Positions 1 to 35,197 of a DNA stretch of 35,197 nt are shown in pieces. Position 1 is the stretch's first letter; the number at the start of each line of letters is the position of its first letter. Source of the stretch: Candidatus Treponema merdequi (lineage in GTDB: Bacteria; Spirochaetota; Spirochaetia; Treponematales; Treponemataceae); contig JAGHVB010000071.1 in the NCBI GenBank assembly GCA_018064525.1, positions 1 to 35,197 on the forward strand, read 5' to 3'. The notes under the pieces were generated by a model that saw nothing but the letters and a program-made list of their open reading frames with translations, ran no database searches and was not told where the DNA came from. The position numbers and the translations under genes were made by a program.

Positions 1-332
1 TAACAGTTATTTTCTTTTGCATCCTCTGTTGCCATTTGAATTACTTTTTTACCAAGTCCCTGTTTGCGGTAATCTTTGTGAGTAACTACATTTTCAATAA
101 AACAAATCGGGCGTCCGTGATGAGTCATATTCGGCATTAAACAAGACCAACATGTAGCAACAACTTTATCCCCATCAACTGCAACAAAATATTTTATATT
201 TTTATCTTCACAGATTTTTTCCCAGATTTGTTTTGATTCTTCAAGTTCCATAGATTCATTTACAGGATCAAGCTGCTTGTATAAATCTATAAGTGATGGG
301 ATGTCGGTTTCGGTCAGTGTTCGGAATTCCAT
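1..332 (-). CDS. GNAT-family N-acetyltransferase, 3' end outside window
   Basis: The minus strand is open from an ATG at 332 to the window edge (110 codons, no stop seen). The product begins MEFRTLTETDIPSLIDLY and contains RKQGLGKK near residues 93-100, which matches the acetyl-CoA-binding R-x-x-G-x-G motif A of GNAT enzymes, preceded by the usual beta-strand segment IENVVTHKDY. GNAT proteins move an acetyl group from acetyl-CoA to an amine; the substrate here cannot be told. The C-terminal part of the fold lies beyond base 1. The gene is separated from gpmI by a terminator, so it is probably a separate transcription unit. Confidence 0.85.
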   Translation of the reverse strand, partial: MEFRTLTETDIPSLIDLYKQLDPVNESMELEESKQIWEKICEDKNIKYFVAVDGDKVVATCWSCLMPNMTHHGRPICFIENVVTHKDYRKQGLGKKVIQMATEDAKENNC

Positions 333-397
333 GTTTTTGCCTCTGGTCTGGTATAAATTACAAATCAAATATAACATCTAAGATTTTTTGAGTCTAT

Positions 398-430
398 AAA
401 AAAACGCCCGCTCTCAAACGAGAACGAGCG
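398..430 (-). terminator. Rho-independent terminator downstream of gpmI
   Basis: On the minus strand an 11-bp stem (arms 420-430 and 405-415, two G-U pairs, loop 416-419) is followed by a run of seven T (398-404). There is no T-run on the plus strand, so it serves the minus-strand gpmI transcript and insulates the acetyltransferase gene. Confidence 0.85.
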
Positions 431-478
431 CATTCACTATGGTTTAACCCGCGCGTAGCGTCGGTGTTGAAACTGATT

Positions 479-553
479 TATCTGGCAGCGCAAGCTGTCC
501 AGATATAGAATGATTTTAAACCGCAGACACAAAGTGGCTGTCGGTTTTCAAAA
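479..553. repeat. Two palindromes after gpmI
   Basis: The first inverted repeat has arms 479-489 and 494-505 with one bulged base and a GCAA-type loop. The second spans about 512-553 and pairs ATTTT and AACCG blocks with AAAAT and CGGTT. Neither has a T-run. They lie in the gpmI 3' untranslated region before its terminator and may protect the mRNA end; this role is inference. Confidence 0.5.
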
Positions 554-554
554 T

Positions 555-2210
555 CTATTTAAGATTAATCATACTCTTATCGTAATCTGTAGGAGGAACG
601 AATCCCATAAGCATCATCAAAGTTGATGGCCAAGAAGAGATTCCGAGTCCACTATTCAATTCCAATTCATATTCCCCTTTATATTCAGGGTCATAAATAA
701 TACCAGGAACTGGGTTCAATGAGTGAGATGTCTTTGGTTTTGGCTCTCCATTAGCATCTTTTGCTACTGTTCCGTCTTTCTTGTGTTCGTACATATCATC
801 AGAGTTTCCGTGGTCAGCTGTAAGACAGAGGATACCACCAGCCTTTTCAATAGCAGCCTTAAGACGACCAAGCTGAAGATCCATACCTTCCATAGAACAA
901 CATACAGCGTTGAATACACCAGTGTGTCCAACCATATCACCGTTAGGGTAGTTCAAACGGATGTGATCATATTTTCCAGATTCAATAGCTTCAATAACTT
1001 TGTCTGTGATTTCAGCACATTTCATCCATGGGCGCTGTTCGAATGGAACAACATCAGATGGAACTTCAACGTATGTTTCCAGGTTTTTGTCAAATTCACC
1101 AGGGCGGTTACCGTTGAAGAAGTATGTAACATGACCGTATTTCTGTGTTTCAGAAATTGCCATCAAATGTACACCGGTCTTTGTGAGGTATTCACCCATT
1201 GTGCGGTCAATGCTTGGAGGATTTACGAGGAACTGAGCTGGCTTGTGGTTGTCGCCGTCATATTCCATCATACCTGCGTATTCTACAGCCGGGCGGCGTA
1301 CGCGGTCGAAGTGTGGGAAGTTGTCTTCTTCGAATGCAGCTGTGATTTCGAGTGAGCGGTCACCACGGAAGTTGAAGAAGATTACAGAGTCGCCGTCAAC
1401 GATTGGTCCTACAGCTTTTCCATCTTTTGCAATTACAAATTCGTGCATGTCCTGATCGAGGAGTCCTGCATTTTCATTTCTGTATGTATTGATAGCTTCT
1501 GTTGCAGATGCAAACTGGCGTCCATCAGCCAAAACATGTGCGTGCCATCCGCGTTCTACCATTGACCAGTCAGCACCGTAGCGGTCCATTGTGATGTACA
1601 TGCGTCCGCCGCCAGAAGCGATCTGATAATCAACGTCAGAAAATTCTGCGAGGAATTTTTCAAGTGGTTCAAAATATTCAAGGGCAGATGTAGGTGGAAC
1701 GTCACGGCCGTCGAGGAGTGCGTGAACGCGAAGTGTCTTAACGCCTTCTTTATGTGCCTGTGTAATCATAGCCTTAAGGTGATCAATGTGTGAGTGAACG
1801 TTTCCGTCAGAAACAAGTCCCATCAAGTGGAATGTAGAATTTTTATCCTGAACGTTCTTAACAAGCTTTTTCCATGTAGTGCCTTCAAACATAGTTCCAG
1901 AAGAAATAGATTCCCCTACAAGCTTAGCACCCTGAGCAAATACACGACCACAACCAATAGCGTTGTGTCCTACTTCAGAGTTACCCATATCGTCGTCAGA
2001 AGGAAGACCAACAGCAGTTCCGTGAGCCTTGAGCTGTGTGTGTGGACAGTTAGCTGTGAACCAGTCCAAGTACTTCATTTTAGAAGCCTTTACAGCATCC
2101 CCTTCTTCATATTTACCATAACCAACACCGTCCATAATAACCAGAACAACTGGTCCACGGCGTCCTTTCCAATTTGGATTTTTTTCCAAAGCATGCATTG
2201 TGTCTGCCAT
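555..2210 (-). CDS. gpmI: 2,3-bisphosphoglycerate-independent phosphoglycerate mutase
   Basis: This cytosolic glycolytic/gluconeogenic enzyme (551 aa) interconverts 3- and 2-phosphoglycerate using two Mn ions and a phosphoserine. Visible signatures are the N-terminal metal site VVLVIMDGVG (D27), the catalytic serine in MGNSEVGH (S78), the GRDVPPTSA substrate segment, and the C-terminal metal motifs LTADHGNSDD and KTSHSLNPVPG. These place it in the alkaline-phosphatase superfamily, not the cofactor-dependent GpmA family. It is somewhat longer than the usual roughly 510 aa. The start has a strong AAGGAG site 8-9 bases upstream. It is a single-gene unit with its own promoter and terminator. Its promoter and first 45 codons are duplicated at 3534-3757. 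Confidence 0.97.
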   Translation of the reverse strand: MADTMHALEKNPNWKGRRGPVVLVIMDGVGYGKYEEGDAVKASKMKYLDWFTANCPHTQLKAHGTAVGLPSDDDMGNSEVGHNAIGCGRVFAQGAKLVGESISSGTMFEGTTWKKLVKNVQDKNSTFHLMGLVSDGNVHSHIDHLKAMITQAHKEGVKTLRVHALLDGRDVPPTSALEYFEPLEKFLAEFSDVDYQIASGGGRMYITMDRYGADWSMVERGWHAHVLADGRQFASATEAINTYRNENAGLLDQDMHEFVIAKDGKAVGPIVDGDSVIFFNFRGDRSLEITAAFEEDNFPHFDRVRRPAVEYAGMMEYDGDNHKPAQFLVNPPSIDRTMGEYLTKTGVHLMAISETQKYGHVTYFFNGNRPGEFDKNLETYVEVPSDVVPFEQRPWMKCAEITDKVIEAIESGKYDHIRLNYPNGDMVGHTGVFNAVCCSMEGMDLQLGRLKAAIEKAGGILCLTADHGNSDDMYEHKKDGTVAKDANGEPKPKTSHSLNPVPGIIYDPEYKGEYELELNSGLGISSWPSTLMMLMGFVPPTDYDKSMINLK

Positions 2211-2262
2211 TTATAAAACTCCTTTATATATACGCATTTCAAAATGTACAATTTCTACTATA

Positions 2263-2291
2263 AATATACAGAATTTTTTAAGGTTTTACAA
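2263..2291 (-). promoter_or_regulatory. Candidate gpmI promoter
   Basis: On the minus strand TTGTAA (2286-2291) is followed by 17 bases and TATATT (2263-2268). The duplicated copy near 3725-3752 has a 19-base spacer and TACATT, so the copy is probably weaker. Confidence 0.5.
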
Positions 2292-2306
2292 TTAAGCGAA
2301 TACAAG

Positions 2307-2333
2307 AAAAAAAGACCTGTCGATGACAGGTCT
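2307..2333 (-). terminator. Rho-independent terminator of lipoprotein gene
   Basis: A perfect 9-bp stem (2325-2333 with 2313-2321, three-base loop) is followed on the minus strand by seven T (2307-2313). It lies about 40 bases after the lipoprotein stop codon and just upstream of the gpmI promoter. Confidence 0.92.
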
Positions 2334-2371
2334 TATAGCTTAAATAGTTAAATGCGTGTCGCTACGCGCCA

Positions 2372-3364
2372 CTAGTTAAAAGCCCTAACACTACAAACAT
2401 AATTGGTATCGTTGCCCTTGCCGCTGTCGTCCATAAAGCCACCGTCGAAATCCAGCCCCCGGGCCTTACCATCGTTGGAAGGGTGCTGACAACACGACCA
2501 GTAAAAACTTGTGCTAAATTTACTTCCACCTGCTTTTTCAAGGCTTGCATTTACATCAGGTATGTTCTGGTAGATTGTGTTAAGTTCTGCCACTGTTGGT
2601 AAATACCAGCCATTTGCAAGTTCTCCTTTCAAGTCATTTTTTGTTCCATATTTTCTACAGTAATTAAATGCAGGATAGTTTTCTGCAACAGTTTCAATTG
2701 TTTCTTCTGTTGCTTTCTTCAAATCATCGCACTTCTCAACAAGTATGTCCCAGCTGTTACTGCCATTCATATAGCCTTTTGTTTTATCTCCCACTAAATC
2801 AGAAATATTTGTTATGTATCCTGACGCTTCTGTTGTACACCATGCAAGACCTCTTCTGTCATGGACAATTCCAACACCAAGGGCTGGCTTGCCATCTGCT
2901 GCGGCACGGACAATTACTGCGGCAACTGTATCACTTTCTGGACTTTTATCTTTAGACAAAATTGTTCCGTCTTTTAAGATAAAGTCTCCAACTAAACATT
3001 TGCTGTAATTAAGTTTAATTGTATAACTTGCACTTGAAACTTCACTGTCATTCATTCCGTCTTTTACGGCAATTGCTTTAATTGTTACGGCTTCTGTTAC
3101 ACTAATTGCACTTGTGTATTCTGTGCTTGCTGGTGTTGGGGCAGTTTCATCTATTGTGTAATAAATCTTTGCTCCTTCTGTTGCACAGCTGATTGTTACA
3201 CTTGTTCCGCTAGTTACTTCACCTGAATCTACGCTGAATGCTGGGGTTGCTACTTTTTGCTTTTCTGGTTCAGGTGACGAACCTGGATTTGAACAACCAG
3301 CTATTCCAAATGCAAGAACTGCCACCACTGCAAGCCCTGCGACTTTTTTCAAAATAGTTTTCAT
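2372..3364 (-). CDS. Lipoprotein with chitobiase-like and DUF1566 domains
   Basis: A predicted surface or periplasmic lipoprotein of 330 aa. The N-terminus has a signal peptide ending in lipobox GIAGC (Cys about residue 24). Residues about 38-116 (TPAFSVDSGEV ... YYTIDETAPT ... TIKAIAVKDG) match the chitobiase/beta-hexosaminidase C-terminal type Ig-like repeat common in Treponema. Residues about 150-330 match DUF1566 (Lcl C-terminal, C-type-lectin-like), with GWYLPTVAELNTIY, FYWSCCQ and the terminal SVRAFN. The segment coding for the last 45 residues is strikingly G+C rich and rich in NNC codons (see findings). AAAGGAG precedes the ATG. Function is unknown; ligand binding is inferred from the fold. 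Confidence 0.85.
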   Translation of the reverse strand: MKTILKKVAGLAVVAVLAFGIAGCSNPGSSPEPEKQKVATPAFSVDSGEVTSGTSVTISCATEGAKIYYTIDETAPTPASTEYTSAISVTEAVTIKAIAVKDGMNDSEVSSASYTIKLNYSKCLVGDFILKDGTILSKDKSPESDTVAAVIVRAAADGKPALGVGIVHDRRGLAWCTTEASGYITNISDLVGDKTKGYMNGSNSWDILVEKCDDLKKATEETIETVAENYPAFNYCRKYGTKNDLKGELANGWYLPTVAELNTIYQNIPDVNASLEKAGGSKFSTSFYWSCCQHPSNDGKARGLDFDGGFMDDSGKGNDTNYVCSVRAFN

Positions 3365-3409
3365 TTAAAACTCCTTTCACTTCGTGTGACTTAAAGACAA
3401 TAATATTTT

Positions 3410-3438
3410 ATTATAGTCAAAAAAGCAATTAAATTCCA
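3410..3438 (-). promoter_or_regulatory. Possible lipoprotein promoter
   Basis: On the minus strand a perfect TATAAT (3410-3415) sits 17 bases from a poor -35 (TGGAAT, 3433-3438). The -10 is convincing and the -35 is weak. Confidence 0.4.
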
Positions 3439-3451
3439 GTGCATCAAGGCA

Positions 3452-3491
3452 CGCTACACGCCACTAGTTAAAAGCACTGACAGTAAAAACA
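3452..3491 (-). pseudogene. Remnant of a second DUF1566 lipoprotein C-terminus
   Basis: The block matches 2360-2399 at about 33 of 40 positions, including the stop codon and about 14 bases beyond it. It would encode VFTVSAFN-stop against VCSVRAFN-stop in the intact gene. Nothing upstream continues the domain: it joins directly to an unrelated fragment at 3491. It is a scar of a lost or rearranged paralogue. Confidence 0.7.
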
Positions 3492-3535
3492 AAATCTGCA
3501 AAAGTCAGAAGGCCCGACACATTCATTCTGTAATC
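3491..3535 (-). repeat. 45-bp duplicate of an internal piece of the 8747-9151 gene
   Basis: Bases 3491-3535 match 8867-8911 at 44 of 45 positions in the same orientation. In the source gene this codes for about DYRMNVSGLLTFADFM. Here it is out of frame and sits between a lipoprotein tail and the gpmI 5' copy. Confidence 0.85.
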
Positions 3536-3757
3536 ATTTTAGAAGCCTTTACAGCGTCTCCTTCTTCATATTTACCATAACCAACACCGTCCATAATAAC
3601 CAAAACAACTGGTCCACGGCGTCCTTTCCAATTTGGATTTTTTTCCAAAGCATGCATTGTGTCTGCCATTTGCAAAACTCCTTTATATATACGCATTTCA
3701 AAATGTACAATTTATACAATAAATGTACAGAATTTTTTTTACGGTTTTACAATTAAG
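3523..3757 (-). pseudogene. Duplicated gpmI promoter and first 45 codons, truncated
   Basis: Bases 3534-3757 copy 2075-2296 (promoter region, ribosome-binding site, ATG and 45 codons) with a handful of substitutions and a 2-base insertion between -35 and -10. From the ATG at 3669 the frame runs through ...KASKM, then ITE and a stop at 3523-3525, using sequence from the 45-bp fragment. No catalytic serine is retained, so it cannot be an active mutase. It may still be transcribed and make a 48-residue peptide. The 410-base gap 3365-3776 holds this mosaic and no intact gene. Confidence 0.85.
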
Positions 3758-3776
3758 GAACGTGGGGAATAGTGAT

Positions 3777-4205
3777 TTACATTTCTTCTAAATATTCAAT
3801 AAATTCTCCAGGCGTATACACTTTTACATCTGCATTTTCAAAATCTTTTTTATTTCTGGTAATGATGCAGTCGGCTTTTTCTTCAACCGCGCATTCGTTT
3901 TGGAGACAGTCTTCAAAATCATTAAAATCACTTCGAATGAGGGCGGAACGGAGTTTTTGTTCATCTATTGAAGAAACACCAAAATAAGTAAAAAGTGATA
4001 ACAACAGATTTCTCCGCTGTTCATCAGTATAACCTTTTCTCAAAATATAAAAGATATTTGTAATTGAATGAGCCGCAATGATACCTTTTATTTTTCCAGA
4101 ATAACATAAATCAAAGACTTTCTTTGAATCATCTAGAAATTCTTCACGCTCACAAAGAACATCGATTAAAATATTAGTATCAATCAATAAGACCATATTT
4201 TTCAT
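3777..4205 (-). CDS. PIN-domain toxin (VapC-like ribonuclease)
   Basis: The 142-aa product is a single PIN domain, a Mg-dependent RNase fold. The N-terminal strand LLIDTNILID carries D9; acidic residues recur in SDFNDFEDCLQ (D99), ADCIITRNKKDF (D112, D121), matching the PIN acidic pocket. The gene overlaps the 3' end of the upstream XRE gene by 26 bases, a translationally coupled antitoxin-first layout. GGAGG lies 7 bases before the ATG at 4205; a second ATG three codons on (4196) is possible. The likely role is RNA-cleaving toxin held by the neighbour. The RNA target cannot be inferred. Confidence 0.85.
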   Translation of the reverse strand: MKNMVLLIDTNILIDVLCEREEFLDDSKKVFDLCYSGKIKGIIAAHSITNIFYILRKGYTDEQRRNLLLSLFTYFGVSSIDEQKLRSALIRSDFNDFEDCLQNECAVEEKADCIITRNKKDFENADVKVYTPGEFIEYLEEM

Positions 4206-4722
4206 CCAATGCCTCCATTAAAGCCTTTTTGTAGTATGGGTCATCATCATCAAATTTAAATGGTTTTACTTTTTCCCGAATTATTTTTTTAATATTTTCC
4301 CAAGCTTCTTTTTTACGAGCTATTACCTCTTCTTCATCTTCGACAATAATTTTAAACCGCTGACCTTTTGTAAACTTAAAATCAGAATCCATTACGCGGA
4401 CTGTATTTCCATCAAACCACGCATCATAAGTTTTGGTACCTGAAGCTGAATATTCAGGCGTTGCGTCTGTCACAAAATTTGGCCCGTCATATTTGACAGG
4501 ATAGAAAACATCACTTTTTCCTGGCTGCGGAAGTCTATTTTGGTGAATATAATCAGTTGAAACTTTATAAAGTGCCGCCATTTTTTCAATCATTTTTTCT
4601 GAAGGCGTAACACTTCCATTTTCATACTTAATGTAAGACTGGCGCGTAACTCCAAGTTTGCCCGCAGCTTCATCCTGAGTAAACGAATTAAGCTGGCGAA
4701 GGTATTTGATAATTTCTTTCAT
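4180..4722 (-). CDS. XRE-family HTH antitoxin/autoregulator
   Basis: The 180-aa product has an N-terminal Cro/CI helix-turn-helix (residues about 4-60: IIKYLRQLNSFTQDEAAGKLGVTRQSYIKYENG, then PSEKMIEKMAALYKVSTDYI). A middle segment rich in aromatic and acidic residues follows (about 70-125), then a charged helical tail (about 126-180) likely to bind the PIN partner. The pair with 3777-4205 forms a type II toxin-antitoxin module. No Shine-Dalgarno site precedes the ATG, and a -10 ends 6 bases before it, so the mRNA may be leaderless. A TTAC-N5-GTAA dyad over the -35 would suit self-repression. Partner specificity is inferred from overlap alone. Confidence 0.82.
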   Translation of the reverse strand: MKEIIKYLRQLNSFTQDEAAGKLGVTRQSYIKYENGSVTPSEKMIEKMAALYKVSTDYIHQNRLPQPGKSDVFYPVKYDGPNFVTDATPEYSASGTKTYDAWFDGNTVRVMDSDFKFTKGQRFKIIVEDEEEVIARKKEAWENIKKIIREKVKPFKFDDDDPYYKKALMEALDEKYGLID

Positions 4723-4728
4723 GCTTTT

Positions 4729-4757
4729 ATAATAATGCCAGAGTTACAAAATGTAAA
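4729..4757 (-). promoter_or_regulatory. Toxin-antitoxin promoter with overlapping dyad
   Basis: On the minus strand TTTACA (4752-4757), 17 bases and TATTAT (4729-4734) place the transcript start at or within a base of the ATG (4722). A small dyad TTAC-N5-GTAA overlaps the -35 and is a plausible operator. Confidence 0.6.
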
Positions 4758-4837
4758 GTTAAACATCATCGCCGAAATTCAATCATTCTATTCAAAATGT
4801 ACTGTCTTTAGAAATAAAATTTCAATTGATTGTTTTT

Positions 4838-5665
4838 TTATTCTATTACAATTCCCATTTTGTTACAGTTTGCCATAAAATATTCACCGACTTGTCTTTC
4901 TGATGCAAATTCCTTTAACTTTCTCTGACCAAACTCGTAACAGAGAACATTAATCCATCCTCTGTCGTAACCATAAAGTTCAACGTTTTCTCTGCCCAAG
5001 CTGTTAAAATAGTCCGGGTATGTATAAAAAGAAGGCTCATAAATCAAATATTCACCATTTAAAGTCACTGCAAAATAATCTTCTTCTATCATCGTTATAG
5101 AATAGTGAGTAGTTACTGTTTTTTCCCATTCTTCGCTGTCATCCCAGTATTTGTTTGTGACATCAATTGATTTATCTTTCATTGAAACAGAAAAAGTTCC
5201 GTTACCGCCAAAACTTGATTCAGGTTTATAAGAAGAACATTTTCCATCTGGATAGAAATCAGAAAAATTCCAATTTCCGTCATGCCATTGAAATCTGCAC
5301 AAATACAAAATCAAATCCTGGTCAGTCCATCCTTCAACAGAAAACGGCTTCAAATCAGAAGAAAGATAACCGCCAAAAACCCAGCCACTTTCTGTACGCG
5401 TATTTTCAATAGTTTTAACTGGAAGCAGAATGCGGATCCAGTTTGAAGAAATTCCATCTATCGTAACTTCCGGTCCTACTTCAAGTATCTGAACTTTCAT
5501 TCTGTCATAAACAACATCTATTTTTTTAGCATTTAAATTTGCCGCATCCCTTACACGAAGTCCAGATGACGCATCAACATAAGCATAATCTCCTCTCTCA
5601 AACTTCTGCCCAAAACAAACAGACGATGCCAGCATCAAAACAAAAATCCAAATTCTTTTTTTCAT
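4838..5665 (-). CDS. Secreted bacterial SH3-domain protein, copy 1
   Basis: The 275-aa product has a Sec signal peptide (MKKRIWIFVLMLASSVCFGQ) and a bacterial SH3 (SH3_3-type) domain at about residues 28-108: YVDASSGLRVRDAANLNAKK, then VQILEV and SGWVFGGYL. Such domains usually bind cell-wall or protein ligands; the target here is unknown. The C-terminal half (about 115-275) is unrecognised, with conserved WTDQDLILY and a Tyr/Trp-rich end. It is a close paralogue of 6344-7171 (same length, about 80% identical over the SH3 part, much less afterwards). AGAGGA precedes the ATG. Confidence 0.8.
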   Translation of the reverse strand: MKKRIWIFVLMLASSVCFGQKFERGDYAYVDASSGLRVRDAANLNAKKIDVVYDRMKVQILEVGPEVTIDGISSNWIRILLPVKTIENTRTESGWVFGGYLSSDLKPFSVEGWTDQDLILYLCRFQWHDGNWNFSDFYPDGKCSSYKPESSFGGNGTFSVSMKDKSIDVTNKYWDDSEEWEKTVTTHYSITMIEEDYFAVTLNGEYLIYEPSFYTYPDYFNSLGRENVELYGYDRGWINVLCYEFGQRKLKEFASERQVGEYFMANCNKMGIVIE

Positions 5666-5682
5666 AAATTCCTCTTTTTTAA

Positions 5683-5711
5683 ATTATACCCTTTCCCCCT
5701 TTTCAAAACAA
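5683..5711 (-). promoter_or_regulatory. Promoter of SH3 copy 1
   Basis: On the minus strand TTGTTT (5706-5711), 17 bases and a perfect TATAAT (5683-5688). The transcript would start about 12 bases before the AGAGGA ribosome-binding site. Confidence 0.65.
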
Positions 5712-5774
5712 CTTCCTCACACACAATGCAACCCCATTCCGAATTCCAATTTCAAAATTTCACCTAACTTCAAA

Positions 5775-5875
5775 TGACACAACATTTGCAGATACCGATT
5801 GCACTTCGTCTTATGTCTTTTACACTAAAAATTGATTACCGCTCATCAGAACCTCTTTCAGTTTTTGTCTGACTG
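5775..5875. repeat. 101-bp direct repeat, copy A
   Basis: Identical to 7333-7433 at 99 of 101 positions in the same orientation. In this copy an ATG just upstream opens a 32-codon frame (MTQHLQIPIALRLM ... LSVFV) ending inside the repeat, with no clear ribosome-binding site; copy B lacks the ATG. Its identity as gene remnant, regulatory element or mobile unit is not resolved. It lies upstream of SH3 copy 1, as copy B lies upstream of SH3 copy 2. Confidence 0.9.
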
Positions 5876-5903
5876 CTCAATCCAAATTATATGAATCTCA
5901 GAC

Positions 5904-6098
5904 TTAATTTTCCAATGAAATAACTTCTTCCCAATATCCGTGATACACTCTCATGTAATCTTCATCCCACGGAAGAATAATTCCCATCTTTATCATGTTA
6001 TTAAAAAATGTTTCGTTTAATTCATACTCTGATTCCAACTGCTTAATCATATTTGCACTCCATTCATAAAATATGGAATGGAACTTCCTGACATTCAA
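5904..6098 (-). CDS. Small hypothetical protein
   Basis: The frame codes for 64 aa. The first ATG (6098) has no ribosome-binding site. An ATG at 6050 follows GGAG by 8 bases and would give 48 aa (MIKQLESEYELNETFFNNM...). The sequence is acidic and aromatic near the end (WDEDYMRVYHGYWEEV). I recognise no family. It lies in a stretch of gene debris between two SH3 paralogues and overlaps the exonuclease remnant on the other strand by about 20 bases, so it may itself be a fragment. Confidence 0.35.
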   Translation of the reverse strand: MNVRKFHSIFYEWSANMIKQLESEYELNETFFNNMIKMGIILPWDEDYMRVYHGYWEEVISLEN

Positions 6099-6320
6099 TT
6101 TTTTGATTCATTAAAAATCGCAAAAAGAACCTGGCCTGATTTTGAAACTCATAGATTAACAGATCTTGGTAATCATTTTAATATCAAATACAATGCACAC
6201 AATGCGCTCGAAGATTCAAGAACATGTGGTCAGATTATAAAACTTGCAGCAGACGAAAAAAAAGCAGCCTCGATATCTCAGCTGCTTTCCAAATTAAATT
6301 TGCAAATGGAAAAATTGTAA
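6078..6320 (+). pseudogene. C-terminal remnant of a DnaQ-like (DEDDh) 3'-5' exonuclease
   Basis: The 80 codons from an ATG at 6078 match the last third of epsilon/RNase T-type exonucleases: IQFFDSLKIAKRTWPDF, the region before motif III, then the ExoIII motif HNALEDSRTCGQIIKLA (His and Asp catalytic pair), then a helical tail. The N-terminal part with the first two catalytic Asp/Glu motifs is absent, and the frame closes at a stop near 6030. There is no ribosome-binding site. It is therefore a broken gene, probably cut when the flanking SH3 segment was duplicated or inserted. Confidence 0.75.
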
Positions 6321-6343
6321 ATAATTTTTTTCGTTATTAAAAA

Positions 6344-7171
6344 TTACTCAACATCAATTCCCATCAACTTACAATTATTCTTAAGCGTTTCACTAAGTTC
6401 GCCTTGTTTTGCAAACTCACGTAATTTTTTCTGACCAAACTCATAGCACAAAACATAAATCCATTTATCATTATATTTAAGACTTGGAATTTTTTCGTAA
6501 ATTTTGAAATCATAAAAGAGCATATCATAGGAATAAAATGCCGGAATATAGGTAATATTTTCTTTTCCATTATTAAATACAATTTTATCTTCTTCGATAG
6601 AAATAATTTTATAATGATATTCCCTTTTATCAGACCACTCCCCGGAATCATCACCAAATTCAAATTTCATATCAACAGTTTTATTTATCATAGAAACTTT
6701 ATATGAACCACTTCCTCCGAAACCGGATTCCGGAAGTCCACAAGAACATTCCCGCGTTTGCTTAAAATTACAAAGATAACGTTCTCCACGCCACTCAAAT
6801 CTACCCATATATAAAATCAAATCCTGATCAGTCCATTCCGCAGTCGAAAACGGTTTCAATTTCTCAGTAAGATATCCGCCAAAAACCCAGCCACTAACTG
6901 TCCGTCTTTCTTTTATACTTTCAACCGGAAGCAAGATACGAATCCAGTTTGAAGAAATTCCATCTATCGTAACTTTTGGACCGACTTCTAAAATCTTAAC
7001 TTTCATCCTGTCATAAACAACGCCAATCTTTTTTGCATTCAAACTCGCGCCATCACGCACACGCAATCCTGACGACGCATCAACAAACGCATATCCGCCC
7101 GCACTAAAACTCTGCCCAAAACAAAAAACCGCAATCACAAACATCGCAGCAAACAAAAATCTTTTCTTCAT
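6344..7171 (-). CDS. Secreted bacterial SH3-domain protein, copy 2
   Basis: The 275-aa product has a signal peptide (MKKRFLFAAMFVIAVFCFGQ) and an SH3_3-type domain at about 28-108 (VDASSGLRVRDGASLNAKK ... SGWVFGGYL). The open frame extends to 7267, but AGAGGA lies just upstream of the ATG at 7171, the signal peptide starts there, and the resulting length equals its paralogue at 4838-5665. The C-terminal half keeps WTDQDLILY and the ending LCYEFGQKKLREFA but differs widely in the middle, with three close Cys (CNFKQTRECSCG) not in copy 1. It is likely exported. Function is unknown; divergence of the distal half suggests a different ligand (inference). Confidence 0.8.
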   Translation of the reverse strand: MKKRFLFAAMFVIAVFCFGQSFSAGGYAFVDASSGLRVRDGASLNAKKIGVVYDRMKVKILEVGPKVTIDGISSNWIRILLPVESIKERRTVSGWVFGGYLTEKLKPFSTAEWTDQDLILYMGRFEWRGERYLCNFKQTRECSCGLPESGFGGSGSYKVSMINKTVDMKFEFGDDSGEWSDKREYHYKIISIEEDKIVFNNGKENITYIPAFYSYDMLFYDFKIYEKIPSLKYNDKWIYVLCYEFGQKKLREFAKQGELSETLKNNCKLMGIDVE

Positions 7172-7261
7172 AAAATCCTCTGCAAAAAAATAATAACACA
7201 TTCTCGCCATAATTTCGACACAATCTTCGTCTACACTAAAACCATAAAACAAACAAAAACA

Positions 7262-7393
7262 ATTCACAAACTTACAATCTCACTTGCGGTACTCGCTCTC
7301 ACAGCGTGCATCATCATCAACTGCAGATCAACTGACACAACATTTGCAGATACCGATTCCACTTCGTCTTATGCCTTTTACACTAAAAATTGA
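7262..7393 (+). pseudogene. Possible lipoprotein signal-peptide remnant
   Basis: In the 332-base gap 7172-7503 a plus-strand frame reads IHKLTISLAVLALTAC, a lipoprotein-like leader with a lipobox-like end, then runs through the 101-bp repeat to a stop at 7391-7393. It has no ATG, GTG or TTG start with a ribosome-binding site, and no mature protein. It may be a fossil or chance. The rest of the gap holds repeat copy B and the GH10 promoter. Confidence 0.25.
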
Positions 7394-7433
7394 TTACCGC
7401 TCATCAGAACCTCTTTCAGTTTTTGTCTGACTG
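7333..7433. repeat. 101-bp direct repeat, copy B
   Basis: Second copy of 5775-5875, with two substitutions. It ends about 20 bases before the candidate -35 of the xylanase promoter. Together with the SH3 paralogues it outlines a duplicated segment of roughly 1.5 kb. Confidence 0.9.
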
Positions 7434-7451
7434 TTGTTCATTTGTTTTTTC

Positions 7452-7480
7452 TGTACAATTCAGTTTCTGCAATTTATAAT
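7452..7480 (+). promoter_or_regulatory. Candidate xylanase promoter
   Basis: TGTACA (7452-7457), 17 bases and a perfect TATAAT (7475-7480). The transcript would start about 17 bases before the ATG, just ahead of a GGAGG site. Confidence 0.5.
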
Positions 7481-7503
7481 TATTCTGTTATGGAGGTCTC
7501 TTT

Positions 7504-8709
7504 ATGGCAGATTTATCTCACAGAAAAGCAAAAGCAAAAATTCAGATTCTTAACAAAGACGGAACACCAAAGGCAAAGACAAAAATAAATGTAAACCAGA
7601 TCAATCACGAATTTCTTTTTGGATGCGGTGCTTTTCACACACTTGATTACGTTGACGGCAAATACGACGATGACCGTCTCAACAAATGGCTCAATCTTTT
7701 TAACTACGGCACTCTTCCATTCTATTGGGGAACTTATGAACCTCAAGAAGGTAAACCGATTTCTGATGTGATGATGAGAGCTGCAAAATTCTTAAAAGAA
7801 AAAGATGTCAAAGTAAAAGGTCATCCTCTCTGCTGGCATACAGTCTGCGCTCCGTGGCTCATGAAATACGATAACGAAACTATTTTCAATAAACAGATTG
7901 AACGCATTCATCGCGATGTCGGACTTTTCAAAGGTGTCATCGATATGTGGGATGTCATCAATGAAGTTGTAATCATGCCGATTTATGACAAGTATGACAA
8001 TGCTGTTACACGCATCTGTAAAGAAAAAAGCAGAGTCGGTTTAGTCAAAGAAGTTTTCAAAGCAGCATATGAAACTAATCCGGATGGAACTTTTTTAATT
8101 AACGATTTCAATCTTTCAACAAACTATGAAATTTTAATCGACGGATGTCTTAATGCAGGTGTTCCAATCAATACAATCGGTCTTCAGTCTCACCAGCATC
8201 AGGGAATATGGGGAAAACAAAAACAGGATGAAACTCTTGAAAGATTTGAACACTTCGGACTTCCAATTCACTTTACAGAAAACACAATTGTAGCAGGTCC
8301 ACTTGTCGCTCCAGAAATCACAGACCTTCAGGATGCACATTACGAGGACGATGCATCAACTCCGGAATACGAAGAAATCCAGGCAGACGCACTCGAACAG
8401 CAGTACAGAAATCTTTTTGAAAACCATCCTCTTGTAACTGCAATCACAAACTGGGACTACACTGACGGTGCATGGCTCAACGCACCAAGCGGTTTAATCA
8501 GAAGAGACGGCTCTTTAAAACCTGCATACACAAGACTTCACAAACTCATAAAAGAAGAATGGCATACAGAACTTGATTTAATTACTGATGAAAACGGTTT
8601 TGTTGAAGTTGAAGGATTTAAAGGAAAATATGAACTGAGTGATGGAATTTCAAAGGCCGAATTTACTTTGAAATCCGGCCTTGATTCTTCTGTTTCGATT
8701 AAATTATAA
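7504..8709 (+). CDS. GH10 endo-1,4-beta-xylanase, cytoplasmic form
   Basis: A family 10 glycoside hydrolase (401 aa), a retaining enzyme that cuts beta-1,4-xylosyl bonds. The acid/base is E154 in MWDVINEV and the nucleophile E259 in IHFTENT. Other GH10 marks are GHPLCWH (near 106-112), FLINDFN (near 197-203), GLQSHQH and the late NWDYTDGAWL. There is no signal peptide, so it probably acts in the cytoplasm on imported xylo-oligosaccharides. A short beta-rich tail (about 350-401) follows the barrel. GGAGG lies 8 bases before the ATG. It stands alone, with no transporter or xylosidase beside it. Some GH10 enzymes act on other beta-glycans, so substrate is not certain. Confidence 0.92.
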   Translation: MADLSHRKAKAKIQILNKDGTPKAKTKINVNQINHEFLFGCGAFHTLDYVDGKYDDDRLNKWLNLFNYGTLPFYWGTYEPQEGKPISDVMMRAAKFLKEKDVKVKGHPLCWHTVCAPWLMKYDNETIFNKQIERIHRDVGLFKGVIDMWDVINEVVIMPIYDKYDNAVTRICKEKSRVGLVKEVFKAAYETNPDGTFLINDFNLSTNYEILIDGCLNAGVPINTIGLQSHQHQGIWGKQKQDETLERFEHFGLPIHFTENTIVAGPLVAPEITDLQDAHYEDDASTPEYEEIQADALEQQYRNLFENHPLVTAITNWDYTDGAWLNAPSGLIRRDGSLKPAYTRLHKLIKEEWHTELDLITDENGFVEVEGFKGKYELSDGISKAEFTLKSGLDSSVSIKL

Positions 8710-8729
8710 ACTGAATAAGATTTCAGTTT
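8708..8729. terminator. Weak hairpin after the xylanase gene
   Basis: An 8-bp perfect inverted repeat (8708-8715 and 8722-8729, 6-base loop) overlaps the stop codon of the xylanase gene. No clean T-run follows on either strand. It could help end the two convergent transcripts. Confidence 0.4.
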
Positions 8730-8746
8730 CTGATTTGATAATTGAA

Positions 8747-9151
8747 TTATCCACGGGTAAATCTGTTTCTAAAATCTATCATCAGACTTTTAACATGTCT
8801 GACCTGTTCAAGGCTTTTCATGATTTTTGCAGTCATATATAAATCTACAATTCCACTGTCAAACATAAAATCTGCAAAAGTCAGAAGGCCTGACACATTC
8901 ATTCTGTAATCTGCATTTGAAATCTGTTCAGTTTTAGATTTAAACTCCTGCATCAGATAATTTACCCGCTGCATCGAAGACTGAGCATGTCCGAGCTTTG
9001 AATGTTTTATAAGGTCAACAATCCATCTTCCACCAAACAGATCCCAGATTCCCCAGTTACGTGCACTTTTAAGATAGTGCTCTGCGTTATCAAGTTCCGC
9101 AATAATTTCTTCAGCTAAATTTAAAATGTCCCTTTTCTGAATTTCATCCAT
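8747..9151 (-). CDS. Conserved hypothetical helical protein
   Basis: The 134-aa product looks almost wholly alpha-helical: an acidic N-terminal helix (RDILNLAEEIIAELDNAEHYL), a central ARNWGIWDLFGGRWIVDLIKHSKL segment rich in Trp and Gly, two more helices, and a basic end. No signal peptide or clear membrane helix. I recall similar uncharacterised proteins in Firmicutes but cannot name a family. GAGG lies 8-9 bases before the ATG. It is a single gene convergent with the xylanase. A 45-bp internal piece is duplicated at 3491-3535. Confidence 0.7.
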   Translation of the reverse strand: MDEIQKRDILNLAEEIIAELDNAEHYLKSARNWGIWDLFGGRWIVDLIKHSKLGHAQSSMQRVNYLMQEFKSKTEQISNADYRMNVSGLLTFADFMFDSGIVDLYMTAKIMKSLEQVRHVKSLMIDFRNRFTRG

Positions 9152-9270
9152 CTGACAACCTCAAAAAAATTACTTCATAAAATATAACAAATAACTCCGC
9201 GATTTCATACACTTTTTTTATATTTTTTTTAATATTGAATTTATCAAATTCTGCCGGCCGTTTTTAACAA

Positions 9271-9299
9271 GTGACATTCATTACACTCTCGACTATAAT
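9271..9299 (+). promoter_or_regulatory. ygiQ promoter implying a leaderless transcript
   Basis: GTGACA (9271-9276), 17 bases and a perfect TATAAT (9294-9299). The ATG is at 9306, 6-7 bases after the -10, where transcription should begin. No Shine-Dalgarno site is present. Confidence 0.7.
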
Positions 9300-9305
9300 G
9301 TTCTC

Positions 9306-11234
9306 ATGAACGATTTTTTGATTGCAACTCCAGAGGACATGAAAGAACGCGGACTTTCAGAAGTTGATTTTATTTTCGTAAGCGGTGACGGCTATGTAGA
9401 TCATCCGAGTTTTGCAGCAGCACTTCTCGGACGCCTTCTCGAAAACCATGGTTACACTTTTGCAATTCTCGCTCAGCCTGACTATAAAAACATCGAAGCA
9501 TTCCGCGTTTATGGAAAACCACGTCTCGCATTTTTAATTTCAGGCGGTGCAATGGACTCGATGGTTTCAAATTACACTGCAAACAACAAACCTCGTTCAG
9601 AAGATGCATACGCACACGGCGGCGTCAAAGGTCATCGTCCTGACCGCGCTGTCATCACATACGCAGGCTGTGTGCGCCAGGCTTATAAAGGTGTTAATGT
9701 AATTATCGGTGGAATTGAATCAAGCCTCCGCCGCTTCTCGCACTACGACTACTGGTCAAATACAGTCAAGCGTTCAATCCTGCTCGACAGCAAAGCCGAT
9801 CTTCTCATGTACGGAATGGGCGAACACTCAATCATCGAAATCGCAGACCAGCTCGCATCCGGAAAAACCGCACGCGAAATCCGAAACGTCCGCGGCACAT
9901 CATGGTACACCGGAAAACAATCCGACATCGATGATTTAATCGCAGGTCACGCGTGCACTTCGAGTGATAAAATTAATTCGAGTGATGCTTGTATTACAAA
10001 TGGAATTTCAAGCGGCGCAAATTCCACTGACAAAAAAAACTCAATCATCTTTCTTCCATCGTTCGAAGAAATAAAATCTGACACACCGGAAGCAAAACAA
10101 AAATACGCAGAAAGTTATCTCATTCAGGAACAGAACACAGATGCAATCTCCGCATCAATTCTCATAGAAAAAACAGACTCACGATTCGTCGTTCAAAATC
10201 CGCCGTCGCTTCCACTCACAACAGAAGAAATGGATTCTGTTTACGAACTTCCATTCATGCGACGATGGCATCCGATGTACGATGCAAAAGCAGAAAACGG
10301 CAAGTGTGGAATTCCGGCGCTGTCTGAAGTTAAGTTTTCGCTTACAAGTTCGCGTGGTTGTTTTGGTGCGTGCAGTTTCTGTGCAATTACTTTTCATCAG
10401 GGAAGAAGAATTCAAAGTCGCAGTCACGAGAGTCTTGTCAAAGAAGCAGAGCTCATGACACGCGATCCTGATTTTAAAGGATACATTCACGATGTCGGAG
10501 GTCCGACTGCAAACTTTCGATGCGATGCGTGTGACAATCAGAAAAAAAACGGTGCATGCAAAAACCGCGACTGTCTCGGCGTAAATCCATGTCCGAATGT
10601 AAAAGTCAATCACGAAGATTATGTTGCTCTATTGAAAAAACTTCGCGAAGTTCCATCTGTAAAAAAAGTTTTCATCAGAAGCGGAATCCGTTTTGATTAT
10701 CTCATCATGGATAAAGACAAAACTTTTTTCTACGAGCTCTGCAAACATCACATCTCAGGCCAGCTCAAAGTAGCTCCTGAACATGTAAACGACAACGTTC
10801 TCCGCTTGATGAGAAAATCAACTCACGCAGTCTACGAAAAGTTTGCAGCAGAATACGCACGCATCAACCGCGAGCTCGGACTCAAGCAGTATCTCGTTCC
10901 ATATTACATTGCAGGACATCCGGGAGCAGACTTAAGTGCCGCAGTCGATGTTGCGCTCTACCTCAAAAAAACAGGATTTGTTCCGGACCAGGTTCAGGAT
11001 TTTTATCCGACACCAGGAAGCCTCTCAACCTGCATGTACTGGACAGGTTTAAATCCGTGGAACAGACTCGAAGACGGCTCTTTTGAGAAAGTTTATGTCG
11101 CACGCGGTGCCCATGAAAGAAGACTTCAGCGCGCACTTTTACAGTTCAACAAACACGAAAACATTCCGCTTGTAAAAGAAGCCTTAAAACTCTGTCACCG
11201 CGAAAACGAATTTTCTACACTTTACAGCAAATAA
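9306..11234 (+). CDS. ygiQ: YgiQ-family radical SAM protein
   Basis: The 642-aa protein carries the radical SAM 4Fe-4S motif C-x3-C-x2-C at C352, C356, C359 (SSRGCFGACSFCAITFHQGR) and the long YgiQ (UPF0313) N-terminal region beginning FLIATPEDMKERG, followed by SGDGYVDHPSFAAALL. A second cysteine cluster (CDACDNQKKNGACKNRDC, about 402-419) is typical of the family. The reaction is unknown. An extra Ser/Asn/Thr-rich segment at about residues 213-245 interrupts the stretch between the N-terminal and radical SAM parts; its DNA contains direct and inverted repeats. The predicted promoter leaves no leader, so translation probably starts on a leaderless mRNA. Confidence 0.93.
   Translation: MNDFLIATPEDMKERGLSEVDFIFVSGDGYVDHPSFAAALLGRLLENHGYTFAILAQPDYKNIEAFRVYGKPRLAFLISGGAMDSMVSNYTANNKPRSEDAYAHGGVKGHRPDRAVITYAGCVRQAYKGVNVIIGGIESSLRRFSHYDYWSNTVKRSILLDSKADLLMYGMGEHSIIEIADQLASGKTAREIRNVRGTSWYTGKQSDIDDLIAGHACTSSDKINSSDACITNGISSGANSTDKKNSIIFLPSFEEIKSDTPEAKQKYAESYLIQEQNTDAISASILIEKTDSRFVVQNPPSLPLTTEEMDSVYELPFMRRWHPMYDAKAENGKCGIPALSEVKFSLTSSRGCFGACSFCAITFHQGRRIQSRSHESLVKEAELMTRDPDFKGYIHDVGGPTANFRCDACDNQKKNGACKNRDCLGVNPCPNVKVNHEDYVALLKKLREVPSVKKVFIRSGIRFDYLIMDKDKTFFYELCKHHISGQLKVAPEHVNDNVLRLMRKSTHAVYEKFAAEYARINRELGLKQYLVPYYIAGHPGADLSAAVDVALYLKKTGFVPDQVQDFYPTPGSLSTCMYWTGLNPWNRLEDGSFEKVYVARGAHERRLQRALLQFNKHENIPLVKEALKLCHRENEFSTLYSK
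9942..10040 (+). repeat. In-frame repeat-like insertion inside ygiQ
   Basis: The block contains two direct copies of TTCGAGTGAT (around 9958-9986) and an 8-bp inverted repeat (10001-10008 and 10019-10026, arms TGGAATTT and AAATTCCA). It encodes the Ser/Asn-rich insert of YgiQ. The TTCGAGT core also recurs in the array at 13403-13529, and the inverted-repeat arms recur at 13575-13610. Confidence 0.55.
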
Positions 11235-11301
11235 CAGATTAAAATCCTCACGTTCCTCACCACCACACAAACTGTCCCCATCTGAAAACGCGTGGTTTTT
11301 A

Positions 11302-11390
11302 TGACAAATTTTCACTTTTTGTCAAAATTTCTCTTGCAAAATGACATATTCTATGATAATGTCATACTGACAAATATATTAAAACTGTCA
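11302..11390. promoter_or_regulatory. Three TGACA-N13-TGTCA operator-like dyads
   Basis: Three 23-bp dyads occur at 11302-11324, 11342-11364 and 11368-11390. Each is TGACA, exactly 13 bases, then TGTCA. A possible promoter (TTGCAA 11334-11339, GATAAT 11355-11360) is overlapped by the second dyad. This looks like an array for a dimeric repressor controlling the acyl-CoA ligase at 11437. The regulator is not in the window. Confidence 0.75.
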
Positions 11391-11436
11391 TTTTAACTGC
11401 ATAAAATCATGCATTTTACACATTCAGGAGGCCACC

Positions 11437-13395
11437 ATGCCAAAATTCACTTTCAGACAGATGCCTAAAAATCTCGCACTCTTACTTAAAAACCGCGCTG
11501 CAGAACTCGAAGACGCAGTTTTCCAGCGTTCCAAAAATGAAAAAGGGGAATTTCAAAACTATTCTTACAAACGCGTTTACAACGATGTCATTTCGCTTGC
11601 CCTCGCACTCAAAAAAATCGGAATCAAACGCGGAGCCAATGTCGCTCTCATCTCAGACAACCGCCGCGAATGGCTCATCTCTGACTTTGCGCTTTTATCA
11701 CTCGGTGCTGCCGATGTTCCGCGCGGCTGCGATTCAATGGGAAACGAAATCCGCTTTATCATAAACTTTGCTGACTGTGAATTCGGATTTTTTGAAACTC
11801 CGCATCAGCTTGAAAAAGTTTTAGAAAAAAAAGAAGAATGTCCGAATTTTAAAACTGCAATTCTCTTCAACCATCCGAATGCAGACGAAGAAAAAATTAC
11901 AAAAACAAAAAAAGTTAAAGTACTATATTTTGATGAGCTCATGGAACTCGGTAAAACGATTTTCGAAAAAGATACTGAGCTCTACAAAAAGCAGATTGAA
12001 AATGAAATGGAAAAAACACAGCCAGATGACAATGCAACAATCATTTTCACTTCTGGAACAACAGGCGTTCCAAAAGGAGTAATGCTCACACATAAAAATT
12101 ATATGACAGAACTTTCAGTCATCCACAATTTCCTGACATGCAAAGAAGGCGACATCTGGCTCACAATTCTTCCTGTATGGCACAGTTTTGAAAGAATCAT
12201 TCAGTATGTTGTTCCTGTAATGAAATGTTCAATCGCATATTCAAAACCTGTTGCACAGATAATGCTTTCTGACATGCAGGCTGTACGACCTCACTGGATG
12301 TGCGGTGTTCCGCGTTTATGGGAAGGTCTTGCAAATGGTGTCAAAAAAACTATGAACAAAACTGGTGGAATCGTTCTCGCACTTTTCAATTTCTTTACAG
12401 CTGCCGGAAAACTTTATGCCGACTCTAAAGATAAAGTCTGTGGTCATGTCTGCCGGCTTACTAAACGAAATAAATTTTTAGATTTCTTATGCGGAATTAT
12501 TCCATTTCTTTTTCTCTATCCGGTACATGTACTCGGTCATGCTCTTGTATTCAAAAAAATTCTTGCAAAGTTTGGTGGAAGAATTGATGTTGCAGTTTCA
12601 GGAGGAGGAGCTTTACAGAAAGATGTTGACGACTTTTACCGCGCAATCGGATTTAATCTTCTCGAAGGTTATGGTCTTACAGAATGCGCTCCTGTAATCT
12701 CATTCAGAATTCCAAAAGAAGCACGTCCCGGATGTGTCGGAGCAATTTTTCCAACAATAGAATTAAAAGTCTGTCAGGAAGAAAACGGTGTCATCACAGA
12801 CACTGCGCCGCTTGGTCCTGGCAAAAAAGGAATCATTCTTGTTAAATCTGATCAGGTTATGAAAGGATATTACAAAAGACCTGACCTTACAGAAAAAATT
12901 ATTGATAAAGACGGATATCTCAACACAGGCGACATCGGAATAGAAACATTTGATCACGAAATTAAAATTACAGGACGTGCAAAAGACACAATCGTTTTAT
13001 CTGGCGGCGAAAATATAGAACCAGCAGTAATCGAAAGCGCACTTCTGTCGAGCGATTTTATCGAAAGCACTATCGTTCTCGGTCAGGATCAGGCTTATCT
13101 CGGATGCTTAATCGTTCCTTCACGTGACAGCATCGTTGAATTTGCAAAATCAAATAAAATTGATTACGACAATTACGAATCACTTCTCGAATCAGACGAA
13201 GTTAAATCGCTTTTCTCAAAGGAAATCAATTCACTCGTAAGCATTTCAAACGGATTCAGAAGCTGCGAAAAAATCAACAGATTTGCCCTACTTTCAGAAA
13301 GCTTCAAAGTCGGTTCAGAACTTTCTGCAAAACAGGAAATGATGCGCTACAAGATCGTAAAAAAATACGAAAAGCAGGTTTCAACTCTGTTCTAA
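11437..13395 (+). CDS. Long-chain acyl-CoA ligase 1 (AMP-forming)
   Basis: The 652-aa ANL-superfamily enzyme activates a carboxylic acid, most likely a long-chain fatty acid, with ATP and CoA. Visible motifs: phosphate loop TIIFTSGTTGVPKGV (about 201-215), A5 motif EGYGLTECAPV, adenylate motif LNTGDIG, hinge GRAKDTIVLSGGENIEP. Hydrophobic stretches around 350-385 (FLCGIIPFLFLYPVHVLGHAL) are typical of the bacterial FadD15-like branch and suggest membrane contact. GGAGG lies 7 bases before the ATG. Three TGACA/TGTCA dyads in the 200-base upstream gap suggest tight repression. A second, shorter ligase is at 16911-18653. Confidence 0.9.
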   Translation: MPKFTFRQMPKNLALLLKNRAAELEDAVFQRSKNEKGEFQNYSYKRVYNDVISLALALKKIGIKRGANVALISDNRREWLISDFALLSLGAADVPRGCDSMGNEIRFIINFADCEFGFFETPHQLEKVLEKKEECPNFKTAILFNHPNADEEKITKTKKVKVLYFDELMELGKTIFEKDTELYKKQIENEMEKTQPDDNATIIFTSGTTGVPKGVMLTHKNYMTELSVIHNFLTCKEGDIWLTILPVWHSFERIIQYVVPVMKCSIAYSKPVAQIMLSDMQAVRPHWMCGVPRLWEGLANGVKKTMNKTGGIVLALFNFFTAAGKLYADSKDKVCGHVCRLTKRNKFLDFLCGIIPFLFLYPVHVLGHALVFKKILAKFGGRIDVAVSGGGALQKDVDDFYRAIGFNLLEGYGLTECAPVISFRIPKEARPGCVGAIFPTIELKVCQEENGVITDTAPLGPGKKGIILVKSDQVMKGYYKRPDLTEKIIDKDGYLNTGDIGIETFDHEIKITGRAKDTIVLSGGENIEPAVIESALLSSDFIESTIVLGQDQAYLGCLIVPSRDSIVEFAKSNKIDYDNYESLLESDEVKSLFSKEINSLVSISNGFRSCEKINRFALLSESFKVGSELSAKQEMMRYKIVKKYEKQVSTLF

Positions 13396-13402
13396 GATAG
13401 AG

Positions 13403-13529
13403 TCTTTTCGAAGGACCGCGGATCTTTAAAGTGACCGCGGGTCTTTCGAATGACCCGCGTCCTTAAAGTTCCGCGGGCTTTCGAGTTACACGGTCATTTC
13501 GAGTTCCGCGGGTCTTTCAAATAACCACG
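13403..13529. repeat. Degenerate tandem array of about 18-bp units
   Basis: Seven imperfect units of 16-20 bp start at 13403, 13423, 13442, 13460, 13478, 13494 and 13513. The approximate pattern is TCTTTCGAGTGACCGCGGG, with cores alternating between TTCGA and TTAAA and a palindromic CCGCGG end. Eight T follow at 13530-13537, so the last unit may act as a weak terminator for the ligase. It is G+C rich against an A+T-rich background. There are no CRISPR-like unique spacers. Confidence 0.75.
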
Positions 13530-13535
13530 TTTTTT

Positions 13536-13564
13536 TTGTCTTTATTTTCCCCAGATATTAAAGT
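13536..13564 (+). promoter_or_regulatory. Candidate promoter of the CpdB-like nucleotidase
   Basis: TTGTCT (13536-13541), 17 bases and TAAAGT (13559-13564). It would start transcription near 13571, a few bases before the hairpin at 13575-13610. Confidence 0.45.
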
Positions 13565-13574
13565 AAAATGTTTT

Positions 13575-13610
13575 GTGGAATTTCTAAAGATGCGTCTTTT
13601 GAAATTCCAC
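13575..13610 (+). promoter_or_regulatory. Strong 5' leader hairpin of the CpdB-like nucleotidase
   Basis: A 10-bp stem (13575-13584 with 13601-13610), one T-T mismatch, a further 5-bp stem (13586-13590 with 13595-13599) and a TGCG loop. It lies at the predicted 5' end of the mRNA and ends 25 bases before the ATG. It could protect the transcript, serve as operator or be a regulatory RNA. No named riboswitch is recognised. Confidence 0.65.
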
Positions 13611-13635
13611 TTATACTAACCTAAAAGGAAAAAAT

Positions 13636-15441
13636 ATGAACAAAATTAAAACCATCATCTCTGGTATTTTCGTTCTGCTTTGTTCTGCACTTACTTTTTC
13701 ACAGAGCAATAACGAAATCACTTTCGCAGTTTATTCTACAACTGACATTCATGGAAGATACGGAACAGAAACAAATTCAATTGATCAGGTTGCATCCATT
13801 ATCAAAAAAGAAAAAGAAAGATATTCAAACACAATCATAATCGATAACGGTGACCTTATTCAGGGAACACTCGGAATGCAGTATGCTGCAACAACCGGCT
13901 CAGCAAAATTAAATCCGATGTACGAAGCAGTTCTTGCAATCGGCTACGATGCAATCGAAATGGGAAATCATGAATTTAACTATGGTCCTGAATACAGAGA
14001 TTCACAGCTTAAAATACTTTCTGCAAAAGGTGTAAAAATTTTAGGCGGTGGAAATATCGTATTAAAAAATGACGGTGTTAATTTTAAAGGTGAAAATGTA
14101 AAAGCAGGTTCTCCATATTACGATCCGTATTTTATCAAAACATTTGAGTCCGGTAAAAATAAAGTTCGTGTTGCCGTAATCGGTTTCGGAAATACAGCAA
14201 ATGCAAACTGGGACATTGAAAAAAATTTTCCTGGCCTGCAGTTTTCAAATCTTGAAAACCCAGATGAAAAACTTGAAAACGACATCAATAAATGGACTTC
14301 ATATATTTACGACAATGATCTTGCAGATTTAATCATCGTTACTGCTCACTCCGGAAAATACACAGACGATATGTCAGGCAATTTAAAATTCTTACCTGAA
14401 TCTCAGATCGCTTTTGCAATTCCAAAATCACACGGAGTTAATCTTGTAATTTACGGACATGATCATCTTCAGAACATTGAAACAATGAAAAATGCAGATG
14501 GTAATGCAACTGCAATTGTAAATGCCGGTGGAACTTCTGTAACAAAAAGTCTTTTCACAATTTCATTTGACGACGAAGGAGATATTTCAAATCTCAATAT
14601 CGAAAACAATCTTCTTTCACTCAAAAATGAAACACCTGATCCTGCAGTTGCAAAAAATACTTTGAAATACGAAAAGCAGGTTCAGGCATGGGCTGCAAAA
14701 CCTTTTGCAAAATTTGGAAAAGGCTGGACAGAAAAAAATATTCCTCTTGCAAATAAAACTAACGACTACTTTGTCACAGAACAGCATCCGCTTATAAGAT
14801 TAATTTCGCAGTCAATGATCTGGTCAACATGGCAGAAACCTGATTTTGAAGGTGCGACAGTTGCGTTCACTTCACCAACTTTTGCAAAAAATAAAGATTC
14901 AACTTTGACTTACATTCCACAGGATAACGATTCAATTTCAATCAACACAATTTCAAAACTCTACAGATACGCGACTAACATCACAGGCGTAATCGAAATG
15001 ACAGGGCCTCAGATTCTTGCCTGGATGAATGCGAATGCAAACAATCTTGAAGATGCAAATGGAACTGCAGTCCTTGCAAAAGGTGCTTCAATTTATGGAA
15101 TTGATACAATTTACGGAATCGAATACGAATACGATCTCACAAAACCAAAAAACAAACGCGTAACAAAAGCCCTTTACAACGGAATTCCACTTGCAGAATA
15201 TAAAGACAAAATCAGAGTCGCAATGACAACTTACAGAGCAGCAGGCGGCTACGATTTTACAAAAATTACAGGTGTTTCTGAAAAAGACATAATCTGGTCG
15301 AGCGACAGAGTTTTCCCTGCCGGAAAAAACTGCACAACAGACCTTATTGCAGAATATTTCAAAACACTCAAAACAGTTAACCCTGACACAAAAATCCAGT
15401 TTGCAGCAGACTCAAATTGGAAAATTATCACAAATAAGTAA
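13636..15441 (+). CDS. Secreted 5'-nucleotidase / 2',3'-cyclic phosphodiesterase-like protein
   Basis: The 601-aa exported metallophosphatase is closest in appearance to CpdB/YfkN. A signal peptide (about 1-23, ending LTFSQ) is followed by the calcineurin-like domain: STTDIHG (D37, H39), IDNGDLIQG (D73), MGNHEFNYG (N111, H112), TAHSG and YGHDHLQ. The C-terminal 5'-nucleotidase substrate domain (about 380-600) contains RYATNITGVIEMTG and TTYRAAGGYDF, the latter like the CpdB base-stacking region. It should remove phosphate from nucleotides outside the cytoplasm and supply nucleosides and phosphate. AAAGGAA precedes the ATG. A second, shorter relative is at 21134-22825. Confidence 0.87.
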   Translation: MNKIKTIISGIFVLLCSALTFSQSNNEITFAVYSTTDIHGRYGTETNSIDQVASIIKKEKERYSNTIIIDNGDLIQGTLGMQYAATTGSAKLNPMYEAVLAIGYDAIEMGNHEFNYGPEYRDSQLKILSAKGVKILGGGNIVLKNDGVNFKGENVKAGSPYYDPYFIKTFESGKNKVRVAVIGFGNTANANWDIEKNFPGLQFSNLENPDEKLENDINKWTSYIYDNDLADLIIVTAHSGKYTDDMSGNLKFLPESQIAFAIPKSHGVNLVIYGHDHLQNIETMKNADGNATAIVNAGGTSVTKSLFTISFDDEGDISNLNIENNLLSLKNETPDPAVAKNTLKYEKQVQAWAAKPFAKFGKGWTEKNIPLANKTNDYFVTEQHPLIRLISQSMIWSTWQKPDFEGATVAFTSPTFAKNKDSTLTYIPQDNDSISINTISKLYRYATNITGVIEMTGPQILAWMNANANNLEDANGTAVLAKGASIYGIDTIYGIEYEYDLTKPKNKRVTKALYNGIPLAEYKDKIRVAMTTYRAAGGYDFTKITGVSEKDIIWSSDRVFPAGKNCTTDLIAEYFKTLKTVNPDTKIQFAADSNWKIITNK

Positions 15442-15447
15442 AAATCG

Positions 15448-15496
15448 TTCGTGCAAGTTCCACTTAAAACACAAACCATATTGGAACTTGCACGAA
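15448..15496. promoter_or_regulatory. 15-bp perfect inverted repeat
   Basis: Arms 15448-15462 and 15482-15496 are perfectly complementary over 15 bp, with a 19-base loop, 6 bases after the nucleotidase stop codon. No T-run follows. It may end or process the nucleotidase mRNA. Its right arm overlaps a possible -35 of the next gene, so an operator role is the alternative. Confidence 0.7.
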
Positions 15497-15509
15497 ACTT
15501 TGATAGAAT
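15481..15509 (+). promoter_or_regulatory. Possible promoter of the MFS transporter
   Basis: TTGGAA (15481-15486), 17 bases and TAGAAT (15504-15509). If used, transcription starts near 15516, after the left arm of the 15505-15547 dyad. Confidence 0.4.
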
Positions 15510-15547
15510 AAGTCCATAATCTCTATTTTATCAAGAGGACTTATTCT
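15505..15547 (+). promoter_or_regulatory. 11-bp inverted repeat covering the MFS ribosome-binding site
   Basis: Arms 15505-15515 and 15537-15547 are perfectly complementary. The right arm covers the 3' half of AGAGGA (15534-15539) and ends 1 base before the ATG. In a read-through transcript from upstream it would fold and block translation. In a transcript from the promoter at 15481 the left arm would be missing and the site free. Confidence 0.65.
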
Positions 15548-15548
15548 C

Positions 15549-16853
15549 ATGAAAAACATTCAGAACAAGTGGATCCGCGGTGCCATCCCGGCTCTTCTTC
15601 TTCACTGCAGTATCGGTACAGTTTACTGCTGGTCAATTTTCTCACAGGAAATCGCAAATTACATCGGCTTTTCAAAAGGCGCAATCGAATGGGCATTCAG
15701 TTTTGCAATTTTCTTTCTTGGAATGTCTGCCGCATGTCTTGGCAAACTCGTTGAAAAAAACATTCATCGCTCATCATTAATTTCTACAATTACATTCACA
15801 CTCGGAATGCTGGGAACTTCTTTTTTCATCTGGTATGGTGGAAAATGTTTTGAAAGTGGAACTCCGAGCGTTCTTGCTTTAGTTGGAATTTATATTTCAT
15901 ACGGTTTCATCATGGGAATCGGACTTGGAACAGGTTACCTTTCTCCTGTTAAAACTCTGATGCTCTGGTTCAAAGACAACAAAGGTCTTGCAACAGGTCT
16001 TGCAGTAGCAGGCTTTGGTGCTGCAAAGGCAATCGCTTCTCCAATCATGCAGGCAATGCTCGACAACATGGGTAAAGATGGAATTTATAAAATGTTCTAC
16101 ATCCTTGCAATCGTTTATTTTGTAATGATGATGCTTGGTCACTTCATGCTTGCAAAACCAGAAGGCTGGGTTGAACCACAGAAAAAAGTTGACGGACAGG
16201 GTGTTCGTGCATCCCTCAAATCAGAACCGATTTCTTCTTACATCGGAATCTGGCTTATGTTCTACATCAACATCACTTGTGGTCTTGCAATTATTTCTCA
16301 GGAAAAAATGATTGTTAAATGTATCGGACTCGGAGCTTTTGCAGGTCTCATTTCAACAATCTCTGCAGTTTTCAATGCGGCAGGCCGCGTAGGTTTTTCA
16401 ACATGGGGAGACAAATTAAAAGACCGCAACTCTGTTTTCAAATGGATTTTCATTCTTTCAATCGTTTCATCACTCGCAGTAATCTTAACAAAAGCAATCG
16501 CTAACGGTGCATCAAATGCACTTCTCATTACTTTTGTTCTTGCTGTAATCTTTATCGTTAACGCAGGATACGGCGGAGGATTCTCAAATGTTCCGACCTT
16601 ACTTTCTGATCACTACGGAATGAGAAACATTTCTGCAATTCACGGAATCACACTTTCTGCATGGGCTTTCGCAGGACTTTCTGGAAATCAGCTTGCTTCT
16701 TACATCGTAAAACATACTGGTGAATATATCGAAGTTGCAGGCGTTAATGCAAACCCTGTCGGATATCAGAATGTATTTATCGTAACAACAATTTTATATG
16801 CAGTTGCAATGCTTCTCTGCTGCTGCCTTGTAAAGCCAAAAGCTAAAAATTAA
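15549..16853 (+). CDS. MFS transporter, OFA (oxalate:formate antiporter) family
   Basis: The 434-aa inner-membrane protein has about 12 predicted membrane helices. The first ends in a family-typical stretch (AIPALLLHCSIGTVYCWSIF); further helices include AFSFAIFFLGMSAACLG and the GIGLGTGYLSPVKTLMLWF segment common to OxlT-like carriers. A hydrophilic loop of about 30 residues divides the two halves (near 215-230). OFA carriers exchange small carboxylates such as oxalate/formate or take up lactate; which one applies here is not visible. The start is set by AGAGGA, partly buried in an 11-bp dyad. Terminated by the hairpin at 16872. Confidence 0.87.
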   Translation: MKNIQNKWIRGAIPALLLHCSIGTVYCWSIFSQEIANYIGFSKGAIEWAFSFAIFFLGMSAACLGKLVEKNIHRSSLISTITFTLGMLGTSFFIWYGGKCFESGTPSVLALVGIYISYGFIMGIGLGTGYLSPVKTLMLWFKDNKGLATGLAVAGFGAAKAIASPIMQAMLDNMGKDGIYKMFYILAIVYFVMMMLGHFMLAKPEGWVEPQKKVDGQGVRASLKSEPISSYIGIWLMFYINITCGLAIISQEKMIVKCIGLGAFAGLISTISAVFNAAGRVGFSTWGDKLKDRNSVFKWIFILSIVSSLAVILTKAIANGASNALLITFVLAVIFIVNAGYGGGFSNVPTLLSDHYGMRNISAIHGITLSAWAFAGLSGNQLASYIVKHTGEYIEVAGVNANPVGYQNVFIVTTILYAVAMLLCCCLVKPKAKN

Positions 16854-16863
16854 TTAAAGCAAA

Positions 16864-16912
16864 TAAAAAAAAATCCTGCAGAACTTGATTTTGTTTTGCA
16901 GGATTTTTTTTT
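16864..16912. terminator. Bidirectional rho-independent terminator
   Basis: A 9-bp perfect stem (16872-16880 and 16897-16905, 16-base loop) has an A-run on its left (16864-16873, interrupted once at most) and a T-run on its right (16904-16912). It ends both the plus-strand MFS gene and the minus-strand acyl-CoA ligase 2, whose stop codon it touches. Confidence 0.92.
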
Positions 16913-18653
16913 ATTTCTTGTTATAGTTTCTTTTAACTTTTTTTGTCGTTGTCATTTCAAGCGGCTTATCAAGAATTGTAAGTTTTGTAATTCTCTGATA
17001 AGGAAGAAGTGTCTTGTTTACAATGTTGATCTGTTTTAAGATTTCATCGTAAATCATCTGTGCACTTTCCTTATCTTCACGCTTTGCACCGATTCGTTTG
17101 AGCATTGCATCTGACGGATAAACGATTGCTTCAATTTCTTCTGCAGCACTTTCTCTGTCAGGTTTATATCCGGCAATTGTAATCTGTTCCATATCGTCAT
17201 AAAGCTGGAATGCGTTTTCAATTTCTTCAGGGTAAACATTTTTTCCGCCGGCAGTTACAATCATGTTCTTTGCACGACCAGAAAGCATTACATAACCTTC
17301 GCGGTCAATCCAGCCAAGATCCCCTGTCTTAAACCAGCCGTCTTCTGTAAATGTTTCTTTTGTAGCTTCCGGCATATTATAATAACCCTGCATGATCATC
17401 GGACCTTTTACACAGATTTCACCGATTCCATCTTCATCCGGTTCCAGAATTTTAAACTCAACATCGCGAAGATTTTTTCCAACACTTTCAATCTTGAATG
17501 CATAAACAGGATTAAGAGCAATAACAGGAGAAGTTTCTGTCAGACCATATCCCTGAACAAAGTCAATTCCAAGTTCATTGTATGTCTTGAAAACACTTGG
17601 AGCGAGAGGTCCGCCACCGCAGATTGCAATTCGAAGTGTATAAATGTTTGCCTGTTTCAAAACTGCTTTAAACAAAACCTTTCCTGGATTTGCCTTGAAA
17701 ATCTTTTTGATGATATAAGAAAGTCCGAGTAAAAATTTAATCACACCGTAAACAACTGGACCTTTGTCTTTAATTCCTTTCATGATTCCGGCAAGAAGCT
17801 TGTTGAACAAAAGAGGAACGCCAAGAAGCATTGTGATTTTTCCTTCGCGCAGTTCTTTCATCATTTTGCTTACTGCCATGCTTTTTCCAAATACAAGTTC
17901 AGCACCGACAGAAATCGCTTCAATAAATACTGCTGTCATTGTGTAAGCATGATGAATCGGAAGCAGTGCATAGAAAACATCTGTTGAATAGATGTTCATG
18001 TTTGTCTGTGCGTTGAAACAATCTGAAACAAGATTTTTATGAGAAAGCATTACTCCCTTTGGAGTTCCGGTTGTACCGGAAGTAAAAAGGATTGCGGCAA
18101 TGTCATTTTCCTGAGGAAGAGTAATTTTTACTTCTTTGTCTGTTTTCAAAGTATAGACATATTTATCTTCCTGCTTTTTATTAAGGGAATAAACTTTATA
18201 GTCAAACTTCTTTGAAGTAAAATATTCATACTTTTCTGTGTCTACAAAAAAGAATTTTGGTTTTGCAGTATTTAAAAGATTTTCAATTTCTTCATTGTGA
18301 AGTCCATAATCTACAGGACAGATAATTGCTCCGGCGTAAAAAGCAGAAAGATAAACAACTGCCCATTCAGGAGAGTTTTTTCCGCTTACTGCAACTCTGT
18401 CTCCTTTTTTTACACCGTTTGCACTGAGCCATTTTGAAAGCTGATTGATTTTTTCAAAAGCCTGTGAATAAGTGAGTGTATTACGAGTTCCACCAGGACC
18501 ATCAAAATCTGTAAAACAATTATTATCAGGATATCGTTTTACTGTAATACTGAACATTTCGTTCATTGTCGGCCAGGAACCAGTAAAATCTTTTCCTCTG
18601 TAATCTTCAAGCACTTTGTAAGGGTCTGTCTGCTTCATATTGATTGATGCCAT
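16911..18653 (-). CDS. Long-chain acyl-CoA ligase 2 (AMP-forming)
   Basis: The 580-aa ANL enzyme has phosphate loop AAILFTSGTTGTPKGVMLSH, A5 motif QGYGLTETSPVI, FKTGDLGWID, hinge GRAKNMIVTAGGKNVYPEEIE and a C-terminal TTTKKVKR carrying the expected catalytic Lys region. It forms acyl-adenylate then acyl-CoA; chain length is not evident. It differs from ligase 1 in length and N-terminus, so the two are not a recent duplication. GAGGAA lies 6 bases before the ATG and a perfect consensus promoter lies just upstream. Likely a strongly expressed single-gene unit. Confidence 0.9.
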   Translation of the reverse strand: MASINMKQTDPYKVLEDYRGKDFTGSWPTMNEMFSITVKRYPDNNCFTDFDGPGGTRNTLTYSQAFEKINQLSKWLSANGVKKGDRVAVSGKNSPEWAVVYLSAFYAGAIICPVDYGLHNEEIENLLNTAKPKFFFVDTEKYEYFTSKKFDYKVYSLNKKQEDKYVYTLKTDKEVKITLPQENDIAAILFTSGTTGTPKGVMLSHKNLVSDCFNAQTNMNIYSTDVFYALLPIHHAYTMTAVFIEAISVGAELVFGKSMAVSKMMKELREGKITMLLGVPLLFNKLLAGIMKGIKDKGPVVYGVIKFLLGLSYIIKKIFKANPGKVLFKAVLKQANIYTLRIAICGGGPLAPSVFKTYNELGIDFVQGYGLTETSPVIALNPVYAFKIESVGKNLRDVEFKILEPDEDGIGEICVKGPMIMQGYYNMPEATKETFTEDGWFKTGDLGWIDREGYVMLSGRAKNMIVTAGGKNVYPEEIENAFQLYDDMEQITIAGYKPDRESAAEEIEAIVYPSDAMLKRIGAKREDKESAQMIYDEILKQINIVNKTLLPYQRITKLTILDKPLEMTTTKKVKRNYNKK

Positions 18654-18685
18654 AATATTCCTCGTTTTTAGATATTTTGATTACT

Positions 18686-18714
18686 ATTATAAAATTTGAA
18701 ATGTAAAGTGTCAA
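18686..18714 (-). promoter_or_regulatory. Perfect consensus sigma-70 promoter of acyl-CoA ligase 2
   Basis: On the minus strand TTGACA (18709-18714), exactly 17 bases, TATAAT (18686-18691). The leader is about 25 bases long and holds the GAGGAA ribosome-binding site. Confidence 0.9.
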
Positions 18715-18728
18715 ACTTGTAAGACCAT

Positions 18729-21059
18729 TTATACAAATCTGCTGAGAATCTGATTCAAATCAGGAATTTTAATCGGTTTTGAAAGATATTCTGAAAATCC
18801 CTTATCCAGATATTCCTGTCTGATTCCCGGATGTTCGTTAGCTGTAAGCGCAATAACCAATGTGTTCTTATTAAGTGAAGATTCCTGAGATTTGATTTTC
18901 TGCATTGTTTCAATTCCATTCATGCCAGGCATAATGTGGTCCATGAATATCATATCAAACTTCTGTTTTTTGCAAAGTTCTATTGCTTCAACTCCACTCG
19001 ACGCCTTCTCAACTTTAATTCCACCCTGAGACAAAAGCGATTCTATTACAACAAGATTAATTTCATTATCATCAACTGCAAGAGCAGTTTTATCTTTGAC
19101 AATAATCACATCGTTATCACTTTTTGTAGAAATAAGTTCGGCACGCTTTGCTTCAAATTTTCCGATCGCTGTTATGTCAACAACTTTCTGTGGAATGTAA
19201 ATTGAAAAACACGAACCTTTTCCATATTCACTTGTAACTTTAATTTCTCCATGCATCAAATCAACAAGTTTCTTCGAAATAGCAAGCCCAAGTCCTGTAC
19301 CCTGAATCGCCTTATTTTTTTCTTCTTCAAGACGCTCAAATGTATCAAACAGTTTAACAATATTTTCTGCCTTAATGCCCTGTCCTGTATCTTTTACTGA
19401 AATTTTAAACAAAACATTTTCTTCATCGATTTCTTCAAAATCTGCCGACACAGTAATACTACCCTGTTCTGTGTATTTTACGGCATTTGAAAGCAGATTC
19501 ATCAAAATCTGTTTAATTCGATATTCATCGCCTTCCATCTTTGACGGAAGACTTTCTGAAATTTCATAACTTACATTCAACCCGCGAAGTGCTGCACTTG
19601 TTTCAAACATATCAAATGTAGAACCAAAAAGTTTTATCGTATCGTAAGGTGCATAAACGAGATTAAGTTTCTTTGCTTCTGCTTTTGAAAAATCAAGAAG
19701 ATCACTGATTACCATGTGTAAAAGTTCACCAGATTTTTCAATCTTTTTTGCATATTCAACAATTTTTGGTTCAGTGGAATTTTTAAGAATATAATCATTT
19801 AACCCAAGAACACCGTTAAGAGGTGTACGAATTTCATGTGAAATGGAAATAAAGAATTTCTCTCGGGCTTCTTTCTGAGAAACAGCTTTAATCTGACGGT
19901 TTTCTATTTCGATAATATCGTTATAAGTAATTTTCAAGGATTCAAACAAAGTAAAGAATAGACCGCTGCTGAGGAAAATTCCAAGAGACTTCAAAGCCCT
20001 CGAATAATTTACAAGGATATTCCCAATAAGTGCAAACAGAAGAAAGATAATCATCGACCAGATCATTCCGGCATAACGCTTTGCATCATGATGAATGATA
20101 TCAGCAACTGTGTTTGAAAGAATTATCAGAAGAGCTACCATACATACACCAAGCATAACCCAGATATAATTAAACAGCTCGATTACATTCAATGCATAAA
20201 GCGTAAATTCCATCACAAGACAAACAACAATCGCACAGAACGCAAAGAAATATGCTTTGTGATATCGTCTTTCCTGAAGAACATCAACGAACAAAAGAAT
20301 TGCCATCATCAAAATCGGAAGATTGTAATAAGTTGATTCTGCAATCGCCGTAAAGTTCGGAAAGAACATCTGTCTTACCGGAGATTCACTCAGAGCAATC
20401 AGAGAGCCAAGCATTACGACCCATCCAGAAGCCTCGATTATCTGGCGCTTTTTATATCGCTTTTGAACAACTACACCACCGATAACCGATATCAAACCAA
20501 GAAAGAACATAATTCCAGAAATTACTGTCTCAATAAAATATGTCCTCATCAGTTTGCCCCAGATTTCATTTTCAGAACCAAGATAAATCTGATTTGTTAA
20601 TCCAGAAAAGTGAGTATAGCTTATTGTTTGAATCTGAACCGTTTTTCCTGCGTCTTCTTTTTTTAACGGACAGAATATATAGCCACTCTGACTGTTTTTA
20701 CCGCCGATTCGCGAATCTTTGGAATCGTATCTATAGCGCAAATTTCCATCGATGTAAAAATCGATATTCTGCTGCGAAGATCTGATACAGATACTTTTAC
20801 CATCTGTAATGTCCTGTGGAATTATTGACTCAACGATGAAAGGTTTACCACGCGGGTTATTTACTTTGTAGCCCTTATTTTCGAAATAGACTTTTGCGCC
20901 AGATTCGTCCCTGTAAAACCATTTTTCAGGATAGGTATTGGCATTAAGCCCTTCCATCGACGTTTCGACCGGGAGAACGCCTTCACTTATAATGAACGCA
21001 ATTATCCCAATAATGAAGAGTATATAAATTACTCTATAGAATATCTTTTGTGTGTTCAA
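18729..21059 (-). CDS. Membrane hybrid histidine kinase with 7TMR-DISM-like sensor and receiver domain
   Basis: The 776-aa signalling protein has a first membrane helix (about 8-28), an extracytoplasmic beta-rich domain (about 35-165) resembling 7TMR-DISM sensors, about seven membrane helices (about 172-375), HisKA with phospho-acceptor H408 (SISHEIRTPLNG), HATPase with N525 and DTGQGI/GTGLGLAI boxes, and a C-terminal receiver with D707 (MIFMDHIMPGMNG). No output domain, so the phosphate probably passes to another protein. The start codon is TTG: no in-frame ATG is near, and a consensus promoter fixes the 5' end about 19 bases upstream. The signal is unknown; neighbours suggest nucleotide or fatty-acid nutrition (weak inference). 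Confidence 0.92.
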   Translation of the reverse strand: MNTQKIFYRVIYILFIIGIIAFIISEGVLPVETSMEGLNANTYPEKWFYRDESGAKVYFENKGYKVNNPRGKPFIVESIIPQDITDGKSICIRSSQQNIDFYIDGNLRYRYDSKDSRIGGKNSQSGYIFCPLKKEDAGKTVQIQTISYTHFSGLTNQIYLGSENEIWGKLMRTYFIETVISGIMFFLGLISVIGGVVVQKRYKKRQIIEASGWVVMLGSLIALSESPVRQMFFPNFTAIAESTYYNLPILMMAILLFVDVLQERRYHKAYFFAFCAIVVCLVMEFTLYALNVIELFNYIWVMLGVCMVALLIILSNTVADIIHHDAKRYAGMIWSMIIFLLFALIGNILVNYSRALKSLGIFLSSGLFFTLFESLKITYNDIIEIENRQIKAVSQKEAREKFFISISHEIRTPLNGVLGLNDYILKNSTEPKIVEYAKKIEKSGELLHMVISDLLDFSKAEAKKLNLVYAPYDTIKLFGSTFDMFETSAALRGLNVSYEISESLPSKMEGDEYRIKQILMNLLSNAVKYTEQGSITVSADFEEIDEENVLFKISVKDTGQGIKAENIVKLFDTFERLEEEKNKAIQGTGLGLAISKKLVDLMHGEIKVTSEYGKGSCFSIYIPQKVVDITAIGKFEAKRAELISTKSDNDVIIVKDKTALAVDDNEINLVVIESLLSQGGIKVEKASSGVEAIELCKKQKFDMIFMDHIMPGMNGIETMQKIKSQESSLNKNTLVIALTANEHPGIRQEYLDKGFSEYLSKPIKIPDLNQILSRFV

Positions 21060-21084
21060 CTTCTCTACTCTCTCTTAACTTCTA

Positions 21085-21113
21085 ATTATAAAAGCGGAAC
21101 ACTAAACTGTCAA
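21085..21113 (-). promoter_or_regulatory. Perfect consensus sigma-70 promoter of the histidine kinase
   Basis: On the minus strand TTGACA (21108-21113), exactly 17 bases, TATAAT (21085-21090). It lies between the stop of the nucleotidase gene (21134) and the kinase start (21059). Confidence 0.9.
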
Positions 21114-21133
21114 ACTTTCAGAGGCTTTCTTAA

Positions 21134-22825
21134 CTATTTTGCTTCAGAAATGTTAATTCTTTCATTTTTTGAGCCAACATATTTTTCTTTAACTTTGCCT
21201 TTAAGCTGCTTAGTTAAATACTTTTCAATCGTCTCATAGGCAAACATAAAGCTGTCACAGGTAATTTTAGCATTCTTAAACATAGTATATCCATCGCCCT
21301 GACTTTTCAAAATGTAATCTGTACTTGTAACAGAATAAACTGCGTTTGGATCGATGTCAGTCCAGAGATCTCCACACAAAACTTTTACATCTTTAACGCG
21401 GCGCTGTCCTGTAACAGAAATAAACATTCCGTTTGAATCAAGTTTCACAGTTGATTTAACTTTAGGGTCAACAGAAAATCTTAATCCAGAAACCTGAAAA
21501 AATCCGCCGCTTTCTCCGATTGGATTCTTTCCATCAGACGATTCATTTTCTACAAAGCGATATGAAAACTCGAGTGCATCAAGAATTGTCTGTCCAGAAA
21601 CTTCTGCAGTGCAAACTGTATTTCCAAACGGCATAATTGAAAAAATATCTCCGTAAGTTACATTCCCTTCAGAAAGTGCTTTTCTGATTGCACCGCCATT
21701 TACAAATGCAATATCAGTTCCGCCGGCATAAGCAATGGAATCTGCAACTAAATCACCAATTCCACATTCCCTGTTTCTAATCTGACGCATACCATTTTTA
21801 TCATTGATATCAAGCTTAGCATCACTTGTCGCAAGAACACGATTCAAAAGTTTTTCATTCTGAACTTTAATATCAGAAATCAATGAAACAACTTTTTCAT
21901 CTTTCTTTTCAATTACAGAAATCAATTCTGTTGAAATCTTTTTATCTTTATTGATTACAAGTTTTCCAAAATTTTGAAACTTAGTTCCAGTCTGTGAAAG
22001 TAAAACTTCTTTTCCGTTTTTATCAAGAACTTTTTCACAAGCCATAACAGTATGAGAATGGCCATCAATTACCGCATCAAGTCCCGTGGTATTTTTAATC
22101 ATATTTATTGAAGTGTAAGCTTCAAATCCAGGTTCATCATCAATTCCAAGATGTGCAACTGCAATTACAAAATCTGCTCCGTCTTTTTTTGCAGCATCGA
22201 TTGCATTCTGAACGCGTTCGATAAAATCTTTTCCGCCGTTTCCAGTTCCAAAATCAAAAACATATTTTTCTTTTTCCATAAAGAAAGTTGGTGTTGATGA
22301 TTTGATGGAATATGGTGTTGAGATTCCGATATATGCAACTTTAATGTCATCGTAATTTACGATTTTAAATGGAATTGTATTCTTAAGAAAATTATTTTTG
22401 GAACCAGTATATTTCAAATTACAGCACAAATACTGTGCCTTCGATTTTTTCACAATCTGTGTAAGACGATCCATTCCATAATCAAACTCGTGATTTCCAA
22501 AAACTGCAAAATCATATCCGACAGTATTCATCAATTTTAAAATCGATTCACCTTTATCAATCGCACCAGTAACTTCACCCTGAATCGCATCTCCTGCATC
22601 AACAGTTGCTACAAACGGAGTCTGTTCCAGACATTCATTTTTATATTCTTTAAAACCTGCGTACCCGATATTATTTTCAATTGCACAATGAACATCATTT
22701 GTATACAGAATCACAATGTCATTCGAAAGATTTTTGTTCTGTGCTTTAATTCCACTTATATTAAAAGCAAATAAAGCCACTGCCAATGTTAAAATTTTAG
22801 AAACTTTATTAGAAAAATATTTCAT
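21134..22825 (-). CDS. Secreted 5'-nucleotidase (UshA-type metallophosphatase)
   Basis: The 563-aa exported protein has a signal peptide (about 1-29) and calcineurin-like metal motifs: LYTNDVHC (D44, H46), VDAGDAIQG (D79), FGNHEFDYG (N111, H112), VAHLG and IDGHSHT. The C-terminal 5'-nucleotidase domain starts about 340 with GDLVADSIAYAGGTDIAFVNGGAIR and contains FGNTVCTAEVSG. It hydrolyses nucleotides in the periplasm. It is shorter and clearly different from the CpdB-like protein at 13636. No terminator separates it from the kinase gene behind it, so partial co-transcription is likely. Confidence 0.9.
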   Translation of the reverse strand: MKYFSNKVSKILTLAVALFAFNISGIKAQNKNLSNDIVILYTNDVHCAIENNIGYAGFKEYKNECLEQTPFVATVDAGDAIQGEVTGAIDKGESILKLMNTVGYDFAVFGNHEFDYGMDRLTQIVKKSKAQYLCCNLKYTGSKNNFLKNTIPFKIVNYDDIKVAYIGISTPYSIKSSTPTFFMEKEKYVFDFGTGNGGKDFIERVQNAIDAAKKDGADFVIAVAHLGIDDEPGFEAYTSINMIKNTTGLDAVIDGHSHTVMACEKVLDKNGKEVLLSQTGTKFQNFGKLVINKDKKISTELISVIEKKDEKVVSLISDIKVQNEKLLNRVLATSDAKLDINDKNGMRQIRNRECGIGDLVADSIAYAGGTDIAFVNGGAIRKALSEGNVTYGDIFSIMPFGNTVCTAEVSGQTILDALEFSYRFVENESSDGKNPIGESGGFFQVSGLRFSVDPKVKSTVKLDSNGMFISVTGQRRVKDVKVLCGDLWTDIDPNAVYSVTSTDYILKSQGDGYTMFKNAKITCDSFMFAYETIEKYLTKQLKGKVKEKYVGSKNERINISEAK

Positions 22826-22902
22826 TTAAAACCTCGATTCTAACATCATATTTCTTTTTTTTAAAACTTTCTACAATTTAATTTTCTTTCAAAATTAAAA
22901 AA

Positions 22903-22931
22903 TTGATAGTATGCAAATTTGAATTTATATG
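22903..22931 (+). promoter_or_regulatory. Candidate hemerythrin operon promoter
   Basis: TTGATA (22903-22908), 17 bases and TATATG (22926-22931). If used, the ATG at 22929 lies inside the -10, so translation would begin at the ATG at 22947 with a leader of only about 9 bases. Confidence 0.4.
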
Positions 22932-23426
22932 ATAAAATTTAAAACTATGGATGTTAATGAATTGATTAATTCCTCAAATGGAACTGATAAAGAATACATC
23001 AAATGGGAAAAACGATTTGAAATCGGAGTTCCATTGATTGACGAACAGCATAAATCTCTTGTTAAACTCTGCAATGATCTTCACAAACAACTTATGCAGA
23101 ACAAAGCACTTGCCCAGACTGACTGGCGTGAAGCCTTTATCAACGCTATCAAGCAGGGATCTGAATATGTTCAGACACATTTCAGAGATGAAGAAAATCT
23201 CATGAAAGCAGCCGGTTTTGCAGATTATGCAAATCATAAAAAAGTCCATGATACTTTTACACAAAAAATCTTAACATCCGTTTCAACTTTTAATGATGCA
23301 TCAATTGTTACTGCATTTCAGTTTGTAAAATTTTTATACGAATGGATTTTATCTCACATCGCACATGACGATAAACTTTTTGCGAGAGCAGTTTTAGAAT
23401 ATTACAAAAAAACCGGACAACAATAA
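22929..23426 (+). CDS. Bacteriohemerythrin
   Basis: The up to 165-aa four-helix protein has the di-iron ligand set of bacteriohemerythrins: H41 (DEQHKSL), H84 and E88 (THFRDEEN), H103 and H107 (NHKKVH), H143 and D148 (SHIAHDD). It binds O2 (or NO) at a non-haem di-iron centre and may buffer or sense oxygen in an anaerobe. It is a stand-alone domain, not fused to a chemoreceptor. The first ATG (22929) overlaps the promoter, and the ATG at 22947 is the more probable start; neither has a Shine-Dalgarno site. First gene of a tight three-gene operon. Confidence 0.92.
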   Translation: MIKFKTMDVNELINSSNGTDKEYIKWEKRFEIGVPLIDEQHKSLVKLCNDLHKQLMQNKALAQTDWREAFINAIKQGSEYVQTHFRDEENLMKAAGFADYANHKKVHDTFTQKILTSVSTFNDASIVTAFQFVKFLYEWILSHIAHDDKLFARAVLEYYKKTGQQ

Positions 23427-23427
23427 C

Positions 23428-24528
23428 GTGCTTGAAAACGAGGATTACTTAACACAGCAGATAATTACATACATCGGTAATAAGCGGACAATTATTCACG
23501 ACATAGAACCCGTTGTTATTGATATTAAAAATAAACTTTCCAAAAAAAATCTTGTTACAGCAGATTTATTTTCAGGAAGCGGAATTGTCGCAAGAATGTT
23601 AAAACAGCATTCGTCAAAAATCATCTGCAACGACCTTGAAAATTATTCCTACGTGATAAACTCATGCTATCTGACAAATCAAAAAGATTTCGATTTTGAA
23701 AAATATGATTATTTAAAAAATAAAATTCTTACAGCTGCTTCAAAAAAATTGATAAGTGGAATTATAACAGAAAATTATTCTCCACATGACGAAAACAACA
23801 TTCAGAAAACTGACCGTGTCTTTTACACAAAAGAAAACGCTCTTCTCATCGACACATACCGCGCGTTGACTGATCAGTTTGTTGACGAAGATTTTAAGCA
23901 GTACTTTTTAGCCCCTTTGATTACAGAAGCTTCGATTCACACAAATACCTCAGGAGTTTTCAAAGGATTTTACAAAGATAAAGAAACCGGCATCGGTACA
24001 TTCGGTGGAGCAGGCCGCAACGCGCTTTCACGAATCTTAAAAACAATCGAATTAAAAAAACCTGTCTTTTCAAATTTCAATTCCAAATTTGAACTTCATC
24101 AGGAAAACACAATCGAATTAAGCAGAAAATTAAAAAACATCGATATCGCATATCTTGATCCTCCGTATAACCAGCATCCATACGGCTCAAACTATTTTAT
24201 GCTCAACCTCATTTTAAAAAATGAAATCACAGCTCCAACAAGTCCAGTCTCAGGAATCGTTTCAGGCTGGAACCATTCAGACTTCAACAAAAAAAATCTT
24301 GCGCTTTCATCAATGACACAGATCATCGAAAATCTCGATGCAAAATACATAATCATTTCATACAATTCCGAAGGCTTTATTTCATTTGAAGATATGAAAT
24401 CTATGCTTAAAAAATACGGAAAACTCACAACAAAAGAAATTTTCTACAACACATTCCGTGGCAGCAGAAACTTAAACAACAGAAACATCCATGTAAAAGA
24501 ATATCTTTTCATTCTCGAGAAAAAATAA
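23428..24528 (+). CDS. Orphan DNA adenine methylase (D12/Dam-like class)
   Basis: The 366-aa putative N6-adenine methyltransferase has a YIGNKR N-terminus like D12-class enzymes (near 15-20), AdoMet motif I ADLFSGSGIVA (about 45-55) and catalytic motif IV DPPY (244-247). It has a family-typical GGAGRNALSR segment (193-202). It starts with GTG one base after the hemerythrin stop, and its stop overlaps the next ATG by 1 base (TAATG), so it is translationally coupled. No restriction gene is beside it. It may mark DNA for gene control, or be the survivor of a restriction system; the recognition sequence cannot be read from the protein. Confidence 0.85.
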   Translation: MLENEDYLTQQIITYIGNKRTIIHDIEPVVIDIKNKLSKKNLVTADLFSGSGIVARMLKQHSSKIICNDLENYSYVINSCYLTNQKDFDFEKYDYLKNKILTAASKKLISGIITENYSPHDENNIQKTDRVFYTKENALLIDTYRALTDQFVDEDFKQYFLAPLITEASIHTNTSGVFKGFYKDKETGIGTFGGAGRNALSRILKTIELKKPVFSNFNSKFELHQENTIELSRKLKNIDIAYLDPPYNQHPYGSNYFMLNLILKNEITAPTSPVSGIVSGWNHSDFNKKNLALSSMTQIIENLDAKYIIISYNSEGFISFEDMKSMLKKYGKLTTKEIFYNTFRGSRNLNNRNIHVKEYLFILEKK

Positions 24529-25370
24529 TGAAAGAAACAAAAACACAGTCTTCTAAAAAAAATACTTCAAAAAACATTTCAAAACTACAAATCAGTGCAG
24601 ACACAGTGTCTCTTCTCCGCACTCTTGCCCGAAAGTATGAAACAAAAGATTTTTTAACCGAAGACCCGAGTCAGTTTCTTTACTGGTATAAAAAACCTGT
24701 CGACACAGAACTAGCAGCCTTTACTGCAGCCCTTCTCTCATTCGGAAACAGAAAACAGTTCATTCCAAAAATAAAATATATTCTTTCGGAAGCCGACATC
24801 TCCGGTGGAATCTATCACTGGATAAAAAACAGAGATTTTGAAAAAACTTTTTCAGTTTCTGACAATACAAAATTTTACCGTTTCTATTCTTACCGCGACA
24901 TGTATTATCTTTTCAACAGACTTTTCATGTTTCTAGATGTTGAAAAAAGTCTTGGAATTTTTTTTCATGCAAAATATGTCGAAGAATTAAACCGTATCGA
25001 TCCTGATACAAATAAGCCTGTCCAGAATCCACGCCATCTGATTGATGTCATTGCAGACTGTTTTCCTGACTGTGCAATCGTTCCGCAGACTAAAACTTCT
25101 GCAAAGAAAAGACTCTGTATGTTCTTAAGATGGATGGTCAGAACCGATTCTCCGGTTGATATAGGACTCTGGCCGTGGTTTTCTTCACGCGATTTAATAA
25201 TTCCACTTGATGTTCATGTAATTTCTGAGGCTCAAAAACTTGGACTTATTGCAAAAGACGCACCGGCATCGAGAAAGACTGCCGAAAAACTGACAGAAAC
25301 CGCACGTGAAATATTTGACGATGATCCCTGCAGACTGGACTTTGCGCTTTTTGGAAAAGGTGTAAATTAA
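24528..25370 (+). CDS. TIGR02757-family protein
   Basis: The 280-aa product matches the TIGR02757/DUF2400 family, with AAFTAALLSFGNRKQFIPK, then RWMVRTDSPVDIGLW and DDPCRLDFALFGKGV at the C-terminus. The LSFGNR helix-turn and the dispersed MVR...D...LW pattern recall helix-hairpin-helix DNA glycosylases, but no biochemical role is established to my knowledge. It is the last gene of the operon with hemerythrin and the adenine methylase, and the overlap with the methylase hints at a DNA-related job. It ends 19 bases before the convergent cardiolipin synthase gene, with no clear terminator. Confidence 0.82.
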   Translation: MKETKTQSSKKNTSKNISKLQISADTVSLLRTLARKYETKDFLTEDPSQFLYWYKKPVDTELAAFTAALLSFGNRKQFIPKIKYILSEADISGGIYHWIKNRDFEKTFSVSDNTKFYRFYSYRDMYYLFNRLFMFLDVEKSLGIFFHAKYVEELNRIDPDTNKPVQNPRHLIDVIADCFPDCAIVPQTKTSAKKRLCMFLRWMVRTDSPVDIGLWPWFSSRDLIIPLDVHVISEAQKLGLIAKDAPASRKTAEKLTETAREIFDDDPCRLDFALFGKGVN

Positions 25371-25389
25371 AAACCGAAGCAACTCAACA

Positions 25390-27003
25390 TTACAAAAGCG
25401 GTCCGACAATTCTGAAAACCCAGCCGACAGCTCTTACATACCATTTAATTTTTTTATATCTTTCGAATGTAATTTCTTTACATTCTTTTTTTGTTTTATC
25501 AAAATCTTTTTCTGCATCTTTTATCGAATCCGTCTGATACAAAAAAGTTCCGCATTCAAAATGATGATAAAAACTTCTGTAATCAAGATTCACACTTCCG
25601 ACCGCACCAAACTTTTCATCTGCTGTCATCACTTTTGAATGAATAAATCCTGTTTCATACTCATAGATTTTAATTCCTTTTTCAATTAAATTTTTTACAA
25701 AAGTTCTTCCTACGCAAAAAGAAATAAAATGATCATAATGTGCCGGAACTATAATCTCAACCTTAACTCCACGTGCTGCAGTAAACACAAGATCTTCATA
25801 AAGAGCTTTATCAATAATCAGATAAGGAGTCATAATCCTTACTTTTGACTGTGCTTTATCAAGAATATATTTATAGACATTTTCAGCAATTTCTTCACCA
25901 TTGTAAGCATCATCTCCATACGGAATTACAAATTCTTTTCCATTTTTATTTTTGACAGAATTTTCCAGAACCGCTTTTTCTGTCATAAACTTTTCAAAAT
26001 TTTCACATTGAATGTTTTTTTTATTCTGAACATTCCATTGCTCTAAAAACATAAGCGTAAAAGAACGTACTGCAGGACCTTTGATTTTTATTCCGGAATC
26101 TTTCCAGTAATTAAATCTTTTTGAAACAAGATTTGCATATTCATCAGTAATATTCACTCCGCCTGTAAACGCCACTTTATTATCAATCGAAACTATTTTT
26201 CTGTGATCTCTGTTATTCAATCCGGTATTAAAAACAGGAATGAACTTTAGCCAGACTTTTGAACTTATTCCATATGATGTTAAATAATTTTTCAAAAGTG
26301 AACTTGAAAGTGCAATTGATCCTATGCTGTCAAAAAGAAATCTTACTTCAACACCTTCTTTAATTTTCTGTGAAAGAATTTCCAAAAGTCTATCCATTAT
26401 CTGACATGGTTCAACAATAAAAAATTCAAAAAAAATAAATTTCTTTGCCACAGAAAGTTCATCAATCAAATCTTCAAAAAAATCTTCACCACACGAAAAA
26501 TATTTTGTTTCATTATCTTTATAACAAGGAGCCTTTCCGGAATGAAAAAGATAATGAGAAATATCTTTTACTTCAGGATACTGTTCTGCAATTTTTTTAA
26601 CTTCATGCTCCGGTGGAAGAAACTTTTCCGAAATATTTTTAATTTTTTTAATTTTTCGTTTTAACCAGATTCCACCCTGATTATATTTATACATAAAATA
26701 TAAAGTTATTCCAAAAACCGGAGCAACAAGAACAGGTAAAATCCACGCAAGTTTAAATTCATTTTTACCCGGAGTATTTACAAGATACAAAAGAAATAAA
26801 ATTGAGATTACAACTCCAGTTCCAAAAAAATATATTTCATAACGCTGCAATTTTAAAGTTATAAAAAGATAAATCAAAAACTGAACAAAAAGTAAACCGA
26901 CAATAAAAAACATTCTGCTGAACATTATTGTTCTGAGTTTTTTTGCTGCTTCTGTTTTAGAGTTAGGTTTTGCTGTAAATTTTTTTAATGTTGAATTTCT
27001 CAT
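25390..27003 (-). CDS. cls: Cardiolipin synthase
   Basis: The 537-aa membrane phospholipase-D-type enzyme condenses phosphatidylglycerol into cardiolipin. Membrane helices lie at about 28-50, 57-76 and 84-105 (PLDc_N region). Two HKD catalytic motifs follow: H267-K269-D274 (DHRKIVSID) and H455-K457-D462 (IHSKVMTAD), each followed by a GG or GS-rich strand (FTGGVNITDEY, VGSVNLDYRS). AGGAT precedes the ATG. Divergent from the metallo-hydrolase gene at 27090, convergent with the TIGR02757 gene. Confidence 0.93.
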   Translation of the reverse strand: MRNSTLKKFTAKPNSKTEAAKKLRTIMFSRMFFIVGLLFVQFLIYLFITLKLQRYEIYFFGTGVVISILFLLYLVNTPGKNEFKLAWILPVLVAPVFGITLYFMYKYNQGGIWLKRKIKKIKNISEKFLPPEHEVKKIAEQYPEVKDISHYLFHSGKAPCYKDNETKYFSCGEDFFEDLIDELSVAKKFIFFEFFIVEPCQIMDRLLEILSQKIKEGVEVRFLFDSIGSIALSSSLLKNYLTSYGISSKVWLKFIPVFNTGLNNRDHRKIVSIDNKVAFTGGVNITDEYANLVSKRFNYWKDSGIKIKGPAVRSFTLMFLEQWNVQNKKNIQCENFEKFMTEKAVLENSVKNKNGKEFVIPYGDDAYNGEEIAENVYKYILDKAQSKVRIMTPYLIIDKALYEDLVFTAARGVKVEIIVPAHYDHFISFCVGRTFVKNLIEKGIKIYEYETGFIHSKVMTADEKFGAVGSVNLDYRSFYHHFECGTFLYQTDSIKDAEKDFDKTKKECKEITFERYKKIKWYVRAVGWVFRIVGPLL

Positions 27004-27029
27004 TTTATATCCTATTTATGAAGATATAT

Positions 27030-27058
27030 TTGAAAATTCAGAAATTCAAGGGTAAAAT
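27030..27058 (+). promoter_or_regulatory. Promoter of the beta-CASP hydrolase
   Basis: TTGAAA (27030-27035), 17 bases and TAAAAT (27053-27058). Transcription would start about 25 bases before the ATG, ahead of GGAGAAG. Confidence 0.65.
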
Positions 27059-27089
27059 ATAAGTAGAACCTAAATTTACGGAGAAGATT

Positions 27090-28505
27090 ATGGCAATTAC
27101 ACTTTATTCACTCGGAGCAGCTCAGGAAGTTACAGGCTCAAAACATATTGTAGAAATTGATGGACGCAGTTACATGGTTGACTGCGGTGCTTTTCAGGGT
27201 AAACGTGCAGAATCTGACAATAAAAACCGAAACTTCGATTACCCGCCTGATAAACTCGAAGCAGTAATCTTAACTCACGGTCACTTTGACCACTGCGGAC
27301 TTTTACCTGTCCTCACTAAAAAAGGATTTACCGGAAACATATATTCCACTCCTGCAACACGCGACCTTGCATCTCTCGTAATGATGGACAGCGCCAGAAT
27401 CCAGGCACGCGACGCAGAATACCTCAGAAAGCAGGCAAAGAAAAAAGGGGACAAGTTCAACTGGAACCCAATCTTTGACGAAGAAGACTGCGTAAAAGCT
27501 GCAAATCAGATTGTAACACTTTCATACAACAGACCGCTTTATATCGGTCCTGAAGTTCAGCTGGAATTTTACGATGCCGGACATATTCTTGGTTCTGCAT
27601 TTGCCGACATGAACATCAGAAGACCCGGAAAAGATGATGTCAGAATTTTATTTACCGGAGACCTCGGAAGAAACGATAAACCAATCGTAAGAAATCCTGC
27701 AACAAATGTTCCGGCCCCTGACTACATCGTTCTCGAAAGTACATACGGAAACCGCAAGCACGAACCGACAGAAATTGCACTTCAGGAAATCAAAGACCTT
27801 GTCCGTTCCACAATTTCCAAAAAAGGAAAAATCATCATTCCATCTTTCGCAATCGAACGCACACAGGAAATCATCTATTACCTTCACCTTCTTGTTGACC
27901 AGCGTCAGATTCCATCAATACCAATTTACGTTGACTCACCGATGGCATCAAACGCAACAAGCATCTTCCGCGTACACCCGGAATGCTACGATGCAACAGT
28001 AACAGAAGCATTCCTGAAGCATCATAAAAATCCATTTGGTTTCGGAGATTTGACTTTCGTAACAAGCGTTGAAGAATCAAAAGCCTTAAATGAAAAAGAA
28101 GGCCCGATGATTATTATCAGTGCAGATGGAATGTGTGAAGCCGGCCGTGTTCTTCATCACCTTGCAAACAATATTTCTGACGAACGAAATACTGTTCTGA
28201 TTGTCGGATACATGGCAGAAAATACTTTGGGAAGAAAAATTCTCGAAGGAGAAAAAGAAGTTCACATCATGGATGCGTGGTATAAAGTTAATGCACACGT
28301 TCAGAAGATAAACGCTTTCTCAGCTCATGCCGATTACGAAGAAACCCTCGCATGGTTAAAAGCAATCGACACAAGCAAGCTTAAACGCATCTTCATGGTA
28401 CACGGCGAAACGGACGCCCAGGAATTCTTACAAAATTATCTCGCCGAAAACGGTTTCAAAGATGTAACTATAGTTAAATATGGCGAAAGCTACGAATTAG
28501 ATTAA
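27090..28505 (+). CDS. MBL-fold beta-CASP RNA hydrolase
   Basis: The 471-aa cytoplasmic metallo-beta-lactamase-fold enzyme of the CPSF/Ysh1-like branch has zinc motif HGHFDHCG (H63, H65, D67, H68), GHILGSAF, FTGDLGR, and the beta-CASP insert with motif A (LESTYGNR), PSFAIERTQEI, SADGMCEAGR, then NAFSAHADYEE and VHGE at the C-terminus. Such proteins cut or trim RNA; bacterial members are common but their substrates are poorly known. Not RNase J, which is longer with a C-terminal oligomerisation domain. It ends in a hairpin with IS-like sequence. Confidence 0.88.
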   Translation: MAITLYSLGAAQEVTGSKHIVEIDGRSYMVDCGAFQGKRAESDNKNRNFDYPPDKLEAVILTHGHFDHCGLLPVLTKKGFTGNIYSTPATRDLASLVMMDSARIQARDAEYLRKQAKKKGDKFNWNPIFDEEDCVKAANQIVTLSYNRPLYIGPEVQLEFYDAGHILGSAFADMNIRRPGKDDVRILFTGDLGRNDKPIVRNPATNVPAPDYIVLESTYGNRKHEPTEIALQEIKDLVRSTISKKGKIIIPSFAIERTQEIIYYLHLLVDQRQIPSIPIYVDSPMASNATSIFRVHPECYDATVTEAFLKHHKNPFGFGDLTFVTSVEESKALNEKEGPMIIISADGMCEAGRVLHHLANNISDERNTVLIVGYMAENTLGRKILEGEKEVHIMDAWYKVNAHVQKINAFSAHADYEETLAWLKAIDTSKLKRIFMVHGETDAQEFLQNYLAENGFKDVTIVKYGESYELD

Positions 28506-28527
28506 TTTGAATTGGTAGTTTTTGAAG

Positions 28528-28581
28528 TGCACCCAAAAAGTTGGACAAATAAAGTTCAATTTTAGAGGGTGCATTTTTTTT
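28528..28581 (+). terminator. Terminator hairpin resembling an IS3/IS150-type end
   Basis: TGCACCC (28528-28534) pairs with GGGTGCA (28567-28573), an inner stem TTGGAC/GTTCAA (28541-28546 and 28554-28559) lies inside, and eight T follow (28574-28581). It ends the plus-strand hydrolase gene. The left part, TGCACCCAAAAAGTTGGACA, resembles terminal inverted repeats of IS150-group IS3 elements as I remember them. No transposase is present. It abuts the stop codon of the helicase gene. Confidence 0.7.
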
Positions 28582-31186
28582 ATTTAAATATAGGTTTTGG
28601 TTGTGCCACTAATTTTTCTCCAGTATTTCCAGACAAAGTATCATAATCAACTCTGCTTAAAACTGTAGAATACAAACCAACCTGCTCGCCAGCATGTTTA
28701 TCAATTCCTGTATAACTCAAACTTGCATCTTCGTAGCGTTTAAACTTATAAACAGCATCATTCATCAACGCTTCATTAAATACATTCAAACTTACAAGAA
28801 GATTAAAATCTTTTACAGTAAGACCTGTTACACGCTTAAACAATTCCGGTTCAAGTTCCTGAATAACATCTCGCAGACAATATTCACGGTAATCACTTAA
28901 ATACATAAAGACTGGAATTCTTGTTGCAAATTTAATCAGTTTTTCCTGAATTTGTTTTCGCATAGATTTAATTTCTTTTTCTTCTTCAGAAAGTTCTTTC
29001 GCTTCCGCTTGAGTCAATTTTCCATCATTTTCAGTTTTTACTTTTTTAATGGATTCAGACTTATTGATAATAGTTTCAATTTCGTTATTCAACGAACGGA
29101 AACCAACAATTTTATTTACGGCGGCAAGCGCTTCGGCATTTGCAAGCAATTTTTCTAAAGTGCCATTATCAACATTAACTAAAAGTGCACTTTCCCAGCG
29201 TTTTGCAAGCATTGTTGCCGTAGTTCCAGACATAGCAATATCAAGAATTTCGCCGGCATTTACCTGACGCATACTGGAACCATCATAAGCAAGAACTGGT
29301 AAAAACTTAATAAAATCAGCAACTTTCTTTTCCGGGTTTCCACCATTTGTATCAAGATTTCTGGCATAATCAGAAATTTGTTTAAGTGCACGATTTAATG
29401 CAAAGTCAAAAACATAACATTCTTGTTTTGCAATTATAGATTTACTGTTGTCACCCTCAGAATGAACTTCCCAAGGAGACTGAACACGGAATGCGGACTG
29501 GAAATAAGTTTCAGGACTTTTAAGATTTCGAAGCATAAAAATACCAGTCCAAGGTTTTACAGTTACACCAGTTGTAAGTTTTCCACAGCTTAAAGTAATA
29601 GTTTTTGATTCAAGTGGATTTCCCATAGATTCAAGAACAGGTTCAAGTGCTGCAACTCCAATTCCTGCTTTTGCACCCGCACAAACATTCACCTTATAAT
29701 CGTGATAAAATACATTTTGTTTCTGCGCTAAAAGATTTGCCATTGCAAAACAACTTGCAACATTTGGCAAAAACCATAAAGTATGCGAAAGTACATTCAA
29801 TAAACGAGTATCACTAAAAGGCATTGGCGGTTTTTCAGCACCAAGTTTTAATTCATCAACAGAAGTTTGAAGATAAGAACCACGAATTAAATCAAGCCAT
29901 TTTTGAACATATGCTTCATGAATAAACTGAGCTTCTGTTCCTTTTCCTTTTGCCACAAAAAACTCGTTCAAATCAAATTCATCATATTCACCACCTTGAG
30001 CAATACTTTGAATTGAATCTGGAATTTTGTAAGTGAGCATTACAATACGCGGAAGAGCTTCGTACGGATTTGTGCCTTTTTCATCATCCCAGTTTTCTTT
30101 TGCTTCCTGTTCATTACTGTAAGTCCAGCTGTAAATCTGTTCTTCAATAAATTCACCATTAGAAAGCGCGCGAAAAGGAGTTCCACTTAAATAAAGATAA
30201 TATTTTGTAGAAATTGGAAGCCAGGTTTCATCAATTGCATTTGCCGCATTATTTGCCTTATCAGATTCAGACAATTCATCTTCATAGACATTTTCTTCGT
30301 CTTCATTTTCAAAAAGTTTCTTTGCATTGTCACGCCATGCACCAAAATGATATTCATCAAAAATTACTAAATCCCAGTCTGTTGTATGAACCCATTCGTT
30401 TTTAGCCTTAATACCACCATTTTCATTTGTACCCAAAAAATCCTGAAAACTACCAAAACAGACTATAGGCCGCGACTTATCAGCCGACTGGTACTGTTGG
30501 TCAATATTTGCATCACCAGAATATTCCGGTCTTGAAATAAATTGCCAGCCTTCAAAATCAACATGATGAAGCAAATCGTCTTTCCATGCAGACTGAACAG
30601 CAGGTTTAAAAGTCAAAATCAAGATTTTAGAAAATCGCATTTTTTTTGCAAGTTGATACGAAGTAAAGGTTTTACCAAAACGCATTTTTGCATTCCACAA
30701 AAACTTTGCCGCTTTATCAGGTTGTTCTTTTTTTGCAGAAACATAATACGCTGCAGTTTTTTCTACAGCCAGTTTCTGTTCAGGACGCATTTCAAAAACC
30801 TGAGTTCTGTTTTCAACATTTTCAGTATGATTTTTTACAGCAATAATCGCCGATTTTACATCATCAACATTGCACTTAAACCATTCAGTTTTTTTACCGT
30901 CAGAATCTTTTAAAGCCTTAAAACCTTTTTTCTCCAAAACCCTGTGAACTTCATAATCCAAAAAAGAACCACCGTCACAGTACATGGCACTTTCAATAAG
31001 GCGGACAGTATAAGGTTTTGTAGTATCAGGCCGCAAAGTTGGATAATGCTCATGCATTCTTTCTTCAATATTGCGAGTTGTATACCCAACCTTTAACATT
31101 CCAGGATAAGTAGGATCAGAATAAGCATAAATAATAGGTTTAAACTCCGGTCTTTGAGGAAAAAAATCTTGATTGTTATTAGCCAT
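28580..31186 (-). CDS. Restriction-like protein: T5orf172/GIY-YIG-type domain fused to an SF2 helicase
   Basis: The 868-aa product has two parts. Residues about 18-110 resemble the T5orf172 (GIY-YIG superfamily) nuclease domain: IIYAYSDP, KVGYTTRNIEERM with R43, and LDYEVHRVLE with E79, ending in TEWF. Residues about 135-600 form a superfamily 2 helicase/translocase: Walker A MRFGKT (168-173), DEYH (277-280), SGTPF (335-339) and an arginine-rich late motif QSAFRVQSPW (563-572). The C-terminal 270 residues are mainly helical and unrecognised. It would translocate on and cut unmodified DNA, acting with the methylases at 31825-34009. AAAGGAG precedes the ATG. Confidence 0.8.
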   Translation of the reverse strand: MANNNQDFFPQRPEFKPIIYAYSDPTYPGMLKVGYTTRNIEERMHEHYPTLRPDTTKPYTVRLIESAMYCDGGSFLDYEVHRVLEKKGFKALKDSDGKKTEWFKCNVDDVKSAIIAVKNHTENVENRTQVFEMRPEQKLAVEKTAAYYVSAKKEQPDKAAKFLWNAKMRFGKTFTSYQLAKKMRFSKILILTFKPAVQSAWKDDLLHHVDFEGWQFISRPEYSGDANIDQQYQSADKSRPIVCFGSFQDFLGTNENGGIKAKNEWVHTTDWDLVIFDEYHFGAWRDNAKKLFENEDEENVYEDELSESDKANNAANAIDETWLPISTKYYLYLSGTPFRALSNGEFIEEQIYSWTYSNEQEAKENWDDEKGTNPYEALPRIVMLTYKIPDSIQSIAQGGEYDEFDLNEFFVAKGKGTEAQFIHEAYVQKWLDLIRGSYLQTSVDELKLGAEKPPMPFSDTRLLNVLSHTLWFLPNVASCFAMANLLAQKQNVFYHDYKVNVCAGAKAGIGVAALEPVLESMGNPLESKTITLSCGKLTTGVTVKPWTGIFMLRNLKSPETYFQSAFRVQSPWEVHSEGDNSKSIIAKQECYVFDFALNRALKQISDYARNLDTNGGNPEKKVADFIKFLPVLAYDGSSMRQVNAGEILDIAMSGTTATMLAKRWESALLVNVDNGTLEKLLANAEALAAVNKIVGFRSLNNEIETIINKSESIKKVKTENDGKLTQAEAKELSEEEKEIKSMRKQIQEKLIKFATRIPVFMYLSDYREYCLRDVIQELEPELFKRVTGLTVKDFNLLVSLNVFNEALMNDAVYKFKRYEDASLSYTGIDKHAGEQVGLYSTVLSRVDYDTLSGNTGEKLVAQPKPIFK

Positions 31187-31217
31187 AAAAACTCCTTTTA
31201 AAACACTGCTTAGTTAC

Positions 31218-31254
31218 TTGACGATTTATATAAATGGTATTACTTTATATACAA
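31218..31254. promoter_or_regulatory. Overlapping divergent promoters and shared dyad (helicase / dinJ)
   Basis: Minus strand for the helicase: TTGTAT (31249-31254), 18 bases, TATAAA (31225-31230). Plus strand for dinJ: TTGACG (31218-31223) with TATTAC or TACTTT (31239-31246) as -10. A GTAT-N8-ATAC dyad (31237-31252) covers the helicase -35 and the dinJ -10. A DinJ/YafQ complex bound there could repress both. Confidence 0.55.
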
Positions 31255-31265
31255 GAGGTAACACC

Positions 31266-31535
31266 ATGGCAACTGTTAGTATAAAAATGGACGATATTAC
31301 AAAAACTAAATTCTCTGAATTCTGTGAATCAGTAGGACTTACAACTTCTGCCGCAATAAACATGTTTGCAAAACGCGTAGTTCGCGATAATAAAATTCCT
31401 TTTGAAATTACAGGTAACCCAGAACCTACAGAACATTTTTTAGCCGCCGTAAAAGAAGCCCACGAAATAGAATCTAATCCAAACGCAAAAGGTTTTAATT
31501 CCGTAGAAGAACTTTTTAAGGACCTCAATGCATGA
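31266..31535 (+). CDS. dinJ: DinJ/RelB-type antitoxin
   Basis: The 89-aa product, MATVSIKMDD..., has a ribbon-helix-helix DNA-binding N-terminus (about 1-45, with TTSAAINMFAKRVV) and a flexible toxin-binding tail (NPEPTEHFLAAVKEAHE ... FNSVEELFKDL), typical of the RelB/DinJ family. The frame extends upstream to 31173, but AAGAGGT lies 6 bases before the ATG at 31266 and the family begins there. It neutralises YafQ and should repress its own promoter. Its stop overlaps the toxin ATG (ATGA, 31532-31535). Confidence 0.93.
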   Translation: MATVSIKMDDITKTKFSEFCESVGLTTSAAINMFAKRVVRDNKIPFEITGNPEPTEHFLAAVKEAHEIESNPNAKGFNSVEELFKDLNA

Positions 31536-31810
31536 AATACGAAATTTTTCGCACTTCTCAATTCAAAAAAAGCTACAAACTTTGTGTAAAACGCGGTTAT
31601 CCTATTGAAGAACTTGCTGATATAATCACAAAGCTTGCAAACGATATTCCTCTTGAAGAAAATCATCATGACCACGAACTTACCGGCCAGCTTAAAGGAA
31701 TCCGTGAGTGTCATATCCGCCCAGACTGGCTTTTGGAATACAAAAAAACAGAGACAAAACTTATTCTTACACTTATCGATACAGGCACTCATTCTGATTT
31801 ATTCAAATAA
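31532..31810 (+). CDS. yafQ: YafQ-type mRNA interferase toxin
   Basis: The 92-aa RelE-superfamily toxin cuts mRNA on the ribosome. The YafQ catalytic set is all there: His in HHDHEL (H46-H48), H61, D65 and W66 (HIRPDW), H87 and F91 (GTHSDLF), almost in register with E. coli YafQ (H50, H63, D67, W68, H87, F91). It should therefore be active. It ends only 14 bases from the convergent methylase stop, with no terminator seen, so its transcript may run antisense into the methylase gene. Confidence 0.93.
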   Translation: MKYEIFRTSQFKKSYKLCVKRGYPIEELADIITKLANDIPLEENHHDHELTGQLKGIRECHIRPDWLLEYKKTETKLILTLIDTGTHSDLFK

Positions 31811-31824
31811 ATAATTCTCTATTA

Positions 31825-33333
31825 TTACTCCATTGGTCTAATCATTGATTCAATAAAATCAATTTCTTCCTGAGTAAGTTCGTATTTTTGGTAAAGTTCA
31901 GCATCGGTCCATGGTTTTGAAAAATCTTGGAGAGGGACGAAAGAATAAGTTTTAGCTGTTGTATGTTGTGTTATTTTTTTCAATCCTAACATGAAATGAA
32001 AGAACTTAGTCTTTACGTACGAGATAAGATTTTCAGCAACATTTTTATCTTCAAATGGACCTACTACTACATAAGTTTCTGAACAAACTGTATTTGGGGT
32101 TCCTAAAATTGGTTTTACTATATCAGTTTCAATATTTCCAGAACCTATTGCTTCTGGAATATATACTTTCCATTTATTAATCCAATCTTTATTTTTTATA
32201 ACTTGATCTCTTTTTATATAACCTTGATCCTTTTGTGCATATATAAAAATATCAAAATCGGCTTTTTTTTCTTTTTCATAATCTCTAAAATTAGAAGGAA
32301 ATCCAAATGGTTTTCTTGGGCTCACTAATGTATCAAAATAAATCTTATCGATATTTTGGATTTTTCTAAGAATATCAATAGCTTCATTATATCTGATAAA
32401 TGTTTCACTATCCTGTTCCAGCAAAGGACGTTTCATAACAGATTGAACATTATTCAATAAATGCGATGTAACTTTACAATCAGCACTAACTTCCCTATCT
32501 CTAAGGAAATAACAAACACCACCCTTTATTTCAACCCCACTAAATAATTGGGAAGCATCAGTATAATCATGTAATTCAATAATATGCTTATCATGTAACA
32601 TTTCATCTCTAAATTTATCTAATCCTTTTCCACCGGCATACCATCTCGCAGGAACAATCATTGTTAAATATTTAGGATTAAGTTTTTTAGCTTGTTGTAT
32701 AAATAAATGATATAAAGGACTTGCACTTGCACCATTTCCCCCATCATCTAACTGATACGGCGGATTCCCGATAATAACATCAAACTTCATATTTTCTAAA
32801 TCTCCTGGTATGGCATTGTGAATAAACTGATATGCGTGTTTTTCTTCTTTATCTGCAAACTGTTCTTCAAAAGACTGCTGGCCAATTCCACAGTGAAGAC
32901 ATTTTCCACCTACCCACAAATGTTTTGCTTCTGAAAAAAATATATTTCCCTGCAAATCGTTAAATTTTGTTACAGAATATTTGTTATCAGCATATTTACA
33001 GCAGTAAACGCTTCGACGGCTTAATAAGCTGGTAAGTTCTGTAATTGCAATTCCATAAATCTGATTTTTAAAAATGTGGTCTACTCGTTCCTGCAAATCT
33101 GGGATTTTATCTTCCAATCCTGTCAAAAGTCGCTTTGCAATTTCCCGTAAAAATACACCACTTTTGCATGCAGGGTCTAAAAACTTTGTATTTGGGTCGG
33201 AAAATAATTCCTGCGGCAATAAATCTAACATTGCATTTGCTACTTCCGGCGGAGTAAAAACTTCATCATTACTAAGGTTTGCAATACATTCCAGAACATC
33301 CGGATTGTATACTGCTTCGTAAACATCACTCAT
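31825..33333 (-). CDS. N6-adenine DNA methyltransferase, Eco57I-like
   Basis: The 502-aa product has VFTPPEVANAMLDLL (motif X region, about 25-39), AdoMet motif I FLDPACKSGVFL (51-62) with Lys where most relatives have Gly, IYGIAITEL (motif II region) and catalytic NPPY (190-193). Cysteines C111, C112, C145 and C148 between motifs II and IV could form a zinc knuckle. The C-terminal 250 residues probably choose the DNA target. The ATG overlaps the end of the upstream methylase-like gene by 8 bases (ATGAGTGA). It probably modifies host DNA against the helicase-nuclease at 28580-31186. Confidence 0.87.
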   Translation of the reverse strand: MSDVYEAVYNPDVLECIANLSNDEVFTPPEVANAMLDLLPQELFSDPNTKFLDPACKSGVFLREIAKRLLTGLEDKIPDLQERVDHIFKNQIYGIAITELTSLLSRRSVYCCKYADNKYSVTKFNDLQGNIFFSEAKHLWVGGKCLHCGIGQQSFEEQFADKEEKHAYQFIHNAIPGDLENMKFDVIIGNPPYQLDDGGNGASASPLYHLFIQQAKKLNPKYLTMIVPARWYAGGKGLDKFRDEMLHDKHIIELHDYTDASQLFSGVEIKGGVCYFLRDREVSADCKVTSHLLNNVQSVMKRPLLEQDSETFIRYNEAIDILRKIQNIDKIYFDTLVSPRKPFGFPSNFRDYEKEKKADFDIFIYAQKDQGYIKRDQVIKNKDWINKWKVYIPEAIGSGNIETDIVKPILGTPNTVCSETYVVVGPFEDKNVAENLISYVKTKFFHFMLGLKKITQHTTAKTYSFVPLQDFSKPWTDAELYQKYELTQEEIDFIESMIRPME

Positions 33334-34009
33334 ACTGATTAATTCTCCTGAAATCTATAAGAGGAAATTCTTTTATTGGTTTTGGAATAAATGTCTGTGT
33401 GTTACTGTCATATTCCAGATCATTTTCAAAAATTTCTGGAGTATTGTTTTTGCGATCAAGAAGATGGTCTAATCTAAAATCGCGACGCTTAATTTTGTTT
33501 CCTGTTACCAGCGACCATTCGCTAAAAATAATTGGTATTTCTGTATCTTTTTGATTTTCATCAACTTGTTTTAAACTAAGCGCATTTCCGCAGAGAATAT
33601 TTTTTTTGAAAAGATATTTAATTACATCTCTGAATTCATCTGTACAGTTATTTTTGCAAACTTTTGTGTATTCTTTATCCCATATAGAAAACAGTCTTTC
33701 ACGGCAGCGCTCTGCATTATCCTGTAAAAGTTCAACGCCATAAATACTTCCAACTGCTACAACCGAAAATTTTTCATATTCTTCATAGGATTTTTTATAT
33801 TTCTTTTTAAGAACAGCAAGTTTTCTGCTTAATATTTCAACAAGAAAATTTCCATCTCCACAGGCAGGTTCCAAAAAGCGGCTGTCCAAACGTTCTGTTT
33901 CATCTTTTACTAAATCACACATGGCTTTTACTTCACGTTCAGCGGTAAAAACTTCTCCGTGATCTGCAACACGTTTTTTGGATTTGATTTGTGATTTTTT
34001 ATTTTCCAA
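33326..34009 (-). CDS. Short N6-methylase-like protein lacking the catalytic motif
   Basis: The 227-aa product has a methylase beginning, GEVFTAEREVKAMCDLV then RFLEPACGDGNFLVEIL (motif X and a canonical AdoMet motif I), and IYGVELLQDNAERCRERL (motif II), but no NPPY or DPPY. The C-terminal 80 residues (FSEWSLVTGNKIKRRDFRLDHLL...) are unlike a catalytic domain. It is not a frameshifted front half of the next gene, because that gene has its own motifs X and I. It may be a companion subunit that binds AdoMet or DNA. The start codon is TTG with AAGG about 8 bases upstream. Confidence 0.75.
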   Translation of the reverse strand: MENKKSQIKSKKRVADHGEVFTAEREVKAMCDLVKDETERLDSRFLEPACGDGNFLVEILSRKLAVLKKKYKKSYEEYEKFSVVAVGSIYGVELLQDNAERCRERLFSIWDKEYTKVCKNNCTDEFRDVIKYLFKKNILCGNALSLKQVDENQKDTEIPIIFSEWSLVTGNKIKRRDFRLDHLLDRKNNTPEIFENDLEYDSNTQTFIPKPIKEFPLIDFRRINQYE

Positions 34010-34031
34010 AACAATACCTTTTTTGTTTTGA

Positions 34032-34066
34032 AAATATCCCAGCGTTTAATATAAAAAGGGATATTT
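34032..34066 (-). promoter_or_regulatory. AAATATCCC / GGGATATTT dyad in the methylase leader
   Basis: Perfect 9-bp arms (34032-34040 and 34058-34066) are separated by 17 bases, between the methylase promoter and its TTG start. It may be an operator for the divergent XRE protein or an mRNA hairpin in the leader. Confidence 0.6.
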
Positions 34067-34079
34067 CCTTATTATATTA

Positions 34080-34132
34080 ATTATATGGAATTTTCCCACA
34101 TTTGCAACCTAATATGAATTTTTCCTTATAAT
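34080..34132. promoter_or_regulatory. Back-to-back promoters sharing one palindromic -35
   Basis: The palindrome TTGCAA (34102-34107) can serve as -35 both ways. Minus strand: 16 bases to TATAAT (34080-34085) for the methylase genes. Plus strand: 19 bases to TATAAT (34127-34132) for the XRE gene, whose ATG at 34140 coincides with the expected transcript start. Confidence 0.65.
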
Positions 34133-34139
34133 AATTTTT

Positions 34140-34490
34140 ATGGATGAAAACTTTTGGCAAAGAGTAGATATTCTGCTGGAAAATAAAAATCTTTCTCGAA
34201 AAGAATTAGCTGCTTATGCTAAATTTGATGTTTCAAATATTGGAAAAGGTATAAGAGAGGGCAATATACCTGCTGCTGATACTGCTGTACGAATCGCAAA
34301 ATACCTAAATACTACTGTTGAATATTTAGTTACAGGTTCCTATTCAGATGACAAAACTAAAGCTCAAAATGAAATTGATGATCTTTATAAAAGTGCAGTT
34401 ATAATAAGAAAACTCAATTCCATACCATCAAAACCACGTTCTTCAATTGAACTCATGATTTCCGATATGTCTGAAAAATATAATACATAA
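34140..34490 (+). CDS. XRE-family regulator, candidate controller protein
   Basis: The 116-aa product has a Cro/CI helix-turn-helix at about 6-66 (LLENKNLSRKELAAYAKFDVSNIGKGIREG, then TAVRIAKYLNTTVEYLV) and a short helical tail (about 75-116). It is divergent from the two methylase genes, with 130 bases between. There is no Shine-Dalgarno site, and TATAAT ends 7 bases before the ATG, so the mRNA is probably leaderless, as reported for several restriction-modification controller proteins. Likely role: timing methylase against nuclease expression. It could instead be a phage-type repressor. Confidence 0.82.
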   Translation: MDENFWQRVDILLENKNLSRKELAAYAKFDVSNIGKGIREGNIPAADTAVRIAKYLNTTVEYLVTGSYSDDKTKAQNEIDDLYKSAVIIRKLNSIPSKPRSSIELMISDMSEKYNT

Positions 34491-34514
34491 TACTATATCT
34501 AATTCATAAACAAA

Positions 34515-34660
34515 AACGGCAGTCTAAAGGAAAGCTTTTTTCCGTTAGCGATGGGAGCCCCTTGCCGACCGCAGCGCAGCGAGGACGGTGAGCGGTAGCG
34601 AAGGGCGGACGTAGCGACCCCAAGTTACGGCTGAAAGACGGAACTTGGGGGAACGGCCTG
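34515..34660. repeat. G+C-rich repeat-like intergenic block with 9-bp inverted repeat
   Basis: The block is far richer in G+C than its surroundings and repeats the core (T/C)AGCGA several times (around 34555, 34576, 34594, 34613). A perfect inverted repeat CCCCAAGTT / AACTTGGGG spans 34618-34626 and 34642-34650. No convincing gene. It may be a dispersed repeat, and its hairpin may end the flanking convergent transcripts. Confidence 0.5.
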
Positions 34661-35197
34661 TTATTTAAGAACTTTTTTCTGCCAGCTTTTTTTGCCACAT
34701 TCCGGGCATTTCATGTATTTTGTAAGACCAATATGTGGTGACCAGACAGAAGCTTTGTAACTTGGAACATGTTTATGACCACATTTGCTGCACTGATAAT
34801 AACCGGTTTTTGTTTCAATTCTCCAGCAGAAAGGTACAACTAAAAGGACAATTAAAAAACTAATTCCAAGAATAATGCCTCGAATCCAGTTTTCAGTAAC
34901 CAGATAAGAACTTATAAGGCAGCCGCCAACAATTGTAAAAACCATTAATGCAATAAGAACATATTCTGTGTGAATAAGCATTTTGTTGGTGCGTTCATTT
35001 AATGCGGCCATTTCAATAAGGTTTTTTTCCATGATTTCTGTGTTGTTTTCCATAGGTATTTTTTCTCCTGTTAATAATTCGTTTACGGAGATTTCCAGGA
35101 TTTTACATAGATCCAGCATAAGTCCTGCATCTGGCAGACAGATTCCTCTTTCCCATTTTGAAATTGCTCTGTCTGTAATGCCTAACTTTTCAGAAAG
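34661..35197 (-). CDS. XRE-type membrane regulator with zinc ribbon, 5' end outside window
   Basis: The frame is open to the window edge, so the start is missing; an internal ATG at 35119 is not the true start because the upstream residues complete a helix-turn-helix (LSEKLGITDRAISKWERGICLPDAGL). Order: helix-turn-helix, linker helix, two membrane helices (about 40-90 residues from the HTH end), and a C-terminal zinc ribbon (CSKCGH ... MKCPECGKKSW). The layout is one I know from many Firmicutes, which suggests transfer from them (inference). It may link a membrane or metal signal to gene control. It is followed by the G+C-rich block. Confidence 0.82.
   Translation of the reverse strand, partial: LSEKLGITDRAISKWERGICLPDAGLMLDLCKILEISVNELLTGEKIPMENNTEIMEKNLIEMAALNERTNKMLIHTEYVLIALMVFTIVGGCLISSYLVTENWIRGIILGISFLIVLLVVPFCWRIETKTGYYQCSKCGHKHVPSYKASVWSPHIGLTKYMKCPECGKKSWQKKVLK

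Follow-up and report, generated by a model that had tools for sequence, protein, structure and literature searches.

Three exact copies of the inverted repeat TGACA-N13-TGTCA before a long-chain acyl-CoA ligase gene are, with near certainty, operators of a fatty-acid regulon in Treponema and related spirochaete families. They lie in the window analyzed here, i.e., the whole 35,197-nucleotide stretch that forms contig C28 of the 2.70-Mb draft genome of Candidatus Treponema merdequi. We give a probability of roughly 0.78 to the reading that this three-site array is worked by a conserved, autoregulated TetR-family protein, which would repress by covering the promoter and would take acyl-CoA or acyl-ACP as its ligand.

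The dyads occupy 89 bp of a 202-bp intergenic gap, at 11302–11324, 11342–11364, and 11368–11390, with centers at 11313, 11353, and 11379 and thus steps of 40 and 26 bp; arms, central 13 bases, and steps are all as the preliminary description had them. The features of the gap and its borders are as follows.

ends 11234: YgiQ-type radical SAM gene, bordering the gap with the dyads
11302–11324, no strand: operator site 1, exact dyad TGACA-N13-TGTCA, without the outer YA/TR elements
11333–11338, + strand: alternative −35 register, CTTGCA
11334–11339, + strand: predicted −35, TTGCAA; several orthologues have TTGYA at this place ahead of the dyad
11337–11369, no strand: operator site 2, extended 33-bp form CA-N3-TGACA(11342–11346)-N13-TGTCA(11360–11364)-N3-TG, exact dyad, profile match of 22.5 bits
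11355–11360, + strand: predicted −10, GATAAT, within site 2; TGATAAT-GTCA is conserved in many ligase orthologues
11363–11395, no strand: operator site 3, extended 33-bp form CA-N3-TGACA(11368–11372)-N13-TGTCA(11386–11390)-N3-TA, exact dyad, weaker profile match of 15.4 bits
11426–11431, + strand: ribosome-binding site AGGAGG, by sequence
11437–13395, + strand: long-chain acyl-CoA ligase (AMP-binding enzyme) of 652 amino acids, ATG at 11437 (PF00501, 235.6 bits; PF23562, 42.2 bits)

By its subfamily matches the 652-amino acid protein is a generic long-chain ligase. The 40-bp step corresponds to 3.8 helical turns and the 26-bp step to 2.5 turns, so that sites 2 and 3 face nearly opposite sides of the DNA and not the slightly different faces that had been supposed; their 26-bp step arises because a TGTCA-TAC-TGACA junction is common to both. 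At the genomic background rate, the chance of three exact copies within 89 bp is roughly estimated at 3e-9. Please note that the window holds a second AMP-binding ligase gene (16911–18653, − strand), 3.5 kb downstream and near a hybrid histidine kinase gene (18729–21059), which is without any such site.

Genome-wide, the exact pattern occurs 10 times vs. three times for a reversed control pattern, and spacing 13 accounts for 10 of the 63 arm pairs with spacings of 6–20. When one mismatch was allowed there was no genomic excess (134 vs. 138 for the control), which makes such a scan uninformative when taken alone; the signal thus resides in the exact sites and their context, and lone imperfect matches mean nothing. 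Nine of the ten exact copies, the three window sites and six elsewhere, lie before lipid genes, for which the chance is about 1e-21 with the upstream space of lipid genes deliberately set on the generous side; a genome scan for such enrichment had been proposed beforehand, and this is its outcome. The copies outside the window are listed below; genes are named from Pfam matches or, if so marked, from our reading of the sequence.

C7:3047: before a second AMP-binding ligase gene of the regulon
C7:5813, plus a one-mismatch site at 5849: before fabF-fabV
C32:30356: before an acyl-CoA carboxyltransferase gene
C78:124257: before fabZ
C78:126233: before fabD-fabG
C82:21446: before an acyl-ACP thioesterase gene
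C17:33244: within a flagellar reading frame, presumably fliF-like from its gene neighborhood

The copy at C17:33244 was rejected as a regulon site and is taken as chance, being in a coding region and missing from the profile matches. Between the second ligase gene and fabF, both of which bear the operator, an XRE regulator gene and a PIN-domain-like gene (toxin-antitoxin-like) are situated (C7:4909–5792). When the genome was searched with a sequence profile of the site, the exact lipid-gene sites ranked highest, and further matches were found at four places.

C43:122502: before a PF01553 acyltransferase gene
C63:4883/4915: weak pair before rpmF-acpP-rnc
C14:35504: before a third ligase gene; near noise by score, resting on its position
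C37:45394, TTACA-N13-TGTAA: before the operon of the TetR regulator discussed below; likewise near noise by score and resting on position

Relatives keep these sites. In the nearest one, Candidatus Treponema scatequi (ligase 91% identical), all three are present at the same spacings and site 1 is identical; 30/30 arm positions match those of the window, compared with 27/39 in the site interiors and 71/105 over all non-arm positions, i.e., the arms are what is kept. Two more distant loci (L037 and L074, ligase identity 63% and 59%) retain two sites 40 bp apart, one of those in L074 with a mismatch, and 13 further ligase-orthologue loci retain one. Across the regions upstream of 44 ligase orthologues, which were collected through protein similarity and without use of the motif, arm pairs occur at spacing 13 (19 pairs in 16 loci) and at 21 (two pairs), and at no other spacing from 0 to 30. 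The pattern was neither frequent at random sites nor absent in relatives, the two outcomes that the preliminary description had named as speaking against it.

It is very hard to believe that the dyads act as RNA hairpins or terminators instead of protein sites. They are inverted repeats ahead of a start codon, but 5-base arms with 13-base loops would be weak, no terminator-like site was found, the arms are invariant and not compensating, with no covariation, and for most genes the sites are placed on the promoter.

The same gene classes recur among the fetched relative loci, where 78 distinct exact sites were counted and 39 of them stand before a core fatty-acid gene or a ligase gene: carboxyltransferase (7), fabH (5), fabD (4), fabF (4), fabV (4), fabZ (1), thioesterase (2), and ligases (12). 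Other sites precede outer-membrane beta-barrel genes (4), the TetR operon (2), and provisional others (4), and much of the remainder is inside reading frames. Total exact sites exceed the control both in the genus (170 vs. 89) and in other families (51 vs. 10), although sites in genomes that are related do not arise independently, so that such counts overstate the number of independent observations. In distant families, sites are found before fabH, an acyl-ACP thioesterase gene, and a ligase gene (L226, L217, L221). The outer-membrane gene was considered as FadL, and this was set aside, since nothing more specific than a generic beta-barrel was matched. Steps of 26, 40, and 66 bp are reused at multi-site promoters of unrelated genes and species (the window; L025, L219, L037, L074, L091): the 26-bp pair also stands before genes for outer-membrane proteins in a further two genomes (L025, L219), and in G036 fabV is preceded by a 66-bp pair.

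The plain dyad had been taken as the whole motif; its exact arms stand, and the motif extends beyond them. Extended elements were derived from 73 sites. A Y-A pair outside each arm, after three free bases, is present in 97/146 cases at lipid-gene sites vs. 11/58 at unassigned sites, and A/T (WW) at +7,+8 in 145/146 vs. 43/58; neither feature played any part in picking the lipid-gene sites. The outer YA/TR element occurs as often on the promoter-upstream side as on the downstream one (43/68 each), which makes it part of the operator and not of a −35. TGTCA at N3 is exact in 13 of 148 flanks, the highest count of all offsets, followed by six at N17, which come from neighboring dyads; the outer element thus reads as a weak, degenerate inverted half-site. 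The complete element reads as TKTYA-N3-TGACA-N13-TGTCA-N3-TRAMA; the weak outer half-sites bring the operator to about 33 bp. A compact TGTCA-N3-TGACA was tried as the basic unit and discarded, since it is not enriched (4 vs. 3).

These properties bear on whether the dyads are mere promoter elements, with TGACA as a −35 and TGTCATAAT as an extended −10, recurring before genes generally. ATGACA-N16-CATACT is itself a promoter-like match; against this, the ten copies are nearly confined to lipid genes and promoters of other genes lack them, the arms are exactly mirrored, the outer elements are equal on both sides, and the three copies could not each be the promoter. We regard this as highly improbable and, given the gene distribution of the copies, in the main refuted.

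Operators of TetR proteins span 22–32 bp where two dimers bind and 15–17 bp for single dimers (PMC4150764). The element described here, at about 33 bp, is near the two-dimer length, which makes two dimers per site the likelier guess, and by analogy two TetR dimers probably occupy each operator. Two points count against the main reading: for a single TetR dimer, 18 bp between half-sites is a wide distance, and the outer half-sites are weak. QacR, CgmR, MS6564, and CprB provide the precedent, binding 22–32-bp operators with two dimers (PMC4150764), although their targets and sequences differ from those here, where two-dimer binding is proposed from sequence. Operators of the dimer-of-dimers kind carry two inverted repeats that overlap or adjoin; the 33-bp element here has its weak outer half-sites at N3. 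Accordingly, of the dimeric repressor of fatty-acid activation that was first proposed, a regulator with sites at lipid genes survives (9/10 copies), whereas its scope has widened to synthesis plus activation and the outer half-sites suggest two dimers.

The candidate for this regulator is encoded behind an RlmL-like RNA methyltransferase gene:

G000:C37:46667–47251: TetR-family regulator gene

The candidate carries a TetR_N helix-turn-helix domain (PF00440, 58 bits; cut-off 24). Orthologues exist in 38 of 39 genomes, the exception being a 61%-complete genome, and it is the only TetR conserved throughout. In T. berlinense (G018) and in G001, a site lies before the operon of the RlmL-like RNA methyltransferase and the TetR regulator. 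Over 23 genus genomes, the region upstream of this operon has an exact dyad in eight, one with one mismatch in five, and one with two mismatches in five (18/23, with this genome among them); the remaining five have no site of ≤2 mismatches there. The dyad takes one of two alternative places, either over a conserved, −35-like TTGAAC word (TGACAATTGAACAAAATnTGTMA; TTACAATTGAACAAAATCTGTAA in this genome) or farther on, over a −10-like region that adjoins the ATG. Turnover of this kind within one promoter is the trace that selection for autoregulation would be expected to leave. The RlmL-like gene heads the TetR operon throughout the genus (L113, L138:269–2085).

The case that this conserved, seemingly autoregulated TetR is the binder of the operator is strong but circumstantial; it is drawn from where the sites lie and from conservation. 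We think it unlikely, though worth weighing, that another transcription factor binds the operators of the fatty-acid regulon and that the TetR gene is merely one target. The TetR link is positional, single sites have other small regulators nearby (in L096, an XRE gene), and some genomes have the TetR without exact sites, as in G026, G032, and G034. These genomes, and the five genus members that lack a site before the TetR operon, also count against the main reading. Against this, no other regulator gene was seen with a site in several genomes, as the TetR operon was, and the sole TetR conserved throughout resembles fatty-acid regulators. A recognition-helix change (TTLYIY to TILYLY) was considered to explain the site-less genomes and was dropped, because sites before fabH are present as well in genomes where the helix is changed.

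The resemblance is one of family and not of identity. The best family model for the TetR is Bacillus FadR (NF053878), at 63.7 bits, and as this lies below the curated cut-off of 200 bits we do not file it as FadR; two orthologues score 42.6 and 52.4 bits, and no protein in the genome exceeds the NF053878 cut-off. The FasR model (NF053731) gives 36.1 bits with a cut-off of 330. Among solved structures, the top-listed matches are an unnamed TetR and Bacillus FadR (PDB 3whb, 5gp9). Like the candidate, Bacillus FadR has the TetR fold, and it acts on an acyl-CoA ligase gene, as the candidate would; it governs beta-oxidation, whereas the regulon here comprises fab, carboxyltransferase, thioesterase, and ligase genes, i.e., synthesis plus activation. 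The Bacillus FadR operator, a compact 17-bp palindrome, would be unlike TGACA-N13-TGTCA. FabR, FabT, FapR, and GntR-type FadR share with the present system the global control of bacterial fatty-acid synthesis; FapR, FabT, and GntR-FadR, however, belong to other protein families, and their sites are not known to match TGACA-N13-TGTCA. Mycobacterial FasR is similar in being a TetR regulator of fatty-acid synthesis with several inverted repeats in one promoter and, as proposed for the candidate, in its release by long acyl-CoA (PMC7382501), and it differs in being an activator, actinobacterial, and a weak family match to the candidate.

We propose that the TetR represses the ligase promoter. The predicted promoter, TTGCAw-N15/16-GATAAT around site 2, is conserved in many ligase orthologues. 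Site 2 would cover its spacer and −10 and site 3 the start region, which makes repression by occlusion a suitable mechanism; site 1, at about −65 to −43 and always 40 bp farther upstream, would probably contribute cooperativity. The releasing ligand is probably acyl-CoA, by analogy with the TetR relatives FadRSa (PMC6449355), FasR (PMC7382501), and MbdR (PMC4424350); acyl-CoA is also the ligand of Bacillus FadR (PMC6449355). Changes in the acyl-CoA (or acyl-ACP) end products would then change binding, and the genes for synthesis and activation would be adjusted together.

That the same regulator and regulon work by activation, as with FasR or MabR of actinobacteria, seems to us improbable, somewhat more so than a different binder. 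The lipid regulators FasR (TetR) and MabR (non-TetR) do activate (PMC5541348, PMC7382501), and that FasR-type TetR proteins activate instead of repressing also weighs against our main reading; site 1, moreover, is upstream of the predicted promoter. On the other hand, sites 2 and 3 cover the −10 and the start region, and before the TetR operon −35-like or −10-like words lie under the dyad, which can directly adjoin the ATG.

Going further than repression by promoter cover, we tentatively entertain, as possible but doubtful, a global spirochaete regulator, undescribed so far and acting across several families of the order, with two TetR dimers on a new 33–39-bp operator of four half-sites and cooperative binding on arrays whose steps are fixed at 26, 40, and 66 bp. 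If this were true, promoters such as that of the ligase would read lipid status as a sharp switch.

A spirochaete fatty-acid regulator of this kind was not found in open-access papers, and control of membrane-lipid supply in spirochaetes seems undescribed in that literature. The regulator, operator, and regulon appear to be new, while TetR-type lipid regulators are already a known kind. What is supplied here is an operator of defined sequence, a list of regulon members, and a single candidate for the regulator. In gut and rumen treponemes, one control would govern de novo synthesis together with the import and activation of exogenous fatty acids (ligases, an outer-membrane protein).

Some neighborhoods deserve a mention of their own. 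In several genomes from families f3 and f4 (L146, L149, L153, L209), the TetR orthologue adjoins a gene that we take, from reading its sequence, to be lipA-like, in place of the RNA methyltransferase gene; the lipA pathway uses octanoyl-ACP, and this arrangement suggests a tie between lipoate and fatty-acid control. An exact dyad precedes what we read from the sequence as an iron-type alcohol dehydrogenase-like gene in two genomes (L028, L029), a possible further regulon member. In G036 (L087, L088, L089), near-identical dyads of the form TGACATATTT...ATGTCA appear several times in intergenic DNA, away from lipid genes, and are perhaps a mobile or repeated element.
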